From Bacteroidales bacterium (GTDB taxonomy: Bacteria; Bacteroidota; Bacteroidia; Bacteroidales; JAAYUG01): a DNA stretch of 41,818 nt. Shown here one piece after another: positions 1-41,818 of the stretch. Each line of letters begins with the position of its first letter. Within the stretch, counting starts at the first letter, position 1. A program made the translations under genes and the position numbers. A model generated the notes under the pieces. The model searched no databases and had not been told where the DNA came from. It worked only from the letters and a program-made list of their open reading frames with translations. The DNA lies in contig JAAYUG010000029.1 of the NCBI GenBank assembly GCA_012517825.1, positions 1 through 41,818 on the forward strand. Direction: 5' to 3'.

Positions 1-5
1 AAAGA

Positions 6-60
6 TACCATTGATAACGAGGATAACTCTTTAAAGAGTTATCTCCCGTTATCAACGGTA
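6..60. repeat. Long nested inverted repeat (about 55 nt hairpin)
   Basis: The core at 22-43 is a perfect 22-bp palindrome. It is flanked by a perfect 9-bp pair (11-19 with 47-55) and a 4-bp pair (6-9 with 57-60), leaving one mismatch and a small asymmetric bulge. GATAAC occurs twice on the left and GTTATC twice on the right, so the arms themselves contain short tandem repeats. No T-run follows on the plus strand, so it is not a standard terminator. It could be the terminator or operator of a gene to the left of the window, or a cruciform element. Confidence 0.75.
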
Positions 61-186
61 AATCATCTTAATAAAAAAAGAATAAAAATTATTAATAAAA
101 CGGTCAACGTTATTTAGGCATTGACTAATCAGAAATCACAATTCACAACTCACAAATCACAAATTGACCTAAAACACCCGAAACGC

Positions 187-226
187 TGGAATAATGGAAC
201 ATTGAAACCCTGGAACGCTGGAACCT
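187..226. repeat. Five-unit array of 8-bp repeat TGGAAYNN
   Basis: Five consecutive 8-bp units begin TGGAA or TGAAA and end in two variable bases: TGGAATAA, TGGAACAT, TGAAACCC, TGGAACGC, TGGAACCT. The register is kept exactly. It is the weaker sister of the array at 377-432. Confidence 0.75.
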
Positions 227-376
227 CATTATTGGGAAATCGAAAATCACTGAAAATTTCCTATTTCCAATTTCCAATTTCCTGTAAGTGAGCACTCTAT
301 AAATCGGAAATTCTAATTAATAGGAAATGGGAAATCGGAAATCCTCATTAATGGGAAATCGGAAATCGGAAATCCT

Positions 377-432
377 TGGAACTCTGGAACCCTGGAACGC
401 TGGAACTTTGGAACATTGGAACACTGGAACAC
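377..432. repeat. Seven-unit perfect-period array of TGGAACNN
   Basis: Seven uninterrupted 8-bp units each read TGGAAC followed by two variable bases (TC, CC, GC, TT, AT, AC, AC). The six-base core is invariant while the last two positions drift. That differs from plain microsatellite slippage, where all positions would be equally conserved. The period of 8 is not a multiple of 3, so this is not a coding repeat. Confidence 0.85.
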
Positions 433-688
433 GATGCCATTGTCCTTAATCCCATTACGAAAAATTGAATTGGTATGTGATCATCGTTTCTTTTGTCCTT
501 CATACCCTGACTGTTAAATGAAGTATTATTGCTATTCGCTACATGCCCCTCGCAATTTTTCCTTCACCTTTCTTTGAGTTGAGAGCATAAGCACAGGATG
601 TTTAGAACTGAAAAATGTAAATCAATTCCGGTTTCTTAGAGAGCTGTTCTTCGGGCAGACTAACAATCCGGAAAAGAAACGGATTCCG

Positions 689-2044
689 TTAAAACGTCAT
701 GGTAAATACTGTCTCCTTTCCGGGAGTACTTGAGGCCGTTATGGTTCCATTATGCAAACGGATGATCTGGCGGGAAAGACTTAGGCCGATACCCGATCCG
801 CTTGGCTTTGTAGTGAAAAACGGAATAAAAATTTTGTCAATTACATCAGGAAGAATGCCCTGCCCGTTGTCATAAACCTGTAAGGTTGCTCGCCCCCGCT
901 TGTTCAGGAATGCCTTCAGCTCAATCACAGGATCTTTCCTGCCTTCCAGGGCATGCATAGAATTCTTGATCAGGTTGAGAAGCACCTGCTCGATGAGTTG
1001 CTCATCCACGGAAATTTCAAGATCATGCGGCTCAACAGACATGATAAAACGGATCCCGTTTTTCTTCATTTCTTCTTCAAGCAACAGGCTGATATGGCTG
1101 AACAGATCGTGCACCTTTAAAATCCTGAAATTGGGCTGAGGAATCCGGGTAAGGTTTCTGTAGGTATTGACAAAGTGCAAAAGCCCCGTACTCCGCTTGT
1201 TAATTGTCTGCAATGCCTGCTGAATCTCATTAACGGTATCCATATCCACCACCAGATTGCCGCTCTTGTTTTCCCCTATAATATCCTTGAGCATGATGTC
1301 GAGAGTGGACGAAAGGGATGCAATGGGAGTGATGGAATTCATAATTTCATGGGTCAGCACCCTGATCAGTTTTTGCCAGGCTTCTGTTTCCTGCTCTTCC
1401 AGAACACTCTGGATGTTTTTAATGGCTACCAGCACAATCTCCTTGTCTTTTATTCTGAGCTCCGTTGCGTTGATGCTGAGCTGAAGAAGGTCTTCATAAT
1501 CCTGTACTTTCACCAGGCGGTTTTCTCCCGGCTGAATGGACAGAAGAGTCTGGACAAGTTCCTTGCTCAGGGGTTCCAGAAGATGGATGTTTTTGAGGGT
1601 AGCAACCTGAAAGAGTTTCTTGGCGGCCTTGTTGACCAGTTCAACACTGCCATCGCGCTGAAAAGCTATTATGCTGACGTCAATATTCTGCACAATGCTC
1701 TGCAGATAATGAAAATGCTCCTCTTTTTCTGACCGTACTGCCTGAAAATCCTTTATGACATCATTGAAAGCCTTCGCCAGTTCATTGAATGATTCGCCCA
1801 TTCCCTCGATGCGGAATGAACGGTTAAACTCAGCATAACGGATGGATTCGAGAAACCCCGCCAGTTCCCTGTTGGTCCGGTCCGTGTAGCGGAATAGCCA
1901 GACAATCTGCATGACAATGACGATCCCGATCAACACCGGGGTGAGATAAAACCTTGTTTCCAGAGAATAGAAAAACAGGAAAATTGTGGCGCTGAGGACA
2001 ATAACCCTTATTAAAACGTTGGTGCGGAATTTTTTATAAACCAT
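689..2044 (-). CDS. Membrane sensor histidine kinase (NtrB/AtoS-like)
   Basis: This 451-residue protein is the likely partner kinase of the sigma-54 response regulator encoded just upstream. Two hydrophobic segments (about 10-28 and 33-53) anchor it in the inner membrane with almost no periplasmic loop, suggesting it senses through the membrane or cytoplasm. A HAMP-like linker (about 54-105) and a PAS-like domain (about 110-215) follow. The phosphoacceptor is His232 in LTHEIMNSITP. The ATPase domain shows an N box (LNLIKNSMHAL), a G1 box (DNGQGI) and an F/G2 region (PFFTTKPSGSGIGLSLS). Its start overlaps the regulator gene by 11 bp, so the two are probably translated together. The signal is unknown; the neighbouring efflux operon suggests envelope or toxic stress. 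Family call is firm, specificity is inference. Confidence 0.93.
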   Translation of the reverse strand: MVYKKFRTNVLIRVIVLSATIFLFFYSLETRFYLTPVLIGIVIVMQIVWLFRYTDRTNRELAGFLESIRYAEFNRSFRIEGMGESFNELAKAFNDVIKDFQAVRSEKEEHFHYLQSIVQNIDVSIIAFQRDGSVELVNKAAKKLFQVATLKNIHLLEPLSKELVQTLLSIQPGENRLVKVQDYEDLLQLSINATELRIKDKEIVLVAIKNIQSVLEEQETEAWQKLIRVLTHEIMNSITPIASLSSTLDIMLKDIIGENKSGNLVVDMDTVNEIQQALQTINKRSTGLLHFVNTYRNLTRIPQPNFRILKVHDLFSHISLLLEEEMKKNGIRFIMSVEPHDLEISVDEQLIEQVLLNLIKNSMHALEGRKDPVIELKAFLNKRGRATLQVYDNGQGILPDVIDKIFIPFFTTKPSGSGIGLSLSRQIIRLHNGTITASSTPGKETVFTMTF

Positions 2045-3416
2045 ATTTTTCCATGCGTCGGTAAAGTGATGTACGTGTAAGACCCAGTTCTGCAGCCGCC
2101 TGACTTACATTTCCCTGGTACTGTTTCAATACTTTCAGTATCACGGCTTTCTCAATTTCTTCCAGGTTGTAGGTTTCCAGTTCCAGTTCACCGGCTTTTC
2201 GGGAAACGGTAGAGAGAAGAAAATCATCGGGTTCAAGGATATCCCCCTCACTCATAATCACGGCCCTTTCAACGGCATGCTGCAATTCCCTTACATTTCC
2301 CGGCCAGGGATACTGCTGCAGCTTCTTCATGGCCGCCGCCGAAATGCCTCGTACCGGTTTCTTGTACTTTTTGGTATAGATCTTCAGGAAATGGTTTGTG
2401 AGCAGGGGAAGATCATCGAGCCGGTCCCTCAGAGGAGGCAGGTGAATTTCCACCGTGTTGATGCGGTACAGCAAATCCTGCCGGAAGGCATTCCTCGACA
2501 CCATGTCATAAATGTCGTTATTGGTGGCGCAAATTAGCCGCACATCAACCGGTATGGGCTTGTTCGAACCAACCCGTGTTACTTCCCTCCTCTCAATTAC
2601 GGTAAGCAACTTACTCTGAAGTGTGGGCGACAAATTTCCGATCTCATCAAGAAAAAGCGTTCCTCCGCTGGCAATTTCAAACCTTCCCTGCTTCTCCGAT
2701 TTCGCATCGGTAAATGCTCCTTTTTCATGCCCAAAAAGTTCGCTTTCAAAAAGGGTTTCCGCAATGGATCCGAGATCAACAGCAATAAACACCTCATCTT
2801 TGCGCGGAGAATCTCGGTGAAGCGCTCTGGCAACAAGCTCCTTTCCGGTGCCGTTTTCACCCAGGATCAAAACACTGGCATCCGTTTTTGCCACTTTCTG
2901 TATGGTGGCAAATACCTTTTGCATGGGTTCGCTGGCACCAATGAAGTCCTGGTATGGCATATCATAAACAGCGCTGATTCCCCTCTGCCGGGTACGGAGG
3001 GAATCTGCTTCCTGCCGCGACCTTCTCAATTTGATGGAAGCCGAAATGGTGGCCAGAAGTTTTTCGTTCTGCCATGGCTTGAGTACAAAATCCGTTGCGC
3101 CCGACTTAATGGCCCTCACTGCTTTCTCGGCATCACCATATGCGGTAATAAAGACAACCACCGCCTGCGGATCCAGTTCCAGAATTTTCGACAGCCAGTC
3201 AAATCCCTCCTGTCCGCTGATGGCATCTTTGGTAAAATTCATGTCCAGCAGAATTACATCATACTGCGTTTTCTGCATAACAGCCGGAATCTGCTCGGGA
3301 TCAGTCAGCGTGTCGATCACCTCAACATGCTGCTTCAACAGCAGTTTAAGGGCAAAAAGAATATCCTCGTTATCGTCAACAGCCAGTATGCGTCCTGTTT
3401 TTACATCTTTGCTCAT
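2034..3416 (-). CDS. Sigma-54-dependent NtrC-family response regulator
   Basis: The 460 residues show three domains in order: receiver, AAA+ and Fis-type HTH. The receiver (about 8-125) has Asp58 as likely phosphoacceptor in ILLDMN, acidic pair DD near 14-15 and Lys in LKPW. The sigma-54 AAA+ domain (about 155-385) has Walker A GENGTGKE, Walker B GGTLFLDEIG, and the sigma-54 contact loop written GAFTDA rather than the usual GAFTGA. A C-terminal Fis-type HTH ends the protein (NVSQAAAELGLTRTSLYRR). It would activate transcription by sigma-54 polymerase after phosphorylation by the overlapping kinase. The divergent efflux operon has a -24/-12 promoter at 3662-3678 and is the obvious target, by position. 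No other target is visible here. Confidence 0.95.
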   Translation of the reverse strand: MSKDVKTGRILAVDDNEDILFALKLLLKQHVEVIDTLTDPEQIPAVMQKTQYDVILLDMNFTKDAISGQEGFDWLSKILELDPQAVVVFITAYGDAEKAVRAIKSGATDFVLKPWQNEKLLATISASIKLRRSRQEADSLRTRQRGISAVYDMPYQDFIGASEPMQKVFATIQKVAKTDASVLILGENGTGKELVARALHRDSPRKDEVFIAVDLGSIAETLFESELFGHEKGAFTDAKSEKQGRFEIASGGTLFLDEIGNLSPTLQSKLLTVIERREVTRVGSNKPIPVDVRLICATNNDIYDMVSRNAFRQDLLYRINTVEIHLPPLRDRLDDLPLLTNHFLKIYTKKYKKPVRGISAAAMKKLQQYPWPGNVRELQHAVERAVIMSEGDILEPDDFLLSTVSRKAGELELETYNLEEIEKAVILKVLKQYQGNVSQAAAELGLTRTSLYRRMEKYGL

Positions 3417-3525
3417 TCGTTTCCCGGAAGATTATTATGCGTTATTCTGTAAAAGTAAACATTATTTGCTTCATCATCAATAAACAGACCAAAAAGACCC
3501 ACTCTTTCATTATCAAATGATACCA

Positions 3526-3533
3526 TACTTTTG
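3526..3533 (+). promoter_or_regulatory. Possible -7 element (TACTTTTG) in the divergent gap
   Basis: The octamer matches the Bacteroidetes -7 motif TAnnTTTG, but no good -33 TTTG sits 19-21 bp upstream. If used, it would give a second, constitutive start about 165 bp ahead of the efflux operon. Directly before it, 3511-3522 forms a short palindrome with arms TATCA/TGATA, which could be an enhancer site for the regulator. Confidence 0.3.
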
Positions 3534-3661
3534 CACACTCTCTGCCGGACTTGACATTCTGTTCGTTTTCGTACACCGTTTGTTTCATTTTGATACAGTT
3601 TCCGGGAGAATGGAAAGAACCCTGTTTGACAACTTTCTTAAATATCAGTACTTTAGGTTTT

Positions 3662-3678
3662 TTGGCATAATTAATGCT
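3662..3678 (+). promoter_or_regulatory. Sigma-54 (-24/-12) promoter
   Basis: TTGGCATAATTAATGCT has the GG (3664-3665) and GC (3676-3677) dinucleotides separated by exactly 10 bp, as sigma-54 polymerase requires, and TTGGCA matches the -24 consensus well. The expected start is near 3689, giving a leader of about 16 nt before the ATG at 3705. The adjacent divergent gene encodes a sigma-54 activator, which supports the call. Confidence 0.7.
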
Positions 3679-3704
3679 CAAACTCACGGAAATACTTTCG
3701 GCTT

Positions 3705-4964
3705 ATGAATGGCATGGACAAAAAGATTGAAAAAAGACATCCCCGACTGAAACGCATTATCTGGATTTCAGCCATTGCTGTTCTTGTACTCCTGGTTATT
3801 TACTCGATGTTTTTTGGAGATAAAAGCTCCAGGCTGAACATCGAAACCGACAAGATTACCATAGCTACCGTTGAACGCGACATATTTCAGGATTATATAG
3901 CTGTTATCGGCACCGTTGAACCCATTCAGACCATTTACCTTGATGCCATTGAAGGAGGCAGGGTAGAAGAGATTCTCCGCGATGAAGGAAGCAAACTGCG
4001 CAAGGGAGATGTGATCATCCGGCTGAGCAACCACAATCTGCTGCTGGAAATTTCGAACCATGAAGCGGAAGTTGCGCGGGCAGTCAATGAACTTCGCCAG
4101 GCACGGCTGTTGATGGTGCAGCAGCAACTCATCAACCAGAGCAGCATTATTGATACGAGAAAAGTTCTCAAACAGCAGGAAAGAACATTCCGGAACAATG
4201 AAAAGCTGTTCGAAACCAATTCTATCTCGCGCGAAGAGCTCGAAAAATCAAAAGAAGAATACCAGGCTTCATTAGAAAAAATGAACCTTCTGCTCGAAAA
4301 CCAGAAACAGGACAGCATGTTCAGGGCCATCCAGGTGGCCTCTCTCGAATCATCGGTTTCGCGCATGGAGAAAAACCTTGTACTCATCCGTGCCCGGCTC
4401 GATAACCTCGACATCAAGGCGCCTGTTGACGGCGAACTGGCCACTCTCAATCCTGAAGTAGGGGAAGTGATCAATTACGGCACACGTATCGGAACAATCA
4501 ATATACTCGACTCCTACAAGCTGAAAGCCGAAATTGACGAGCACTATATTGACCGGGTGAAAAAAGGACTGAAAGGTGCCTGCGATTTCAGCGGGAAAGA
4601 CTATACAGCGCATATTGAAAAGATTTTCCCCGAAGTGAAAAACGGAAGGTTTTTTGTTGACATGATTTTTGATGATTCGGTACCTTCCCAGATCCGTATC
4701 GGTCAGACATCACGGATCAAGCTTGAACTGGGGGAATCCCAGCCGGCTGTACTTTTACCCAGGGGAGGTTTTTACCAGAGTACCGGTGGTCAGTGGGTAT
4801 ATGTCATTCTTCCCGAACAGCATGTAGCTGTAAAACGGGCTATCCGGATCGGACGCCAGAACCCGAGATTTTACGAAATCATCGAAGGCCTGGAGCCGGG
4901 AGAAAAAGTAATTGTTTCGGGATACGACAATTTTGGCAACGCAGATAAGCTGATTCTTAAATAG
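3705..4964 (+). CDS. Periplasmic adaptor (membrane fusion) protein, HlyD/MacA type
   Basis: This 419-residue protein should link an inner-membrane transporter to a TolC-type channel. One N-terminal membrane segment (about 17-37) follows a short basic tail. A lipoyl-like half (EGGRVEEILRDEGSKLRKGDVI) precedes a long charged coiled-coil hairpin (about 115-225). The second lipoyl half (NLDIKAPVDGELATLNPEVGE split around it) and a beta-barrel follow. The C-terminal membrane-proximal domain includes GLEPGEKVIVSG. The first ATG is used; Met4 is an alternative. It is first in the operon behind the sigma-54 promoter and 20 bp before the ABC ATPase gene. Adaptors of this type serve both RND and MacB-like ABC pumps; the ATPase next door favours the ABC type. 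Confidence 0.92.
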   Translation: MNGMDKKIEKRHPRLKRIIWISAIAVLVLLVIYSMFFGDKSSRLNIETDKITIATVERDIFQDYIAVIGTVEPIQTIYLDAIEGGRVEEILRDEGSKLRKGDVIIRLSNHNLLLEISNHEAEVARAVNELRQARLLMVQQQLINQSSIIDTRKVLKQQERTFRNNEKLFETNSISREELEKSKEEYQASLEKMNLLLENQKQDSMFRAIQVASLESSVSRMEKNLVLIRARLDNLDIKAPVDGELATLNPEVGEVINYGTRIGTINILDSYKLKAEIDEHYIDRVKKGLKGACDFSGKDYTAHIEKIFPEVKNGRFFVDMIFDDSVPSQIRIGQTSRIKLELGESQPAVLLPRGGFYQSTGGQWVYVILPEQHVAVKRAIRIGRQNPRFYEIIEGLEPGEKVIVSGYDNFGNADKLILK

Positions 4965-4984
4965 TACCTTTAATTCTGTTCATT

Positions 4985-5674
4985 ATGATTCGCACCATCC
5001 ATCTGAGCAAAGTTTTCCGCACCGATGAAGTGGAAACAACTGCCCTCAACAATGTCAATCTTGAAGTTAAGGAAGGAGAATTTGTCGCAGTAATGGGTCC
5101 TTCGGGCTGCGGAAAATCCACCCTGCTCAATATTCTGGGCCTTCTGGACAATCCGACCAGTGGAGAATTTTACCTCGACGGACATGAGGTTTCCCGTTAC
5201 AGTGAACGGGCCCGCACCAGTATGAGAAAAGGAAACATCGGATTTGTATTCCAGAGCTTCAACCTGATCGATGAACTAACAGTCTTTGAAAATATCGAAC
5301 TTCCCCTTTTGTATATGAAGGTTTCTGCCACTGAGCGCCGCAAAAGGGTGGAAGAAGCCATGGAAAGAATGCGGATATCACACCGCAGAAAACACTTCCC
5401 CCAGCAACTTTCCGGCGGTCAGCAGCAGCGTGTTGCCATTGCACGTGCTGTGGTTTCCAAACCAAGGCTCATCCTCGCCGACGAACCAACCGGAAACCTC
5501 GACTCAGCCAACGGGGAAGAGGTTATGAATCTTCTGATCGAACTCAATAACGACGGAACAACCATCGTGATGGTAACCCACTCCCCCTCCGATGCAGAAA
5601 AAGCCCACCGGATCATTCAGCTTTTTGACGGATATGTAGTTACGGAAAATGTAAAACATGCGTATCAGAGTTGA
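4985..5674 (+). CDS. ABC transporter ATP-binding protein, LolD/MacB type
   Basis: The 229 residues cover a complete nucleotide-binding domain and little else. Visible motifs are Walker A (GPSGCGKST), the Q loop (FVFQSFNLIDELTV), the signature LSGGQQQR, Walker B with catalytic Glu (LILADEPTGNLDS) and the switch His (VMVTHSPSDAEKAH). The phrase NLDSANGEEVM is typical of the LolD/MacB/FtsE group that powers extrusion or lipoprotein release rather than import. The protein needs a partner permease. None is encoded before the TolC-family gene, so the permease must lie elsewhere or have been lost. Confidence 0.94.
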   Translation: MIRTIHLSKVFRTDEVETTALNNVNLEVKEGEFVAVMGPSGCGKSTLLNILGLLDNPTSGEFYLDGHEVSRYSERARTSMRKGNIGFVFQSFNLIDELTVFENIELPLLYMKVSATERRKRVEEAMERMRISHRRKHFPQQLSGGQQQRVAIARAVVSKPRLILADEPTGNLDSANGEEVMNLLIELNNDGTTIVMVTHSPSDAEKAHRIIQLFDGYVVTENVKHAYQS

Positions 5675-5778
5675 ATAGCGTAAAGACAAAAGCCCTGTAT
5701 GGAAAACGAAACCACAGATTATTTTCTGACAATTAGAAAAGAAAAAACTCAGCAGGAATTTAACTAATACAAACAAAA

Positions 5779-6081
5779 ATGAAAGAACTTGCCATTCCTT
5801 TACCCTATATTCGTGATGACCAGATCGCTGAGGTGGAATTATCCATCGGCCGGTCAAAACTTCACTACAGCTTCAGGATAGAATCATTTCCGTGGGATGT
5901 GGAGGATGCATTTACCCACCCCGATGATGACGAAATTACCCGTTCGCTGAAGAGGATAACAAGACTTAAAAACGCTATTCAGGAATACGATCCGGAATGG
6001 GAACTGATACAGATTTTCAATCCATCAGAAAATTCGAAATTTATACAGGTACTTTACAGAAAAAAACTGAAACTGATTTAA
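5779..6081 (+). CDS. Small conserved-looking protein of unknown function
   Basis: I do not recognise a family. The 100-residue product is soluble and acidic in the middle (HPDDDEITRSLKRITRLK) with a basic C-terminus (YRKKLKLI). There is no signal peptide, membrane segment or cysteine. The sequence reads like a compact alpha/beta domain that begins with a strand-rich stretch. It lies between the ABC ATPase and the TolC-family gene on the same strand, about 100 bp after the former, so it may be co-expressed with the pump. The ATG follows an A-rich leader (acaaacaaaaatg) as is usual in this phylum. Codon use looks like that of its neighbours, supporting a real gene. Confidence 0.7.
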   Translation: MKELAIPLPYIRDDQIAEVELSIGRSKLHYSFRIESFPWDVEDAFTHPDDDEITRSLKRITRLKNAIQEYDPEWELIQIFNPSENSKFIQVLYRKKLKLI

Positions 6082-6086
6082 TATGA

Positions 6087-6144
6087 AACCCACATGTTTT
6101 ACAAACACAAACACAGCGGTAATAAAATGCCGAACATGTGGGTT
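6087..6144. repeat. Perfect 12-bp inverted repeat ahead of the TolC-family gene
   Basis: AACCCACATGTT at 6087-6098 is matched by its exact reverse complement AACATGTGGGTT at 6133-6144, with a 34-nt loop. The left arm begins 6 bp after the stop codon of the small gene, and the right arm ends 29 bp before the ATG at 6174. No T-run follows. It may be an mRNA processing or stability hairpin separating the two cistrons, or a pair of regulator half-sites. Confidence 0.75.
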
Positions 6145-6173
6145 CCATCATACCATTGAAAATTAATTTTATT

Positions 6174-7514
6174 ATGATGAAAATGCGTGCAATGTATTTG
6201 GCCGTCGTAACGGTAATTTTCCTAGCAGGAACAGGTACTTCCCGTGCCCAGAAGGTGTGGACACTGGAAGAATGCATACAGTATGCCCTCGATCACAATA
6301 TTACCATTAAACGGCAGGAACTGGCGGCCGATGTTTCCTCCAACAATGCATTTCAGGCAAAGATGAATCTGTTGCCCGGAATCGGAGCAGGGTTCAATCA
6401 TTCATTCAATTTCGGACGAACCGTTGATCCAACTACTTACGACTTTGTGGAACAAAATTACCAGTCGCAGTCAATGGGTGTGGGAGGCAACATGACGTTA
6501 TTCCATGGCCTGCAGAATATCAACAACATGAAACGGCAGCAGTTCAATCTCATGGCCAAACTGGCGCAGGTTGAAAAGGCCAAAAACGATGTTACACTTA
6601 ACATTGCCACCGCTTATCTTCAGATCCTCTTCAGCCAGGAAATTCTCGAAGTAGCCAAAGCACAGCTTGAAGTAACACGCCTGCAGGTTGAAAAAATGCG
6701 GAAACTGGTGGAGGTGGGAAACAAGGCCATGGGAGACCTTTTGCAGATTCAGGCACAGGAAGCTTCTGACCGGCTGGAAGTGATCAATGCTTCAAACAAC
6801 TTAAAAATTGCCTATCTCACACTCACCCAACTGCTCGACCTCGATTCGGCCGAAGGATTTGAAATTGCAAAACCGGTCACGGCCCAGATTGACGAAGCAC
6901 TGGTTGCTCCCGAAGTGGAAGAAATTTATACCGTTGCCGAAAAAGAAATGCCCCAGATCAGAATGGCAGAGTACATGGTAAAAGCTGCGCAAAAAGACCT
7001 TGCCATTGCCCGCGGAGCCAGATTCCCTGATGTAACACTGCAGTCACAGGTGTACACCTACTATTCGGAACTTCAGACGCAATATTACTCATACGAACAG
7101 CAACTGCGCAACAACATGTCAAAAACCATCCAGTTCGGAATCAATATCCCTCTGTTCAGCCGCTATGCCACTCAACGCGATATCAGCAATGCAAAAATCG
7201 CCCGCAATGATGCCGAACTGCAACTCAGGGAAGCCCGGCTTGACCTATACAAAACCATTCAGCAGGCACATGCTGATGCAGTTGCCGCACTTGAAAAATA
7301 CCGGTCGGCAGCAGAAGCAGTAAAGGCTAACGAGGAAGCCTTTAAATATACAGAGCAGAAATTCGGGGTAGGCCTTGTGAGCGCCGTTGAATACAATGAA
7401 GGAAAGAAAAACCTGACAAAAGCCCGTGCCGACTTACTGCAGGCTAAATATGAATTCATCTTTAAGACAAAAATTCTCGCTTTTTACATGGGAAATAAAA
7501 TCGAGCTTAAATAG
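6174..7514 (+). CDS. TolC-family outer-membrane efflux protein
   Basis: The product is the outer-membrane channel expected to work with the adaptor and ABC ATPase upstream. The ATG at 6174 (or 6177) is chosen because it starts a signal peptide (MMKMRAMYLAVVTVIFLAG..SRAQ). A GTG at 6138 falls inside the right arm of an inverted repeat and is less likely. The mature protein opens with WTLEECIQYALDHN, the usual TolC-family start. Long amphipathic helices then fill two repeated halves; the second contains FGINIPLFSRYATQRDISNA, and the end contains KFGVGLVSAVEYNEGKKNL. Length (446) fits the family. A strong terminator follows at 7551-7586, closing the operon. Confidence 0.94.
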   Translation: MMKMRAMYLAVVTVIFLAGTGTSRAQKVWTLEECIQYALDHNITIKRQELAADVSSNNAFQAKMNLLPGIGAGFNHSFNFGRTVDPTTYDFVEQNYQSQSMGVGGNMTLFHGLQNINNMKRQQFNLMAKLAQVEKAKNDVTLNIATAYLQILFSQEILEVAKAQLEVTRLQVEKMRKLVEVGNKAMGDLLQIQAQEASDRLEVINASNNLKIAYLTLTQLLDLDSAEGFEIAKPVTAQIDEALVAPEVEEIYTVAEKEMPQIRMAEYMVKAAQKDLAIARGARFPDVTLQSQVYTYYSELQTQYYSYEQQLRNNMSKTIQFGINIPLFSRYATQRDISNAKIARNDAELQLREARLDLYKTIQQAHADAVAALEKYRSAAEAVKANEEAFKYTEQKFGVGLVSAVEYNEGKKNLTKARADLLQAKYEFIFKTKILAFYMGNKIELK

Positions 7515-7550
7515 ACCACTGGCAATCAGGTAAGGAGGTTTCTCTTTCTG

Positions 7551-7586
7551 AAGGATGGCAGAACTCCCATGCCATCCTTTTCTTTT
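7551..7586 (+). terminator. Rho-independent terminator of the efflux operon
   Basis: A perfect 10-bp stem AAGGATGGCA / TGCCATCCTT (7551-7560 with 7570-7579) closes a 9-nt loop and runs into a T-rich tail (TTCTTTT). It lies 37 bp after the TolC-family stop codon. Confidence 0.88.
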
Positions 7587-7733
7587 GTCGGCCAACGGTG
7601 CACTTTATAATCCCAAATATAATTTTCTATAGCCTGGTTGAATTTGTTAATTCATGGTACTTGGGTTAAATCCATAGTCCCTGGTTTAAAGCATGAACCC
7701 CTTTTTCACCTGTCATATATTTCATGTTTCATG

Positions 7734-7765
7734 CTTGCCATAATCATTTACTTGAATTACATTTG
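7734..7765 (+). promoter_or_regulatory. Bacteroidetes-type promoter (CTTG-N20-TACATTTG)
   Basis: The -33-like CTTG at 7734-7737 and -7 TACATTTG at 7758-7765 are 20 bp apart, within the 19-21 bp known for the phylum's housekeeping promoter. The predicted start is near 7772, about 20 nt before the ATG at 7793. Confidence 0.6.
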
Positions 7766-7792
7766 ATCCCCATGCATTAAATCAATAGGCAC

Positions 7793-8329
7793 ATGAAAAG
7801 AATCATCTTCCTTTTATTGCTCAGTTGCGTCATGGTAGCAGCTGAAGGACAGATATTCAACTCCTCCCGGGCGATTGGAAGAGGAAGGTTTTATCTCGGC
7901 CTTGAGCCGGCCGTTTATGCAAAGTCAGGAACCGACGTCTATATGTTTTTTCATGGCGGGGCCGGGATTACCAATCAGATTGACCTGGCGCTGACAGCCG
8001 GTGTGGGACCATCCACCTATTTCGGAACCAGCTTGCAGTGGGCTCTGGCGAATCGGGTTCAGCTGATCACCGGAGCCAGGTACTTCGATTACTTCGGACT
8101 CAACGGAGGCCTCACCTATAGCATTCCCCTGGTGAAAGGTACCCATCTCTGGCTGGGGAGCAATATGGTGCTTGAATTTGCCGATGAAGTAAGGGTACCT
8201 CTGTGGATACCGCTGGGCGTGGAAATAGGATTCCGCGACAATATCACCTTCCTGCTGGAAAGTGAAATTGGTCTTACCAGTCCTGCACCTCACATCATTT
8301 CAGGAGGACTGGCCATTTATTTCCGCTGA
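7793..8329 (+). CDS. Secreted small predicted outer-membrane beta-barrel protein
   Basis: The 178-residue product begins with a clear signal peptide (MKRIIFLLLLSCVMVAAEGQ). The rest alternates hydrophobic and polar residues in strand-like blocks with glycine-rich turns, and ends in an aromatic-arginine terminus (GGLAIYFR). These are marks of a small eight- to ten-stranded barrel. I recognise no specific family and assign no function. It stands alone: a strong terminator and its own promoter lie upstream. Its 3' end overlaps by 13 bp the 3' end of the convergent amidohydrolase gene, so the two transcripts could interfere. A soluble periplasmic protein is the alternative. Confidence 0.78.
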   Translation: MKRIIFLLLLSCVMVAAEGQIFNSSRAIGRGRFYLGLEPAVYAKSGTDVYMFFHGGAGITNQIDLALTAGVGPSTYFGTSLQWALANRVQLITGARYFDYFGLNGGLTYSIPLVKGTHLWLGSNMVLEFADEVRVPLWIPLGVEIGFRDNITFLLESEIGLTSPAPHIISGGLAIYFR

Positions 8330-9966
8330 TAAACGGCAACGCCCCCGATCCACGTGGAAAAAACCTTTGCCTCCGGAATTTTTTCCAGCGGAGCCCTCAT
8401 CAGGTCTGTATCCAGAACAACAAAATCGGCCCATTTACCCGACTCAAGCGAACCACGGCTTGATTCCTCGAAAGCTGCCCGGGCTGCCCAGATGGTCATG
8501 GCACGCAAAGCCTCTTCCCGAGTAAGGGCATTTTCCATCTGAAACCCGCCGGCAGGCTGTCCGGCAGGATTCTTTCTTGCAACCGCCGCATAAAATCCCT
8601 GCAGCGGATTAATATCTTCAACGGGGAAATCACTGCCATTGGCCAGCCATCCGTTCTGCTGAAGCAGCATTTTGTAAGCATAGGCATATTTCATTCGCTC
8701 TGCTCCAAGGCGATTCACAGCCCATGACATATCAGACACGGCATGAGTAGTCTGAACACTGGGAATAATGGAAAACTTCGCAAACTTTTGAAAGTCAGAC
8801 GGATGAATTACCTGTGCATGCTCAATCCTCCACCGCAGGTCGTTTTTCCCCTTCAGTACCTCTCCATACACATTAAGGATCATGCGGTTGGCAGCATCCC
8901 CGATACAATGGGTGTTTACCTGATAACCATACTTCCTTGCTTTCTGGCAGATTTTTCTGTAATAGCCGGCAGGCTCAATCTGAAGACCCCTTGACTGTGG
9001 ATCATCTGTATATGGCTCCAGCAGGAGAGCACCCCTCGAACCCAGGGCACCATCGGCAAAAAGTTTGATGGAACGGACAGAAAGCCGATCGGTACGGTAG
9101 ATTCCCCTGGAAATAAAATGGTTAAAATTCTCTTTGGTCGGTTCCAGCATAGCATAAATACGCATCGATAATCTGCCATATTTCTGGAGGCTGTCTATCA
9201 GAGACACTTCCTGATATCCAAGCCCCGCATCGCAAACCATCGTCAGACCCACAGCAAAACAGTTTGTCTGTGCTTCCAGAAGAGCCTCTCTTTTTGCAGG
9301 CAAATCCGGAGGTGGAATCAGTCGCGAAACCAGATTCATGGCATTGTCAATAAGAATACCTGAAGGAGCCCCGTTTTCCAGCACTACCCTGCCTCCTTTT
9401 ACCCTGGTCTGGCTTGTGATCCCTGCCATTTTCAGTGCCGCAGTATTTACCCAGGCAGCATGACCATCAATACGGGTCAGATAGACAGGAAGGTCAGGGA
9501 AAATTGAATCGAGCATCTGGCGGTTTGGATACATTTTGCTTTCCCAGTCGTTCTGGTCCCATCCTCTGCCGGTTATCCACTGCCCATTCCGTTTGCTTCC
9601 AGATCCCCTCAGCCGGGTCATGATTTCCTCAACAGAAGCGGTTCCAGTGAGATCGGCTTCCTGCAGTCCGAGGCCATAATACAAAAAATGGCAATGGCTA
9701 TCAATAAATCCCGGATATACGTACTTCCCTCCCAGATCGATGATGGCATCAGCACGGTATTTCGCCCGGAGATTACCGGCGGTGCCGGTTTCCACAATAC
9801 GGCCTTCGGCAACAACCATTGCATCGGCAGTGGAGAAAACATCATCAACAGTATAAATCTGCGCATTGAGAAAAAGAATGGTATCCTTTTTCTGCAGGGA
9901 ACTTCCTGAACTTTCTGAAACCAACATAGAGCAGAGAATCAGAACAAACGGTATCCTGAGATGCAT
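8317..9966 (-). CDS. Secreted YtcJ-like amidohydrolase (Amidohydro_3 family)
   Basis: The 549-residue enzyme starts with a signal peptide (MHLRIPFVLILCSMLVSESSG) and is therefore predicted to be exported. The metal-dependent hydrolase barrel shows the first His pair in GFIDSHCHF and a substrate-loop motif SIKLFADGALGSRGA. Metal or catalytic residues follow in NTHCIGDAAN, IEHAQVI and NGSDFPVEDINP. The C-terminal composite beta-sandwich resumes with GKWADFVVLD. Family members cleave N-acyl amines, N-formimino groups or related C-N bonds; the substrate cannot be read from the sequence. Its ATG overlaps the stop of the esterase gene (TAATG), so the two form one operon with esterase first. Confidence 0.92.
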   Translation of the reverse strand: MHLRIPFVLILCSMLVSESSGSSLQKKDTILFLNAQIYTVDDVFSTADAMVVAEGRIVETGTAGNLRAKYRADAIIDLGGKYVYPGFIDSHCHFLYYGLGLQEADLTGTASVEEIMTRLRGSGSKRNGQWITGRGWDQNDWESKMYPNRQMLDSIFPDLPVYLTRIDGHAAWVNTAALKMAGITSQTRVKGGRVVLENGAPSGILIDNAMNLVSRLIPPPDLPAKREALLEAQTNCFAVGLTMVCDAGLGYQEVSLIDSLQKYGRLSMRIYAMLEPTKENFNHFISRGIYRTDRLSVRSIKLFADGALGSRGALLLEPYTDDPQSRGLQIEPAGYYRKICQKARKYGYQVNTHCIGDAANRMILNVYGEVLKGKNDLRWRIEHAQVIHPSDFQKFAKFSIIPSVQTTHAVSDMSWAVNRLGAERMKYAYAYKMLLQQNGWLANGSDFPVEDINPLQGFYAAVARKNPAGQPAGGFQMENALTREEALRAMTIWAARAAFEESSRGSLESGKWADFVVLDTDLMRAPLEKIPEAKVFSTWIGGVAVYQRK

Positions 9967-11261
9967 TATTTATTTGATTTTCCGATAAATATGTCAGCAA
10001 ATTTCAGATACTGTTCCCAGTCAAATGGCGTGATATTATGTTTGCCGGTACGAATATGGTAACCGATGGTTCCCATAACCGGGGTATCAGGGGGCGGCAT
10101 CTCGGTCACGGGTAGCCCGGGCAGATTGAAAAGCCTGTAAACCGGGGTAGCCAGAACACCGGCCAGGAATTCACCATGAGGGTCAGCCCACAGGTCTTCT
10201 GTTGCACTGGCAATATACACCGGACGCGGAGCAATAAGAGCTATCAGCATGTGCTGGTCAACGGGAAGTTTTTCTTCACGGTTGTTGTAATTTTTAAAGT
10301 TTCCGCAGAACCAATGAGGAAACCGTGAATTAATCGCCTCCACTGTTTCACCAAAAACCCTTTTGGAAAGAGCAGCTCCGCCGCAACCCGAATTATTGGA
10401 AACCACCAGAAAAAACCGTTCATCCATTGCACCAGCCCAGAGAGCAGTCTTTCCGAGCCGTGAATGCCCTATCACCGCCACATGATCTTTATCCACATCC
10501 CTGTCGGTTACAAGATAATCCATACAGCGGCTCAATCCCCATGCCCATGCAGCTATGGAACCCCATGCCTCAGGGGATACCCTGTCGTTCGGCCTTCTGA
10601 AAAGGGCATGAACACCGTTGTTAAAACCATCATCAAAGTCAGGATCAATATCACCATAATAAACGGTGGCAAGGCCGTATCCTCGGCGCAAAAGTGTTTC
10701 GACACACCAGCGCGAAGTATCCACCCCCCGCGAAGATTCCGTGGCCCTGTTCCGGGTAATTCCCATTTTATCATCATTCGCCACCCAGGAAGAAGGAAGA
10801 GGAACAGAACGATCAAACGTTACCGTATGGTTGCCGTTGAAATTCAAACCAAGAAATACCGGAGCAGGCAATTTTCCGGCCGGAAGATACATCAGGAGGG
10901 AAAGAACAGGCCCTGAACGATCTTTCCTGAAATACAGGTTCACCTGTCTGCGGATCCCCAGACCCCCGAATGCTTTCCCGTTCTTTTCCTTTACTTCAAA
11001 AATAAGAGTGTCGGGCAAGCCGGGTGAAACACCATACACCAGATGTTCAAAAAGTGCCCTGATTTCCGGTTTCCTGAACTGCAGCCACTCCTCCTCTGTC
11101 TGAACTCTCTGGCCGTTTATAAGTACCAGAACATCCGGCACCGGAATCATCCCGGCTTTATCTTCAGAATAACTAACATTCTGACCACGCGAAAGAGAGG
11201 AAACAAAACTGAATACAAGAAAAACAAAAATCAACCTTATCCATTTTGAATATGTTCTCAT
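9966..11261 (-). CDS. Secreted CE15-like (glucuronyl) esterase, alpha/beta hydrolase
   Basis: The 431-residue protein has a signal peptide (MRTYSKWIRLIFVFLVFSFV..RGQ) and an alpha/beta-hydrolase fold. The nucleophile is Ser267 in the elbow VIGHSRLGKTALW, whose S-R-x-G-K signature is typical of bacterial CE15 glucuronoyl methylesterases. The catalytic His is probably His408 in HIRTGKHNITPFDW. GSIAAWAWGLSRCMDYL and the oxyanion-side stretch also fit the family. CE15 enzymes cleave ester links between lignin alcohols and glucuronic acid in xylan, though bacterial members accept other uronate esters. The overlap with the amidohydrolase and proximity to a Reg_prop sensor suggest use of an external polymer or ester. 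Exact substrate is unknown. Confidence 0.88.
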   Translation of the reverse strand: MRTYSKWIRLIFVFLVFSFVSSLSRGQNVSYSEDKAGMIPVPDVLVLINGQRVQTEEEWLQFRKPEIRALFEHLVYGVSPGLPDTLIFEVKEKNGKAFGGLGIRRQVNLYFRKDRSGPVLSLLMYLPAGKLPAPVFLGLNFNGNHTVTFDRSVPLPSSWVANDDKMGITRNRATESSRGVDTSRWCVETLLRRGYGLATVYYGDIDPDFDDGFNNGVHALFRRPNDRVSPEAWGSIAAWAWGLSRCMDYLVTDRDVDKDHVAVIGHSRLGKTALWAGAMDERFFLVVSNNSGCGGAALSKRVFGETVEAINSRFPHWFCGNFKNYNNREEKLPVDQHMLIALIAPRPVYIASATEDLWADPHGEFLAGVLATPVYRLFNLPGLPVTEMPPPDTPVMGTIGYHIRTGKHNITPFDWEQYLKFADIFIGKSNK

Positions 11262-11321
11262 ACAATAAATTTTGATGATTCAATGAGGATAAACTCTGAT
11301 TTGCCAAAACCTCTGCATTCC

Positions 11322-14300
11322 TTATTCAGGCTTTTCGGCCGGCAATCGGAAAAAGAAAGTTGTTCCGGCGCCGGGCGTGCTTTCAGCCCAGATGCTGCCA
11401 TGGTTCTGTTCAATAAATTCCTTGCAGATGAGTAGACCAAGTCCTGACCCCGTTTCTCCCCCGGTACCGGTTCTGATCTTTTTCCTGTCCGAATCAAACA
11501 GGAGCGCTTTGGTTTCCTCATCCATTCCTGCACCCTGGTCAGAGACAGAACACACAACAAAACCATCCTCCTTTCGAAGGGCTATGCTGACCTCTCCTCC
11601 CTGCTTGCAGAATTTAACGGCATTGGAAAGAATATTTCTCACCACCGCGCTGATCATATGGCGGTCGGCCAACACAAAGAACTCTTCCTGTGGAGAAAAG
11701 CTGATGCGGATGTTCTTCCTTGCGGCCTGTTCTCTCAATAAATCAATATTTTCCATAACCGGCTCCGCCATGTTAAACGATACCGGACTGACTCCCCTGC
11801 CCTTCAGCTGGCTTGAACTCCACAAAAGAAGATTTTCTATCAGGGACAGGAGTTTTTGCACCGACTGCCGGATGTATTCAAGATATTCCTCCCGTTTGTT
11901 TTCGTCTAATTTTCTATGATGCAAAGTAAGCAGTTCAACAAATCCCTGAATGGTTCCCAGCGGATTTTTTATATCATGGGCCATGATGGAGAATATCCTG
12001 TCGTTCATCCGGTTGAGTTCATGCAGCCGTTCGTTGGTGGTACGAAGTTCTTCCGTCTGCTGCTGGAGCAAGGCTTTCTGCGACTCAAGCTCTTTAACGC
12101 TGCGATCAAGCGCTTCCGCATTAGCCAGCAATTCTTCATTGGCCACTTCCAGTTCATGCGTCCGCTCATGGACCAATTGTTCAAGCAGTCGATTTCTTTT
12201 CAGGATACTCTGATTTCTCAGATACACAAACGCCAGAATGATACCTATAACAATCAGAGTAAGAACAACCCTGAAAAACCAGGTTCTGTACCAGGGGGTA
12301 AGAATAACAATGGTCAGCTTGTCTCCCTTCCTGTCCCAGAACCCGTCGTTATTGCATCCACGCACCCAGAAGGTATAACGGCCGGGTTCAAGGTTGGTAA
12401 ATGTCACCTCCCTTCTGGTGCCGGTTGAAATCCAATTTTCCTCATATCCTGACAGCAAATACTCAAACCGGTTGTTTTTCTGATTCAGATAGTTCAATGC
12501 TCCGAATTGAATGGTAATTGACCTCTTTCCAAAGGGAAGAACAATGACCGGATAACCGGCATGCTGGGATTCTGAGCACATTGCCTCATGCAAATAGCTT
12601 CTGTAATTGACAAGAACATCTTTTATGTAAACCGGATATATGGTGGTATCCGGTTTGATATCGTCCGGGTCGAAGCGCACCATGCCCTGATCCGTACCGA
12701 ACATCAGAGCTCCGGACTTTGACTGGAAGCATGCTCCCCTGGTGAAATAATTCCCGGGCAGACCATCGTCCTGGTATAAATTCCAGAAAGATGAAGAATC
12801 GGGATTGAATCTGCAGAGCCCGTTATTGGTGCTGATCCATAAATTCCCCCTGCGGTCTTCGGTAATAGCATTGATAACATTACCCGGTAGTCCCTGTGAA
12901 GTGGTATAACGTATAAAAGACGTATCGGCGGGTTTAAAACGATTCAGACCATTGGCAGTGCCGATCCAAAGACGCTTTTTCCGGTCGCGGTAAAGAGAAT
13001 AGACCCAGTTATGACTGAGTCCGTCGGCCTTTTTCTCCGAGTAAATAAATGAACGCCCCTGCCGGGTTTCCGGATCCAATAAACATGCCCCGTTATAAGT
13101 ACCTACCCAGAAATGGTAATTTTCGTCTTCCAGTATAGTCAGTGCATAATTATCCACCAATGCTGAGTTCAGGGTAGTGTATGAATCCCATGTCTGCTTA
13201 TCGGTATCAAACCTCAGGAGACCATGTCCGTTGGTTACAATCCACACCTTCCCGCGTGAATCTTCAAAAATCTGCCGGATATCGTGTTTCCCTGTACAAC
13301 CGGGAAATGAACATTCCGGTGTGATCATTTTCCACGTATCCTTATCGGGATCATACAAGGCAATTATTCCCATATATCCGCCCACCCAGATTTTGCCCGA
13401 CCGGTCTTCCATCAATGCCAGCACAGCATCTGAGGGAATTCCGGGTTTTTCTGTATGCCAGAAATGTCGGATTTCCCCTCCTGACGCACTGATGCAGTTC
13501 AATCCTCCCCCGTCGGTACCAACCCAGATATTCCCCCTTTTATCTTCCAGGATGGACAAAATCGAATTGGAACTGAGGGACCGGCTCTGTCCCGGAACAT
13601 GATCATAAATCACAAACTTTTTTGCAGGGGTTAAACTGGCATAATTGACTCCGTTCCTGTAACATCCTATCCACAATGTGTTTTCGCGGTCAAGATAAAA
13701 TTTCCTTACAAAATCATCATTGACTGATTTGGGATTATAAGGATCAGCCGTGATGGAGATCAGTTTTTTTCTGCCGGGTGTATACACCAGAATACCGTTA
13801 TGATCAGTTGCCGCCCAGATGTTCCCCCAGGGATCTTCAAAGGCATCCCAGAACTCATACTTAGCAAAATCGCTAAAACCGGAAAAAATGGAAAAAGGTT
13901 CTATGGAAAAATCCTTCAGGCTGAGCAAAAACAAACCGTTACTGCCCGATACCAGATATCTGCCTCCTGAAACAACAGTAACACTATGAATTAACCCGCA
14001 ATTATGTTCCCTCTGAGCCGCAACATGTTTAAACAGATTCATCTGTACAATTTTCCGTGAAGAAAATATCAGAATCTGTTGGTCTGATTCGGTCACAACT
14101 GTCTGGCACAAATAATCGTCCCCGGTAAAAAGGTCCTTTTCGGATGGAAGGTCGAGGAAGGGAACCATAATTGCCTGACTAACAGCAAGCTGTAAAATCT
14201 GATACGGATAAGTAATTAACACGGTTCCATCCTTAGTCATATCCAGGTCAATAACATTCCTGCGCTTTAACCTAACACCCGATTCCGGAATAGTGGTAAA

Positions 14301-14651
14301 ACGATCGCAATTTCTGTTGTACCTCACCAGACCAAGGTCAGTACCAATAAGAAGCTGATTATGGCGGTCAATCAGCATAGTATTTATATTATTGCCTTTG
14401 ATACTCGCAGAATCATTGATGTCATAATGGTACGTGCGGAGGGTCTGCCCGTCAAACCGGGCCAGACTGTTTTCCGTGCCAAACCACATAAACCCCTTGT
14501 CATCCCTGATAATGGAGAACACCCGGTTACCTCCGAGTCCGTCCCGGTAAGCAATGTGCTTGAAATTCAATCCTGACAGATCCTGGGAAAAAAGCTTTGC
14601 TCCGGCAGGGAAAACAGCAAACAGAATGAGAATAACTGCCGGAAATTTCAT
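11322..14651 (-). CDS. Reg_prop two-component sensor histidine kinase
   Basis: The product (about 1109 residues) is a one-piece sensor. A signal-like N-terminus (MKFPAVILILFAVFPAGAK) decides the start at 14651; an upstream ATG at 14732 would add 27 residues. Two-component-regulator propeller repeats follow, seen as recurring blocks such as DRRGNLWISTNNGLCRFNP and DKRGNIWVGTDGGGLNCI. A Y_Y_Y domain comes next (NRFEYLLSGYEENW, LEPGRYTFWVRGCN). One membrane helix (WFFRVVLTLIVIGIILAFVYL) leads to a coiled coil and the HisKA box IMAHDIKNPLG (His near residue 892). The ATPase motifs are NILSNAVKF, DQGAGM and GSGLGLLI. Unlike hybrid HTCS sensors it ends there, with no receiver or AraC domain. No response regulator lies nearby. 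The downstream esterase and amidohydrolase genes are on the same strand. Confidence 0.92.
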   Translation of the reverse strand: MKFPAVILILFAVFPAGAKLFSQDLSGLNFKHIAYRDGLGGNRVFSIIRDDKGFMWFGTENSLARFDGQTLRTYHYDINDSASIKGNNINTMLIDRHNQLLIGTDLGLVRYNRNCDRFTTIPESGVRLKRRNVIDLDMTKDGTVLITYPYQILQLAVSQAIMVPFLDLPSEKDLFTGDDYLCQTVVTESDQQILIFSSRKIVQMNLFKHVAAQREHNCGLIHSVTVVSGGRYLVSGSNGLFLLSLKDFSIEPFSIFSGFSDFAKYEFWDAFEDPWGNIWAATDHNGILVYTPGRKKLISITADPYNPKSVNDDFVRKFYLDRENTLWIGCYRNGVNYASLTPAKKFVIYDHVPGQSRSLSSNSILSILEDKRGNIWVGTDGGGLNCISASGGEIRHFWHTEKPGIPSDAVLALMEDRSGKIWVGGYMGIIALYDPDKDTWKMITPECSFPGCTGKHDIRQIFEDSRGKVWIVTNGHGLLRFDTDKQTWDSYTTLNSALVDNYALTILEDENYHFWVGTYNGACLLDPETRQGRSFIYSEKKADGLSHNWVYSLYRDRKKRLWIGTANGLNRFKPADTSFIRYTTSQGLPGNVINAITEDRRGNLWISTNNGLCRFNPDSSSFWNLYQDDGLPGNYFTRGACFQSKSGALMFGTDQGMVRFDPDDIKPDTTIYPVYIKDVLVNYRSYLHEAMCSESQHAGYPVIVLPFGKRSITIQFGALNYLNQKNNRFEYLLSGYEENWISTGTRREVTFTNLEPGRYTFWVRGCNNDGFWDRKGDKLTIVILTPWYRTWFFRVVLTLIVIGIILAFVYLRNQSILKRNRLLEQLVHERTHELEVANEELLANAEALDRSVKELESQKALLQQQTEELRTTNERLHELNRMNDRIFSIMAHDIKNPLGTIQGFVELLTLHHRKLDENKREEYLEYIRQSVQKLLSLIENLLLWSSSQLKGRGVSPVSFNMAEPVMENIDLLREQAARKNIRISFSPQEEFFVLADRHMISAVVRNILSNAVKFCKQGGEVSIALRKEDGFVVCSVSDQGAGMDEETKALLFDSDRKKIRTGTGGETGSGLGLLICKEFIEQNHGSIWAESTPGAGTTFFFRLPAEKPE

Positions 14652-14978
14652 TGATATCCTTCCAGATATTGCCGGGAGTGTTTCTGTATCCATATACCTG
14701 ACTATGAAAATATTGTCCAGAAACCTATACAATTAAATATGCCAATCAGACAAGTGCATAAATTTTATGCTCCCACAACTAACCTAACGAAAATTGGTGA
14801 AAGATAACAAAAAAATCCTCCTTCCTGCAGAAAAAAAATTTATGCGGCATTCTCTTATATTTTCCAAAATTCATTATAGTAATTAAAGGCAATCCTGTAA
14901 AATGTTTTTCTGATTCCGGTAATTTTCATCCGATTTTTCCGTTTCTTGGATTGACCTGCTTTATGTATTTTTACGGCT
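14652..14978. other. Divergent intergenic region with a 15-bp palindrome
   Basis: No gene is convincing here. The only structured item is GCATAAATTTTATGC at 14756-14770, with perfect 7-bp arms around one base, about 105 bp before the kinase start. A weak promoter-like arrangement (TTG at about 14947 and TATTTTTA at about 14967) precedes the lipoprotein gene, with a spacer somewhat short for the phylum. Confidence 0.35.
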
Positions 14979-16433
14979 ATGAGCACACGCTGGTTACATT
15001 GGTTAGCAACATCTGGATTCCTCATTGCGCTGGTGGCCGGAGGATGCGAACAGGAAGAAATATTGAAAGACCCTGAAGCACGCCTTAGTTTTTCAAAAGA
15101 CACCGTCAGTTTTGACACTATATTCACTTCAATAGGCTCAACAACCCGGCAACTTAAAGTGTACAACCGGTATAACAAAACCCTCCGGATTTCGGAAATC
15201 AGGCTTGCAGGAGGAGAATCAAGCCCCTTCCGGATCAATATTGACGGGATTAGCAGTTTCAGGCAAAACAATGTTGAAATTCTCCCGAAAGACAGCCTGT
15301 ATATATTTGTTCAGGTAACCATTGATCCGAAAAACAGTAACGCTCCGGTGCTGGTTCACGATTCCATTCTCTTCACCACCAACGGCTCTGTTCAGGATGT
15401 TGATCTTGTTGCCTGGGGGCAGGATATGCATCTTATTCTGGCCGATACAATTCATGCGTCTACCGAATGGCCAGCCGACAAACCTTATCTTGTCCGCTAC
15501 TATCTGATTGTTGACAGTGCACAGACGTTAACCATAGAACCGGGAACACGTATCTACATGCACCGGGATGCCGTAATCGAAGTCAGAGGCACCCTCCGCG
15601 CTCAGGGAACACTCGACCAGCCTGTGCGTATCCAGGGAGACCGGCTTGAAGAAGATTATAAAAATATACCCGGCCAGTGGCTGGCCCTCGCGTTCAGTCC
15701 CTCCAGCACCGGCAATTTACTTGAATATACCGACATCCGGAACGGAGTGGTTCTTCAGATCGGCCGTCTGGAAGACCCGCGGAGCGTACCCGTTACGCTC
15801 AGAAACTGTCAGATCTTCAACATGAGTTTTGCGGGCATTTATGCTTTCGGCGCTTCCATTACGGCAGAAAACCTGGTAGTTGCCGATGCCGGAACCCTTC
15901 TTCTGGGACTTTTCCGGGGCGGAACACATCGCTTTTACCACTGTACCCTTGTTAATAAGGGCGTTATGTTTTACAATCGCTCGGCTCCTTCGGTTATTCT
16001 TTCCAACTATTTTACCGATCAGAACAAAAAAGAATATGCAGGAGACATGACGCAGGCCTCTTTTGGCAACTGCATCATCTGGGGTAATTATGAAAATGAG
16101 CTGGCGTTTGCATTCAAGCCGTCTTCCGGTGCAGCCAACTACCATTTCAAAAACTGCCTCCTCCGGCTCGACCCTTCCAAACTGCCCGTCACAGACACCA
16201 TGCACTTTGATTCGGTATGGTACAGCACTGCTCCTTTATTCCGGGATGCCGACCAGTGGAATTTCATCCCTGACAGTAGTTCCTTTTCCAACAACAAAGG
16301 CTCCCTTTTCATTGCCAGCCAGGTACCCCAGGATATAAGAGGGAAGAACCGACTGGCCGACGGGAAGCCTGATCTGGGTGCTTTTGAATGGATACCCGGT
16401 GACACCGCCCGGCGTAAAAGTTCCCGCAGATGA
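14979..16433 (+). CDS. Outer-membrane lipoprotein with predicted right-handed beta-helix
   Basis: The 484-residue product carries a lipoprotein signal with lipobox LVAGGC (Cys23). Asp or Glu does not dominate position +2 (it is Glu), so surface or periplasmic sorting is open. An Ig-like N-terminal part contains SFDTIFTSIGSTTRQLKVYN, a pattern of choice-of-anchor domains. The central part (about 185-400) has the short repeated strands and Asn/Gly turns of a parallel beta-helix (LTIEPGTRIYMHRDAVIEV, GTLRAQGTLDQPVRIQG). The end reads PDLGAFEW, common in such proteins. Its stop overlaps the next gene by 4 bp (ATGA), so both are one unit. The function is unknown; binding of a polymer or adhesion is possible. 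Confidence 0.85.
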   Translation: MSTRWLHWLATSGFLIALVAGGCEQEEILKDPEARLSFSKDTVSFDTIFTSIGSTTRQLKVYNRYNKTLRISEIRLAGGESSPFRINIDGISSFRQNNVEILPKDSLYIFVQVTIDPKNSNAPVLVHDSILFTTNGSVQDVDLVAWGQDMHLILADTIHASTEWPADKPYLVRYYLIVDSAQTLTIEPGTRIYMHRDAVIEVRGTLRAQGTLDQPVRIQGDRLEEDYKNIPGQWLALAFSPSSTGNLLEYTDIRNGVVLQIGRLEDPRSVPVTLRNCQIFNMSFAGIYAFGASITAENLVVADAGTLLLGLFRGGTHRFYHCTLVNKGVMFYNRSAPSVILSNYFTDQNKKEYAGDMTQASFGNCIIWGNYENELAFAFKPSSGAANYHFKNCLLRLDPSKLPVTDTMHFDSVWYSTAPLFRDADQWNFIPDSSSFSNNKGSLFIASQVPQDIRGKNRLADGKPDLGAFEWIPGDTARRKSSRR

Positions 16434-17473
16434 AAACCTGGACAACGGTTTTTCTTGTTCTTTTTCTCGCCGTCCACGAGGCATATTGTCAGCAGCCCTC
16501 TTCAGCGGAAAAACCCCTTCTGCAGGTGATGTTCTGGAACACGGAAAATTTCTTTGACCCCTTTAACGACAGCACGGTTAACGATGAAGAATTTCTTCCC
16601 GGCGCCCTGCGAGCATGGAATTTTAAAAAATACGAAACCAAGCGCAACCATATTTATCAGGTAATTGCAGCTATTGGCGGCTGGGACCCTCCTGATGTAA
16701 TAGGCCTTGCTGAAGTGGAAAACCGTTTTGTACTGAACGATCTGGTAACCAATACCCCCCTGGCAAAATACAATTACCGTATTGTTCATAAGAACTCGCC
16801 CGATCCGCGGGGCATCGACGTAGCTCTCCTTTACCGCGAAGACCGTTTCCGCGTGATTGATAAACGGTATTTTCCCGTTTATAATGCCGGCGGGAAAATT
16901 GAACGCACCAGGGAAATCCTTTATGTTGCCGGTATTACAGGGCACGATACCCTGCATATTTTTGTTAATCACTGGCCTTCCCGTGCAGGCAGAAAAAACG
17001 ACAGTGAATTGAAACGATGCCACGTGGCCCTGACATTGAAAAGCAAAACCGACTCGCTTCTGCGCCGTAATCCAAAAGCCTTTGTCCTGATTACCGGCGA
17101 TTTTAACGATGAGCCCACTGATGAAAGCCTTATCCGCTGCCTCGGGGCTAAAACAGATACCGCCGGAGCCCAAAGCAACGGTTTATACAATCTTTCCGCC
17201 CTGCTTTCCCTCAACGGAAAAATCAGAGGCACACATAAATATGAGGGAAAATGGGCCATACTCGATCAGGTGATCGTTTCGGGCAGCCTTCTGCAAAAAG
17301 GAAAACACATCTGTACCGACGCATCAAAGCTGTCAGTTTTTGCACCCGATTTTCTTCTCGAAAAAGACGATCGCTGGATGGGATACAAACCGTTCAGGAC
17401 TTATAACGGAATGCAATATCAGGGAGGGTACTCCGACCATCTTCCTGTAATCATAAAACTGGTCAGGAAATAA
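16430..17473 (+). CDS. Secreted endonuclease/exonuclease/phosphatase-family protein
   Basis: The 347-residue protein has a signal peptide (MKTWTTVFLVLFLAVHEAYC) and the full set of EEP-fold motifs. These are the metal-binding Asn/Glu in MFWNTENFFDP and GLAEVENRFV, the catalytic Tyr/Arg region ALLYRED, the His/Asn pair in IFVNHWPSRAG, Asp/Asn in ITGDFNDEPTD, and the final Asp-His in GGYSDHLPVI. The fold serves Mg-dependent cleavage of phosphodiesters in nucleic acids, phospholipids or sugar phosphates. Secretion suggests an extracellular nuclease or phosphatase used for nutrient recovery. It is translationally coupled to the beta-helix lipoprotein, which may hold it at the surface. The substrate is not decided by the sequence. 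Confidence 0.9.
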   Translation: MKTWTTVFLVLFLAVHEAYCQQPSSAEKPLLQVMFWNTENFFDPFNDSTVNDEEFLPGALRAWNFKKYETKRNHIYQVIAAIGGWDPPDVIGLAEVENRFVLNDLVTNTPLAKYNYRIVHKNSPDPRGIDVALLYREDRFRVIDKRYFPVYNAGGKIERTREILYVAGITGHDTLHIFVNHWPSRAGRKNDSELKRCHVALTLKSKTDSLLRRNPKAFVLITGDFNDEPTDESLIRCLGAKTDTAGAQSNGLYNLSALLSLNGKIRGTHKYEGKWAILDQVIVSGSLLQKGKHICTDASKLSVFAPDFLLEKDDRWMGYKPFRTYNGMQYQGGYSDHLPVIIKLVRK

Positions 17474-17500
17474 TCTATTATCAATCACTGAAACATTTGA

Positions 17501-17710
17501 ACGCAATCAGGTCAAATCACAATTTACAAATCACTGAAAATTTCCTATTTCCCATTTCCTATTTCCCATTCGGGAATATGCTGTGAAAATAAAATCCTGT
17601 CAACTTTATTCACGCATAGAAGAGTTGTGATTTGTGATTCTAAATTCTTGATTTTAAACGCAATACGGTTAAATCACAATGCACAAATCAAAAATTACTG
17701 AAAATTTCCT
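17501..17710. repeat. Degenerate direct repeat pair in a gene-free gap
   Basis: Copy A (17501-17546) and copy B (17658-17710) share the order ACGCAAT..GGT, AAATCACAAT, ACAAATC and ACTGAAAATTTCCT, with a 7-nt insertion in copy B. Between them, about 17623-17640, lies a reverse-oriented relative (GTTGTGATTTGTGATTC). A 25-nt string at 17528-17552 is identical to 244-268 at the left end of the window. The whole gap 17474-17757 holds no gene. Confidence 0.75.
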
Positions 17711-17757
17711 GAAGGAGATCACGCTATGAAAAACGGAACACATTAATCGGAAATCCT

Positions 17758-19179
17758 TTACCCGGCTTCTGGAGTTCCGGGCGTAAGTCCAAGTTCTTTC
17801 CCTTTTTCCAGCATAAACTTCCATGCTTCCTCCCTGTTGTTTCTTATGACCCCGTCGAGGATGGCTTCCTTGATGGCATTTTTGATAATTCCCACTTCCT
17901 TGCAGGGAGGAATGCCAAAAAATTTCATAATGTCTTCTCCGGTTACGGGGGGCTGAAAATTGCGGACAGCATCTTTTTCCTCAATCTCTTTCAGTTTTTT
18001 CCGTACCAGGGCAAAATTGGCCTTGTAAACGGCACGCAAACGGTCGTTTTTTGAAGTAATATCGGCCTCGCACAAGGTCATCAGCTGATCAATATCGTCT
18101 CCGGCTTCGAAAAGCAGGCGCCGCACGGCCGAATCGGTAACATCTTCGGAAGCCAGCACAATGGGGCGCAAATGAAGAGCGACCATCTTCTGTACAAAAC
18201 GCATTTCGGCTCCCATCGGAAGACGAAGCCTCCTGAATATTCCCGGAACCATTTTGGCACCGAGGTATTCATGGCCATGAAATGTCCAGCCCTGCTCCGG
18301 AATATATTTTTTTGTAAGCGGCTTGGCAATATCATGAAGCAAGGCAGCCCAGCGAAGCCAGATATTTTCTGAAACACCGGCAACATTGTCCAGTACCATC
18401 AGAGTGTGCTGAAAATTATCCTTATGCATGCGCCCGTCAATGGCTTCCACTCCCTTCAGATTGGAGAGCTCGGGCAGAAAAACAGGCAGTAAACCCGTAC
18501 TGTCGAGTAACCGGAATCCAACCGACGGCTTCTCAGACTGCAATATTTTGGTTAGTTCTTCCGCAATACGTTCCGCCGAAATAATCTTGAGCCTCTCCGC
18601 ATTTTCTCTGATTCCTTCAAGGGTTCTCTCCTCAATGCGGAAATTCAGCCGGGTGGCAAACCGGATCGCCCGTATCATGCGCAAAGGATCGTCGGAAAAG
18701 GTATGTACCGGATCCAGCGGAGTACGTATGATCTTTTTCTTCAGATCTTCCTGACCATTGAACGGATCTATCAGCTGTCCGTGATTCTTCGGATGAAGCC
18801 CTATGGCCATGGCATTGATGGTAAAATCACGCCGTTGCATGTCTTCTTCCAGCGTGGCCTTAAATACCTTCGGCTTGCGTGAATCTGCCTTGTACGATTC
18901 CTTACGTGAGGCCGCAAACTCAATCTCCATCCCATGAAACCGGAACATGGCTGTTCCAAAATTCCTGTAACTGACCACCTTTAATCCGGGACGTATTTTT
19001 TTTGCTACTTTCTGCGCCAACTCAATCCCGTCACCTACCACCACAATATCAATATCCTTCGAATCCCTTCCCAGAAAACGGTCGCGCACAAAACCGCCCA
19101 CCACATAGGCCTCCGTGTCCTCCTCCGCACAAACCTCCGTTATTATCTGAAAAATCGTATGATCAAGAAAATTTTTCAT
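17758..19179 (-). CDS. cca: CCA-adding tRNA nucleotidyltransferase with HD domain
   Basis: The 473-residue enzyme adds or repairs the 3' CCA of tRNAs. Start at 19179 (MKNFLDHTIFQII) is chosen because the 64 residues of the longer reading frame upstream are hydrophobic nonsense that crosses the promoter of the neighbouring gene. Class II nucleotidyltransferase motifs are present: VVGGFVRDRFLGR, the metal-binding DID in SKDIDIVVVG, and RRDFTINAMA followed by DPLRMIRAIRFATRLNF. These give template-side residues of the CCA/polyA polymerase family. An HD-type domain follows (LLHDIAKP, His/Asp), typical of bacterial cca proteins with repair-linked phosphohydrolase activity. A poly(A) polymerase role cannot be fully excluded from sequence alone. 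Confidence 0.93.
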   Translation of the reverse strand: MKNFLDHTIFQIITEVCAEEDTEAYVVGGFVRDRFLGRDSKDIDIVVVGDGIELAQKVAKKIRPGLKVVSYRNFGTAMFRFHGMEIEFAASRKESYKADSRKPKVFKATLEEDMQRRDFTINAMAIGLHPKNHGQLIDPFNGQEDLKKKIIRTPLDPVHTFSDDPLRMIRAIRFATRLNFRIEERTLEGIRENAERLKIISAERIAEELTKILQSEKPSVGFRLLDSTGLLPVFLPELSNLKGVEAIDGRMHKDNFQHTLMVLDNVAGVSENIWLRWAALLHDIAKPLTKKYIPEQGWTFHGHEYLGAKMVPGIFRRLRLPMGAEMRFVQKMVALHLRPIVLASEDVTDSAVRRLLFEAGDDIDQLMTLCEADITSKNDRLRAVYKANFALVRKKLKEIEEKDAVRNFQPPVTGEDIMKFFGIPPCKEVGIIKNAIKEAILDGVIRNNREEAWKFMLEKGKELGLTPGTPEAG

Positions 19180-19186
19180 ATTAAAA

Positions 19187-19218
19187 TATGTACATATGTA
19201 AATTTTGTCGTATCTTTG
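19187..19218 (+). promoter_or_regulatory. Bacteroidetes-type promoter for thioredoxin
   Basis: The -7 motif TATCTTTG (19211-19218) fits TAnnTTTG exactly. TATG at 19187-19190 is a three-of-four match to the -33 TTTG at the ideal 20-bp spacing. The start would be near 19225, giving a leader of about 100 nt before the ATG at 19325. Confidence 0.55.
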
Positions 19219-19324
19219 CGCCAAAATTACAGAAAATGCATTGGCATTCAAAAATATTGGCACAAAGATACACCCTGGAACGATATTTGAACTGAAAAAA
19301 ACAAACAAATAAAACAATAACAAC

Positions 19325-19681
19325 ATGCTGGAACATTTAACAACAGAAACTTTTAAGGAAAAAGTATTCAACTACGACGTCAACAAAGAATGGAAATTTG
19401 AAGGGGATAAACCCTGTCTGATTGATTTTTATGCCGACTGGTGCGGACCGTGCCGTATGGTAGCGCCCATACTCGAGGAACTGGCGAAGGAATACGACGG
19501 AAAACTGAACATATACAAAGTTGATACCGACAAGGAGCAGGAACTGGCCATGGTATTCGGTATTCAGAGCATTCCGTCCCTTCTTTTCGTTCCTAAGGAT
19601 GGTCAGCCGCAGATGGCTATGGGTGCCCTTCCCAAGGAAACCTTTAAAAAGGCTATCAAAGACGTTCTGAAGGTTGAATAA
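19325..19681 (+). CDS. trxA: Thioredoxin
   Basis: The 118-residue cytoplasmic protein is a complete thioredoxin fold without signal peptide. The redox pair is Cys40/Cys43 in the canonical ADWCGPCRM motif. The cis-proline is Pro84 in QSIPSLLF, and the usual FYADW strand precedes the active site. It would reduce disulfides in the cytosol using thioredoxin reductase, which is not encoded here. It has its own promoter and a strong terminator, so it is monocistronic. An N-terminal extension of about 10 residues over E. coli thioredoxin is common in Bacteroidetes. Confidence 0.96.
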   Translation: MLEHLTTETFKEKVFNYDVNKEWKFEGDKPCLIDFYADWCGPCRMVAPILEELAKEYDGKLNIYKVDTDKEQELAMVFGIQSIPSLLFVPKDGQPQMAMGALPKETFKKAIKDVLKVE

Positions 19682-19706
19682 TTTCTTGCTGATTATTAAC
19701 GCATTG

Positions 19707-19735
19707 CGGGCAGAATGGTTTTTCTGCCCGTTTTT
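19707..19735 (+). terminator. Rho-independent terminator of thioredoxin
   Basis: A 9-bp stem CGGGCAGAA / TTCTGCCCG (19707-19715 with 19722-19730) with a 6-nt loop is followed by TTTTTG. It lies 25 bp after the stop codon. Confidence 0.92.
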
Positions 19736-19738
19736 GTT

Positions 19739-19746
19739 TATATTTG
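19739..19746 (+). promoter_or_regulatory. -7 element (TATATTTG) before the TPP riboswitch
   Basis: The octamer matches TAnnTTTG. The predicted start near 19752 coincides with the first base of the riboswitch, which supports it, although no good -33 element is seen. It follows the thioredoxin terminator directly. Confidence 0.5.
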
Positions 19747-19753
19747 CCATGTT

Positions 19754-19836
19754 CTCTAAGGGGGTGCCTTAATAGTACGGGCTGAGATCATACCCTTAGT
19801 ACCTGATCCGGGTAATGCCGGCGTAGGGATTTGGAG
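19754..19836 (+). promoter_or_regulatory. TPP (thiamine pyrophosphate) riboswitch, THI element
   Basis: The highly conserved aptamer core is present in order: GGGGTGCC, GGGCTGAGATCATACCC, ACCTGATCCGGGTAATGCC and GGCGTAGGGA. P1 can form between CTCTAA (19754-19759) and TTGGAG (19831-19836). TPP binding would repress the downstream TonB-dependent receptor gene. A 7-bp hairpin GGCAATG / CATTGCC (19836-19842 with 19850-19856) starts on the last base of P1 and may be the expression platform. No T-run follows that hairpin, so control is more likely translational or by another route. Confidence 0.96.
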
Positions 19837-19885
19837 GCAATGAAGAACACATTGCCCCGCAGTATTAACCAAAAATTTGTGCATC

Positions 19886-22282
19886 ATGAAAAAAGCATGG
19901 TTATTTGGCTTTTTCCATGCCATGGTTATTTCGGCGTGGGGACAATTCGCTCTGCATGGAACCGTCAAAAGCACTGACGGAGATCCTCTGGCGGGGGCAA
20001 GCATCGTTGTTGAACAGACGTTTCACGGAACCTCAGCAGGTCCTGATGGTTCTTTTACAATTCAAAAACTGAAGCCCGGAACGGTTTCCCTCCGGGTGTC
20101 CTTTCTTGGCTACGCAACAGCTATCAGGGAAGTAACGGTTCCGTATGAAGGAGAACTGTCCTTCGTACTGGAACCTTCGCCGGTTCTGGCCGATGAGGTG
20201 GTAGTAAAGGCAACACGGATGGCAGGAAAAACTCCTTCGGCAGTAACCCTCATCAGCAGGGAAGAAATTCAGCAAAACAATATCGGCCAGGATATGCCCT
20301 TCCTGCTTTCGCTCACTCCTTCGCTGGTTCCGACATCTGATGCCGGAAACGGAATAGGATACACCAATTTCCGAATCCGGGGTTCCGATGCATACCGGAT
20401 GAACGTGACGGTGAATGGCATTCCCCTCAATGATGCCGAGTCACAGGGTGTATGGTGGATCGATCTTCCCGACATTGCCGCCTCGACCGAAAACATTTAT
20501 ATTCAGCGGGGTGTAGGGCCTTCTACCAACGGAGCAGGAGCATTTGGTGCGACCATCAGCCTTCAGACAAATACCCTGCGGCCCGATGCTTATGCTACCG
20601 TCGATCTGGGAAGAGGTTCCTACAATACACGCCGCACCTCATTGTCACTTGGCAGTGGCCTTATCAACAGACATTTTACCTTCGATGCCCGCCTTTCCAG
20701 AATTCATTCAGACGGCTACATCGACCGGGCTTTCAGCAACCTCGACTCCTGGTTTGTATCCGGGGCATGGTATGGCCAGGGCCAGATTATCAGACTGAAT
20801 GTTTTTTCGGGGAACGAACGCACTTATCAGGCATGGTATGGAGTGGAAAAATCCATCCTCGATACCAACCGCCGGTATAATCCCTATACCTACGACAACG
20901 AAACCGACAATTACCGGCAAACACATTACCAGCTTATCTGGTCAAGGGAATTTTCACGGCATTTTTATCTGAATGCCGCCCTGCATTACACTGCCGGGAA
21001 AGGTTACTACGAACAGTACAAAAAAGACCGTTACCTTCCCGATTACGGGATGACCCCAATCGTGACGTCTGATACGGTTTTCGATATTTCCGACCTCATC
21101 CAGCAAAAATGGATGGATAACGATTTCTATGGAGCGGTTCTCTCGTTTCATTATCGCACAGGCAAAATAGAAGCCATTGCCGGCGGAGGAATAAACAATT
21201 ATCTGGGCAACCACTTCGGAAAGGTTATCTGGGCGCAGTATGCCGGTGAAAACCCCATCCGCCACGAATGGTACCGGAACAAAGGAGACAAACTCGATTA
21301 CAATACCTATGTAAAAGTAAATTACCAGATCAATTCCTCCCTGTCGTTGTTTGCCGATCTTCAGTTCAGAGGCATTGCCTATCGTCTGAAAGGAATCGAC
21401 GACTACCGGGACAACAATGGCCAGCCTGTCGATATTCAACAAACCCATGACTACCGGTTTATCAATCCGAAGGCCGGAATCTTCTGGACAATTTCACCGG
21501 GTCAGGATTTCTATTTTACCTTTTCCACCGGCCAAAGGGAACCCACACGGCAAAATTACCTCGATGCCACCCCATCCTCCGTCAAACCCAGACCGGAACT
21601 CCTGTTCGACTACGAAACCGGGGCCAACATCAGCGGTGCCAGATGGAAGGCAAATATCAACCTCTTTTACATGGACTACCGTAACCAACTGGTCTATACC
21701 GGAAAACTTAATGATGTGGCGTATCCCATCATGACCAATGTTCCCAGCAGTTATCGCACCGGAGTTGAGATGGCAGTTACAGCACGGCCGGCGGGCTGGG
21801 TTACCTGGCAGGGAAATCTGGCACTAAGCAGGAACAAAATCAGAAACTTTACCGAATACGCCGATTACTATGATGCCGATTACAACTACCTGGGCAACAA
21901 ACCCAAAGACCTTGGCGAAACCGACATTTCCTATTCTCCTTCCATAACAGGAGCTTCGAACCTGGAATTTCAGTTTCTGAAAAACGCTTCCGTCACTTTG
22001 ACAAACCGGTATGTTGGTTCGCAGTATTTCGACAATACTTCCAGCAGGGAACGGATGATTGACGCGTATTTTGTCAGCGACCTGCGGCTTGCGTACAACC
22101 TGCATCCGCGTTCCCTGAAAAATATAGCTCTTCAGTTTCAGATTGTCAATCTCTTTAATGAACTTTACGAAAGCAACGCCTACGGAGGCAACTGGTATGT
22201 TGATGGCCGTGAGCAGACATGGGCCTATTATTTCCCTCAGGCAGAGCGGCATTTTCTGGCAGGTGTCCGGTTTGAATTTTAA
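19886..22282 (+). CDS. TonB-dependent outer-membrane receptor, predicted thiamine uptake
   Basis: The 798-residue receptor has a signal peptide (MKKAWLFGFFHAMVISAWGQ) and a carboxypeptidase-regulatory-like domain (about 21-95, GTVKSTDGDPLAGASIVV). A TonB plug follows (about 110-225, FRIRGSDAYRMNVTVNGIPLND), then a long beta-barrel ending in the aromatic terminus VRFEF. The ATG at 19886 is chosen; upstream TTG readings fall in the leader. Such receptors import scarce substrates using TonB and the proton motive force. The TPP riboswitch directly upstream points to thiamine, a phosphate ester or a precursor. No inner-membrane thiamine transporter or thi biosynthesis gene is adjacent, so partners must lie elsewhere. 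The substrate is inference from regulation. Confidence 0.92.
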   Translation: MKKAWLFGFFHAMVISAWGQFALHGTVKSTDGDPLAGASIVVEQTFHGTSAGPDGSFTIQKLKPGTVSLRVSFLGYATAIREVTVPYEGELSFVLEPSPVLADEVVVKATRMAGKTPSAVTLISREEIQQNNIGQDMPFLLSLTPSLVPTSDAGNGIGYTNFRIRGSDAYRMNVTVNGIPLNDAESQGVWWIDLPDIAASTENIYIQRGVGPSTNGAGAFGATISLQTNTLRPDAYATVDLGRGSYNTRRTSLSLGSGLINRHFTFDARLSRIHSDGYIDRAFSNLDSWFVSGAWYGQGQIIRLNVFSGNERTYQAWYGVEKSILDTNRRYNPYTYDNETDNYRQTHYQLIWSREFSRHFYLNAALHYTAGKGYYEQYKKDRYLPDYGMTPIVTSDTVFDISDLIQQKWMDNDFYGAVLSFHYRTGKIEAIAGGGINNYLGNHFGKVIWAQYAGENPIRHEWYRNKGDKLDYNTYVKVNYQINSSLSLFADLQFRGIAYRLKGIDDYRDNNGQPVDIQQTHDYRFINPKAGIFWTISPGQDFYFTFSTGQREPTRQNYLDATPSSVKPRPELLFDYETGANISGARWKANINLFYMDYRNQLVYTGKLNDVAYPIMTNVPSSYRTGVEMAVTARPAGWVTWQGNLALSRNKIRNFTEYADYYDADYNYLGNKPKDLGETDISYSPSITGASNLEFQFLKNASVTLTNRYVGSQYFDNTSSRERMIDAYFVSDLRLAYNLHPRSLKNIALQFQIVNLFNELYESNAYGGNWYVDGREQTWAYYFPQAERHFLAGVRFEF

Positions 22283-22397
22283 ATGATACCACGTAAGATG
22301 CATGCGGTTCAGGTTTCATCCTGCCGCATGCATTGCTATTGTCCCACATTGCGCATCAGTTCGCTTGCTCTCCTGATGTGCAATCAGGGATTATCAT

Positions 22398-22405
22398 TAC
22401 CTTTG
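22398..22405 (+). promoter_or_regulatory. -7 element (TACCTTTG) for nnr
   Basis: This exact TAnnTTTG match lies 18 bp before the nnr ATG (22424), implying a very short leader. The -33 region is poor. Confidence 0.45.
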
Positions 22406-22423
22406 TTTCAAAGCTACGGAGAA

Positions 22424-23941
22424 ATGAAAGTTTTTACAGTACAACAAATACGGGAACTGGATGCTTTTACCATTGCCCATGAATCGATTGCATCCGTTGA
22501 GCTCATGGAAAGAGCAGCAGCAGGCTGTACCCTCTGGCTCACCAGCCATTTCCCCCCGGAAACTTCTTTTCTTATTTTCTCCGGTGCAGGAAACAACGGT
22601 GGAGACGGTCTGGCAATAGCCCGTCAGTTGTTCTACAGAGGTTGCAGGGTTACGGTTTGCATTCCGGAAATGGGTCTGAGGCATTCTGATGATTTTGAAG
22701 CGAATTTTGAGAGGCTGAAAAAAATTCCCCGCATTGAGATTCTTCAACCTTCCCGTGCAGAGGATCTTCCAGTTCCCGGCAACGGCACGGTAGTTATTGA
22801 TGCCCTGTTTGGTTCTGGGCTATCCCGTCCCCTCTCCGGTTTCGCTGCACTGGTGGTAGACCATATCAACCGTCACAGCACCTGCACCGTTGCTATTGAT
22901 ATTCCTTCGGGCCTTTTTGGGGAAGACAATGGGAACAACCCCGGAGAAGCAATTATAAGAGCCTGTCATACCCTGAGTTTCCAGTTTCCGAAGCTGGCAT
23001 TCTTTTTTGCCGAGAACTATGAATTCACGGGAAAATGGCACATCATTCCCATAGGCCTTCATGAGGACGCCATCCGGAATACGGATACCCCCTATTTCTT
23101 TCTAGCCCAAGCAGATGTTAGGGCATGGGTCAGGCCGCGGGGTACTTTTTCGCACAAAGGCACTTATGGTCATGCCCTGATAATTGCCGGAAGCCATGGA
23201 ATGATGGGAGCGGCTGTGCTGGCGGCACGGTCGGCGGCACGGGCCGGAGCGGGGCTGGTTACCTCCCACCTGCCCGCATCATCTGAAATGATCATGCAGG
23301 TTTCAGCCCCCGAAGTTATTATCAGCATTGACCCGTCGAAAGAAGTGTTTTCCCGCGTGCCCGAAATTGGCAAATATACTGCAGTAGCTATAGGCCCGGG
23401 CCTGGGCACCCGCAAAGAAACAAAAGAAGCCTTCGTTTCCCTGCTCTCTGCATGGCGCAGGCCGATGGTACTTGATGCAGATGCACTGAATATGCTGGCA
23501 GCCGACGCTTCCCTCCTGGAGCTTGTACCCGAAAACAGCATTCTGACGCCCCACCCCAAGGAATTTGTCAGGTTGTTCGGCCTGTGGGAAAATCCATGGG
23601 AACGTCTGCAAAAAGCCCGGGAAATTGCTTCCCGGTACCGTATTATTCTGGTAATGAAAGGCGCCTATACTGCCATTGTCTGTCCCGACCAAACCGTCTG
23701 GTTCAACAGTACCGGAAATCCGGGCATGGCCACCGGAGGAAGCGGAGACGTACTTACCGGTATCATTGCCGGGCTCCTGGCACAAGAATATCCGCCACCG
23801 GATGCAGCCCGGCTGGGTGTATTCGTTCACGGACTTGCCGGAGACCTTGCCGCCCGCAAAACAGGACAGCATGCCTTACTTGCCGGAGACATTGTGAACC
23901 ACCTGGGAGAAGCATTTCTCCTGCTGGAAAAAGAAAAGTAG
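22424..23941 (+). CDS. nnr: Bifunctional NAD(P)H-hydrate epimerase / ADP-dependent dehydratase
   Basis: The 505-residue enzyme repairs NADHX and NADPHX, the hydrated forms of the cofactors. The start at MKVFTVQQIRELD is the usual one for the family; the reading frame extends 47 codons further upstream through promoter sequence. The N-terminal YjeF-type epimerase domain (about 1-215) has the Rossmann motif GAGNNGGDGLAIARQL and a conserved Asp in VIDALFGSGLSRPL. The C-terminal ribokinase-like dehydratase (about 225-500) has HKGTYGHALIIAGS, AIGPGLGT, DADALN, LTPHPKEF and the nucleotide-site GNPGMATGGSGDVLTGI. Length matches E. coli Nnr closely. It stands alone with its own promoter. Confidence 0.95.
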   Translation: MKVFTVQQIRELDAFTIAHESIASVELMERAAAGCTLWLTSHFPPETSFLIFSGAGNNGGDGLAIARQLFYRGCRVTVCIPEMGLRHSDDFEANFERLKKIPRIEILQPSRAEDLPVPGNGTVVIDALFGSGLSRPLSGFAALVVDHINRHSTCTVAIDIPSGLFGEDNGNNPGEAIIRACHTLSFQFPKLAFFFAENYEFTGKWHIIPIGLHEDAIRNTDTPYFFLAQADVRAWVRPRGTFSHKGTYGHALIIAGSHGMMGAAVLAARSAARAGAGLVTSHLPASSEMIMQVSAPEVIISIDPSKEVFSRVPEIGKYTAVAIGPGLGTRKETKEAFVSLLSAWRRPMVLDADALNMLAADASLLELVPENSILTPHPKEFVRLFGLWENPWERLQKAREIASRYRIILVMKGAYTAIVCPDQTVWFNSTGNPGMATGGSGDVLTGIIAGLLAQEYPPPDAARLGVFVHGLAGDLAARKTGQHALLAGDIVNHLGEAFLLLEKEK

Positions 23942-23959
23942 ACAACAAGAAAAAAATTC

Positions 23960-23967
23960 TACCTTTG
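23960..23967 (+). promoter_or_regulatory. -7 element (TACCTTTG) for the DUF4831 gene
   Basis: An exact TAnnTTTG match sits 18 bp before the ATG at 23986, the same geometry as ahead of nnr. The -33 region overlaps the end of nnr and is weak. Confidence 0.45.
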
Positions 23968-23985
23968 CCTTCCTGCTAATTAACT

Positions 23986-25101
23986 ATGACAATACGTACC
24001 ATTTTTCCCTTTGCAGTAATTATCATCCTGGCAACAGCAACATCCTGTTACCAGACAACCAGGATTTCTTCCGTGCCGGCGCAGGAAGCAATACCCGCTG
24101 CATCCGGAATTTACTATTCCCTGCCCTTTACAACATTTGTTATTCGGGTTGAAACGGAACAAACCCTTTTCATTCCCGGGCCTTATGCCGCTTATGCCGA
24201 AAAATACCTTGGCATAAAAGATGCCCGGACAGATTTCCTGGAAAACTGGAAAATCACCAACGTGCAATTTGAAACTGCCGTTACTTCCGATCCTTCTCAG
24301 TGGTACTTTCTGAAATGGAACACAAGGTGCCCCCTGCCGGCTCTTTACAGACAGCTTGCAGAGCAGGGGATGATTCTTGATTCGCCGGGGAAAAACAACA
24401 TTACGGCTTTTCTCCCCAAGGCATCCGGAGACATCGCCCTTCTGCAACCGGTATTTTCTGATGTGTCATACACCGACTATTTTGTCGAAAAAACAGATAC
24501 CCTGTACAAAACCATCTTTCAGGACTCGGTATTTGTCAAAATGCCGGTATTCCGCAAGCATGTTCAGCAAAAAAACCTGGAAGAGAAGGCTTCGGAAGCA
24601 GCCCATCTGATTCATAAATTGCGAAAACGCCGGTTCAAAATCGCCGCGGCCGATTATAATGTCCTTCCCCAGGGAGAAGCAATGAAGGCAGCCTTTGACG
24701 AACTCAACCGCACCGAAGAAATGTACCTTTCGTTGTTTACCGGTAAAACGATCTCACGGAAGTATGTAAAAACTTTCCTGTACACGCCTTCCAAAGACCA
24801 GCCTCTGGAAACCGTCCTGGCAAGATTTTCATCCGCTTCGGGCTGGGCTGAAGAAAAAGCTGACGATGCGCTTCCGCTGAGAATAGTCATGGTGCCCTCA
24901 GAAAGAAATCTTCCTGGAACAGTGTCCGAAAAGGAAAAGAAAAAGAAAGACGGAGAAAATACCATCTATTACCGTTTGCCGCTTCCTTCAGAAATCCGCT
25001 TGTTCCTCGGGCCTGATCTGATTTTCCAGACGGGCACATCCGTTTATCAGATGGGAACCCTAACCGGCGCTAAGGTTCATCAGAATATTTTCTGCCGGTA
25101 A
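23986..25101 (+). CDS. DUF4831-family predicted lipoprotein
   Basis: The 371-residue product has a hydrophobic leader ending in a lipobox-like ATATSC (Cys21). The body matches my memory of DUF4831 proteins, common in Bacteroidales: an opening GIYYSLPFTTFVIRVETEQT, then PGPYAAYAEKYLGIKDARTD, a second half beginning LRKRRFKIAAADYNVLPQGEAMKAAFDELNR (read in segments), and EEMYLSLFTG. The biochemical role is unknown for the family. A lysine-rich stretch near residues 310-320 looks like a flexible loop. It is monocistronic by spacing and faces a convergent thioredoxin-like gene. The call is moderate because it rests on remembered sequence patterns. Confidence 0.82.
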   Translation: MTIRTIFPFAVIIILATATSCYQTTRISSVPAQEAIPAASGIYYSLPFTTFVIRVETEQTLFIPGPYAAYAEKYLGIKDARTDFLENWKITNVQFETAVTSDPSQWYFLKWNTRCPLPALYRQLAEQGMILDSPGKNNITAFLPKASGDIALLQPVFSDVSYTDYFVEKTDTLYKTIFQDSVFVKMPVFRKHVQQKNLEEKASEAAHLIHKLRKRRFKIAAADYNVLPQGEAMKAAFDELNRTEEMYLSLFTGKTISRKYVKTFLYTPSKDQPLETVLARFSSASGWAEEKADDALPLRIVMVPSERNLPGTVSEKEKKKKDGENTIYYRLPLPSEIRLFLGPDLIFQTGTSVYQMGTLTGAKVHQNIFCR

Positions 25102-25131
25102 CACGAAATAACTGATATCTGCCATCCTGTC

Positions 25132-25671
25132 TTATCTGACCTGCCCCTGGAAAGTCTGAAGAAATTTATCGTAGGCCATTTTTTTGTACAGGTCTTCCCT
25201 GATATATTTCAGAATTGGTTCCAGGTCTTTTGCCTGACGAAATCCGGGAATAGCACCTAGCAGCTGAAGGTTTTCATCCAGATAGGCCATGGAAGGATAG
25301 GACAGCTGGTTGTTCAGCAGAGCTGCCGCCAGTTCATGGTACCCTCTTCCGCCATTGCTGATAAATTTGAACGTATGATTCTGAAAGACCACATCCTCGC
25401 GTTGTTCAGCATTGAACTTTACGGCATAAAAGTTCTCATTGACATACCGCACAATCACGGGATGACTGAAAGTTTCCGCATCCATTTTCTTGCACCATCC
25501 GCACCAGTCGGTGTAAACATCAATAAGGATTTTCCTGGGATTCTTTTTTGCCAGTTCAACCGCCTGCTCAAAAGTAAGCCAGTTGATTTTCCCTTCGGTA
25601 GTCTGTGCCCTCAGAAGGCCGGGAAAAAAGAAAGAAAATACTATAAGGCTGATTATAAGATATTTATGCAT
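25132..25671 (-). CDS. Exported thioredoxin-like protein
   Basis: The start at 25671 opens a signal peptide (MHKYLIISLIVFSFFFPGLLRAQ); a longer frame adds 15 residues that spoil it. The mature 155 residues form a thioredoxin fold with the redox pair Cys57/Cys60 in YTDWCGWCKKMD and the cis-proline in LSYPSMAY. The CGWC motif and the DVYTDWCGWC context are typical of the DUF255/thioredoxin_7-like periplasmic group seen in DsbD-related systems of Bacteroidetes. It probably reduces or isomerises disulfides in the periplasm. The gene is convergent with the DUF4831 gene, with a 30-bp gap, and divergent from the OPT transporter. Confidence 0.9.
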   Translation of the reverse strand: MHKYLIISLIVFSFFFPGLLRAQTTEGKINWLTFEQAVELAKKNPRKILIDVYTDWCGWCKKMDAETFSHPVIVRYVNENFYAVKFNAEQREDVVFQNHTFKFISNGGRGYHELAAALLNNQLSYPSMAYLDENLQLLGAIPGFRQAKDLEPILKYIREDLYKKMAYDKFLQTFQGQVR

Positions 25672-25808
25672 TCCGTATCCGTAATAATGTAAGCGAAGAT
25701 AATATGTTTTCAACAATTTTCAGTCCGGGAAGTTCACAGTTTTGATTTCGTTTTCCGTCCTTTAATTCTTGCTGCACAACAGGTTCTTTTATAATCCGAA
25801 ATTCGTAT

Positions 25809-25816
25809 TATTTTTG
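25809..25816 (+). promoter_or_regulatory. -7 element (TATTTTTG) for the peptide-uptake unit
   Basis: The octamer matches TAnnTTTG and lies 36 bp before the OPT ATG at 25853. A convincing -33 element is absent. Confidence 0.4.
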
Positions 25817-25852
25817 AATCTTGCGAAACTGAAAACAACTAATCTATTTTGT

Positions 25853-27928
25853 ATGTCAGAACAGAAAAAGTTTATTCCGTTTGTGTCGGCCGAAACAAGG
25901 ATGGCCGAATTTACCCTGAGGGCATTGCTGATCGGACTGGTGCTGGCTGTGGTGCTGGGTGCCGCCAATGCATACCTTGGACTGAAAGCAGGGATGACGA
26001 TTGCAGCCACCTACCCGGCTGCGGTGATAGGGATGGCCATTCTGAAGGCTGTCCGGGGATCGGTGCTGGAAGAAAACTTTGCCCGTACGGTGGGTTCCAT
26101 TGGCGAATCGGTTGCTGCGGGAGCCATTTTCACTCTTCCGGCCTTTTTCATCGCCGGAATCTGGGATCCCTTCTTCACACCAGGACATTATCTGACTTCC
26201 ACGGTTATTCTGATCGCAGGAGGCTTGCTGGGAATCATGTTTGTGGCCCTTCTGCGCCGGGTAATGGTTGAGGATGCCGAACTTCCCTTTCCCGAGAGTG
26301 TTGCAGCCGCTGAAATCCACAAGAGCGGCCGTTCAAGCGGAGGTGGTTCAAAATTCCTTTTCAGTGCCATGGGTATCGGAGCACTAATTCAGGCTCTGGG
26401 ACAAACCAACTTTTTCAAAATCACCTATGACAAGTTTATCACCTTTAAAAGCCAGGTTATTAATAGTACCGCCATCAAAGTAAAGGGAGGCGCCCTGATC
26501 AGCACCCCGGGTGTCAGCCCGGCCTATATGGGGGTTGGGTATATTATCGGACCCCGGCTCGGTGCACTCAACTTCAGCGGCGGCCTCGTAGCATGGGGGT
26601 TGCTTGCCCCTCTGGTCTATTTCTTTATTTCCCCGTACATCACTCCTGAATACCTCAGCGAATGGGCGTCCAATTTTATTGCTGCCTATCCGAAATACTC
26701 CATGGACGAAGCCATAAAGATGGTTTCCTCTCCCACCTACCAGATTTCTCGTATCTGGCTTCTGATCGTACGTCCTGTGGCCATCGGAGGCATGCTGATG
26801 GCGGCCATGTACACCCTTTACCGCATGCGAAAAAGTCTGTTTGCCGGAATTTCCCGTTCCATCTCCGACGTTAAGAAAGCAGCTACCGGAACTACAACTT
26901 CCCTCCGCACGGAACAGGATATTAAGTTCTCATGGATCATGGCTGGTATAGCCCTGGTAGCAATTACCACCTTCCTGATCACCTATTTTGTTTTCAAAAC
27001 TGCATTATTTCCTGCCATTGTGGCTGCCACGGTTTTGATCATCCTGGCATTTTTCTTTGCCGCCATATCCGGATACCTTGTTGGTATTATGGGTTCGAGC
27101 AACAACCCCATCAGCGGGCTTACCCTGACGGCACTGCTGGTTACAGCATTGATCCTTGTGGCCATTGGCGTGAATGCCCAGACAGGTGGGGTGGCAGCTG
27201 TGCTTGGTGTGGCAGCCATTGTTTGCGTTTCGGCAGCCGTTGCCGGCGAAATGCTGCAGGACCTTAAAGCCGGACATATCCTCGGAGGGACCCCCTGGAA
27301 AATGCAGGTGGGCGACATCATTGGCGTAGTGCTGGCAGGCGCTGTTATGTTTATCGTGCTCGACTTTCTGAACAGGGCTGATATTGCCCAGGGCATGCAG
27401 CAGAACTATGTAGGAGGCTTCGGAAGCCGCAACCTTTCAGCCCCCCAGGCAGGTCTGATGGCTATGCTCTCCCGTGGAATCGTGGGAGGAGATATGACCT
27501 GGCCCCTCGTTATTTTCGGCATGTTCTTCGGCTTCGGCCTCATCCTGATGCAGGTAAAAAGCCCCATGCTGGTTGCTGTGGGTATGTACCTCCCTCTGGA
27601 AACCACCTTCGCCATTTTCATCGGAGGCCTTGTGAGAGGGATTGTTGACCTTATGGTGGAAAAACGACAGCTGAACCCTGCTCAGAAAGCCCGTGTAGAA
27701 AACGTAGGCATCCTGCTGGCTTCGGGGCTTATTGCCGGAGAAGCACTTACAGGCCTTGCTTTCGCCCCCTTCCGGATTGCCGGCATTGACCTGAGCCAGA
27801 AATGGTATGAACCCCATGTGCTGATCGGGCTTGTCATTATACTCCTGATCGGTTACCTGCTCGTGCGCGTTCCCCTGCGTAACGCCGGAAGACCTGATGA
27901 ACCAGCTCCTCCGTCAGCCATGATGTAA
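25853..27928 (+). CDS. OPT-family oligopeptide transporter
   Basis: The 691-residue integral membrane protein starts at MSEQKKFIPFVSAETRMAEFT; the upstream in-frame ATG would add an unlikely 28-residue extension through the promoter. It has about 14-16 hydrophobic segments. Conserved OPT features include GAANAYLGLKAGMTIAATYP near the start, SVAAGAIFTLPAFFI, the cytoplasm-facing EDAELPFPESVAAAEIHKS, and MGSSNNPISGLTL in the middle. The bacterial OPT group imports small peptides or metal chelates coupled to protons. PqqD-like and dipeptidase genes follow within short gaps, which favours peptide nutrition. Confidence 0.94.
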   Translation: MSEQKKFIPFVSAETRMAEFTLRALLIGLVLAVVLGAANAYLGLKAGMTIAATYPAAVIGMAILKAVRGSVLEENFARTVGSIGESVAAGAIFTLPAFFIAGIWDPFFTPGHYLTSTVILIAGGLLGIMFVALLRRVMVEDAELPFPESVAAAEIHKSGRSSGGGSKFLFSAMGIGALIQALGQTNFFKITYDKFITFKSQVINSTAIKVKGGALISTPGVSPAYMGVGYIIGPRLGALNFSGGLVAWGLLAPLVYFFISPYITPEYLSEWASNFIAAYPKYSMDEAIKMVSSPTYQISRIWLLIVRPVAIGGMLMAAMYTLYRMRKSLFAGISRSISDVKKAATGTTTSLRTEQDIKFSWIMAGIALVAITTFLITYFVFKTALFPAIVAATVLIILAFFFAAISGYLVGIMGSSNNPISGLTLTALLVTALILVAIGVNAQTGGVAAVLGVAAIVCVSAAVAGEMLQDLKAGHILGGTPWKMQVGDIIGVVLAGAVMFIVLDFLNRADIAQGMQQNYVGGFGSRNLSAPQAGLMAMLSRGIVGGDMTWPLVIFGMFFGFGLILMQVKSPMLVAVGMYLPLETTFAIFIGGLVRGIVDLMVEKRQLNPAQKARVENVGILLASGLIAGEALTGLAFAPFRIAGIDLSQKWYEPHVLIGLVIILLIGYLLVRVPLRNAGRPDEPAPPSAMM

Positions 27929-27945
27929 AAGTTGAAATTTAACCC

Positions 27946-28317
27946 ATGAACTTCTTCAAACGGAGGCGGATTTTGAAAAGTACCAGTTTGCACGACCTGG
28001 TACCGGTGCGCATTGTTACCCGCTGGGAAGAAATATCCACGCCCGGGGGAATAAAAATTGACCTGAAAATTCCCCGCTTCCGGAATGAAAAATTTGCCCG
28101 CTGGTTTCTTCCTGCGGGAAAATCGCCTTATATTACCCTGCACCTCGATGTACGAGGATCAGCTGTATGGCAACGGATCGACGGAAACAAGACCCTTGAA
28201 CAGATTGCTGAAGAACTGAAGGATGTGCTGGGAGAAAATGCCCTGACCCGTACCGGGGATTATTGCTCACGGCTTTATGCCAACGGATACATAACGTTCC
28301 GACAACTTCAGGATTAA
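27946..28317 (+). CDS. PqqD-like small winged-helix protein
   Basis: The 123-residue protein begins with a basic, strand-forming half (about 1-60, with RFRNEKFARWFLP). It ends in a PqqD-like fold: HLDVRGSAVWQRIDGNKTLEQIAEELKD, then a helix and the closing wing GYITFRQLQD. PqqD proteins bind peptide substrates for radical-SAM enzymes, but no such enzyme is encoded here. It lies 17 bp after the OPT transporter and about 26 bp before the dipeptidase, so it belongs to their operon. A role as a peptide-binding or regulatory partner is inference. The N-terminal half is not part of a standard PqqD. Confidence 0.78.
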   Translation: MNFFKRRRILKSTSLHDLVPVRIVTRWEEISTPGGIKIDLKIPRFRNEKFARWFLPAGKSPYITLHLDVRGSAVWQRIDGNKTLEQIAEELKDVLGENALTRTGDYCSRLYANGYITFRQLQD

Positions 28318-28343
28318 AATATTAACCTTAAATGCCTAACATT

Positions 28344-29804
28344 ATGAGCAATGAAATACTGAATCTCGAACCGCGGAATGTGTGGAAGCACTTCTACAGC
28401 CTTACCCAGATTCCGCGTCCTTCAAAAAAGGAAGGAAAAGCTGTTCAGTTTGTAAAGGACTTTGGCCGGCAGCTTGGCCTGGAAACACATGTAGATGAGG
28501 TGGGTAATGTGGTGATCAGGAAACCGGCCACCCCCGGTATGGAAAACAGGAAAATGGTTACCCTGCAGTGCCATCTCGACATGGTTCCCCAGAAAAATGA
28601 GGGAACACAGCATGACTTCGAAAAGGATCCTATCACCCCGTATGTTGACGGCGAATGGGTAAAGGCAAAGGGCACAACCCTCGGCTCCGATAACGGGATG
28701 GGTGTTGCTGCGGCCCTTGCTATCCTCGAATCGAAAGACATTCCGCATGGCCCCATCGAAGCCCTGTTTACAGTGGACGAAGAAACGGGCATGACCGGAG
28801 CGTTTGCCCTTAAACCCGGACTCCTGAAAGGCGATATCCTCATCAACCTCGATTCGGAAGACGAGGGCGAACTGTACATTGGCTGTGCCGGCGGTATGGA
28901 TGCTGTTATTCAGATTCCTTACCTTGAAATTCCTGTTCCCGAAGAACATATACCCTACAAACTCTCACTCACCGGGCTAAAAGGCGGGCATTCAGGCCTC
29001 GATATAAACCTGGGCCGTGCCAATGCAAATAAGCTGCTGTTCCGCTTCCTGAACTTCGGGAATGATGAACTCGACATCCACATTGCTTCCGTTAACGGCG
29101 GAACCCTGCGCAATGCCATCCCCAGGGAAGCCTTTGCCGTGGTTATGGTACCGGAAGACCGTCAGCAGGCATTTCTTGAAGCAGTTAAAAAATATGAAAA
29201 AATCTTCCAGGCAGAATATAACCAGACGGAACCGGATCTTAAGTTCTCTGCAGAAAAAACGGAAAAACCTGAACGCATACTAAACCCCTCAGGGCAAACC
29301 AGGCTGATCAAATCGGTCTACGGATGCCCGAACGGAGTAATACGCATGAGCGACAGCGTGCCCGGACTGGTGGAAACATCCACCAACCTTGCTGTTGTAA
29401 GAACTGAAAAAGGAGGAGCCATAGTCCAGTGCCTCCTGAGAAGTTCTGTCGATTCAGCTAAGGAAGACGTGGGGCAGATGATCAGAAGCGTCTTTGAACT
29501 GGCCGGGGCTGAAGTAAAACTCGAAGGAGGCTACCCGGGATGGAAACCAAATCCCGACTCGGCTATACTTAAAACCATGAAAAACGTGTACAAAAACATG
29601 TTTGGAAAAGAACCCGAGGTTAAGGCAGTCCATGCGGGCCTTGAGTGCGGACTCATCGGAGGCATTTATCCCAATATGGATATGATCTCCTGCGGCCCAA
29701 CCATCCGCCATCCGCATTCACCGGATGAAAAGGTACACATACCCAGCGTGGAGAAGTTTTGGAAATTTCTCGTTGAGACCCTGAAAAATATCCCGGCAAA
29801 ATAA
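28344..29804 (+). CDS. pepD: Aminoacyl-histidine dipeptidase (PepD, M20 family)
   Basis: The 486-residue cytosolic metallopeptidase hydrolyses dipeptides, often with C-terminal His. The start MSNEILNLEPRNVW is typical; an ATG four codons earlier (28332) is possible. Metal ligands are visible as His/Asp in LQCHLDMVPQK, Asp in TLGSDNGMG, the catalytic Glu pair in VDEETGMTGAF, Asp in NLDSEDEGE and a late His in TIRHPHSPDEKV. The dimerisation lid contains GLKGGHSGLDINLGRANANK. Length matches E. coli PepD. Placed after an OPT transporter it would digest imported peptides. A hairpin terminator follows. Confidence 0.95.
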   Translation: MSNEILNLEPRNVWKHFYSLTQIPRPSKKEGKAVQFVKDFGRQLGLETHVDEVGNVVIRKPATPGMENRKMVTLQCHLDMVPQKNEGTQHDFEKDPITPYVDGEWVKAKGTTLGSDNGMGVAAALAILESKDIPHGPIEALFTVDEETGMTGAFALKPGLLKGDILINLDSEDEGELYIGCAGGMDAVIQIPYLEIPVPEEHIPYKLSLTGLKGGHSGLDINLGRANANKLLFRFLNFGNDELDIHIASVNGGTLRNAIPREAFAVVMVPEDRQQAFLEAVKKYEKIFQAEYNQTEPDLKFSAEKTEKPERILNPSGQTRLIKSVYGCPNGVIRMSDSVPGLVETSTNLAVVRTEKGGAIVQCLLRSSVDSAKEDVGQMIRSVFELAGAEVKLEGGYPGWKPNPDSAILKTMKNVYKNMFGKEPEVKAVHAGLECGLIGGIYPNMDMISCGPTIRHPHSPDEKVHIPSVEKFWKFLVETLKNIPAK

Positions 29805-29829
29805 AAAATGACATATTCCCGGGAAAAGT

Positions 29830-29868
29830 GATGAGCCGGCTGGTAAAAACAATACCAACCGGCTCATC
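29830..29868. terminator. Bidirectional terminator hairpin between pepD and crp
   Basis: A 16-bp stem with a single C-A mismatch (29830-29845 with 29853-29868; GATGAGCCGG on the left arm) closes a 7-nt loop. Tails are only moderately T-rich on both sides. It lies between two convergent genes and probably serves both. Confidence 0.75.
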
Positions 29869-29881
29869 CTTATCTTACGGT

Positions 29882-30559
29882 TCATCCTTTGGAACTTATC
29901 TCCTTCAGAATCTCCTTGTTTTTTAACTGTACTTTTTTCCCTTCCAGTTGTATTATGCCATCATTCTCAAACTCAGCTATTACCCTGCTTACACTCTCAC
30001 GGGTAGCATCGACAAGATTCCCGAGTTCTTCCTGTGTAAGAGGAATGCTGAACGAATCTGCGTTAAAAATCCGTTCTGAAAATTCAAGCAGAACATCGGC
30101 AATTTTACCTCGTATCTGTTTCTGCGTACGATTGGCACACCGGTAAAACACCTCCAGCTCGTTACGGCATAGTTCAATCATAATTTCGTATGCAAAATCT
30201 GAATTACTTTTCAGAAGTTGTTTAAAAGTGCCCATATCAATAAAACATACTTCCGAACGTTCAATGGCTGTTACAGAATACTGGTTTATTTTATCGCCGA
30301 AAGTCGTCGGTAAGCCAAGGTAACCGGGAGCCTTAACGATACGGACAATCTGATCGTGATGCGGCCCGTTAATATGCACTTTGACAAGCCCGCTGCGCAA
30401 ATAGGCAACATTTGTCGAAAACACTCCCTGCCTGATAATCGAGTCCCCCCTGTTAAATGATGCCGTAATGCAATTGAAGGAAAGCTGTTCAATCTCCGAA
30501 TCCCGAAGCCGGGCAGCAGCACGGGATTTGATCGAACAATTTTTGCAGGAAAGTTCCAT
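29882..30559 (-). CDS. Crp/Fnr-family transcriptional regulator
   Basis: The 225-residue regulator has a cyclic-nucleotide-binding-like sensor domain (about 15-125), a dimerisation helix, and a C-terminal winged helix. The HTH reads LTQEELGNLVDATRESVSR. Its recognition helix has Arg187, Glu188 and Arg192 in the positions that CRP uses to read TGTGA, which matches the site at 30676-30691. The N-terminus carries a Cys5-x2-Cys8 pair (ELSCKNCSIKS) and other cysteines (30, 105, 131, 141), so a redox or metal-sensing role is possible. The pattern is not that of E. coli FNR. It is divergent from the DsrE/TusA/Qmo-like operon and is its likely regulator. The effector is unknown. Confidence 0.93.
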   Translation of the reverse strand: MELSCKNCSIKSRAAARLRDSEIEQLSFNCITASFNRGDSIIRQGVFSTNVAYLRSGLVKVHINGPHHDQIVRIVKAPGYLGLPTTFGDKINQYSVTAIERSEVCFIDMGTFKQLLKSNSDFAYEIMIELCRNELEVFYRCANRTQKQIRGKIADVLLEFSERIFNADSFSIPLTQEELGNLVDATRESVSRVIAEFENDGIIQLEGKKVQLKNKEILKEISSKG

Positions 30560-30660
30560 GGAAAAGTGAGTTTTTTGTACCAGAGTATTGAATGTATATA
30601 ACTGATTATCAGATACTTAATACATCATTAACGCATTTAATTAATAAACTTTTCAGAGCC

Positions 30661-30691
30661 CAAAAGTAACCTTTTTGTGATATACATCACA
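30661..30691 (-). promoter_or_regulatory. Predicted promoter of the Crp/Fnr gene
   Basis: Read on the minus strand, TACTTTTG (30668-30661) fits TAnnTTTG. TGTG (30691-30688) is a three-of-four match to -33 TTTG at 19-bp spacing. The -33 element lies inside the regulator's own predicted binding site. The start would be near 30654. Confidence 0.5.
30676..30691. promoter_or_regulatory. Crp/Fnr-type operator TGTGA-N6-TCACA
   Basis: TGTGATATACATCACA is an exact match to the half-sites and spacing bound by CRP-type proteins; the arms are perfect over 6 bp. It is centred about 120 bp from both flanking start codons. The recognition helix of the divergent regulator (R-E-x3-R) is compatible with TGTGA. 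It overlaps the probable crp -33 element and lies upstream of the probable dsrE promoter, so repression of crp and activation of the operon are both plausible. Confidence 0.75.
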
Positions 30692-30759
30692 TTTCTTTTT
30701 AAACTACTTTACAACAGAAACTGTAAAACTCAGGCCGGATTTGCCTTCTTTTGTTAGCC

Positions 30760-30779
30760 AAATAACAATACTGTTATTT
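30760..30779. promoter_or_regulatory. Second palindrome in the operon leader
   Basis: Two perfect 8-bp arms AAATAACA and TGTTATTT enclose the spacer ATAC. The same four bases form the centre of the TGTGA site. It lies 23 bp before the dsrE start codon, at or just after the likely transcription start (a TTCTTTTG -7-like motif is at 30746-30753). It could be an operator for a second regulator or a 5' UTR hairpin. No T-run follows, so it is not a terminator. Confidence 0.6.
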
Positions 30780-30802
30780 TAATCACAAAAAAACCTAATA
30801 CT

Positions 30803-31228
30803 ATGAAAAACAAAAAGTTATGCATTGGACTTTACACAGGCAGCGTTGATAAACTGACCGCTGCGGGAATTATACTTAGTGGCGCAGTTGCCAACGATAT
30901 GGAAGTTGACATCTATGTCCTTCTTCAGGCAGCCAGGGCTTTCAGAAAAGACATCGGCGACAATGCCGACAAACTGAACATGGCTGAAAATGCTGAACTT
31001 AAGGAAGAATTTCTGGCTTCATTAAAGAAGCTCAACGTAAAGACCTGGGTTGAATTTTTTAAAGAAGCTAAAGCCCTTGCCAACGTTAAAATTCACATTT
31101 GCGGGACGGCAGGGAAAATATGGGGCGCTGAAAAACTGGACGATTTTATTGAACTGGCCGATGATATTGTTGGTATTGGGGCATACATACAGGCGGCTGA
31201 AGAAGCAGATGTAAACTTATTTATTTAA
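30803..31228 (+). CDS. DsrE-family sulfur-transfer protein
   Basis: The first gene of the operon encodes a 141-residue soluble DsrE-fold protein. The family signature is visible in the opening strand-turn (LCIGLYTGSVDKLTAAGII), the second strand DVEIYVLL-type (EVDIYVLLQAARAF) and the ending VGIGAYIQAAEEADVNLFI. A candidate persulfide-carrying cysteine is Cys100 in VKIHICGTAGKIWG; Cys7 is the only other one. DsrE proteins pass sulfane sulfur between carriers such as TusA and rhodanese. The gap to the next gene is 13 bp. An insertion of about 25 residues (about 47-75) follows the second strand. Confidence 0.87.
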   Translation: MKNKKLCIGLYTGSVDKLTAAGIILSGAVANDMEVDIYVLLQAARAFRKDIGDNADKLNMAENAELKEEFLASLKKLNVKTWVEFFKEAKALANVKIHICGTAGKIWGAEKLDDFIELADDIVGIGAYIQAAEEADVNLFI

Positions 31229-31241
31229 CTCCATTAACTTC

Positions 31242-31796
31242 ATGGAAACAGGTATTACGAACATTCAGGCCCAGATTGAGGAGTTGAAAGCAAGAATTGC
31301 CTTTCTCGAAAATTCAAGGAAAGATTGCCTTTCTATCGCTGTTATTTCCGGAGACCTTGACCGCATTCTGGCCACAATGATCATCGCCCTCGCAGCTGCT
31401 GCGATGGACACAAAGGTGAAGCTGTTCTTTTCCTTCTGGTCGCTGGCGGCATTGCGCGATCCACAAAAAAAAGCAAAAAATAAAGATTTTATTTCCAAAA
31501 TGTTTGGTGTAATGCTTCCAAAGGGCAAAAATAAGCTTCCTCTTTCGCGAATGAATATGGCAGGCATGGGGCCTGCAATGATCAAATACCTGATGAAGAA
31601 ACAGAATGTTCTGTCGCTGGATGAAATGTTTCGGCAGGCTGAAGAGCTTGGGATTGAAATTACCGTGTGCGAAATGTCAATGAACCTGATGGGTTTTAAA
31701 AAAGAAGAACTTATTGATTACAAACATCTCCGCTTTGCCGGAGCGGCAACATTTGTCAGCGAAGCAAACGAAAGCACCATGCAATTATTTATTTGA
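31242..31796 (+). CDS. DsrE/DsrF/DrsH-like (DsrE2-type) protein
   Basis: The 184-residue protein starts with a short coiled coil (about 5-26, QAQIEELKARIAFLEN). The DsrE2-type body follows: SIAVISGDLDRILATMIIAL, the aromatic strand VKLFFSFWSLAAL, the basic loop MLPKGKNKLPLSRMNMAGMG, and GIEITVCEMSMNLMGFKKEEL. Cys143 in TVCEMS matches the conserved active-site cysteine of the group. Hydrophobic stretches suggest possible membrane contact, as described for some DsrE2 proteins. With DsrE and TusA-like neighbours, it probably receives and passes sulfane sulfur. Translation start uses the ATG at 31242; the frame ends 26 bp before the TusA-type gene. Confidence 0.88.
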   Translation: METGITNIQAQIEELKARIAFLENSRKDCLSIAVISGDLDRILATMIIALAAAAMDTKVKLFFSFWSLAALRDPQKKAKNKDFISKMFGVMLPKGKNKLPLSRMNMAGMGPAMIKYLMKKQNVLSLDEMFRQAEELGIEITVCEMSMNLMGFKKEELIDYKHLRFAGAATFVSEANESTMQLFI

Positions 31797-31822
31797 ATAT
31801 CCACCATTAAAAAACAATTAGT

Positions 31823-32074
31823 ATGACAACTGATGAATTAAAAAACCTCCAACCGGCAAGAACCGTTGATGCCCGTGGCACCGCATGTCCCGGCCCACTC
31901 CTTGAAGCAAAAAAAGCTATTGGCACCATTAAACCGGGCGACATCATGGAAGTCCTCTCGGCCGATGAAGGAACTAAAGTAGACATACCAAAATGGTGCA
32001 CTAAACAGGGACACGAATACCTTGGCACCATTGATGAGAGCGGGTATTACCGTATTTTTCTGAGAAAAAAATAA
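31823..32074 (+). CDS. TusA-family sulfur carrier
   Basis: The 83-residue protein has the TusA/SirA fold with the invariant motif Cys22-Pro-x-Pro in ARGTACPGPLLEAKKAI. The end shows the family's GTKVDIPKWCTKQGHEYLG. Cys22 would carry a persulfide. TusA proteins work in tRNA thiolation, molybdenum cofactor synthesis or dissimilatory sulfur metabolism. The operon with DsrE-type and Hdr/Qmo-type genes points to the last. It lies between the DsrE2-type gene and the MvhD-like gene with a 5-bp gap downstream. Confidence 0.94.
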   Translation: MTTDELKNLQPARTVDARGTACPGPLLEAKKAIGTIKPGDIMEVLSADEGTKVDIPKWCTKQGHEYLGTIDESGYYRIFLRKK

Positions 32075-32079
32075 AGAAT

Positions 32080-32481
32080 ATGCCAGTAGCCAGTGGAAAA
32101 GCCAAAATACTGGTTTTTTCAACAGAAAAAATATCCGATCCGGCCATCGATATGGCCGGATTGCTTAAGTTGCACTATCCGTCAACGGTTTATACCATCT
32201 CGGTACCGTGTTCCAGCAGCATTAAACCCCGCTGGATTCTGCACGCTTATGCAAAAGGATTTGACGGTGTATTTATTGCCGCCGACGGAAGTGACTGTCC
32301 CTATGATGAATCCTGTACTGAAAAGACTGGGAACATAGTTGCTGCAACGCAGGAATTGATGAAAGAGCAGCAGATTGATCCGGCGCGATTGCGGATGGCA
32401 GCTATCTGCTCCGTTTGCAGTGAAGCTTTTGTCAGACAAATAAAATCATTTAGCGAATATCTGAGTAAAACTAGACAATAA
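32080..32481 (+). CDS. MvhD-like (hydrogenase iron-sulfur subunit family) protein, divergent
   Basis: The 133 residues resemble the delta subunit of F420-non-reducing hydrogenase, also found at the C-terminus of QmoB. The landmark CSGRVDP appears as CSSSIKP (Cys44). FILxAF is WILHAYAKGFDGVFIAADG, and GDCHY is SDCPY (Cys73). The N-terminal CNWC pair of MvhD is missing, while Cys79 and a CxxC (Cys110/Cys113) are present. The cluster type may therefore differ. In known complexes this module hands electrons to an HdrA-type flavoprotein; the next two genes encode such proteins. The stop is 2 bp from the next ATG. Family call is fairly sure, redox function inferred. Confidence 0.8.
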   Translation: MPVASGKAKILVFSTEKISDPAIDMAGLLKLHYPSTVYTISVPCSSSIKPRWILHAYAKGFDGVFIAADGSDCPYDESCTEKTGNIVAATQELMKEQQIDPARLRMAAICSVCSEAFVRQIKSFSEYLSKTRQ

Positions 32482-32483
32482 TT

Positions 32484-33785
32484 ATGGAGAACAACCGGAG
32501 AGAGGCATCCTATGATGCACTGGTTGTCGGCGGGGGAATTGCAGGAATCGAAACAGCCCTGAATATTGCCAACAACGGATTTAAAGTATTACTGGTCGAA
32601 AAGGATCTTTCCATCGGCGGAAAAATGATCCTGCTCAGTAAAGTATTCCCCACACTCGACTGTGCGGCCTGCATTACCACGCCCAAAGTCTCGGAAGTTT
32701 CGAGGCATCCCGGAATAACCATTTTCACTTCGGCTGAAGTTCAATCGGTGGAAAAATCAGGAGACAAGGTTTTTACAGCCAGCATACGGAAAAAACCGCG
32801 GTATGTCATTGCCGAAGACTGTACGGGTTGCCAGCTGTGCGAACAGGCCTGCCCCGTTATTACTACCGATGAATATCAGATGAACCTGGTTGGCCGAAAA
32901 GCCGCATTCATTCCTTTCAGCATTGCCAGCCCGCGGGTTGCAGCCATCGATATGGAAAACTGTACCCTGTGCGGAGCATGCGAGAAAGTCTGCCCAACAA
33001 AATGCATCGATTTTACACAAACCGAAGAGTACCTGAACGTGGAGGTAAAAACGGTAATTATTGCCACCGGTTTTACTCTCTTCGATCCTCTTCGCATACC
33101 CCGTTATGGCTTTGGCCTTTATAAAAATGTCATCACCTCCATGCAGATGGAACGGCAACTTGCTCCCACAAGACCATTTCACACTATTCTCAGGCCGGGA
33201 GACGGCAAAGTACCCGATAAAGTGGCGTACGTTCTGTGCACGGGGAGCCGCGATGCGACCATCGGCAATCCGGTCTGTTCTCAGATCTGCTGCATGTATT
33301 CTGTTAAACAGGCTCAGCTCCTGATGGGTGCTTTACCTATGGCCGATGTCACCATTTATTACATCGACATCAGAGCCTTCGGTAAAGGATTCAACGAATT
33401 CTATCAACAGGCACAGGGAATGGGCGTAAATTTTGTCAAAGGAAAGGTGGCCAAAATCGTTGAAAAAGACAATGGAAATCTTTTACTGCGGTACGAAGAC
33501 ATTCTCAGCGGAACTGTGCGTGAAGCAGAGCATGATCTGGTTGTTCTCTCTGTCGGAGTTTTACCGAACCAGGAACCTCTGAAATATTTTCCCGATGCAA
33601 GCCTTCAGTCGGACAACTTTCATTTTGTCAGGCAGATGGATCCCCTGGCATCGCCCTCTGTCACCTCCATCCCCGGGGTATTTGTAGCAGGAACTGCATC
33701 GGGGCCAATGGACATACCTGATTCCATCCTCTCTGCAGGCTCAGCTTCTGCTGAAGCAATCAGTTACATAAGCGAGAAAAAATGA
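32484..33785 (+). CDS. HdrA-like flavin and iron-sulfur protein (QmoA-like)
   Basis: The 433-residue protein has an N-terminal FAD Rossmann motif (GGGIAG, 17-22), followed by the HdrA hallmark FPTLDCAACITTPKVSEV (Cys60/Cys63). Two ferredoxin clusters follow, at Cys113/116/119/123 and Cys160/163/166/170. A second half holds AYVLCTGSRDATIGNPVCSQICCMYS, and the end has PGVFVAGTASGPMDIPDSI. Length (433) equals QmoA rather than full HdrA, which carries an N-terminal extension. It would accept electrons through FAD and pass them along the iron-sulfur chain. The stop overlaps the next start by 4 bp. Assignment to HdrA/QmoA is firm; its electron partners are inference. Confidence 0.92.
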   Translation: MENNRREASYDALVVGGGIAGIETALNIANNGFKVLLVEKDLSIGGKMILLSKVFPTLDCAACITTPKVSEVSRHPGITIFTSAEVQSVEKSGDKVFTASIRKKPRYVIAEDCTGCQLCEQACPVITTDEYQMNLVGRKAAFIPFSIASPRVAAIDMENCTLCGACEKVCPTKCIDFTQTEEYLNVEVKTVIIATGFTLFDPLRIPRYGFGLYKNVITSMQMERQLAPTRPFHTILRPGDGKVPDKVAYVLCTGSRDATIGNPVCSQICCMYSVKQAQLLMGALPMADVTIYYIDIRAFGKGFNEFYQQAQGMGVNFVKGKVAKIVEKDNGNLLLRYEDILSGTVREAEHDLVVLSVGVLPNQEPLKYFPDASLQSDNFHFVRQMDPLASPSVTSIPGVFVAGTASGPMDIPDSILSAGSASAEAISYISEKK

Positions 33786-35713
33786 AAAACAAAATAGGTG
33801 TTTATATCTGCCATTGCGGAGGCAATATATCCGATTATGTGGACGTGGAAAAAGTCCGACAGGCTGTTGAACACGATGAAGGCGTAGCTCTGGCGAAAAC
33901 CACCATGTTTGCCTGTTCTGATGCCAATCAGAAACAAATGGAACAGGATATTCATGAACAAGGACTGGATGGAGTTATTGTAGCCTCCTGCTCTCCGAAA
34001 CTTCATCTGGTTACATTCCGCTCCGTTACCCAACGGGCAGGCCTGAACAAATTTGAATATGTTCATGCCAATATACGGGAACAGGATTCATGGGCACATT
34101 CTGATAATAAGCAGGGAGCTACAGAAAAAGCTATTCATCTTGTAAAGGCGGCAATAGCCAAAGTACGCAATGCCAAAGCCCTTGAACCTATCAAGGTTGA
34201 CTCCAGCAAAAGCGTTGCCGTCATTGGAGCAGGGGTGGCCGGCATGAAAGCTGCCCTTTCTCTGGCCAGGATGGGAACTAAGGTTTTCCTCATTGAACAG
34301 GATCATTTTGTTGGAGGGAGAACGGCTCAATGGGACGAGCTTTTCACTTCCGGCGAAAAAGGCCCCGAATTGGTTAAAGCACTGTATGATCAGATAAGAG
34401 AGCATCCCAGTATTACATTATATACAGGGGCCAGGCTGTGGGAATCATCCGGCAGCATCGGAAACTTCACATTAACCATTGAACTTGCTCCGGCATTCAT
34501 TGATGAAAATGCTGATAACAATGAGATTAAAAAAGCAATAGAAGTATGCCCTGTTTCGGTTCCCGATCCCTTCAATTTCGGCCTGACGAGCAGAAAAGCC
34601 ATCTATTTCAACCACCCGGGGCAATTTCCTGAAAAAGTTGCCATCGATAAACAGGCGTGCAATTGCTGCGGCAAATGCGCCGAAGTTTGTTCAGCAATTC
34701 ATCTGAAGAAGGAACCTCAGATGATAAAACTCCAGGCAGGGGCTGTCGTCTTCGCCAATGGCTTTGATCCCTATACCCCTAAAGCCGGTGAATATGGAAT
34801 CGGAATTGCAGGCAATGTCATTACCCTGCCAGCGTTTAAAAGACTTGTCAGCCTGTCGGAAAAGGAACTTATTTATAACGGAAAGCCCGTACAGAAAATA
34901 GCCTATATTTATTGTGTCGGAAGCCGCCAGCCCGAAGGAGAAAATAAATACTGCTCGCGGTATTGCTGCACGGCCGCTATTCATGCCGCCAGCACGGCCC
35001 GTGAGAAGTTCCCCGGAATTCTGAATTTTCACTTTACACGGGGTGTCAGAACATACGGCAAACAGGAAATTATATACGCAGAAGCTCTCCGCAATGGCGA
35101 TGTTTTTCTTCAGTCAGCTGATGATGAACTTCCGCAGGTGGATACAAGCAACGGAAAAACCATTGTCAGAATAAATGATATCCTCACCGAACAAAAAACC
35201 ATAGAACTTGAACCCGATCTGATAGTGCTTGTCACGTCAATGGTAATGCGGGATCATTTGCACACCGAGACCCTCTTCAAAATACCCAGGGGCAGAGACA
35301 ACTTTCTGAAGGAAATTCATCCCAAGCTTCGTCCTGTTGAAACAGTAATTGACGGAATTACCATTGCCGGCACCTGCCAGGGACCTATGAATATTACCGA
35401 GTCAGTCAATTCTGCTCTTTCAGCGGCAACCAAAGCTTTTTCCTATGTCAGGAAGGGAGAAATTGAAATTGAACCCGTTATTGCCGAAATCAACAAGGAC
35501 CAATGCACCTGGTGCAATAAATGTGCTGAGGCCTGTCCGTTTGATGCCATCAGAAAGGTGGACGCTGAGGGCAAATCAATTGCAGTTATCAATAATTCGG
35601 TTTGCAAAGGTTGCGGAATGTGCCTCCCGGTATGCCCCACTGATGCTATCGAACTCGTCACGTACTCCAACAAGGAAATTGAAGATATGATCGACATGCT
35701 TGCTGCAGATTAA
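33782..35713 (+). CDS. HdrA-like flavin and iron-sulfur protein (QmoB-like without MvhD domain)
   Basis: The 643 residues follow the full HdrA plan. The N-terminal cluster-binding part has GVYICHCGGN (Cys10/Cys12), FACSD (Cys45) and SCSPKLH (Cys70). An FAD motif GAGVAG lies at 149-154. A middle ferredoxin-like insert with CNCCGKCAEVC lies around residues 290-305. YIYCVGSRQP..CSRYCCTAAIHAA follows, and two classical 4Fe-4S clusters close the protein (Cys575/578/581/585 and Cys608/611/614/618). QmoB of sulfate reducers looks similar but ends in an MvhD domain, here supplied by a separate gene two cistrons upstream. The middle insert has too few cysteines for a complete second cluster. It probably sits at the centre of the complex. 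Confidence 0.92.
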   Translation: MKNKIGVYICHCGGNISDYVDVEKVRQAVEHDEGVALAKTTMFACSDANQKQMEQDIHEQGLDGVIVASCSPKLHLVTFRSVTQRAGLNKFEYVHANIREQDSWAHSDNKQGATEKAIHLVKAAIAKVRNAKALEPIKVDSSKSVAVIGAGVAGMKAALSLARMGTKVFLIEQDHFVGGRTAQWDELFTSGEKGPELVKALYDQIREHPSITLYTGARLWESSGSIGNFTLTIELAPAFIDENADNNEIKKAIEVCPVSVPDPFNFGLTSRKAIYFNHPGQFPEKVAIDKQACNCCGKCAEVCSAIHLKKEPQMIKLQAGAVVFANGFDPYTPKAGEYGIGIAGNVITLPAFKRLVSLSEKELIYNGKPVQKIAYIYCVGSRQPEGENKYCSRYCCTAAIHAASTAREKFPGILNFHFTRGVRTYGKQEIIYAEALRNGDVFLQSADDELPQVDTSNGKTIVRINDILTEQKTIELEPDLIVLVTSMVMRDHLHTETLFKIPRGRDNFLKEIHPKLRPVETVIDGITIAGTCQGPMNITESVNSALSAATKAFSYVRKGEIEIEPVIAEINKDQCTWCNKCAEACPFDAIRKVDAEGKSIAVINNSVCKGCGMCLPVCPTDAIELVTYSNKEIEDMIDMLAAD

Positions 35714-35728
35714 CTAACAAAAAAAGCT

Positions 35729-36007
35729 ATGGAGCCAATTAAAGGACAGACATATAAATATTTACGCGAAAAACATCCGGTATCCGACAAAGCAAAGGAG
35801 CAACTCAAACAATTTACCCGCATCAAAAAATCCATCCTTGAAAATCTCAGAGAGAAGGAAATGACCATTGCCGAGCTTTCGGAAAAACTTTCCATGCCCC
35901 GTGAAGAAGTTGTTTACTATCTGATGACCCTTATGAAATACGGACTTATTCAGTTGGGCAGTATTGATGATATGGATGAGTATTATACTTATAAGATTAA
36001 GGAATAA
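35729..36007 (+). CDS. Small winged-helix (HTH) protein inside the operon
   Basis: The 92-residue product contains a MarR/ArsR-like winged helix: IKKSILENLREKEMTIAELSEKL, then the second and recognition helices SMPREEVVYYLMTLMKYGLI, then a wing with an acidic turn (SIDDMDEYYTYKI). A 25-residue basic N-terminus precedes it. There is no cysteine. It lies 15 bp after the QmoB-like gene and its stop overlaps the next start by one base (TAATG). Such small HTH proteins occur beside Hdr-type genes in several anaerobes; whether it binds DNA or acts as a structural subunit is unknown. Confidence 0.82.
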   Translation: MEPIKGQTYKYLREKHPVSDKAKEQLKQFTRIKKSILENLREKEMTIAELSEKLSMPREEVVYYLMTLMKYGLIQLGSIDDMDEYYTYKIKE

Positions 36008-37059
36008 TGGCAACAATTAATCCCGGTTTAACAAAGGAATTAAAAAAATACGGAACATTTGACTTCTCCGCCTGTTACAATTGCGGCACCTGCACTGCCA
36101 TCTGTTCTCTGACCAATGAGCAGGAATCCTTTCCCCGTAATATGGTCCGTTACAGCGTACTGGGTGCGGAACAGGAAATTACCTCATCATTAAAACCCTG
36201 GCTCTGTTATTATTGCGGAGAATGTTCAACACACTGCCCCCAGAAAGCTTACCCGGGAGAACTCATGATGACTCTCCGCAGATGGTTAACTGCTCAATAT
36301 GACTGGACTGGACTATCAGGATTACTATATAAATCCGTATTCCTGAATGTATTCCTCTTCGTTTTTGTTGGAGCGGCCGTAATTCTGTTTGGGATTCTGA
36401 ACCATTTCAACACCGAAAAAATCATGCATGCGGGCCATTTATTTGAAATGATTGCTATTGCAGGAGTATTTACTCTGATTTTGCTGCCCAACATTATCCG
36501 CATGTGGTACTTCACCATTCTGAAGCCAGGTATCAAAGTCCCGGTAAAAATCTATATCCAATCGTTACAGGATCTCGTGGTGCACATGTTTACCCAGAAG
36601 CGTGCCCTTTCCTGTGAAAACAATACATTCCGGTGGCTGGAACATTTTCTTCTGGTTATCGGTTACCTGACCCTTCTTTTTACCACAGTCTTTCTTAACT
36701 GGTTCTCAACCTCCAGCACAGGTATTGTTTTAATGGGCTATCTGGTGAGTGCCGCTTTATTTGTTATTACGTTTGATTTCGTGCTGGCACGTATAAAAAA
36801 ATCAAAAGAAGTAAGCCGGTTTTCAAAACCTTCTGACTGGTTTTTTGTAATCTGGCTCTTTTTGATGGGGCTGAGCGCTTTCGTGGTACGTTTGTTCATC
36901 GACCTGAATCTTCTGGAGAAGAATTTCTGGATCTATATTTGCCACCTGATCATTCTGGCTCAGTGGGCTTTGATTATAGTTCCTTTTGGCAAATGGACCC
37001 ATTTTTTGTATCGTTCCTTCGCCATGTACTTCGAAAAAATTGTTCTGAGCCAGAAATAA
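36007..37059 (+). CDS. HdrC-like iron-sulfur protein fused to membrane domain (QmoC-like)
   Basis: The 350-residue subunit begins with two 4Fe-4S motifs at Cys23/26/29/33 (CYNCGTCTAIC) and Cys67/70/73/77 (CYYCGECSTHCP), as in HdrC. A membrane domain of about six helices follows (about 108-345), the arrangement of QmoC. Possible haem b or quinone-site histidines lie at membrane edges: HAGHLFEM, WLEHFLLVIGY and CHLIILAQW. It would connect the cytosolic flavoproteins to menaquinone. No HdrB with CCG motifs is encoded, again as in Qmo. It is the last gene of the operon; no clear terminator is seen after it. Confidence 0.92.
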   Translation: MATINPGLTKELKKYGTFDFSACYNCGTCTAICSLTNEQESFPRNMVRYSVLGAEQEITSSLKPWLCYYCGECSTHCPQKAYPGELMMTLRRWLTAQYDWTGLSGLLYKSVFLNVFLFVFVGAAVILFGILNHFNTEKIMHAGHLFEMIAIAGVFTLILLPNIIRMWYFTILKPGIKVPVKIYIQSLQDLVVHMFTQKRALSCENNTFRWLEHFLLVIGYLTLLFTTVFLNWFSTSSTGIVLMGYLVSAALFVITFDFVLARIKKSKEVSRFSKPSDWFFVIWLFLMGLSAFVVRLFIDLNLLEKNFWIYICHLIILAQWALIIVPFGKWTHFLYRSFAMYFEKIVLSQK

Positions 37060-37218
37060 AAAACACAGAATCTGAAAGTTATATACATCCGATCTTTTCA
37101 GGTATAATCACCAGATAGCATTTACAACCTATCATCTTTTTTCCTATTTTACGGCATCTTTAAATTGCATTTTCGGATGCCTATTAGAGCGCTGTTTTTC
37201 AATTTAAAACTTCTCTGT

Positions 37219-38106
37219 ATGAAAAGACTTTTCTCCTGTATGTTCATTTTGCTGGTGTTAATTTCTTCTGCCGCGCAGGCACAGAAAGGAACGGTTAAAG
37301 TATTCAGCGAAATCAAAGGCGTTCAGCTTTTTCTTGACGAGGTTTTGCAGGGAACCGATGTTACCCTGCTCGATTCGGTAACTGTGGGAACCCATTACCT
37401 GAAAGCCGTAAAAGATAATGTGATCATATTTAGTGATCTGATTACGGTGAATCAGAATGCCGTCGCCACGGTCCTGATTAAAAACACAAAGGATGTTCAG
37501 GAAAAAATGCTCGAAAGTAAGTACGAAGAAATTCAGAAATTCAAGAACAACAGGCTCGAGGTGATGCTGAGTTCCAAATATGTTACCAGTACTTCGGGTG
37601 TTTCCAACAGTATGTATTTCCCCGGCTACTATGTTGTTACCGGCACCACCTTCAGCAATTCTTCATCGACCACCGAACAGGAAACAGACTGGTTTATAGC
37701 CCGGGGAGGAAAAGTAAAAATTACCGAGATGGAGCTTGCCCGGCTGGCAGATAACCAGGATGCCGTTAAACGGATTGAACAGGTAAATGACCAGATTGAC
37801 AAAAAGAACGCCCGGATCATGAAGCGCATGAATACGGGTGGAATCATGTTACTGACGGGTACAGTCAGTGTTCTTGTCGGCCTGGCTGATGTGCTTCTGG
37901 ATAATTTCCTGAACGATACAGTGGCAGCGTCGCTATTGGCCGGGGGACTTTTGGTGGGAGTTATCGGAATGGCTGATCTTCAGCTATCAAACCCTGTTCC
38001 TTATCCTTCCCATTACTTAACACTTGAGGAAGCTATCCAACTAACCGATACGTACAACCGGAATCTGAAAAAATCGCTCGGATTGCCCGATAATTATGAA
38101 CCCTGA
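37219..38106 (+). CDS. Secreted protein with PEGA-like domain, unknown function
   Basis: The start at 37219 opens a signal peptide (MKRLFSCMFILLVLISSAAQAQ); an in-frame ATG 54 bp earlier lacks a sensible leader. Residues about 23-90 form a PEGA-like beta-sandwich (GTVKVFSEIKGVQLFLDEVLQG, read as two strands). A Ser/Thr-rich middle follows (SNSSSTTEQETDW), then a short coiled coil. A hairpin of two hydrophobic helices comes next (GGIMLLTGTVSVLVGLADVL, AASLLAGGLLVGVIGMADL). The C-terminus is soluble. It is probably an envelope protein anchored by these helices. I recognise no specific family. A 160-bp gap separates it from the Qmo-like operon, so it is likely independent. Confidence 0.8.
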   Translation: MKRLFSCMFILLVLISSAAQAQKGTVKVFSEIKGVQLFLDEVLQGTDVTLLDSVTVGTHYLKAVKDNVIIFSDLITVNQNAVATVLIKNTKDVQEKMLESKYEEIQKFKNNRLEVMLSSKYVTSTSGVSNSMYFPGYYVVTGTTFSNSSSTTEQETDWFIARGGKVKITEMELARLADNQDAVKRIEQVNDQIDKKNARIMKRMNTGGIMLLTGTVSVLVGLADVLLDNFLNDTVAASLLAGGLLVGVIGMADLQLSNPVPYPSHYLTLEEAIQLTDTYNRNLKKSLGLPDNYEP

Positions 38107-38149
38107 ATTATTTTGCCGGGAGGACTCCAAAGGATGCTTCATGGGAGAT

Positions 38150-40543
38150 TTATTTCCTGCTTTTGCTGTTTTTCCGTGAATCCGGATAAGCCACTTTCAG
38201 CACGTCCTCGAAATAGTCAGCATAATGGATGGTCATTCCCTCCCGAAGGTATTCGGGAAGTTCTTCAAAATCTTTCCGGTTGGCGGAAGGAATTATCAGT
38301 TCCCTGATACCGACCCTTCTGGCCGCGATGGTTTTTTCCCGTATTCCTCCGATCGGAAGCACTTTTCCTGTCAGGGTCAGTTCGCCCGTCATGGCAATGC
38401 CTTCTTTTACGGGGGTATCGGTTGCCAGCGAATGCAGAGCCAGGGCCATGGTAATGCCGGCTGATGGACCATCTTTCGGAGTAGCCCCTGCCGGAACGTG
38501 CAGATGAATAAAGTGGGTCGAAAAAAAGTTCTTGTGCTTATTGTGGCGGGAAAGGATGGACTTCACATACGAATAGGCTATTTCCGATGATTCCTGCATC
38601 ACCTTGCCCAGTTGGCCGGTTTGCTTAAAACCTCCTCCTTTGCCGGCCACCGCATTGGCTTCGATGTACAGGGTATCTCCACCGTATGCTGTCCAGGCAA
38701 GGCCCAGCACCACACCGGGAATACGGCGCTTGTAAAGCTCCTCGGTAGTAAAAACAGGATTTCCAAGAAAGTCCTTCAGGTTTTCCTCCGTTACCTTTAT
38801 CCGCGTCGCTTTATTCTCGGCCAGCATCAGAGTGGCTTTGCGCATAATTTTGCGGATTTGCTGTTCCAGACTGCGCACCCCTGCTTCGCGTGCATACCCG
38901 TCTATTATTTTTCGCAAAGCCTTACCGGTAATCTGGATTTCGGAAGCTTTCAATCCGTGTTCCTTCCTTTCCCTGGGAATCAGATACCGTTTGGCAATTT
39001 CCAGTTTCTCTTCCAGAATGTAGCCTGGAAGTTTGATTACTTCCATGCGGTCGAGCAAGGGCTGGGGAATGGTATCCAGCTGATTGGCCGTGGTAATGAA
39101 CAGGATATTGGAAAGGTCAAACCGCACATCAAGGTAATGGTCCAGAAAGTCCTTGTTTTGTTCCGGATCGAGCACTTCCAGAAGTGCCGCCGCCGGATCC
39201 CCCTGAAAGCTTGCCCCGATTTTGTCAATTTCATCGAGCATGATAACCGGATTGGCCACACCGGTGCGCTTCAGGCTCTGAATAAACTTTCCCGGCATAG
39301 CACCGATGTAGGTACGGCGGTGGCCTTTGATTTCCGCTTCATCCCTCATGCCTCCCACCGAAAAACGGTAAAACTTGCGGCCAAGCGCATCAGCAATAGA
39401 CTTCCCCACAGAAGTTTTTCCGACACCCGGAGGCCCTACCAGGCAAATGATGGACCCTGAAACCTTGCCTCTCTTTATAATCGTGCTGATAAACTCCAGA
39501 ATGCGCTGCTTTACATCCGTAAGTCCGTAATGGTCCCTGTCGAGTATATGCCGGGCTTTTTTGATATCCAGATTGCCTTTGCTGAAGATGCCCCAGGGCA
39601 AATCGGTAATCCATGTCAGATAAGTACGCGAAACGTGGTATTCAGGAGAATTGGGGTCGAGCATCTTCAGCTTGCCCAGCTCTTCCTCCACAACTTCCCT
39701 GGCCTCGTCGCTTAACTTCAGCTTCCTGATCCGCTTCTCAATCCGTTCAATTTCCGTGGTTTTTTCATCTTTTTCGAGTCCCAGTTCCTTCTTGATCACC
39801 TTGAGCTCTTCGCGCAGGAAAAATTCCTTCTGCTGTTTCGATATCCGCTCATTGATCTGTTTTTGTATTTTTTCCTGAAGCTGATGCAATTGGATCTCCT
39901 CCTTGAGTATCAGAAGAAGCTTTTCGGCCCGTGCATACAGATCCGTGGTTTCCAGCAATTCCTGCAACCGGTGTGGATCAGTACTCAGCATGGAGGCAAT
40001 TACATCCATCATAAGGCCGGGCTTTTCCATGCCAATCTGATTAAGCGACATTTTCAACTGCTCGACAAACATCGGGTTCAGCTTCATCAAATCTTTGACA
40101 CTATTGATAATGGCCATGGAATAAGCCTTCAGTTCGTCAGTAAGTATCGCTTTTTCCTCATAATGATAGTGCACATTCCAGCGCAGTTCTTCCTCTTTCC
40201 CGATACGCCGGATCATTGTAAAGCGTATTACACCCTGGGCCACAAAATTGATGTGCTCATCATCCTGCTCCAGCACCTTAAGGACTCTTACCAGGGTTCC
40301 TGTTCGATATACTTCGGAACGATAGAACTCTTCCTCGTTTATCTGCCTGACGAAAGAAACCCCCAGAAAGCGGTCGTTCCTGTCAAGTACCGATTTAATT
40401 GCCTGAACCAATTCCCGGCCTGCATAATTCAGAGGGACAGCTATCCCTGGAAACAAAGGACGGTTCTGGATGGGAAGAACCACAATATTGTCGGGATAGA
40501 TCTCCGATACAAGCACTATGTTGCTTTCCCTTTTCTCTTCCAT
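38150..40543 (-). CDS. lon: ATP-dependent protease Lon
   Basis: The 797-residue enzyme degrades damaged or regulatory proteins in the cytosol. MEEKRESNIVLVSE at 40543 is taken as the start; the 16 residues encoded upstream look spurious. The N-terminal substrate-binding LON domain (about 30-225, PIQNRPLFPGIAVPL) is followed by a helical region and an AAA+ module. That module has Walker A GPPGVGKTSVGKS, Walker B VIMLDEIDK, and the motif GGMRDEAEIKGHRRTYIGA. The protease domain has the catalytic dyad Ser694 (PKDGPSAGI) and Lys737 (GGIREKTIAA), 43 residues apart as in E. coli Lon. It is convergent with the PEGA-like gene. Confidence 0.97.
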   Translation of the reverse strand: MEEKRESNIVLVSEIYPDNIVVLPIQNRPLFPGIAVPLNYAGRELVQAIKSVLDRNDRFLGVSFVRQINEEEFYRSEVYRTGTLVRVLKVLEQDDEHINFVAQGVIRFTMIRRIGKEEELRWNVHYHYEEKAILTDELKAYSMAIINSVKDLMKLNPMFVEQLKMSLNQIGMEKPGLMMDVIASMLSTDPHRLQELLETTDLYARAEKLLLILKEEIQLHQLQEKIQKQINERISKQQKEFFLREELKVIKKELGLEKDEKTTEIERIEKRIRKLKLSDEAREVVEEELGKLKMLDPNSPEYHVSRTYLTWITDLPWGIFSKGNLDIKKARHILDRDHYGLTDVKQRILEFISTIIKRGKVSGSIICLVGPPGVGKTSVGKSIADALGRKFYRFSVGGMRDEAEIKGHRRTYIGAMPGKFIQSLKRTGVANPVIMLDEIDKIGASFQGDPAAALLEVLDPEQNKDFLDHYLDVRFDLSNILFITTANQLDTIPQPLLDRMEVIKLPGYILEEKLEIAKRYLIPRERKEHGLKASEIQITGKALRKIIDGYAREAGVRSLEQQIRKIMRKATLMLAENKATRIKVTEENLKDFLGNPVFTTEELYKRRIPGVVLGLAWTAYGGDTLYIEANAVAGKGGGFKQTGQLGKVMQESSEIAYSYVKSILSRHNKHKNFFSTHFIHLHVPAGATPKDGPSAGITMALALHSLATDTPVKEGIAMTGELTLTGKVLPIGGIREKTIAARRVGIRELIIPSANRKDFEELPEYLREGMTIHYADYFEDVLKVAYPDSRKNSKSRK

Positions 40544-40868
40544 GATAAGCCATTTTTTGGGTATCAAACACTGACAAACAAGGCAACCCATTCAAAAACA
40601 AAACCATCAAAAAAAACCGGAAAAAATTTCAGCGTTTACGCCATAATGTCATAAGCGTCAATAAGCATCAGAAAAACCTTCTGATCATCTTTGTAATATA
40701 ATCATATAGAATGAATGTCACAGAAATTCGATTTTTGAAATCTCTGGAAATAACTAAATCAATTAATTGATACAGATCTCTATTCATTAATGTTTTCGCG
40801 GACGTTTCCTGAACAAAAAAGCGTCCTGCAAACAGAACGCTTTATAAGAATTCAGATAAAATGATAAC
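40544..40868. other. Gene-free spacer upstream of lon
   Basis: The region should hold the lon promoter, but I find no good TAnnTTTG with a matching -33 on the minus strand. It includes a 12-bp palindrome TCAATTAATTGA (around 40757-40770) and, near its right end, the terminator of the next minus-strand gene (40815-40842). No heat-shock operator of the CIRCE type is visible. Confidence 0.5.
40815..40842 (-). terminator. Rho-independent terminator of the LolA-like gene
   Basis: On the minus strand AAGCGTTCTG and CAGGACGCTT form a stem with one imperfect pair around a short TTTG loop, followed by six T. It lies about 27 bp past the stop codon at 40869. Confidence 0.85.
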
Positions 40869-41585
40869 CTATTTAACCTTAAAAATTGTAGTATCAACAG
40901 GTTGATTAAAGGCCACTTTTGCAACTTTCTGCGCCATGCTGAACTGTCCGCCAAAATCCATAAAGGTGTTGAACGGCATTGTGAGACCGGCATCCGTTTT
41001 TCTGAAATCACTCATTGTGATGGTGATGTCGACGCTCTGACCCATCATATCTCCCTTCATCACGGTTTGAATTATCTGCCAGGAGCTGGGGTCGATGAAA
41101 AGGAACATTTCGCGGTTGGAAGGATCTGTGAGCTTAAGTTTGTAAGCATTCACTGATCCGACCTGCTCCCTGCCAACAAGTTCCAGCTTGTTTCCCTTCT
41201 GCTGGTAGTCAACAAGAGCATCACCGGGAAAGATCTGATCGCGGTTCATTTTGTACTGGTCTTCCGGCATGGGCTGAGGGTCTGAACCTCCCATCATAGG
41301 ATTAACAGTCCAGCCCTCTTTATCAGTAATAACCTGAATGATTTTATTCCCCATCACTTCCATTTCGGTTCTGGCTCCCTTGCCAAAAAGTACAGTGGTT
41401 ACCGATGGGGCTTCGGTTCCCATAACTTCAATTGTTTGTTCCACCGTCATGGAGGTTACCTTCGACATGGCATCTTTTCCACCAAGGGCTTCGACGTGGC
41501 GGGCAACAATCTCATCAAGGGTCTGTGCAGTAACAGGTGCAATCAGAGCAAACAAAAAAAGGATAATTTGTATTTTCGATTTCAT
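40869..41585 (-). CDS. Secreted LolA-like (outer-membrane lipoprotein-sorting-like) protein
   Basis: The 238-residue product has a signal peptide (MKSKIQIILFLFALIAPVTAQ) and then the family-like opening TLDEIVARHVEALGGKDAMSKV. The body is a half-barrel pattern of long antiparallel strands: TVEQTIEVMG, REMFLFIDPSSWQIIQTV, and DFRKTDAGLTMPFNTFMDF. It ends in FNQPVDTTIFKVK. Proteins of this type in Bacteroidetes resemble LolA/LolB and bind lipid or lipoprotein tails in the periplasm, but a true lipoprotein chaperone role is not proven. There are no cysteines and no lipobox. It is monocistronic with a strong terminator. Confidence 0.82.
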   Translation of the reverse strand: MKSKIQIILFLFALIAPVTAQTLDEIVARHVEALGGKDAMSKVTSMTVEQTIEVMGTEAPSVTTVLFGKGARTEMEVMGNKIIQVITDKEGWTVNPMMGGSDPQPMPEDQYKMNRDQIFPGDALVDYQQKGNKLELVGREQVGSVNAYKLKLTDPSNREMFLFIDPSSWQIIQTVMKGDMMGQSVDITITMSDFRKTDAGLTMPFNTFMDFGGQFSMAQKVAKVAFNQPVDTTIFKVK

Positions 41586-41664
41586 GGTAATTGGATTTTG
41601 CAGTGCAATTTAATCATTTCTTGTTACAAATCGATTTTATTAAGAAAGTAACCTAATCCCATAT

Positions 41665-41707
41665 AAAAAAACCTTGCAATTGGCTTTGAGACCAACTGAA
41701 AGGTTTT
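41665..41707 (-). terminator. Rho-independent terminator of a transcript from beyond the right edge
   Basis: On the minus strand AAAACCTT pairs with AAGGTTTT, and the inner CAGTTGG with CCAATTG (one mismatch). The hairpin is followed by seven T. It faces leftward and must end a minus-strand transcript from beyond the window. Confidence 0.85.
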
Positions 41708-41818
41708 AAATCGCTGGAAAGACTGAACAAGAACCCTGCGCAATCCGCCACAAGGGCCGCTTCCACTCCGTTTCAGCGGGATTAACCCGGATGCCATCCC
41801 ATAAGGCCAACCCACTGC
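41708..41818 (-). other. Truncated 3' end of a leftward transcript (gene or RNA unidentified)
   Basis: An open minus-strand frame with a GTG at 41815 runs through this stretch and on through the terminator hairpin to 41624, which suggests it is not a real protein end. The segment is GC-rich compared with the spacers around it and contains several short complementary blocks (such as CCGGG and CCCG, CCGCTTCCACTC), as an RNA would. I cannot identify it because it is cut by the window edge. Confidence 0.3.

Follow-up and report, generated by a model that had tools for sequence, protein, structure and literature searches.

A TPP riboswitch aptamer and the TonB-dependent receptor gene behind it are predicted to provide the outer-membrane step of thiamine uptake, a model to which we give a probability of roughly 85%. 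The pair lies within a window of 41,818 nucleotides, the whole stretch of DNA that was analysed (contig JAAYUG010000029.1 of a Bacteroidales bacterium). In the model, TPP made by the cell would fold the aptamer and, as the riboswitch class suggests, turn the receptor gene off. When TPP is low the receptor would be made and, by orthology to OMthi, would bring thiamine, or a phosphate ester of it, through the outer membrane. A PnuT-like permease encoded on contig C106, where it has no TPP aptamer, is predicted from its clade to carry the cargo across the inner membrane, and the kinase encoded beside it, together with ThiL, would convert the cargo to TPP. The features are listed in Table 1.

Table 1. 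Coordinates of the predicted features (window positions unless a locus is named).
Feature	Position	Strand	Basis
Hairpin resembling an intrinsic terminator, T-rich tail; end of the upstream thioredoxin gene	19706..19731	+	pattern scan
TATATTTG, candidate -7 box	19739..19746	+	fit to TAnnTTTG; position only
TPP riboswitch aptamer (RF00059), P3 arm short	19750..19846	+	cmscan, 71.3 bits, E 3.1e-12
Hairpin GGAGGCAATG..CATTGCCCC, candidate expression platform (predicted)	19833..19858	+	sequence, folding
TonB-dependent receptor, OMthi (thiamine) type	19886..22282	+	Pfam domains, relatives, tree; start predicted
PnuT-like permease and stand-alone NadR-type kinase	L078:4463-5601, contig C106 (permease 4987-5601, kinase 4463-5017)	-	PF04973; PF13521

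The aptamer is a member of RF00059 by its sequence, and binding of TPP would be expected of this class. The match exceeded the gathering score of 54.3 bits and spanned model positions 1-105, the full length, with 10 model columns deleted in the short P3 arm. This bore out the preliminary description, which had named a complete thiamine riboswitch and had placed the unit at 19754-22282; the P1 helix begins at 19754, and the end at 22282 is exact. It was the sole Rfam match at gathering score within the window, and the Rfam TPP search over the organism's own genome that the same description had called for (G000; 3,295,715 bases in 207 contigs, 95.13% complete) returned this one match and no other.

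Upstream, the riboswitch is preceded by a thioredoxin gene (19325-19681), behind which the terminator pattern scan found a single hairpin, against a mean of 0.5 in shuffled sequence. The octamer TATATTTG fits TAnnTTTG, which we take to be the -7 box consensus of Bacteroidota. Such octamers were no commoner in the window than by chance (28 observed against 30.2 expected), which leaves position as the sole argument for TATATTTG as a -7 box. A box at this site would put the transcript start at about the 5′ end of the aptamer, which is consistent with such a role.

The receptor gene was listed mechanically as an open reading frame from a TTG codon (19877-22282). The ATG at 19886, 40 nt past the aptamer match, is the likelier start, and translation from it would give an N-terminus that, judged by eye, resembles a signal peptide. 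The product matched CarbopepD_reg_2 (2e-17), Plug (3.4e-11) and TonB_dep_Rec_b-barrel (8.3e-20), with plug (PF07715) and barrel (PF00593) both over cut-off, in agreement with its earlier designation as a TonB-dependent receptor. A sequence search of solved structures with the receptor returned only a match to a 93-residue N-terminal domain. Downstream lies a gene for NAD(P)H-hydrate epimerase/dehydratase (ORF 22283-23941). Neither this repair gene nor the thioredoxin gene is a thi gene or encodes a transporter, as the preliminary description had said in finding no thi gene or inner-membrane transporter adjacent to the unit.

Assignment of the receptor to the OMthi type is well supported by orthology and by the conserved riboswitch; import of thiamine would follow from that assignment. 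Relatives were gathered from a bacterial genome collection by receptor sequence only, yielding 34 loci. In all 34 a TPP match lay a short distance ahead of the receptor, which in one of them (L022) was split over two contigs. When 36 genomes (these 34, G000 and G002) were searched, 21 had TPP matches above the gathering score and 15 only below it (43-52 bits). The riboswitch-receptor pair was likewise present in 10 of 20 genomes from the same family or order (G002, G037, G039, G040, G041, G043, G046, G047, G050 and G051). Two more of the 20 had a receptor but not the pair, both receptors being fragments (G042, starting at a contig end, and G053, a partial frame of 275 residues).

In a tree of 58 receptors, built by a quick method with SH-aLRT support and without bootstrap, the 44 receptors preceded by a TPP match fell on one side of a branch with SH-aLRT 100, and 14 other TonB receptors on the other. 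The latter were the usable loci among 19 tried, drawn from genomes with TPP matches elsewhere or none; the tree omits the receptor fragments of G042, G047 and G053. Among the TPP-preceded receptors are those of L028, L032 and L033 (Hoylesella nanceiensis), loci in which TPP aptamer, receptor, PnuT and TPK follow in a row. The phylogeny proposed earlier as a check thus placed the window's receptor in one clade with receptors of TPP-receptor-PnuT-TPK operons, and clustering with another substrate group, which would have spoken against a thiamine receptor, did not occur. In two loci (L037 in G010 and L039 in G024) second TPP aptamers precede small proteins that by eye are ThiS-like, which would point to a biosynthesis operon besides the receptor.

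The riboswitch is a candidate to act through the short leader that separates P1 from the start codon, where a translation block and Rho-dependent termination would both be compatible with the arrangement. Hairpin 19833-19858 begins inside the 3′ strand of P1 and takes its GGAG, which makes the full hairpin and P1 mutually exclusive. No T-run follows this hairpin, and the pattern scan found no intrinsic terminator between the window's aptamer and the receptor. In one family member (L002, from G002) a similar hairpin after the aptamer is followed by T6 and resembles an intrinsic terminator. The fold of the whole leader was no better than that of shuffled sequences (z -0.47) and carries no claim. 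An ATG two bases past GGAGG opens a frame of ~45 codons (19840-19977, traced by hand) that overlaps the receptor start out of frame; this is probably a chance occurrence.

Leaders of the relatives contain a downstream element complementary to the 5′ strand of the aptamer (P1/GGGGTG), reaching p ≤0.05 against shuffles in 13 of 32 leaders. In an exchange test on 23 of 33 leaders (near-duplicates were removed, as were three leaders that were very short and L047, for which no start was found), aptamers paired with their own leaders at a mean of -12.0 kcal/mol vs -10.2 kcal/mol with exchanged leaders, and none of 20,000 permutations was as good. The complementary stretch usually lies 20-40 nt before the start codon (e.g. 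L116, L121, L048 and L063) and is a candidate for the anti-aptamer strand of Bacteroidota TPP riboswitches. The complementarity is weak in the window, in G002 and in G043. For the window's aptamer, 12 of 22 foreign leaders paired at least as well as its own, and an anti-aptamer element is for this reason not claimed in the window's leader.

The preliminary description had held that receptors of this kind usually stand beside pnuT-like genes and that the window's is separated. The separation stood; its unusualness did not. Among the 34 receptor loci, a permease followed the receptor in 7 (L008, L028, L030-L033 and L036), and lay nearby before the riboswitch in 4 (L016, L018, L024 and L025). In the other 23 no permease was seen near the unit; L017, among these, is truncated at the receptor. 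A split is also published for Bacteroides thetaiotaomicron: OMthi and pnuT are apart in this species, while most gut genomes have one operon (PMC5613172). The split layout is common, and the window's pair is a known design.

Like OMthi (BT2390) of B. thetaiotaomicron, the window's receptor has a TPP aptamer directly before it and is split from pnuT (PMC5613172), and in the tree the likeness extends to its grouping with receptors of TPP-receptor-pnuT-TPK operons. The gene order of L028, L032 and L033 (receptor, PnuT-like permease, TPK) is that of the published OMthi-pnuT-tnr3 design (PMC5613172). Unlike the window's genome, B. thetaiotaomicron also has a biosynthesis operon and a pnuT-tnr3 operon under TPP control (PMC5613172), whereas in G000 the receptor was the sole TPP-controlled gene found and ThiC, ThiE and TPK were not found. 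In a B. thetaiotaomicron biosynthesis mutant, the same study saw the thiamine EC50 rise from 2.8 to 15.8 nM when OMthi was deleted, and it found no significant RNA change with thiamine in the two transport operons (PMC5613172). In view of the latter result, an effect of the riboswitch on receptors is not established at the RNA level. The same paper calls it uncertain how TPP riboswitches function in Bacteroidetes (PMC5613172).

Three other readings of the unit and its partners were weighed, concerning the extent of the operon, the cargo and the inner-membrane step. The NAD(P)H-hydrate repair gene might belong to a longer operon under the riboswitch, as suggested by the mechanical list, in which the repair ORF starts right behind the receptor; the likely ATG of this gene, at 22424, is 141 nt beyond the receptor stop, and an inverted repeat (GCATGCGG..CCGCATGC, 22300-22331, without a T-run) and a TACCTTTG box at 22398, both weak signs, lie in between. 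We consider the longer operon improbable. As to the cargo, the receptor might take up not thiamine or its esters but a precursor, either HMP pyrimidine or thiazole, given that precursor transporters in other bacteria are also under TPP riboswitches and that the receptor's sequence does not reveal its specificity. The gene content of G000 points the other way. ThiC was not found in G000, and no ThiE (PF02581) scored over cut-off there (one weak partial match, 21 bits vs a cut-off of 27), so precursors could not be joined; furthermore, some receptors of the orthologous group are encoded next to PnuT and TPK. Precursor import is therefore very improbable. None of three scored candidates in G000 matched thiamine pyrophosphokinase (TPK, PF04263), and ThiL was present (311.5 bits). 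ThiC, ThiE and TPK were absent from G001 and G002 as well, genomes that are themselves only 76-78% complete. Single gene absences in G000 are weak because the genome is 95% complete and in 207 contigs; the organism probably makes no thiamine of its own. With no ThiC, ThiE or TPK above cut-off in G000, the evidence favours thiamine or a phosphate ester over a pyrimidine precursor as the cargo. Of the cargoes named in the preliminary description, thiamine and a phosphate ester remain, and the pyrimidine precursor is unlikely, as no ThiE over cut-off would join pyrimidine and thiazole.

For the inner-membrane step, G000 has one PF04973 permease gene, on C106, which comes after guaA-like and protease-like genes (by eye) and adjoins a gene for a 184-residue kinase of the NadR type (PF13521, AAA_28). 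The arrangement is like that of PnuT/PnuC (PF04973) systems with a NadR-type kinase, in that the neighbour is of the ribosylnicotinamide-kinase type of NadR; unlike NadR, the kinase stands alone, without an NMN adenylyltransferase domain. A fused NadR-like protein beside a permease was seen in G017 only. The two genes could be a nicotinamide riboside system (PnuC with a NadR-type kinase) unrelated to thiamine, with the inner-membrane step for thiamine elsewhere. NCBIfam labels the permease PnuC (TIGR01528 over cut-off), the best match of the kinase is NadR, though below the NadR cut-off, its solved relatives are NadR proteins, and no TPP match was found near the permease. Against this, in a tree of 54 permeases the G000 protein fell within a clade of 30 proteins (97/92) that also holds every one of the 10 permeases of TPP-receptor operons. 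The PnuC-like second copies present alongside in G004, G006, G007, G023, G026 and G039 form a separate clade (100/100). Permease-kinase pairs also occur close to the TPP-receptor unit: in L016 the pair is just upstream and ends ~130 nt before the TPP aptamer, and in L018, L024 and L025 it lies within ~2.1 kb, with a gene that by eye is aldose-epimerase-like between. The permeases linked to the TPP unit in these four loci lie outside the clade of the G000 permease; of the 31 kinase-paired permeases in all, 13 are outside it. We regard a nicotinamide riboside system as a substantial possibility, somewhat doubtful in view of the tree; the clade shared with permeases of TPP-receptor operons argues that the inner-membrane partner in G000 is PnuT-like despite its PnuC label.

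We propose, at what we judge to be even odds, that here and in much of Bacteroidota the missing thiamine kinase is a stand-alone kinase of the NadR type (AAA_28) beside PnuT. It would make TMP from imported thiamine for ThiL to convert to TPP, and the two together would replace the TPK of the classical OMthi-PnuT-Tnr3 operon and leave the receptor as the sole TPP-controlled step. A thiamine kinase that makes TMP would, with ThiL, complete the TPP pathway in G000. Across 55 genomes (34 plus 21, several of them near-copies, e.g. G003/G023 and G006/G027), 30 had the permease with a stand-alone kinase, 12 had TPK, 13 had neither and none had both (Fisher p 1.2e-5, n=55, kinship ignored). When independent pairs were drawn on the receptor tree, 0 changed the same way, 2-4 opposite and 2-4 showed no difference (median p 0.25, not significant), and the exclusion is for this reason suggestive only. 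G017 was considered as an exception and rejected, its permease neighbour being the fused NadR-like protein and not a stand-alone kinase. Nor does an orphan ThiL prove a thiamine kinase: the TPK-bearing genomes G037 and G051 have ThiL and lack ThiE as well. No proposal of a NadR-type thiamine kinase was found in the open-licence literature of PubMed Central.

By itself the riboswitch-receptor pair bears out a known thiamine-scavenging design, here in a lineage of Bacteroidota that looks uncultured, with a TPP regulon of one gene. If the kinase beside PnuT is a thiamine kinase, it matters more than the pair itself: it would fill a gap in vitamin B1 metabolism in many genomes now scored as without thiamine activation, and would correct a PnuC/NadR (nicotinamide riboside) naming that would mislead predictions of vitamin need.

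Follow-up and report, generated by a model that had tools for sequence, protein, structure and literature searches.

HcpR of Desulfovibrio is a Crp/Fnr-family regulator with the motif wTGTGAnnnnnnTCACAw, and among its regulon members are apsAB, sat and a putative thiosulfate reductase, perhaps also qmoABC, which lies downstream of apsBA (PMC545781, PMC1274295). According to a published rule, residues R180 and E181 of the recognition helix are linked to G3/A6 and to TGTGA (PMC1274295). Among sulfur gene clusters, the YTD cluster of sulfur disproportionators has dsrE and tusA together (PMC12998232). We analysed a stretch of 41,818 nucleotides of a Bacteroidales bacterium (contig JAAYUG010000029.1; the window) in which a Crp/Fnr-family gene diverges from an operon headed by dsrE-type genes. 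In searches of the open-access literature, neither this operon nor this regulator was found described for Bacteroidales. We assign a probability of roughly 0.77 to the reading as a whole, in which an FNR-type redox sensor of a sulfur operon would repress its own gene and activate the operon from the same operator, O1. While a known motif and a known protein family are ordinary, the promoter geometry, the Cys/His pattern of the regulator and its dedicated sulfur targets set this system apart as a variant.

The regulator gene (29882–30559, minus strand) and the plus-strand operon starting at 30803 are separated by 243 bp. The earlier note had claimed an exact TGTGA-N6-TCACA palindrome at 30676–30691 within this gap; TGTGATATACATCACA was found there and is the only match without mismatch in the window. 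A genome-wide scan, which the same note had put forward for defining the regulon, yielded three perfect matches in 3.3 Mb. Two of these are located within ORFs, leaving O1 as the sole intergenic perfect site of the genome. At a rate of 3 per 3.3 Mb the genome-wide number is near expectation, while the chance of a perfect site in one 243-bp gap is about 2 in 10,000, so that its occurrence in O1's own gap was unlikely. Besides the window's own, all 11 one-mismatch sites inspected were inside ORFs. A genome-wide regulon was not supported, as perfect sites numbered 0–7 per genome in 11 genomes, in several of them near a reversed-pattern control. The scan points to a narrow regulon, which the earlier note had not recognized; judged by perfect intergenic sites, the dsrE operon is the only predicted target in its own genome.

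Orthologs of the regulator were obtained from order-mates and, in the GTDB collection, at 80 further loci, all Bacteroidales or Bacteroidota as judged by title or sampled order, giving 88 usable upstream regions. Absence of the site from orthologous loci had been named beforehand as evidence against the operator, and was looked for. A site matching in at least 9 of 10 positions was present within 200 bp upstream of the regulator in 81 of the 88 loci, compared to 0.8 expected from Markov shuffles, and a perfect site in 67 compared to 0.02; as the loci come mostly from metagenome assemblies and are related, these counts do not represent independent events. At the exceptions L054, L056 and L097 the regulator does not adjoin the operon, and the L054 assembly contains a second copy of the regulator (L077) beside the operon, with the site. 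The locus also occurs in a closed genome, that of Bacteroidales bacterium CF, and in a Petrimonas genome, which makes these candidate strains if obtainable.

Promoter geometry was determined on 51 non-redundant loci aligned on O1, with offsets counted from its first base. On the regulator side, a perfect TAnnTTTG -7 box starts 21–25 bp from O1 in 37 of the 51 loci, indicating that O1 covers the -33 position of this promoter; the usual forms are TGTG-N17 to N20 or TTTG-N19 pairs. In the window, the -7 box TACTTTTG (30668–30661, minus strand) follows a -33-like TGTG inside O1 (30691–30688) after a 19-bp spacer, which matches the minus-strand promoter, with its -33 element within the palindrome, that had been suggested earlier. 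The centre of O1 lies at about -26 to -29 relative to the predicted regulator start, near 30656 on the minus strand. The layout is that of an autoregulated divergent local regulator, with the operator over its own -33/-7 promoter in 37 of 51 loci. A dimer of the regulator on O1 would cover the -33 element of its own sigma-ABfr promoter and, to judge the sign by this geometry, repress it. Taken together with the conservation across loci, there is little doubt that O1 is a genuine regulatory site in Bacteroidales, through which the regulator would limit its own expression.

Autoregulation is frequent in the Crp/Fnr family. This, together with the overlap of O1 and the regulator's promoter, would also fit a role of O1 at that promoter only, any effect on the operon being incidental to the divergent layout. 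We consider this the least probable of the alternatives, as it does not account for loci L073, L096 and L101, in which other genes intervene between regulator and operon and the operon nevertheless has its own perfect site, at 70, 70 and 71 bp, respectively. By comparison of these loci, the operon-side distance is independent of sharing one gap with the regulator. At L073 and L096 a site is also kept 21 bp from the -7 box of the regulator; at L101 no site adjoins the regulator.

On the operon side, a -7 box (TAnnTTTG with at most one mismatch) starts exactly 70 bp from O1 in 31 of the 51 loci and at 69–71 bp in 40, compared to 0.37 boxes expected at any one offset (nominal P of 3e-53 for offset 70, with loci treated as independent). 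A separate sample, drawn evenly across the order, contained loci of greater divergence (L161–L170 and L186–L188; regulator identity 41–54%), and these keep the 70-bp distance, several with perfect boxes. The box of the window itself, TTCTTTTG (30746–30753, plus strand), has one mismatch. In Flavobacterium, the -7 box has been mapped at -12 to -5 (PMC9723704), and the same placement predicts that the dsrE operon starts at 30758 on the plus strand. The centre of O1 would then lie at about -74, close to the 76 bp upstream of the likely dsrE start given in the earlier note. A degenerate second operator, O2 (TTTAAACTACTTTACA, 30698–30713, plus strand), is located 22 bp promoter-proximal of O1, a spacing of about two helical turns, with its centre predicted at about -52. 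In the 51 loci, O2 has a mean match of 6.1/10 compared to a background of 2.7 (z of 5.6), and the base at offset 35 in this region is A in all of them; the window's own O2 is weak (7/10). No conserved -33 TTTG was seen in the operon promoter across the 51 aligned loci. A fixed upstream operator distance, here 70 bp between O1 and the -7 box with O2 22 bp closer, is a class I-type feature. The same dimer on O1, probably together with a second one on O2, would activate the operon from positions centred at about -74 and -52, in a class I-like manner and at a promoter that has no conserved -33 element. The regulator thus probably switches the operon on via O1.

A third element, O3 (TGTTAGCCAAATAACA, 30752–30767), has the form TGTkA-N6-TAACA at offset 76 and, in the clade of the window, overlaps the operon -7 box and the predicted start, a position that would suit repression as well. 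Exact TAACA at offset 87–91, for which the background is 0.0006, was found in 10 of the 51 loci and in 7 of the 9 that carry the small dsrE gene. We regard O3 as clade-specific and tentative because part of it coincides with the -7 box itself. As the O1–O3 spacing is fixed at 76 bp in several loci, the protein might be a pure repressor that silences its own promoter from O1 and also the operon, either through a loop to O3 or because it hinders an activator. This appears unlikely, since most other lineages are without O3, yet the 70-bp spacing and O2 persist in them, and since the missing -33 element is what would be expected of an activator-dependent promoter. Activation from O1 and O2, with self-repression from O1, remains the favoured reading. 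An extra 9/10 match in the leader, O4 (TGTTATTTTAATCACA, 30772–30787), was rejected as a conserved operator because no element at a fixed equivalent position was seen in relatives. Within the predicted 5' leader (30746–30793), O3 and O4 are arranged as an inverted pair that could fold into a hairpin; conservation of this pair is not evident.

Across Bacteroidales, conservation thus extends to the identity of the operator, its overlap with the regulator promoter and its position upstream of the operon promoter, which supports the interpretation in the earlier note. That note was right on the site and likely on its double role, the sign of regulation being read from geometry, and it missed O2, O3, the near-fixed 70-bp spacing, and the FNR-like Cys pattern of the regulator.

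The regulator (225 aa) resembles both CRP and FNR. Its recognition helix, TRESVSR, contains R187-E188-x3-R192, which aligns with R180/E181/R185 of E. coli CRP; the Arg-Glu-x3-Arg pattern noted earlier for reading TGTGA is thereby confirmed. No substitution of R187 or E188 occurs among 91 orthologs, 90 of which also have R192, and these residues fit the published rule. Helix pattern, TGTGA-N6-TCACA operator (assigned by comparison) and upstream class I-like position are all shared with CRP, and the regulator would read TGTGA with a CRP-type helix. In contrast, the cAMP-contacting residues of CRP (E72, R82 and S83) align with L, Q and Y and are not conserved, and CRP is a global regulator whereas this one would act locally. 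From FNR of E. coli and A. fischeri it differs in recognition helix and assigned half-site, with RESVSR and TGTGA in place of VETISR and TTGAT.

The likeness to FNR concerns the fold, the CxxC motif and the equivalent of Cys122. Cys5, Cys8 and Cys105, which all 91 orthologs share, occupy the alignment positions of C20, C23 and C122 of FNR. Unlike FNR, with its four ligands C20, C23, C29 and C122, the regulator has no equivalent of C29 and carries Cys or His at position 30 (51 orthologs have Cys and 37 have His, together 88 of 91). The alternation hints at a ligand of a metal or cluster, and a packing role is possible, as CRP Cys18 aligns opposite. Of 17 paralogs at greater distance, all nine with CxxC have Cys105, as do two of the eight without; the Cys pattern is also found in other Bacteroidales paralogs. 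An AlphaFold model (pLDDT 91) had holo-FNR of A. fischeri as its best match, and the four best structure matches were all holo-FNR entries, with CRP-type structures close behind. Alignment and model together suggest that the regulator holds a cluster at the FNR-position Cys residues. Redox would probably be sensed by an iron-sulfur cluster or another thiol-ligated centre on Cys5, Cys8, Cys105 and perhaps Cys/His30. HcpR of P. gingivalis (9DAY) matched the regulator far more weakly in sequence than CRP or FNR did (E of 3.7e-4 compared to about 4e-11 for CRP), in a comparison covering the P. gingivalis HcpR only.

The genome of the window encodes at least six more distant Crp/Fnr paralogs, and the operon loci L178 and L182 adjoin other Crp/Fnr genes with TGTGA-like sites. 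A different paralog might therefore bind O1 while the adjacent protein acts elsewhere. This is highly improbable: the site tracks the ortholog of the adjacent regulator across the order, R187 and E188 do not vary, and a homologue without R187 (L017) is also without the palindrome. O1 is best regarded as the putative operator of the divergent regulator itself.

The operon, all on the plus strand, encodes a small DsrE-family protein (30803–31228; PF13686), a DsrE2-like protein (31242–31796; PF13686, 1.7e-47; NF047629 below its cut-off), a TusA-type sulfurtransferase (31823–32074; PF01206), an FlpD/MvhD-like electron-transfer subunit (32080–32481; PF02662), a short HdrA/QmoA-like flavoprotein (32484–33785), a long HdrA/QmoB-like flavoprotein (33782–35713), a small winged-helix protein of 92 aa between the HdrA-like and QmoC-like genes (35729–36007; PF01022 just above cut-off), and a QmoC/HdrC-like membrane Fe-S protein (36007–37059; NF038018, 1.6e-39, below its cut-off). 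Searches of the genome gave no match for dsrA and only a weak, below-cut-off match for aprA, which makes canonical sulfate reduction unlikely, and we rejected it as the function of the operon. In our reading of the gene content, a DsrE/TusA persulfide relay would exchange electrons with, and probably feed, a quinone-linked membrane complex of the Hdr/Qmo-like type, and this would be the one operon controlled. As in the YTD cluster, dsrE and tusA occur together, and yedE is present in some related loci; the window operon differs in lacking yedE and in adding FlpD, two HdrA-like proteins and a QmoC-like protein. HcpR of Desulfovibrio has hcp-frdX as its core target and many regulon members, whereas the regulator of the window has a single predicted operon and no hcp beside it. 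No hcp was found near the window locus in the operon and the flanking families examined, the linked genes being dsrE/tusA/hdr or other sulfur genes.

In several distant loci (L013/L146, L166, L168, L010/L151) the regulator neighbours octaheme tetrathionate-reductase-family cytochromes, YedE-type transporters and rhodaneses, and at L068 (64% identity) TusA, YedE and rhodanese genes adjoin it. The layout is found at 69–70 bp at L013, L068, L166 and L168. A few distant members (e.g. L015 and L160) have neighbours without a sulfur link. Across the regulator family the targets thus appear to be mostly sulfur-redox genes.

Comparison of genomes further supports the association of regulator and operon, which co-occur in 27 of 247 genomes compared to 7 expected (Fisher P of 2e-15). 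The layout of O1 plus 70 bp was absent from six operon loci whose genomes contain no close ortholog of the regulator (L174, L175, L177–L180). It was present at L176 though no close ortholog was found in that genome, which is only 79% complete. The layout was also absent at L181 and L185, operon copies on other contigs than the regulator in genomes that encode it elsewhere, indicating that the link between regulator and operon is not universal. The operon copies at L178 and L182 adjoin Crp/Fnr genes 35–39% identical to the regulator, with TGTGA-N6-TAACA sites near; perhaps the regulator has been replaced there.

As a tentative generalization, which we hold to be possible rather than likely, these proteins may form a Bacteroidales clade, hitherto without a name, of iron-sulfur sensors that combine Cys residues at three FNR positions with a fourth ligand that may be either Cys or His, and that read DNA in the CRP manner. 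Such a clade would be dedicated to sulfane-sulfur and tetrathionate respiration; its members would use tandem operators, placed at a nearly constant upstream distance, to activate sigma-ABfr promoters, and would repress themselves from the same site. With one conserved operator at two fixed distances, the locus offers a testable model of how the unusual Bacteroidota promoter could be activated. As a redox-sensor-like protein is tied to a sulfur electron-transfer operon, the conditions that switch the regulator would reveal the purpose of the operon.

Perfect TGTGAN6TCACA sites were also observed elsewhere. Two of them (L054:6670–6830 and L145:1371–1560) lie upstream of another Crp/Fnr paralog that adjoins an operon for a molybdoenzyme (PhsA-like in L054), which suggests that sister regulators in one genome share the motif. 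Others are internal to operons, where they lie between dsrE-type genes or in the gap from dsrE to tusA (L189:5425–5440 and L183:3378–3393).
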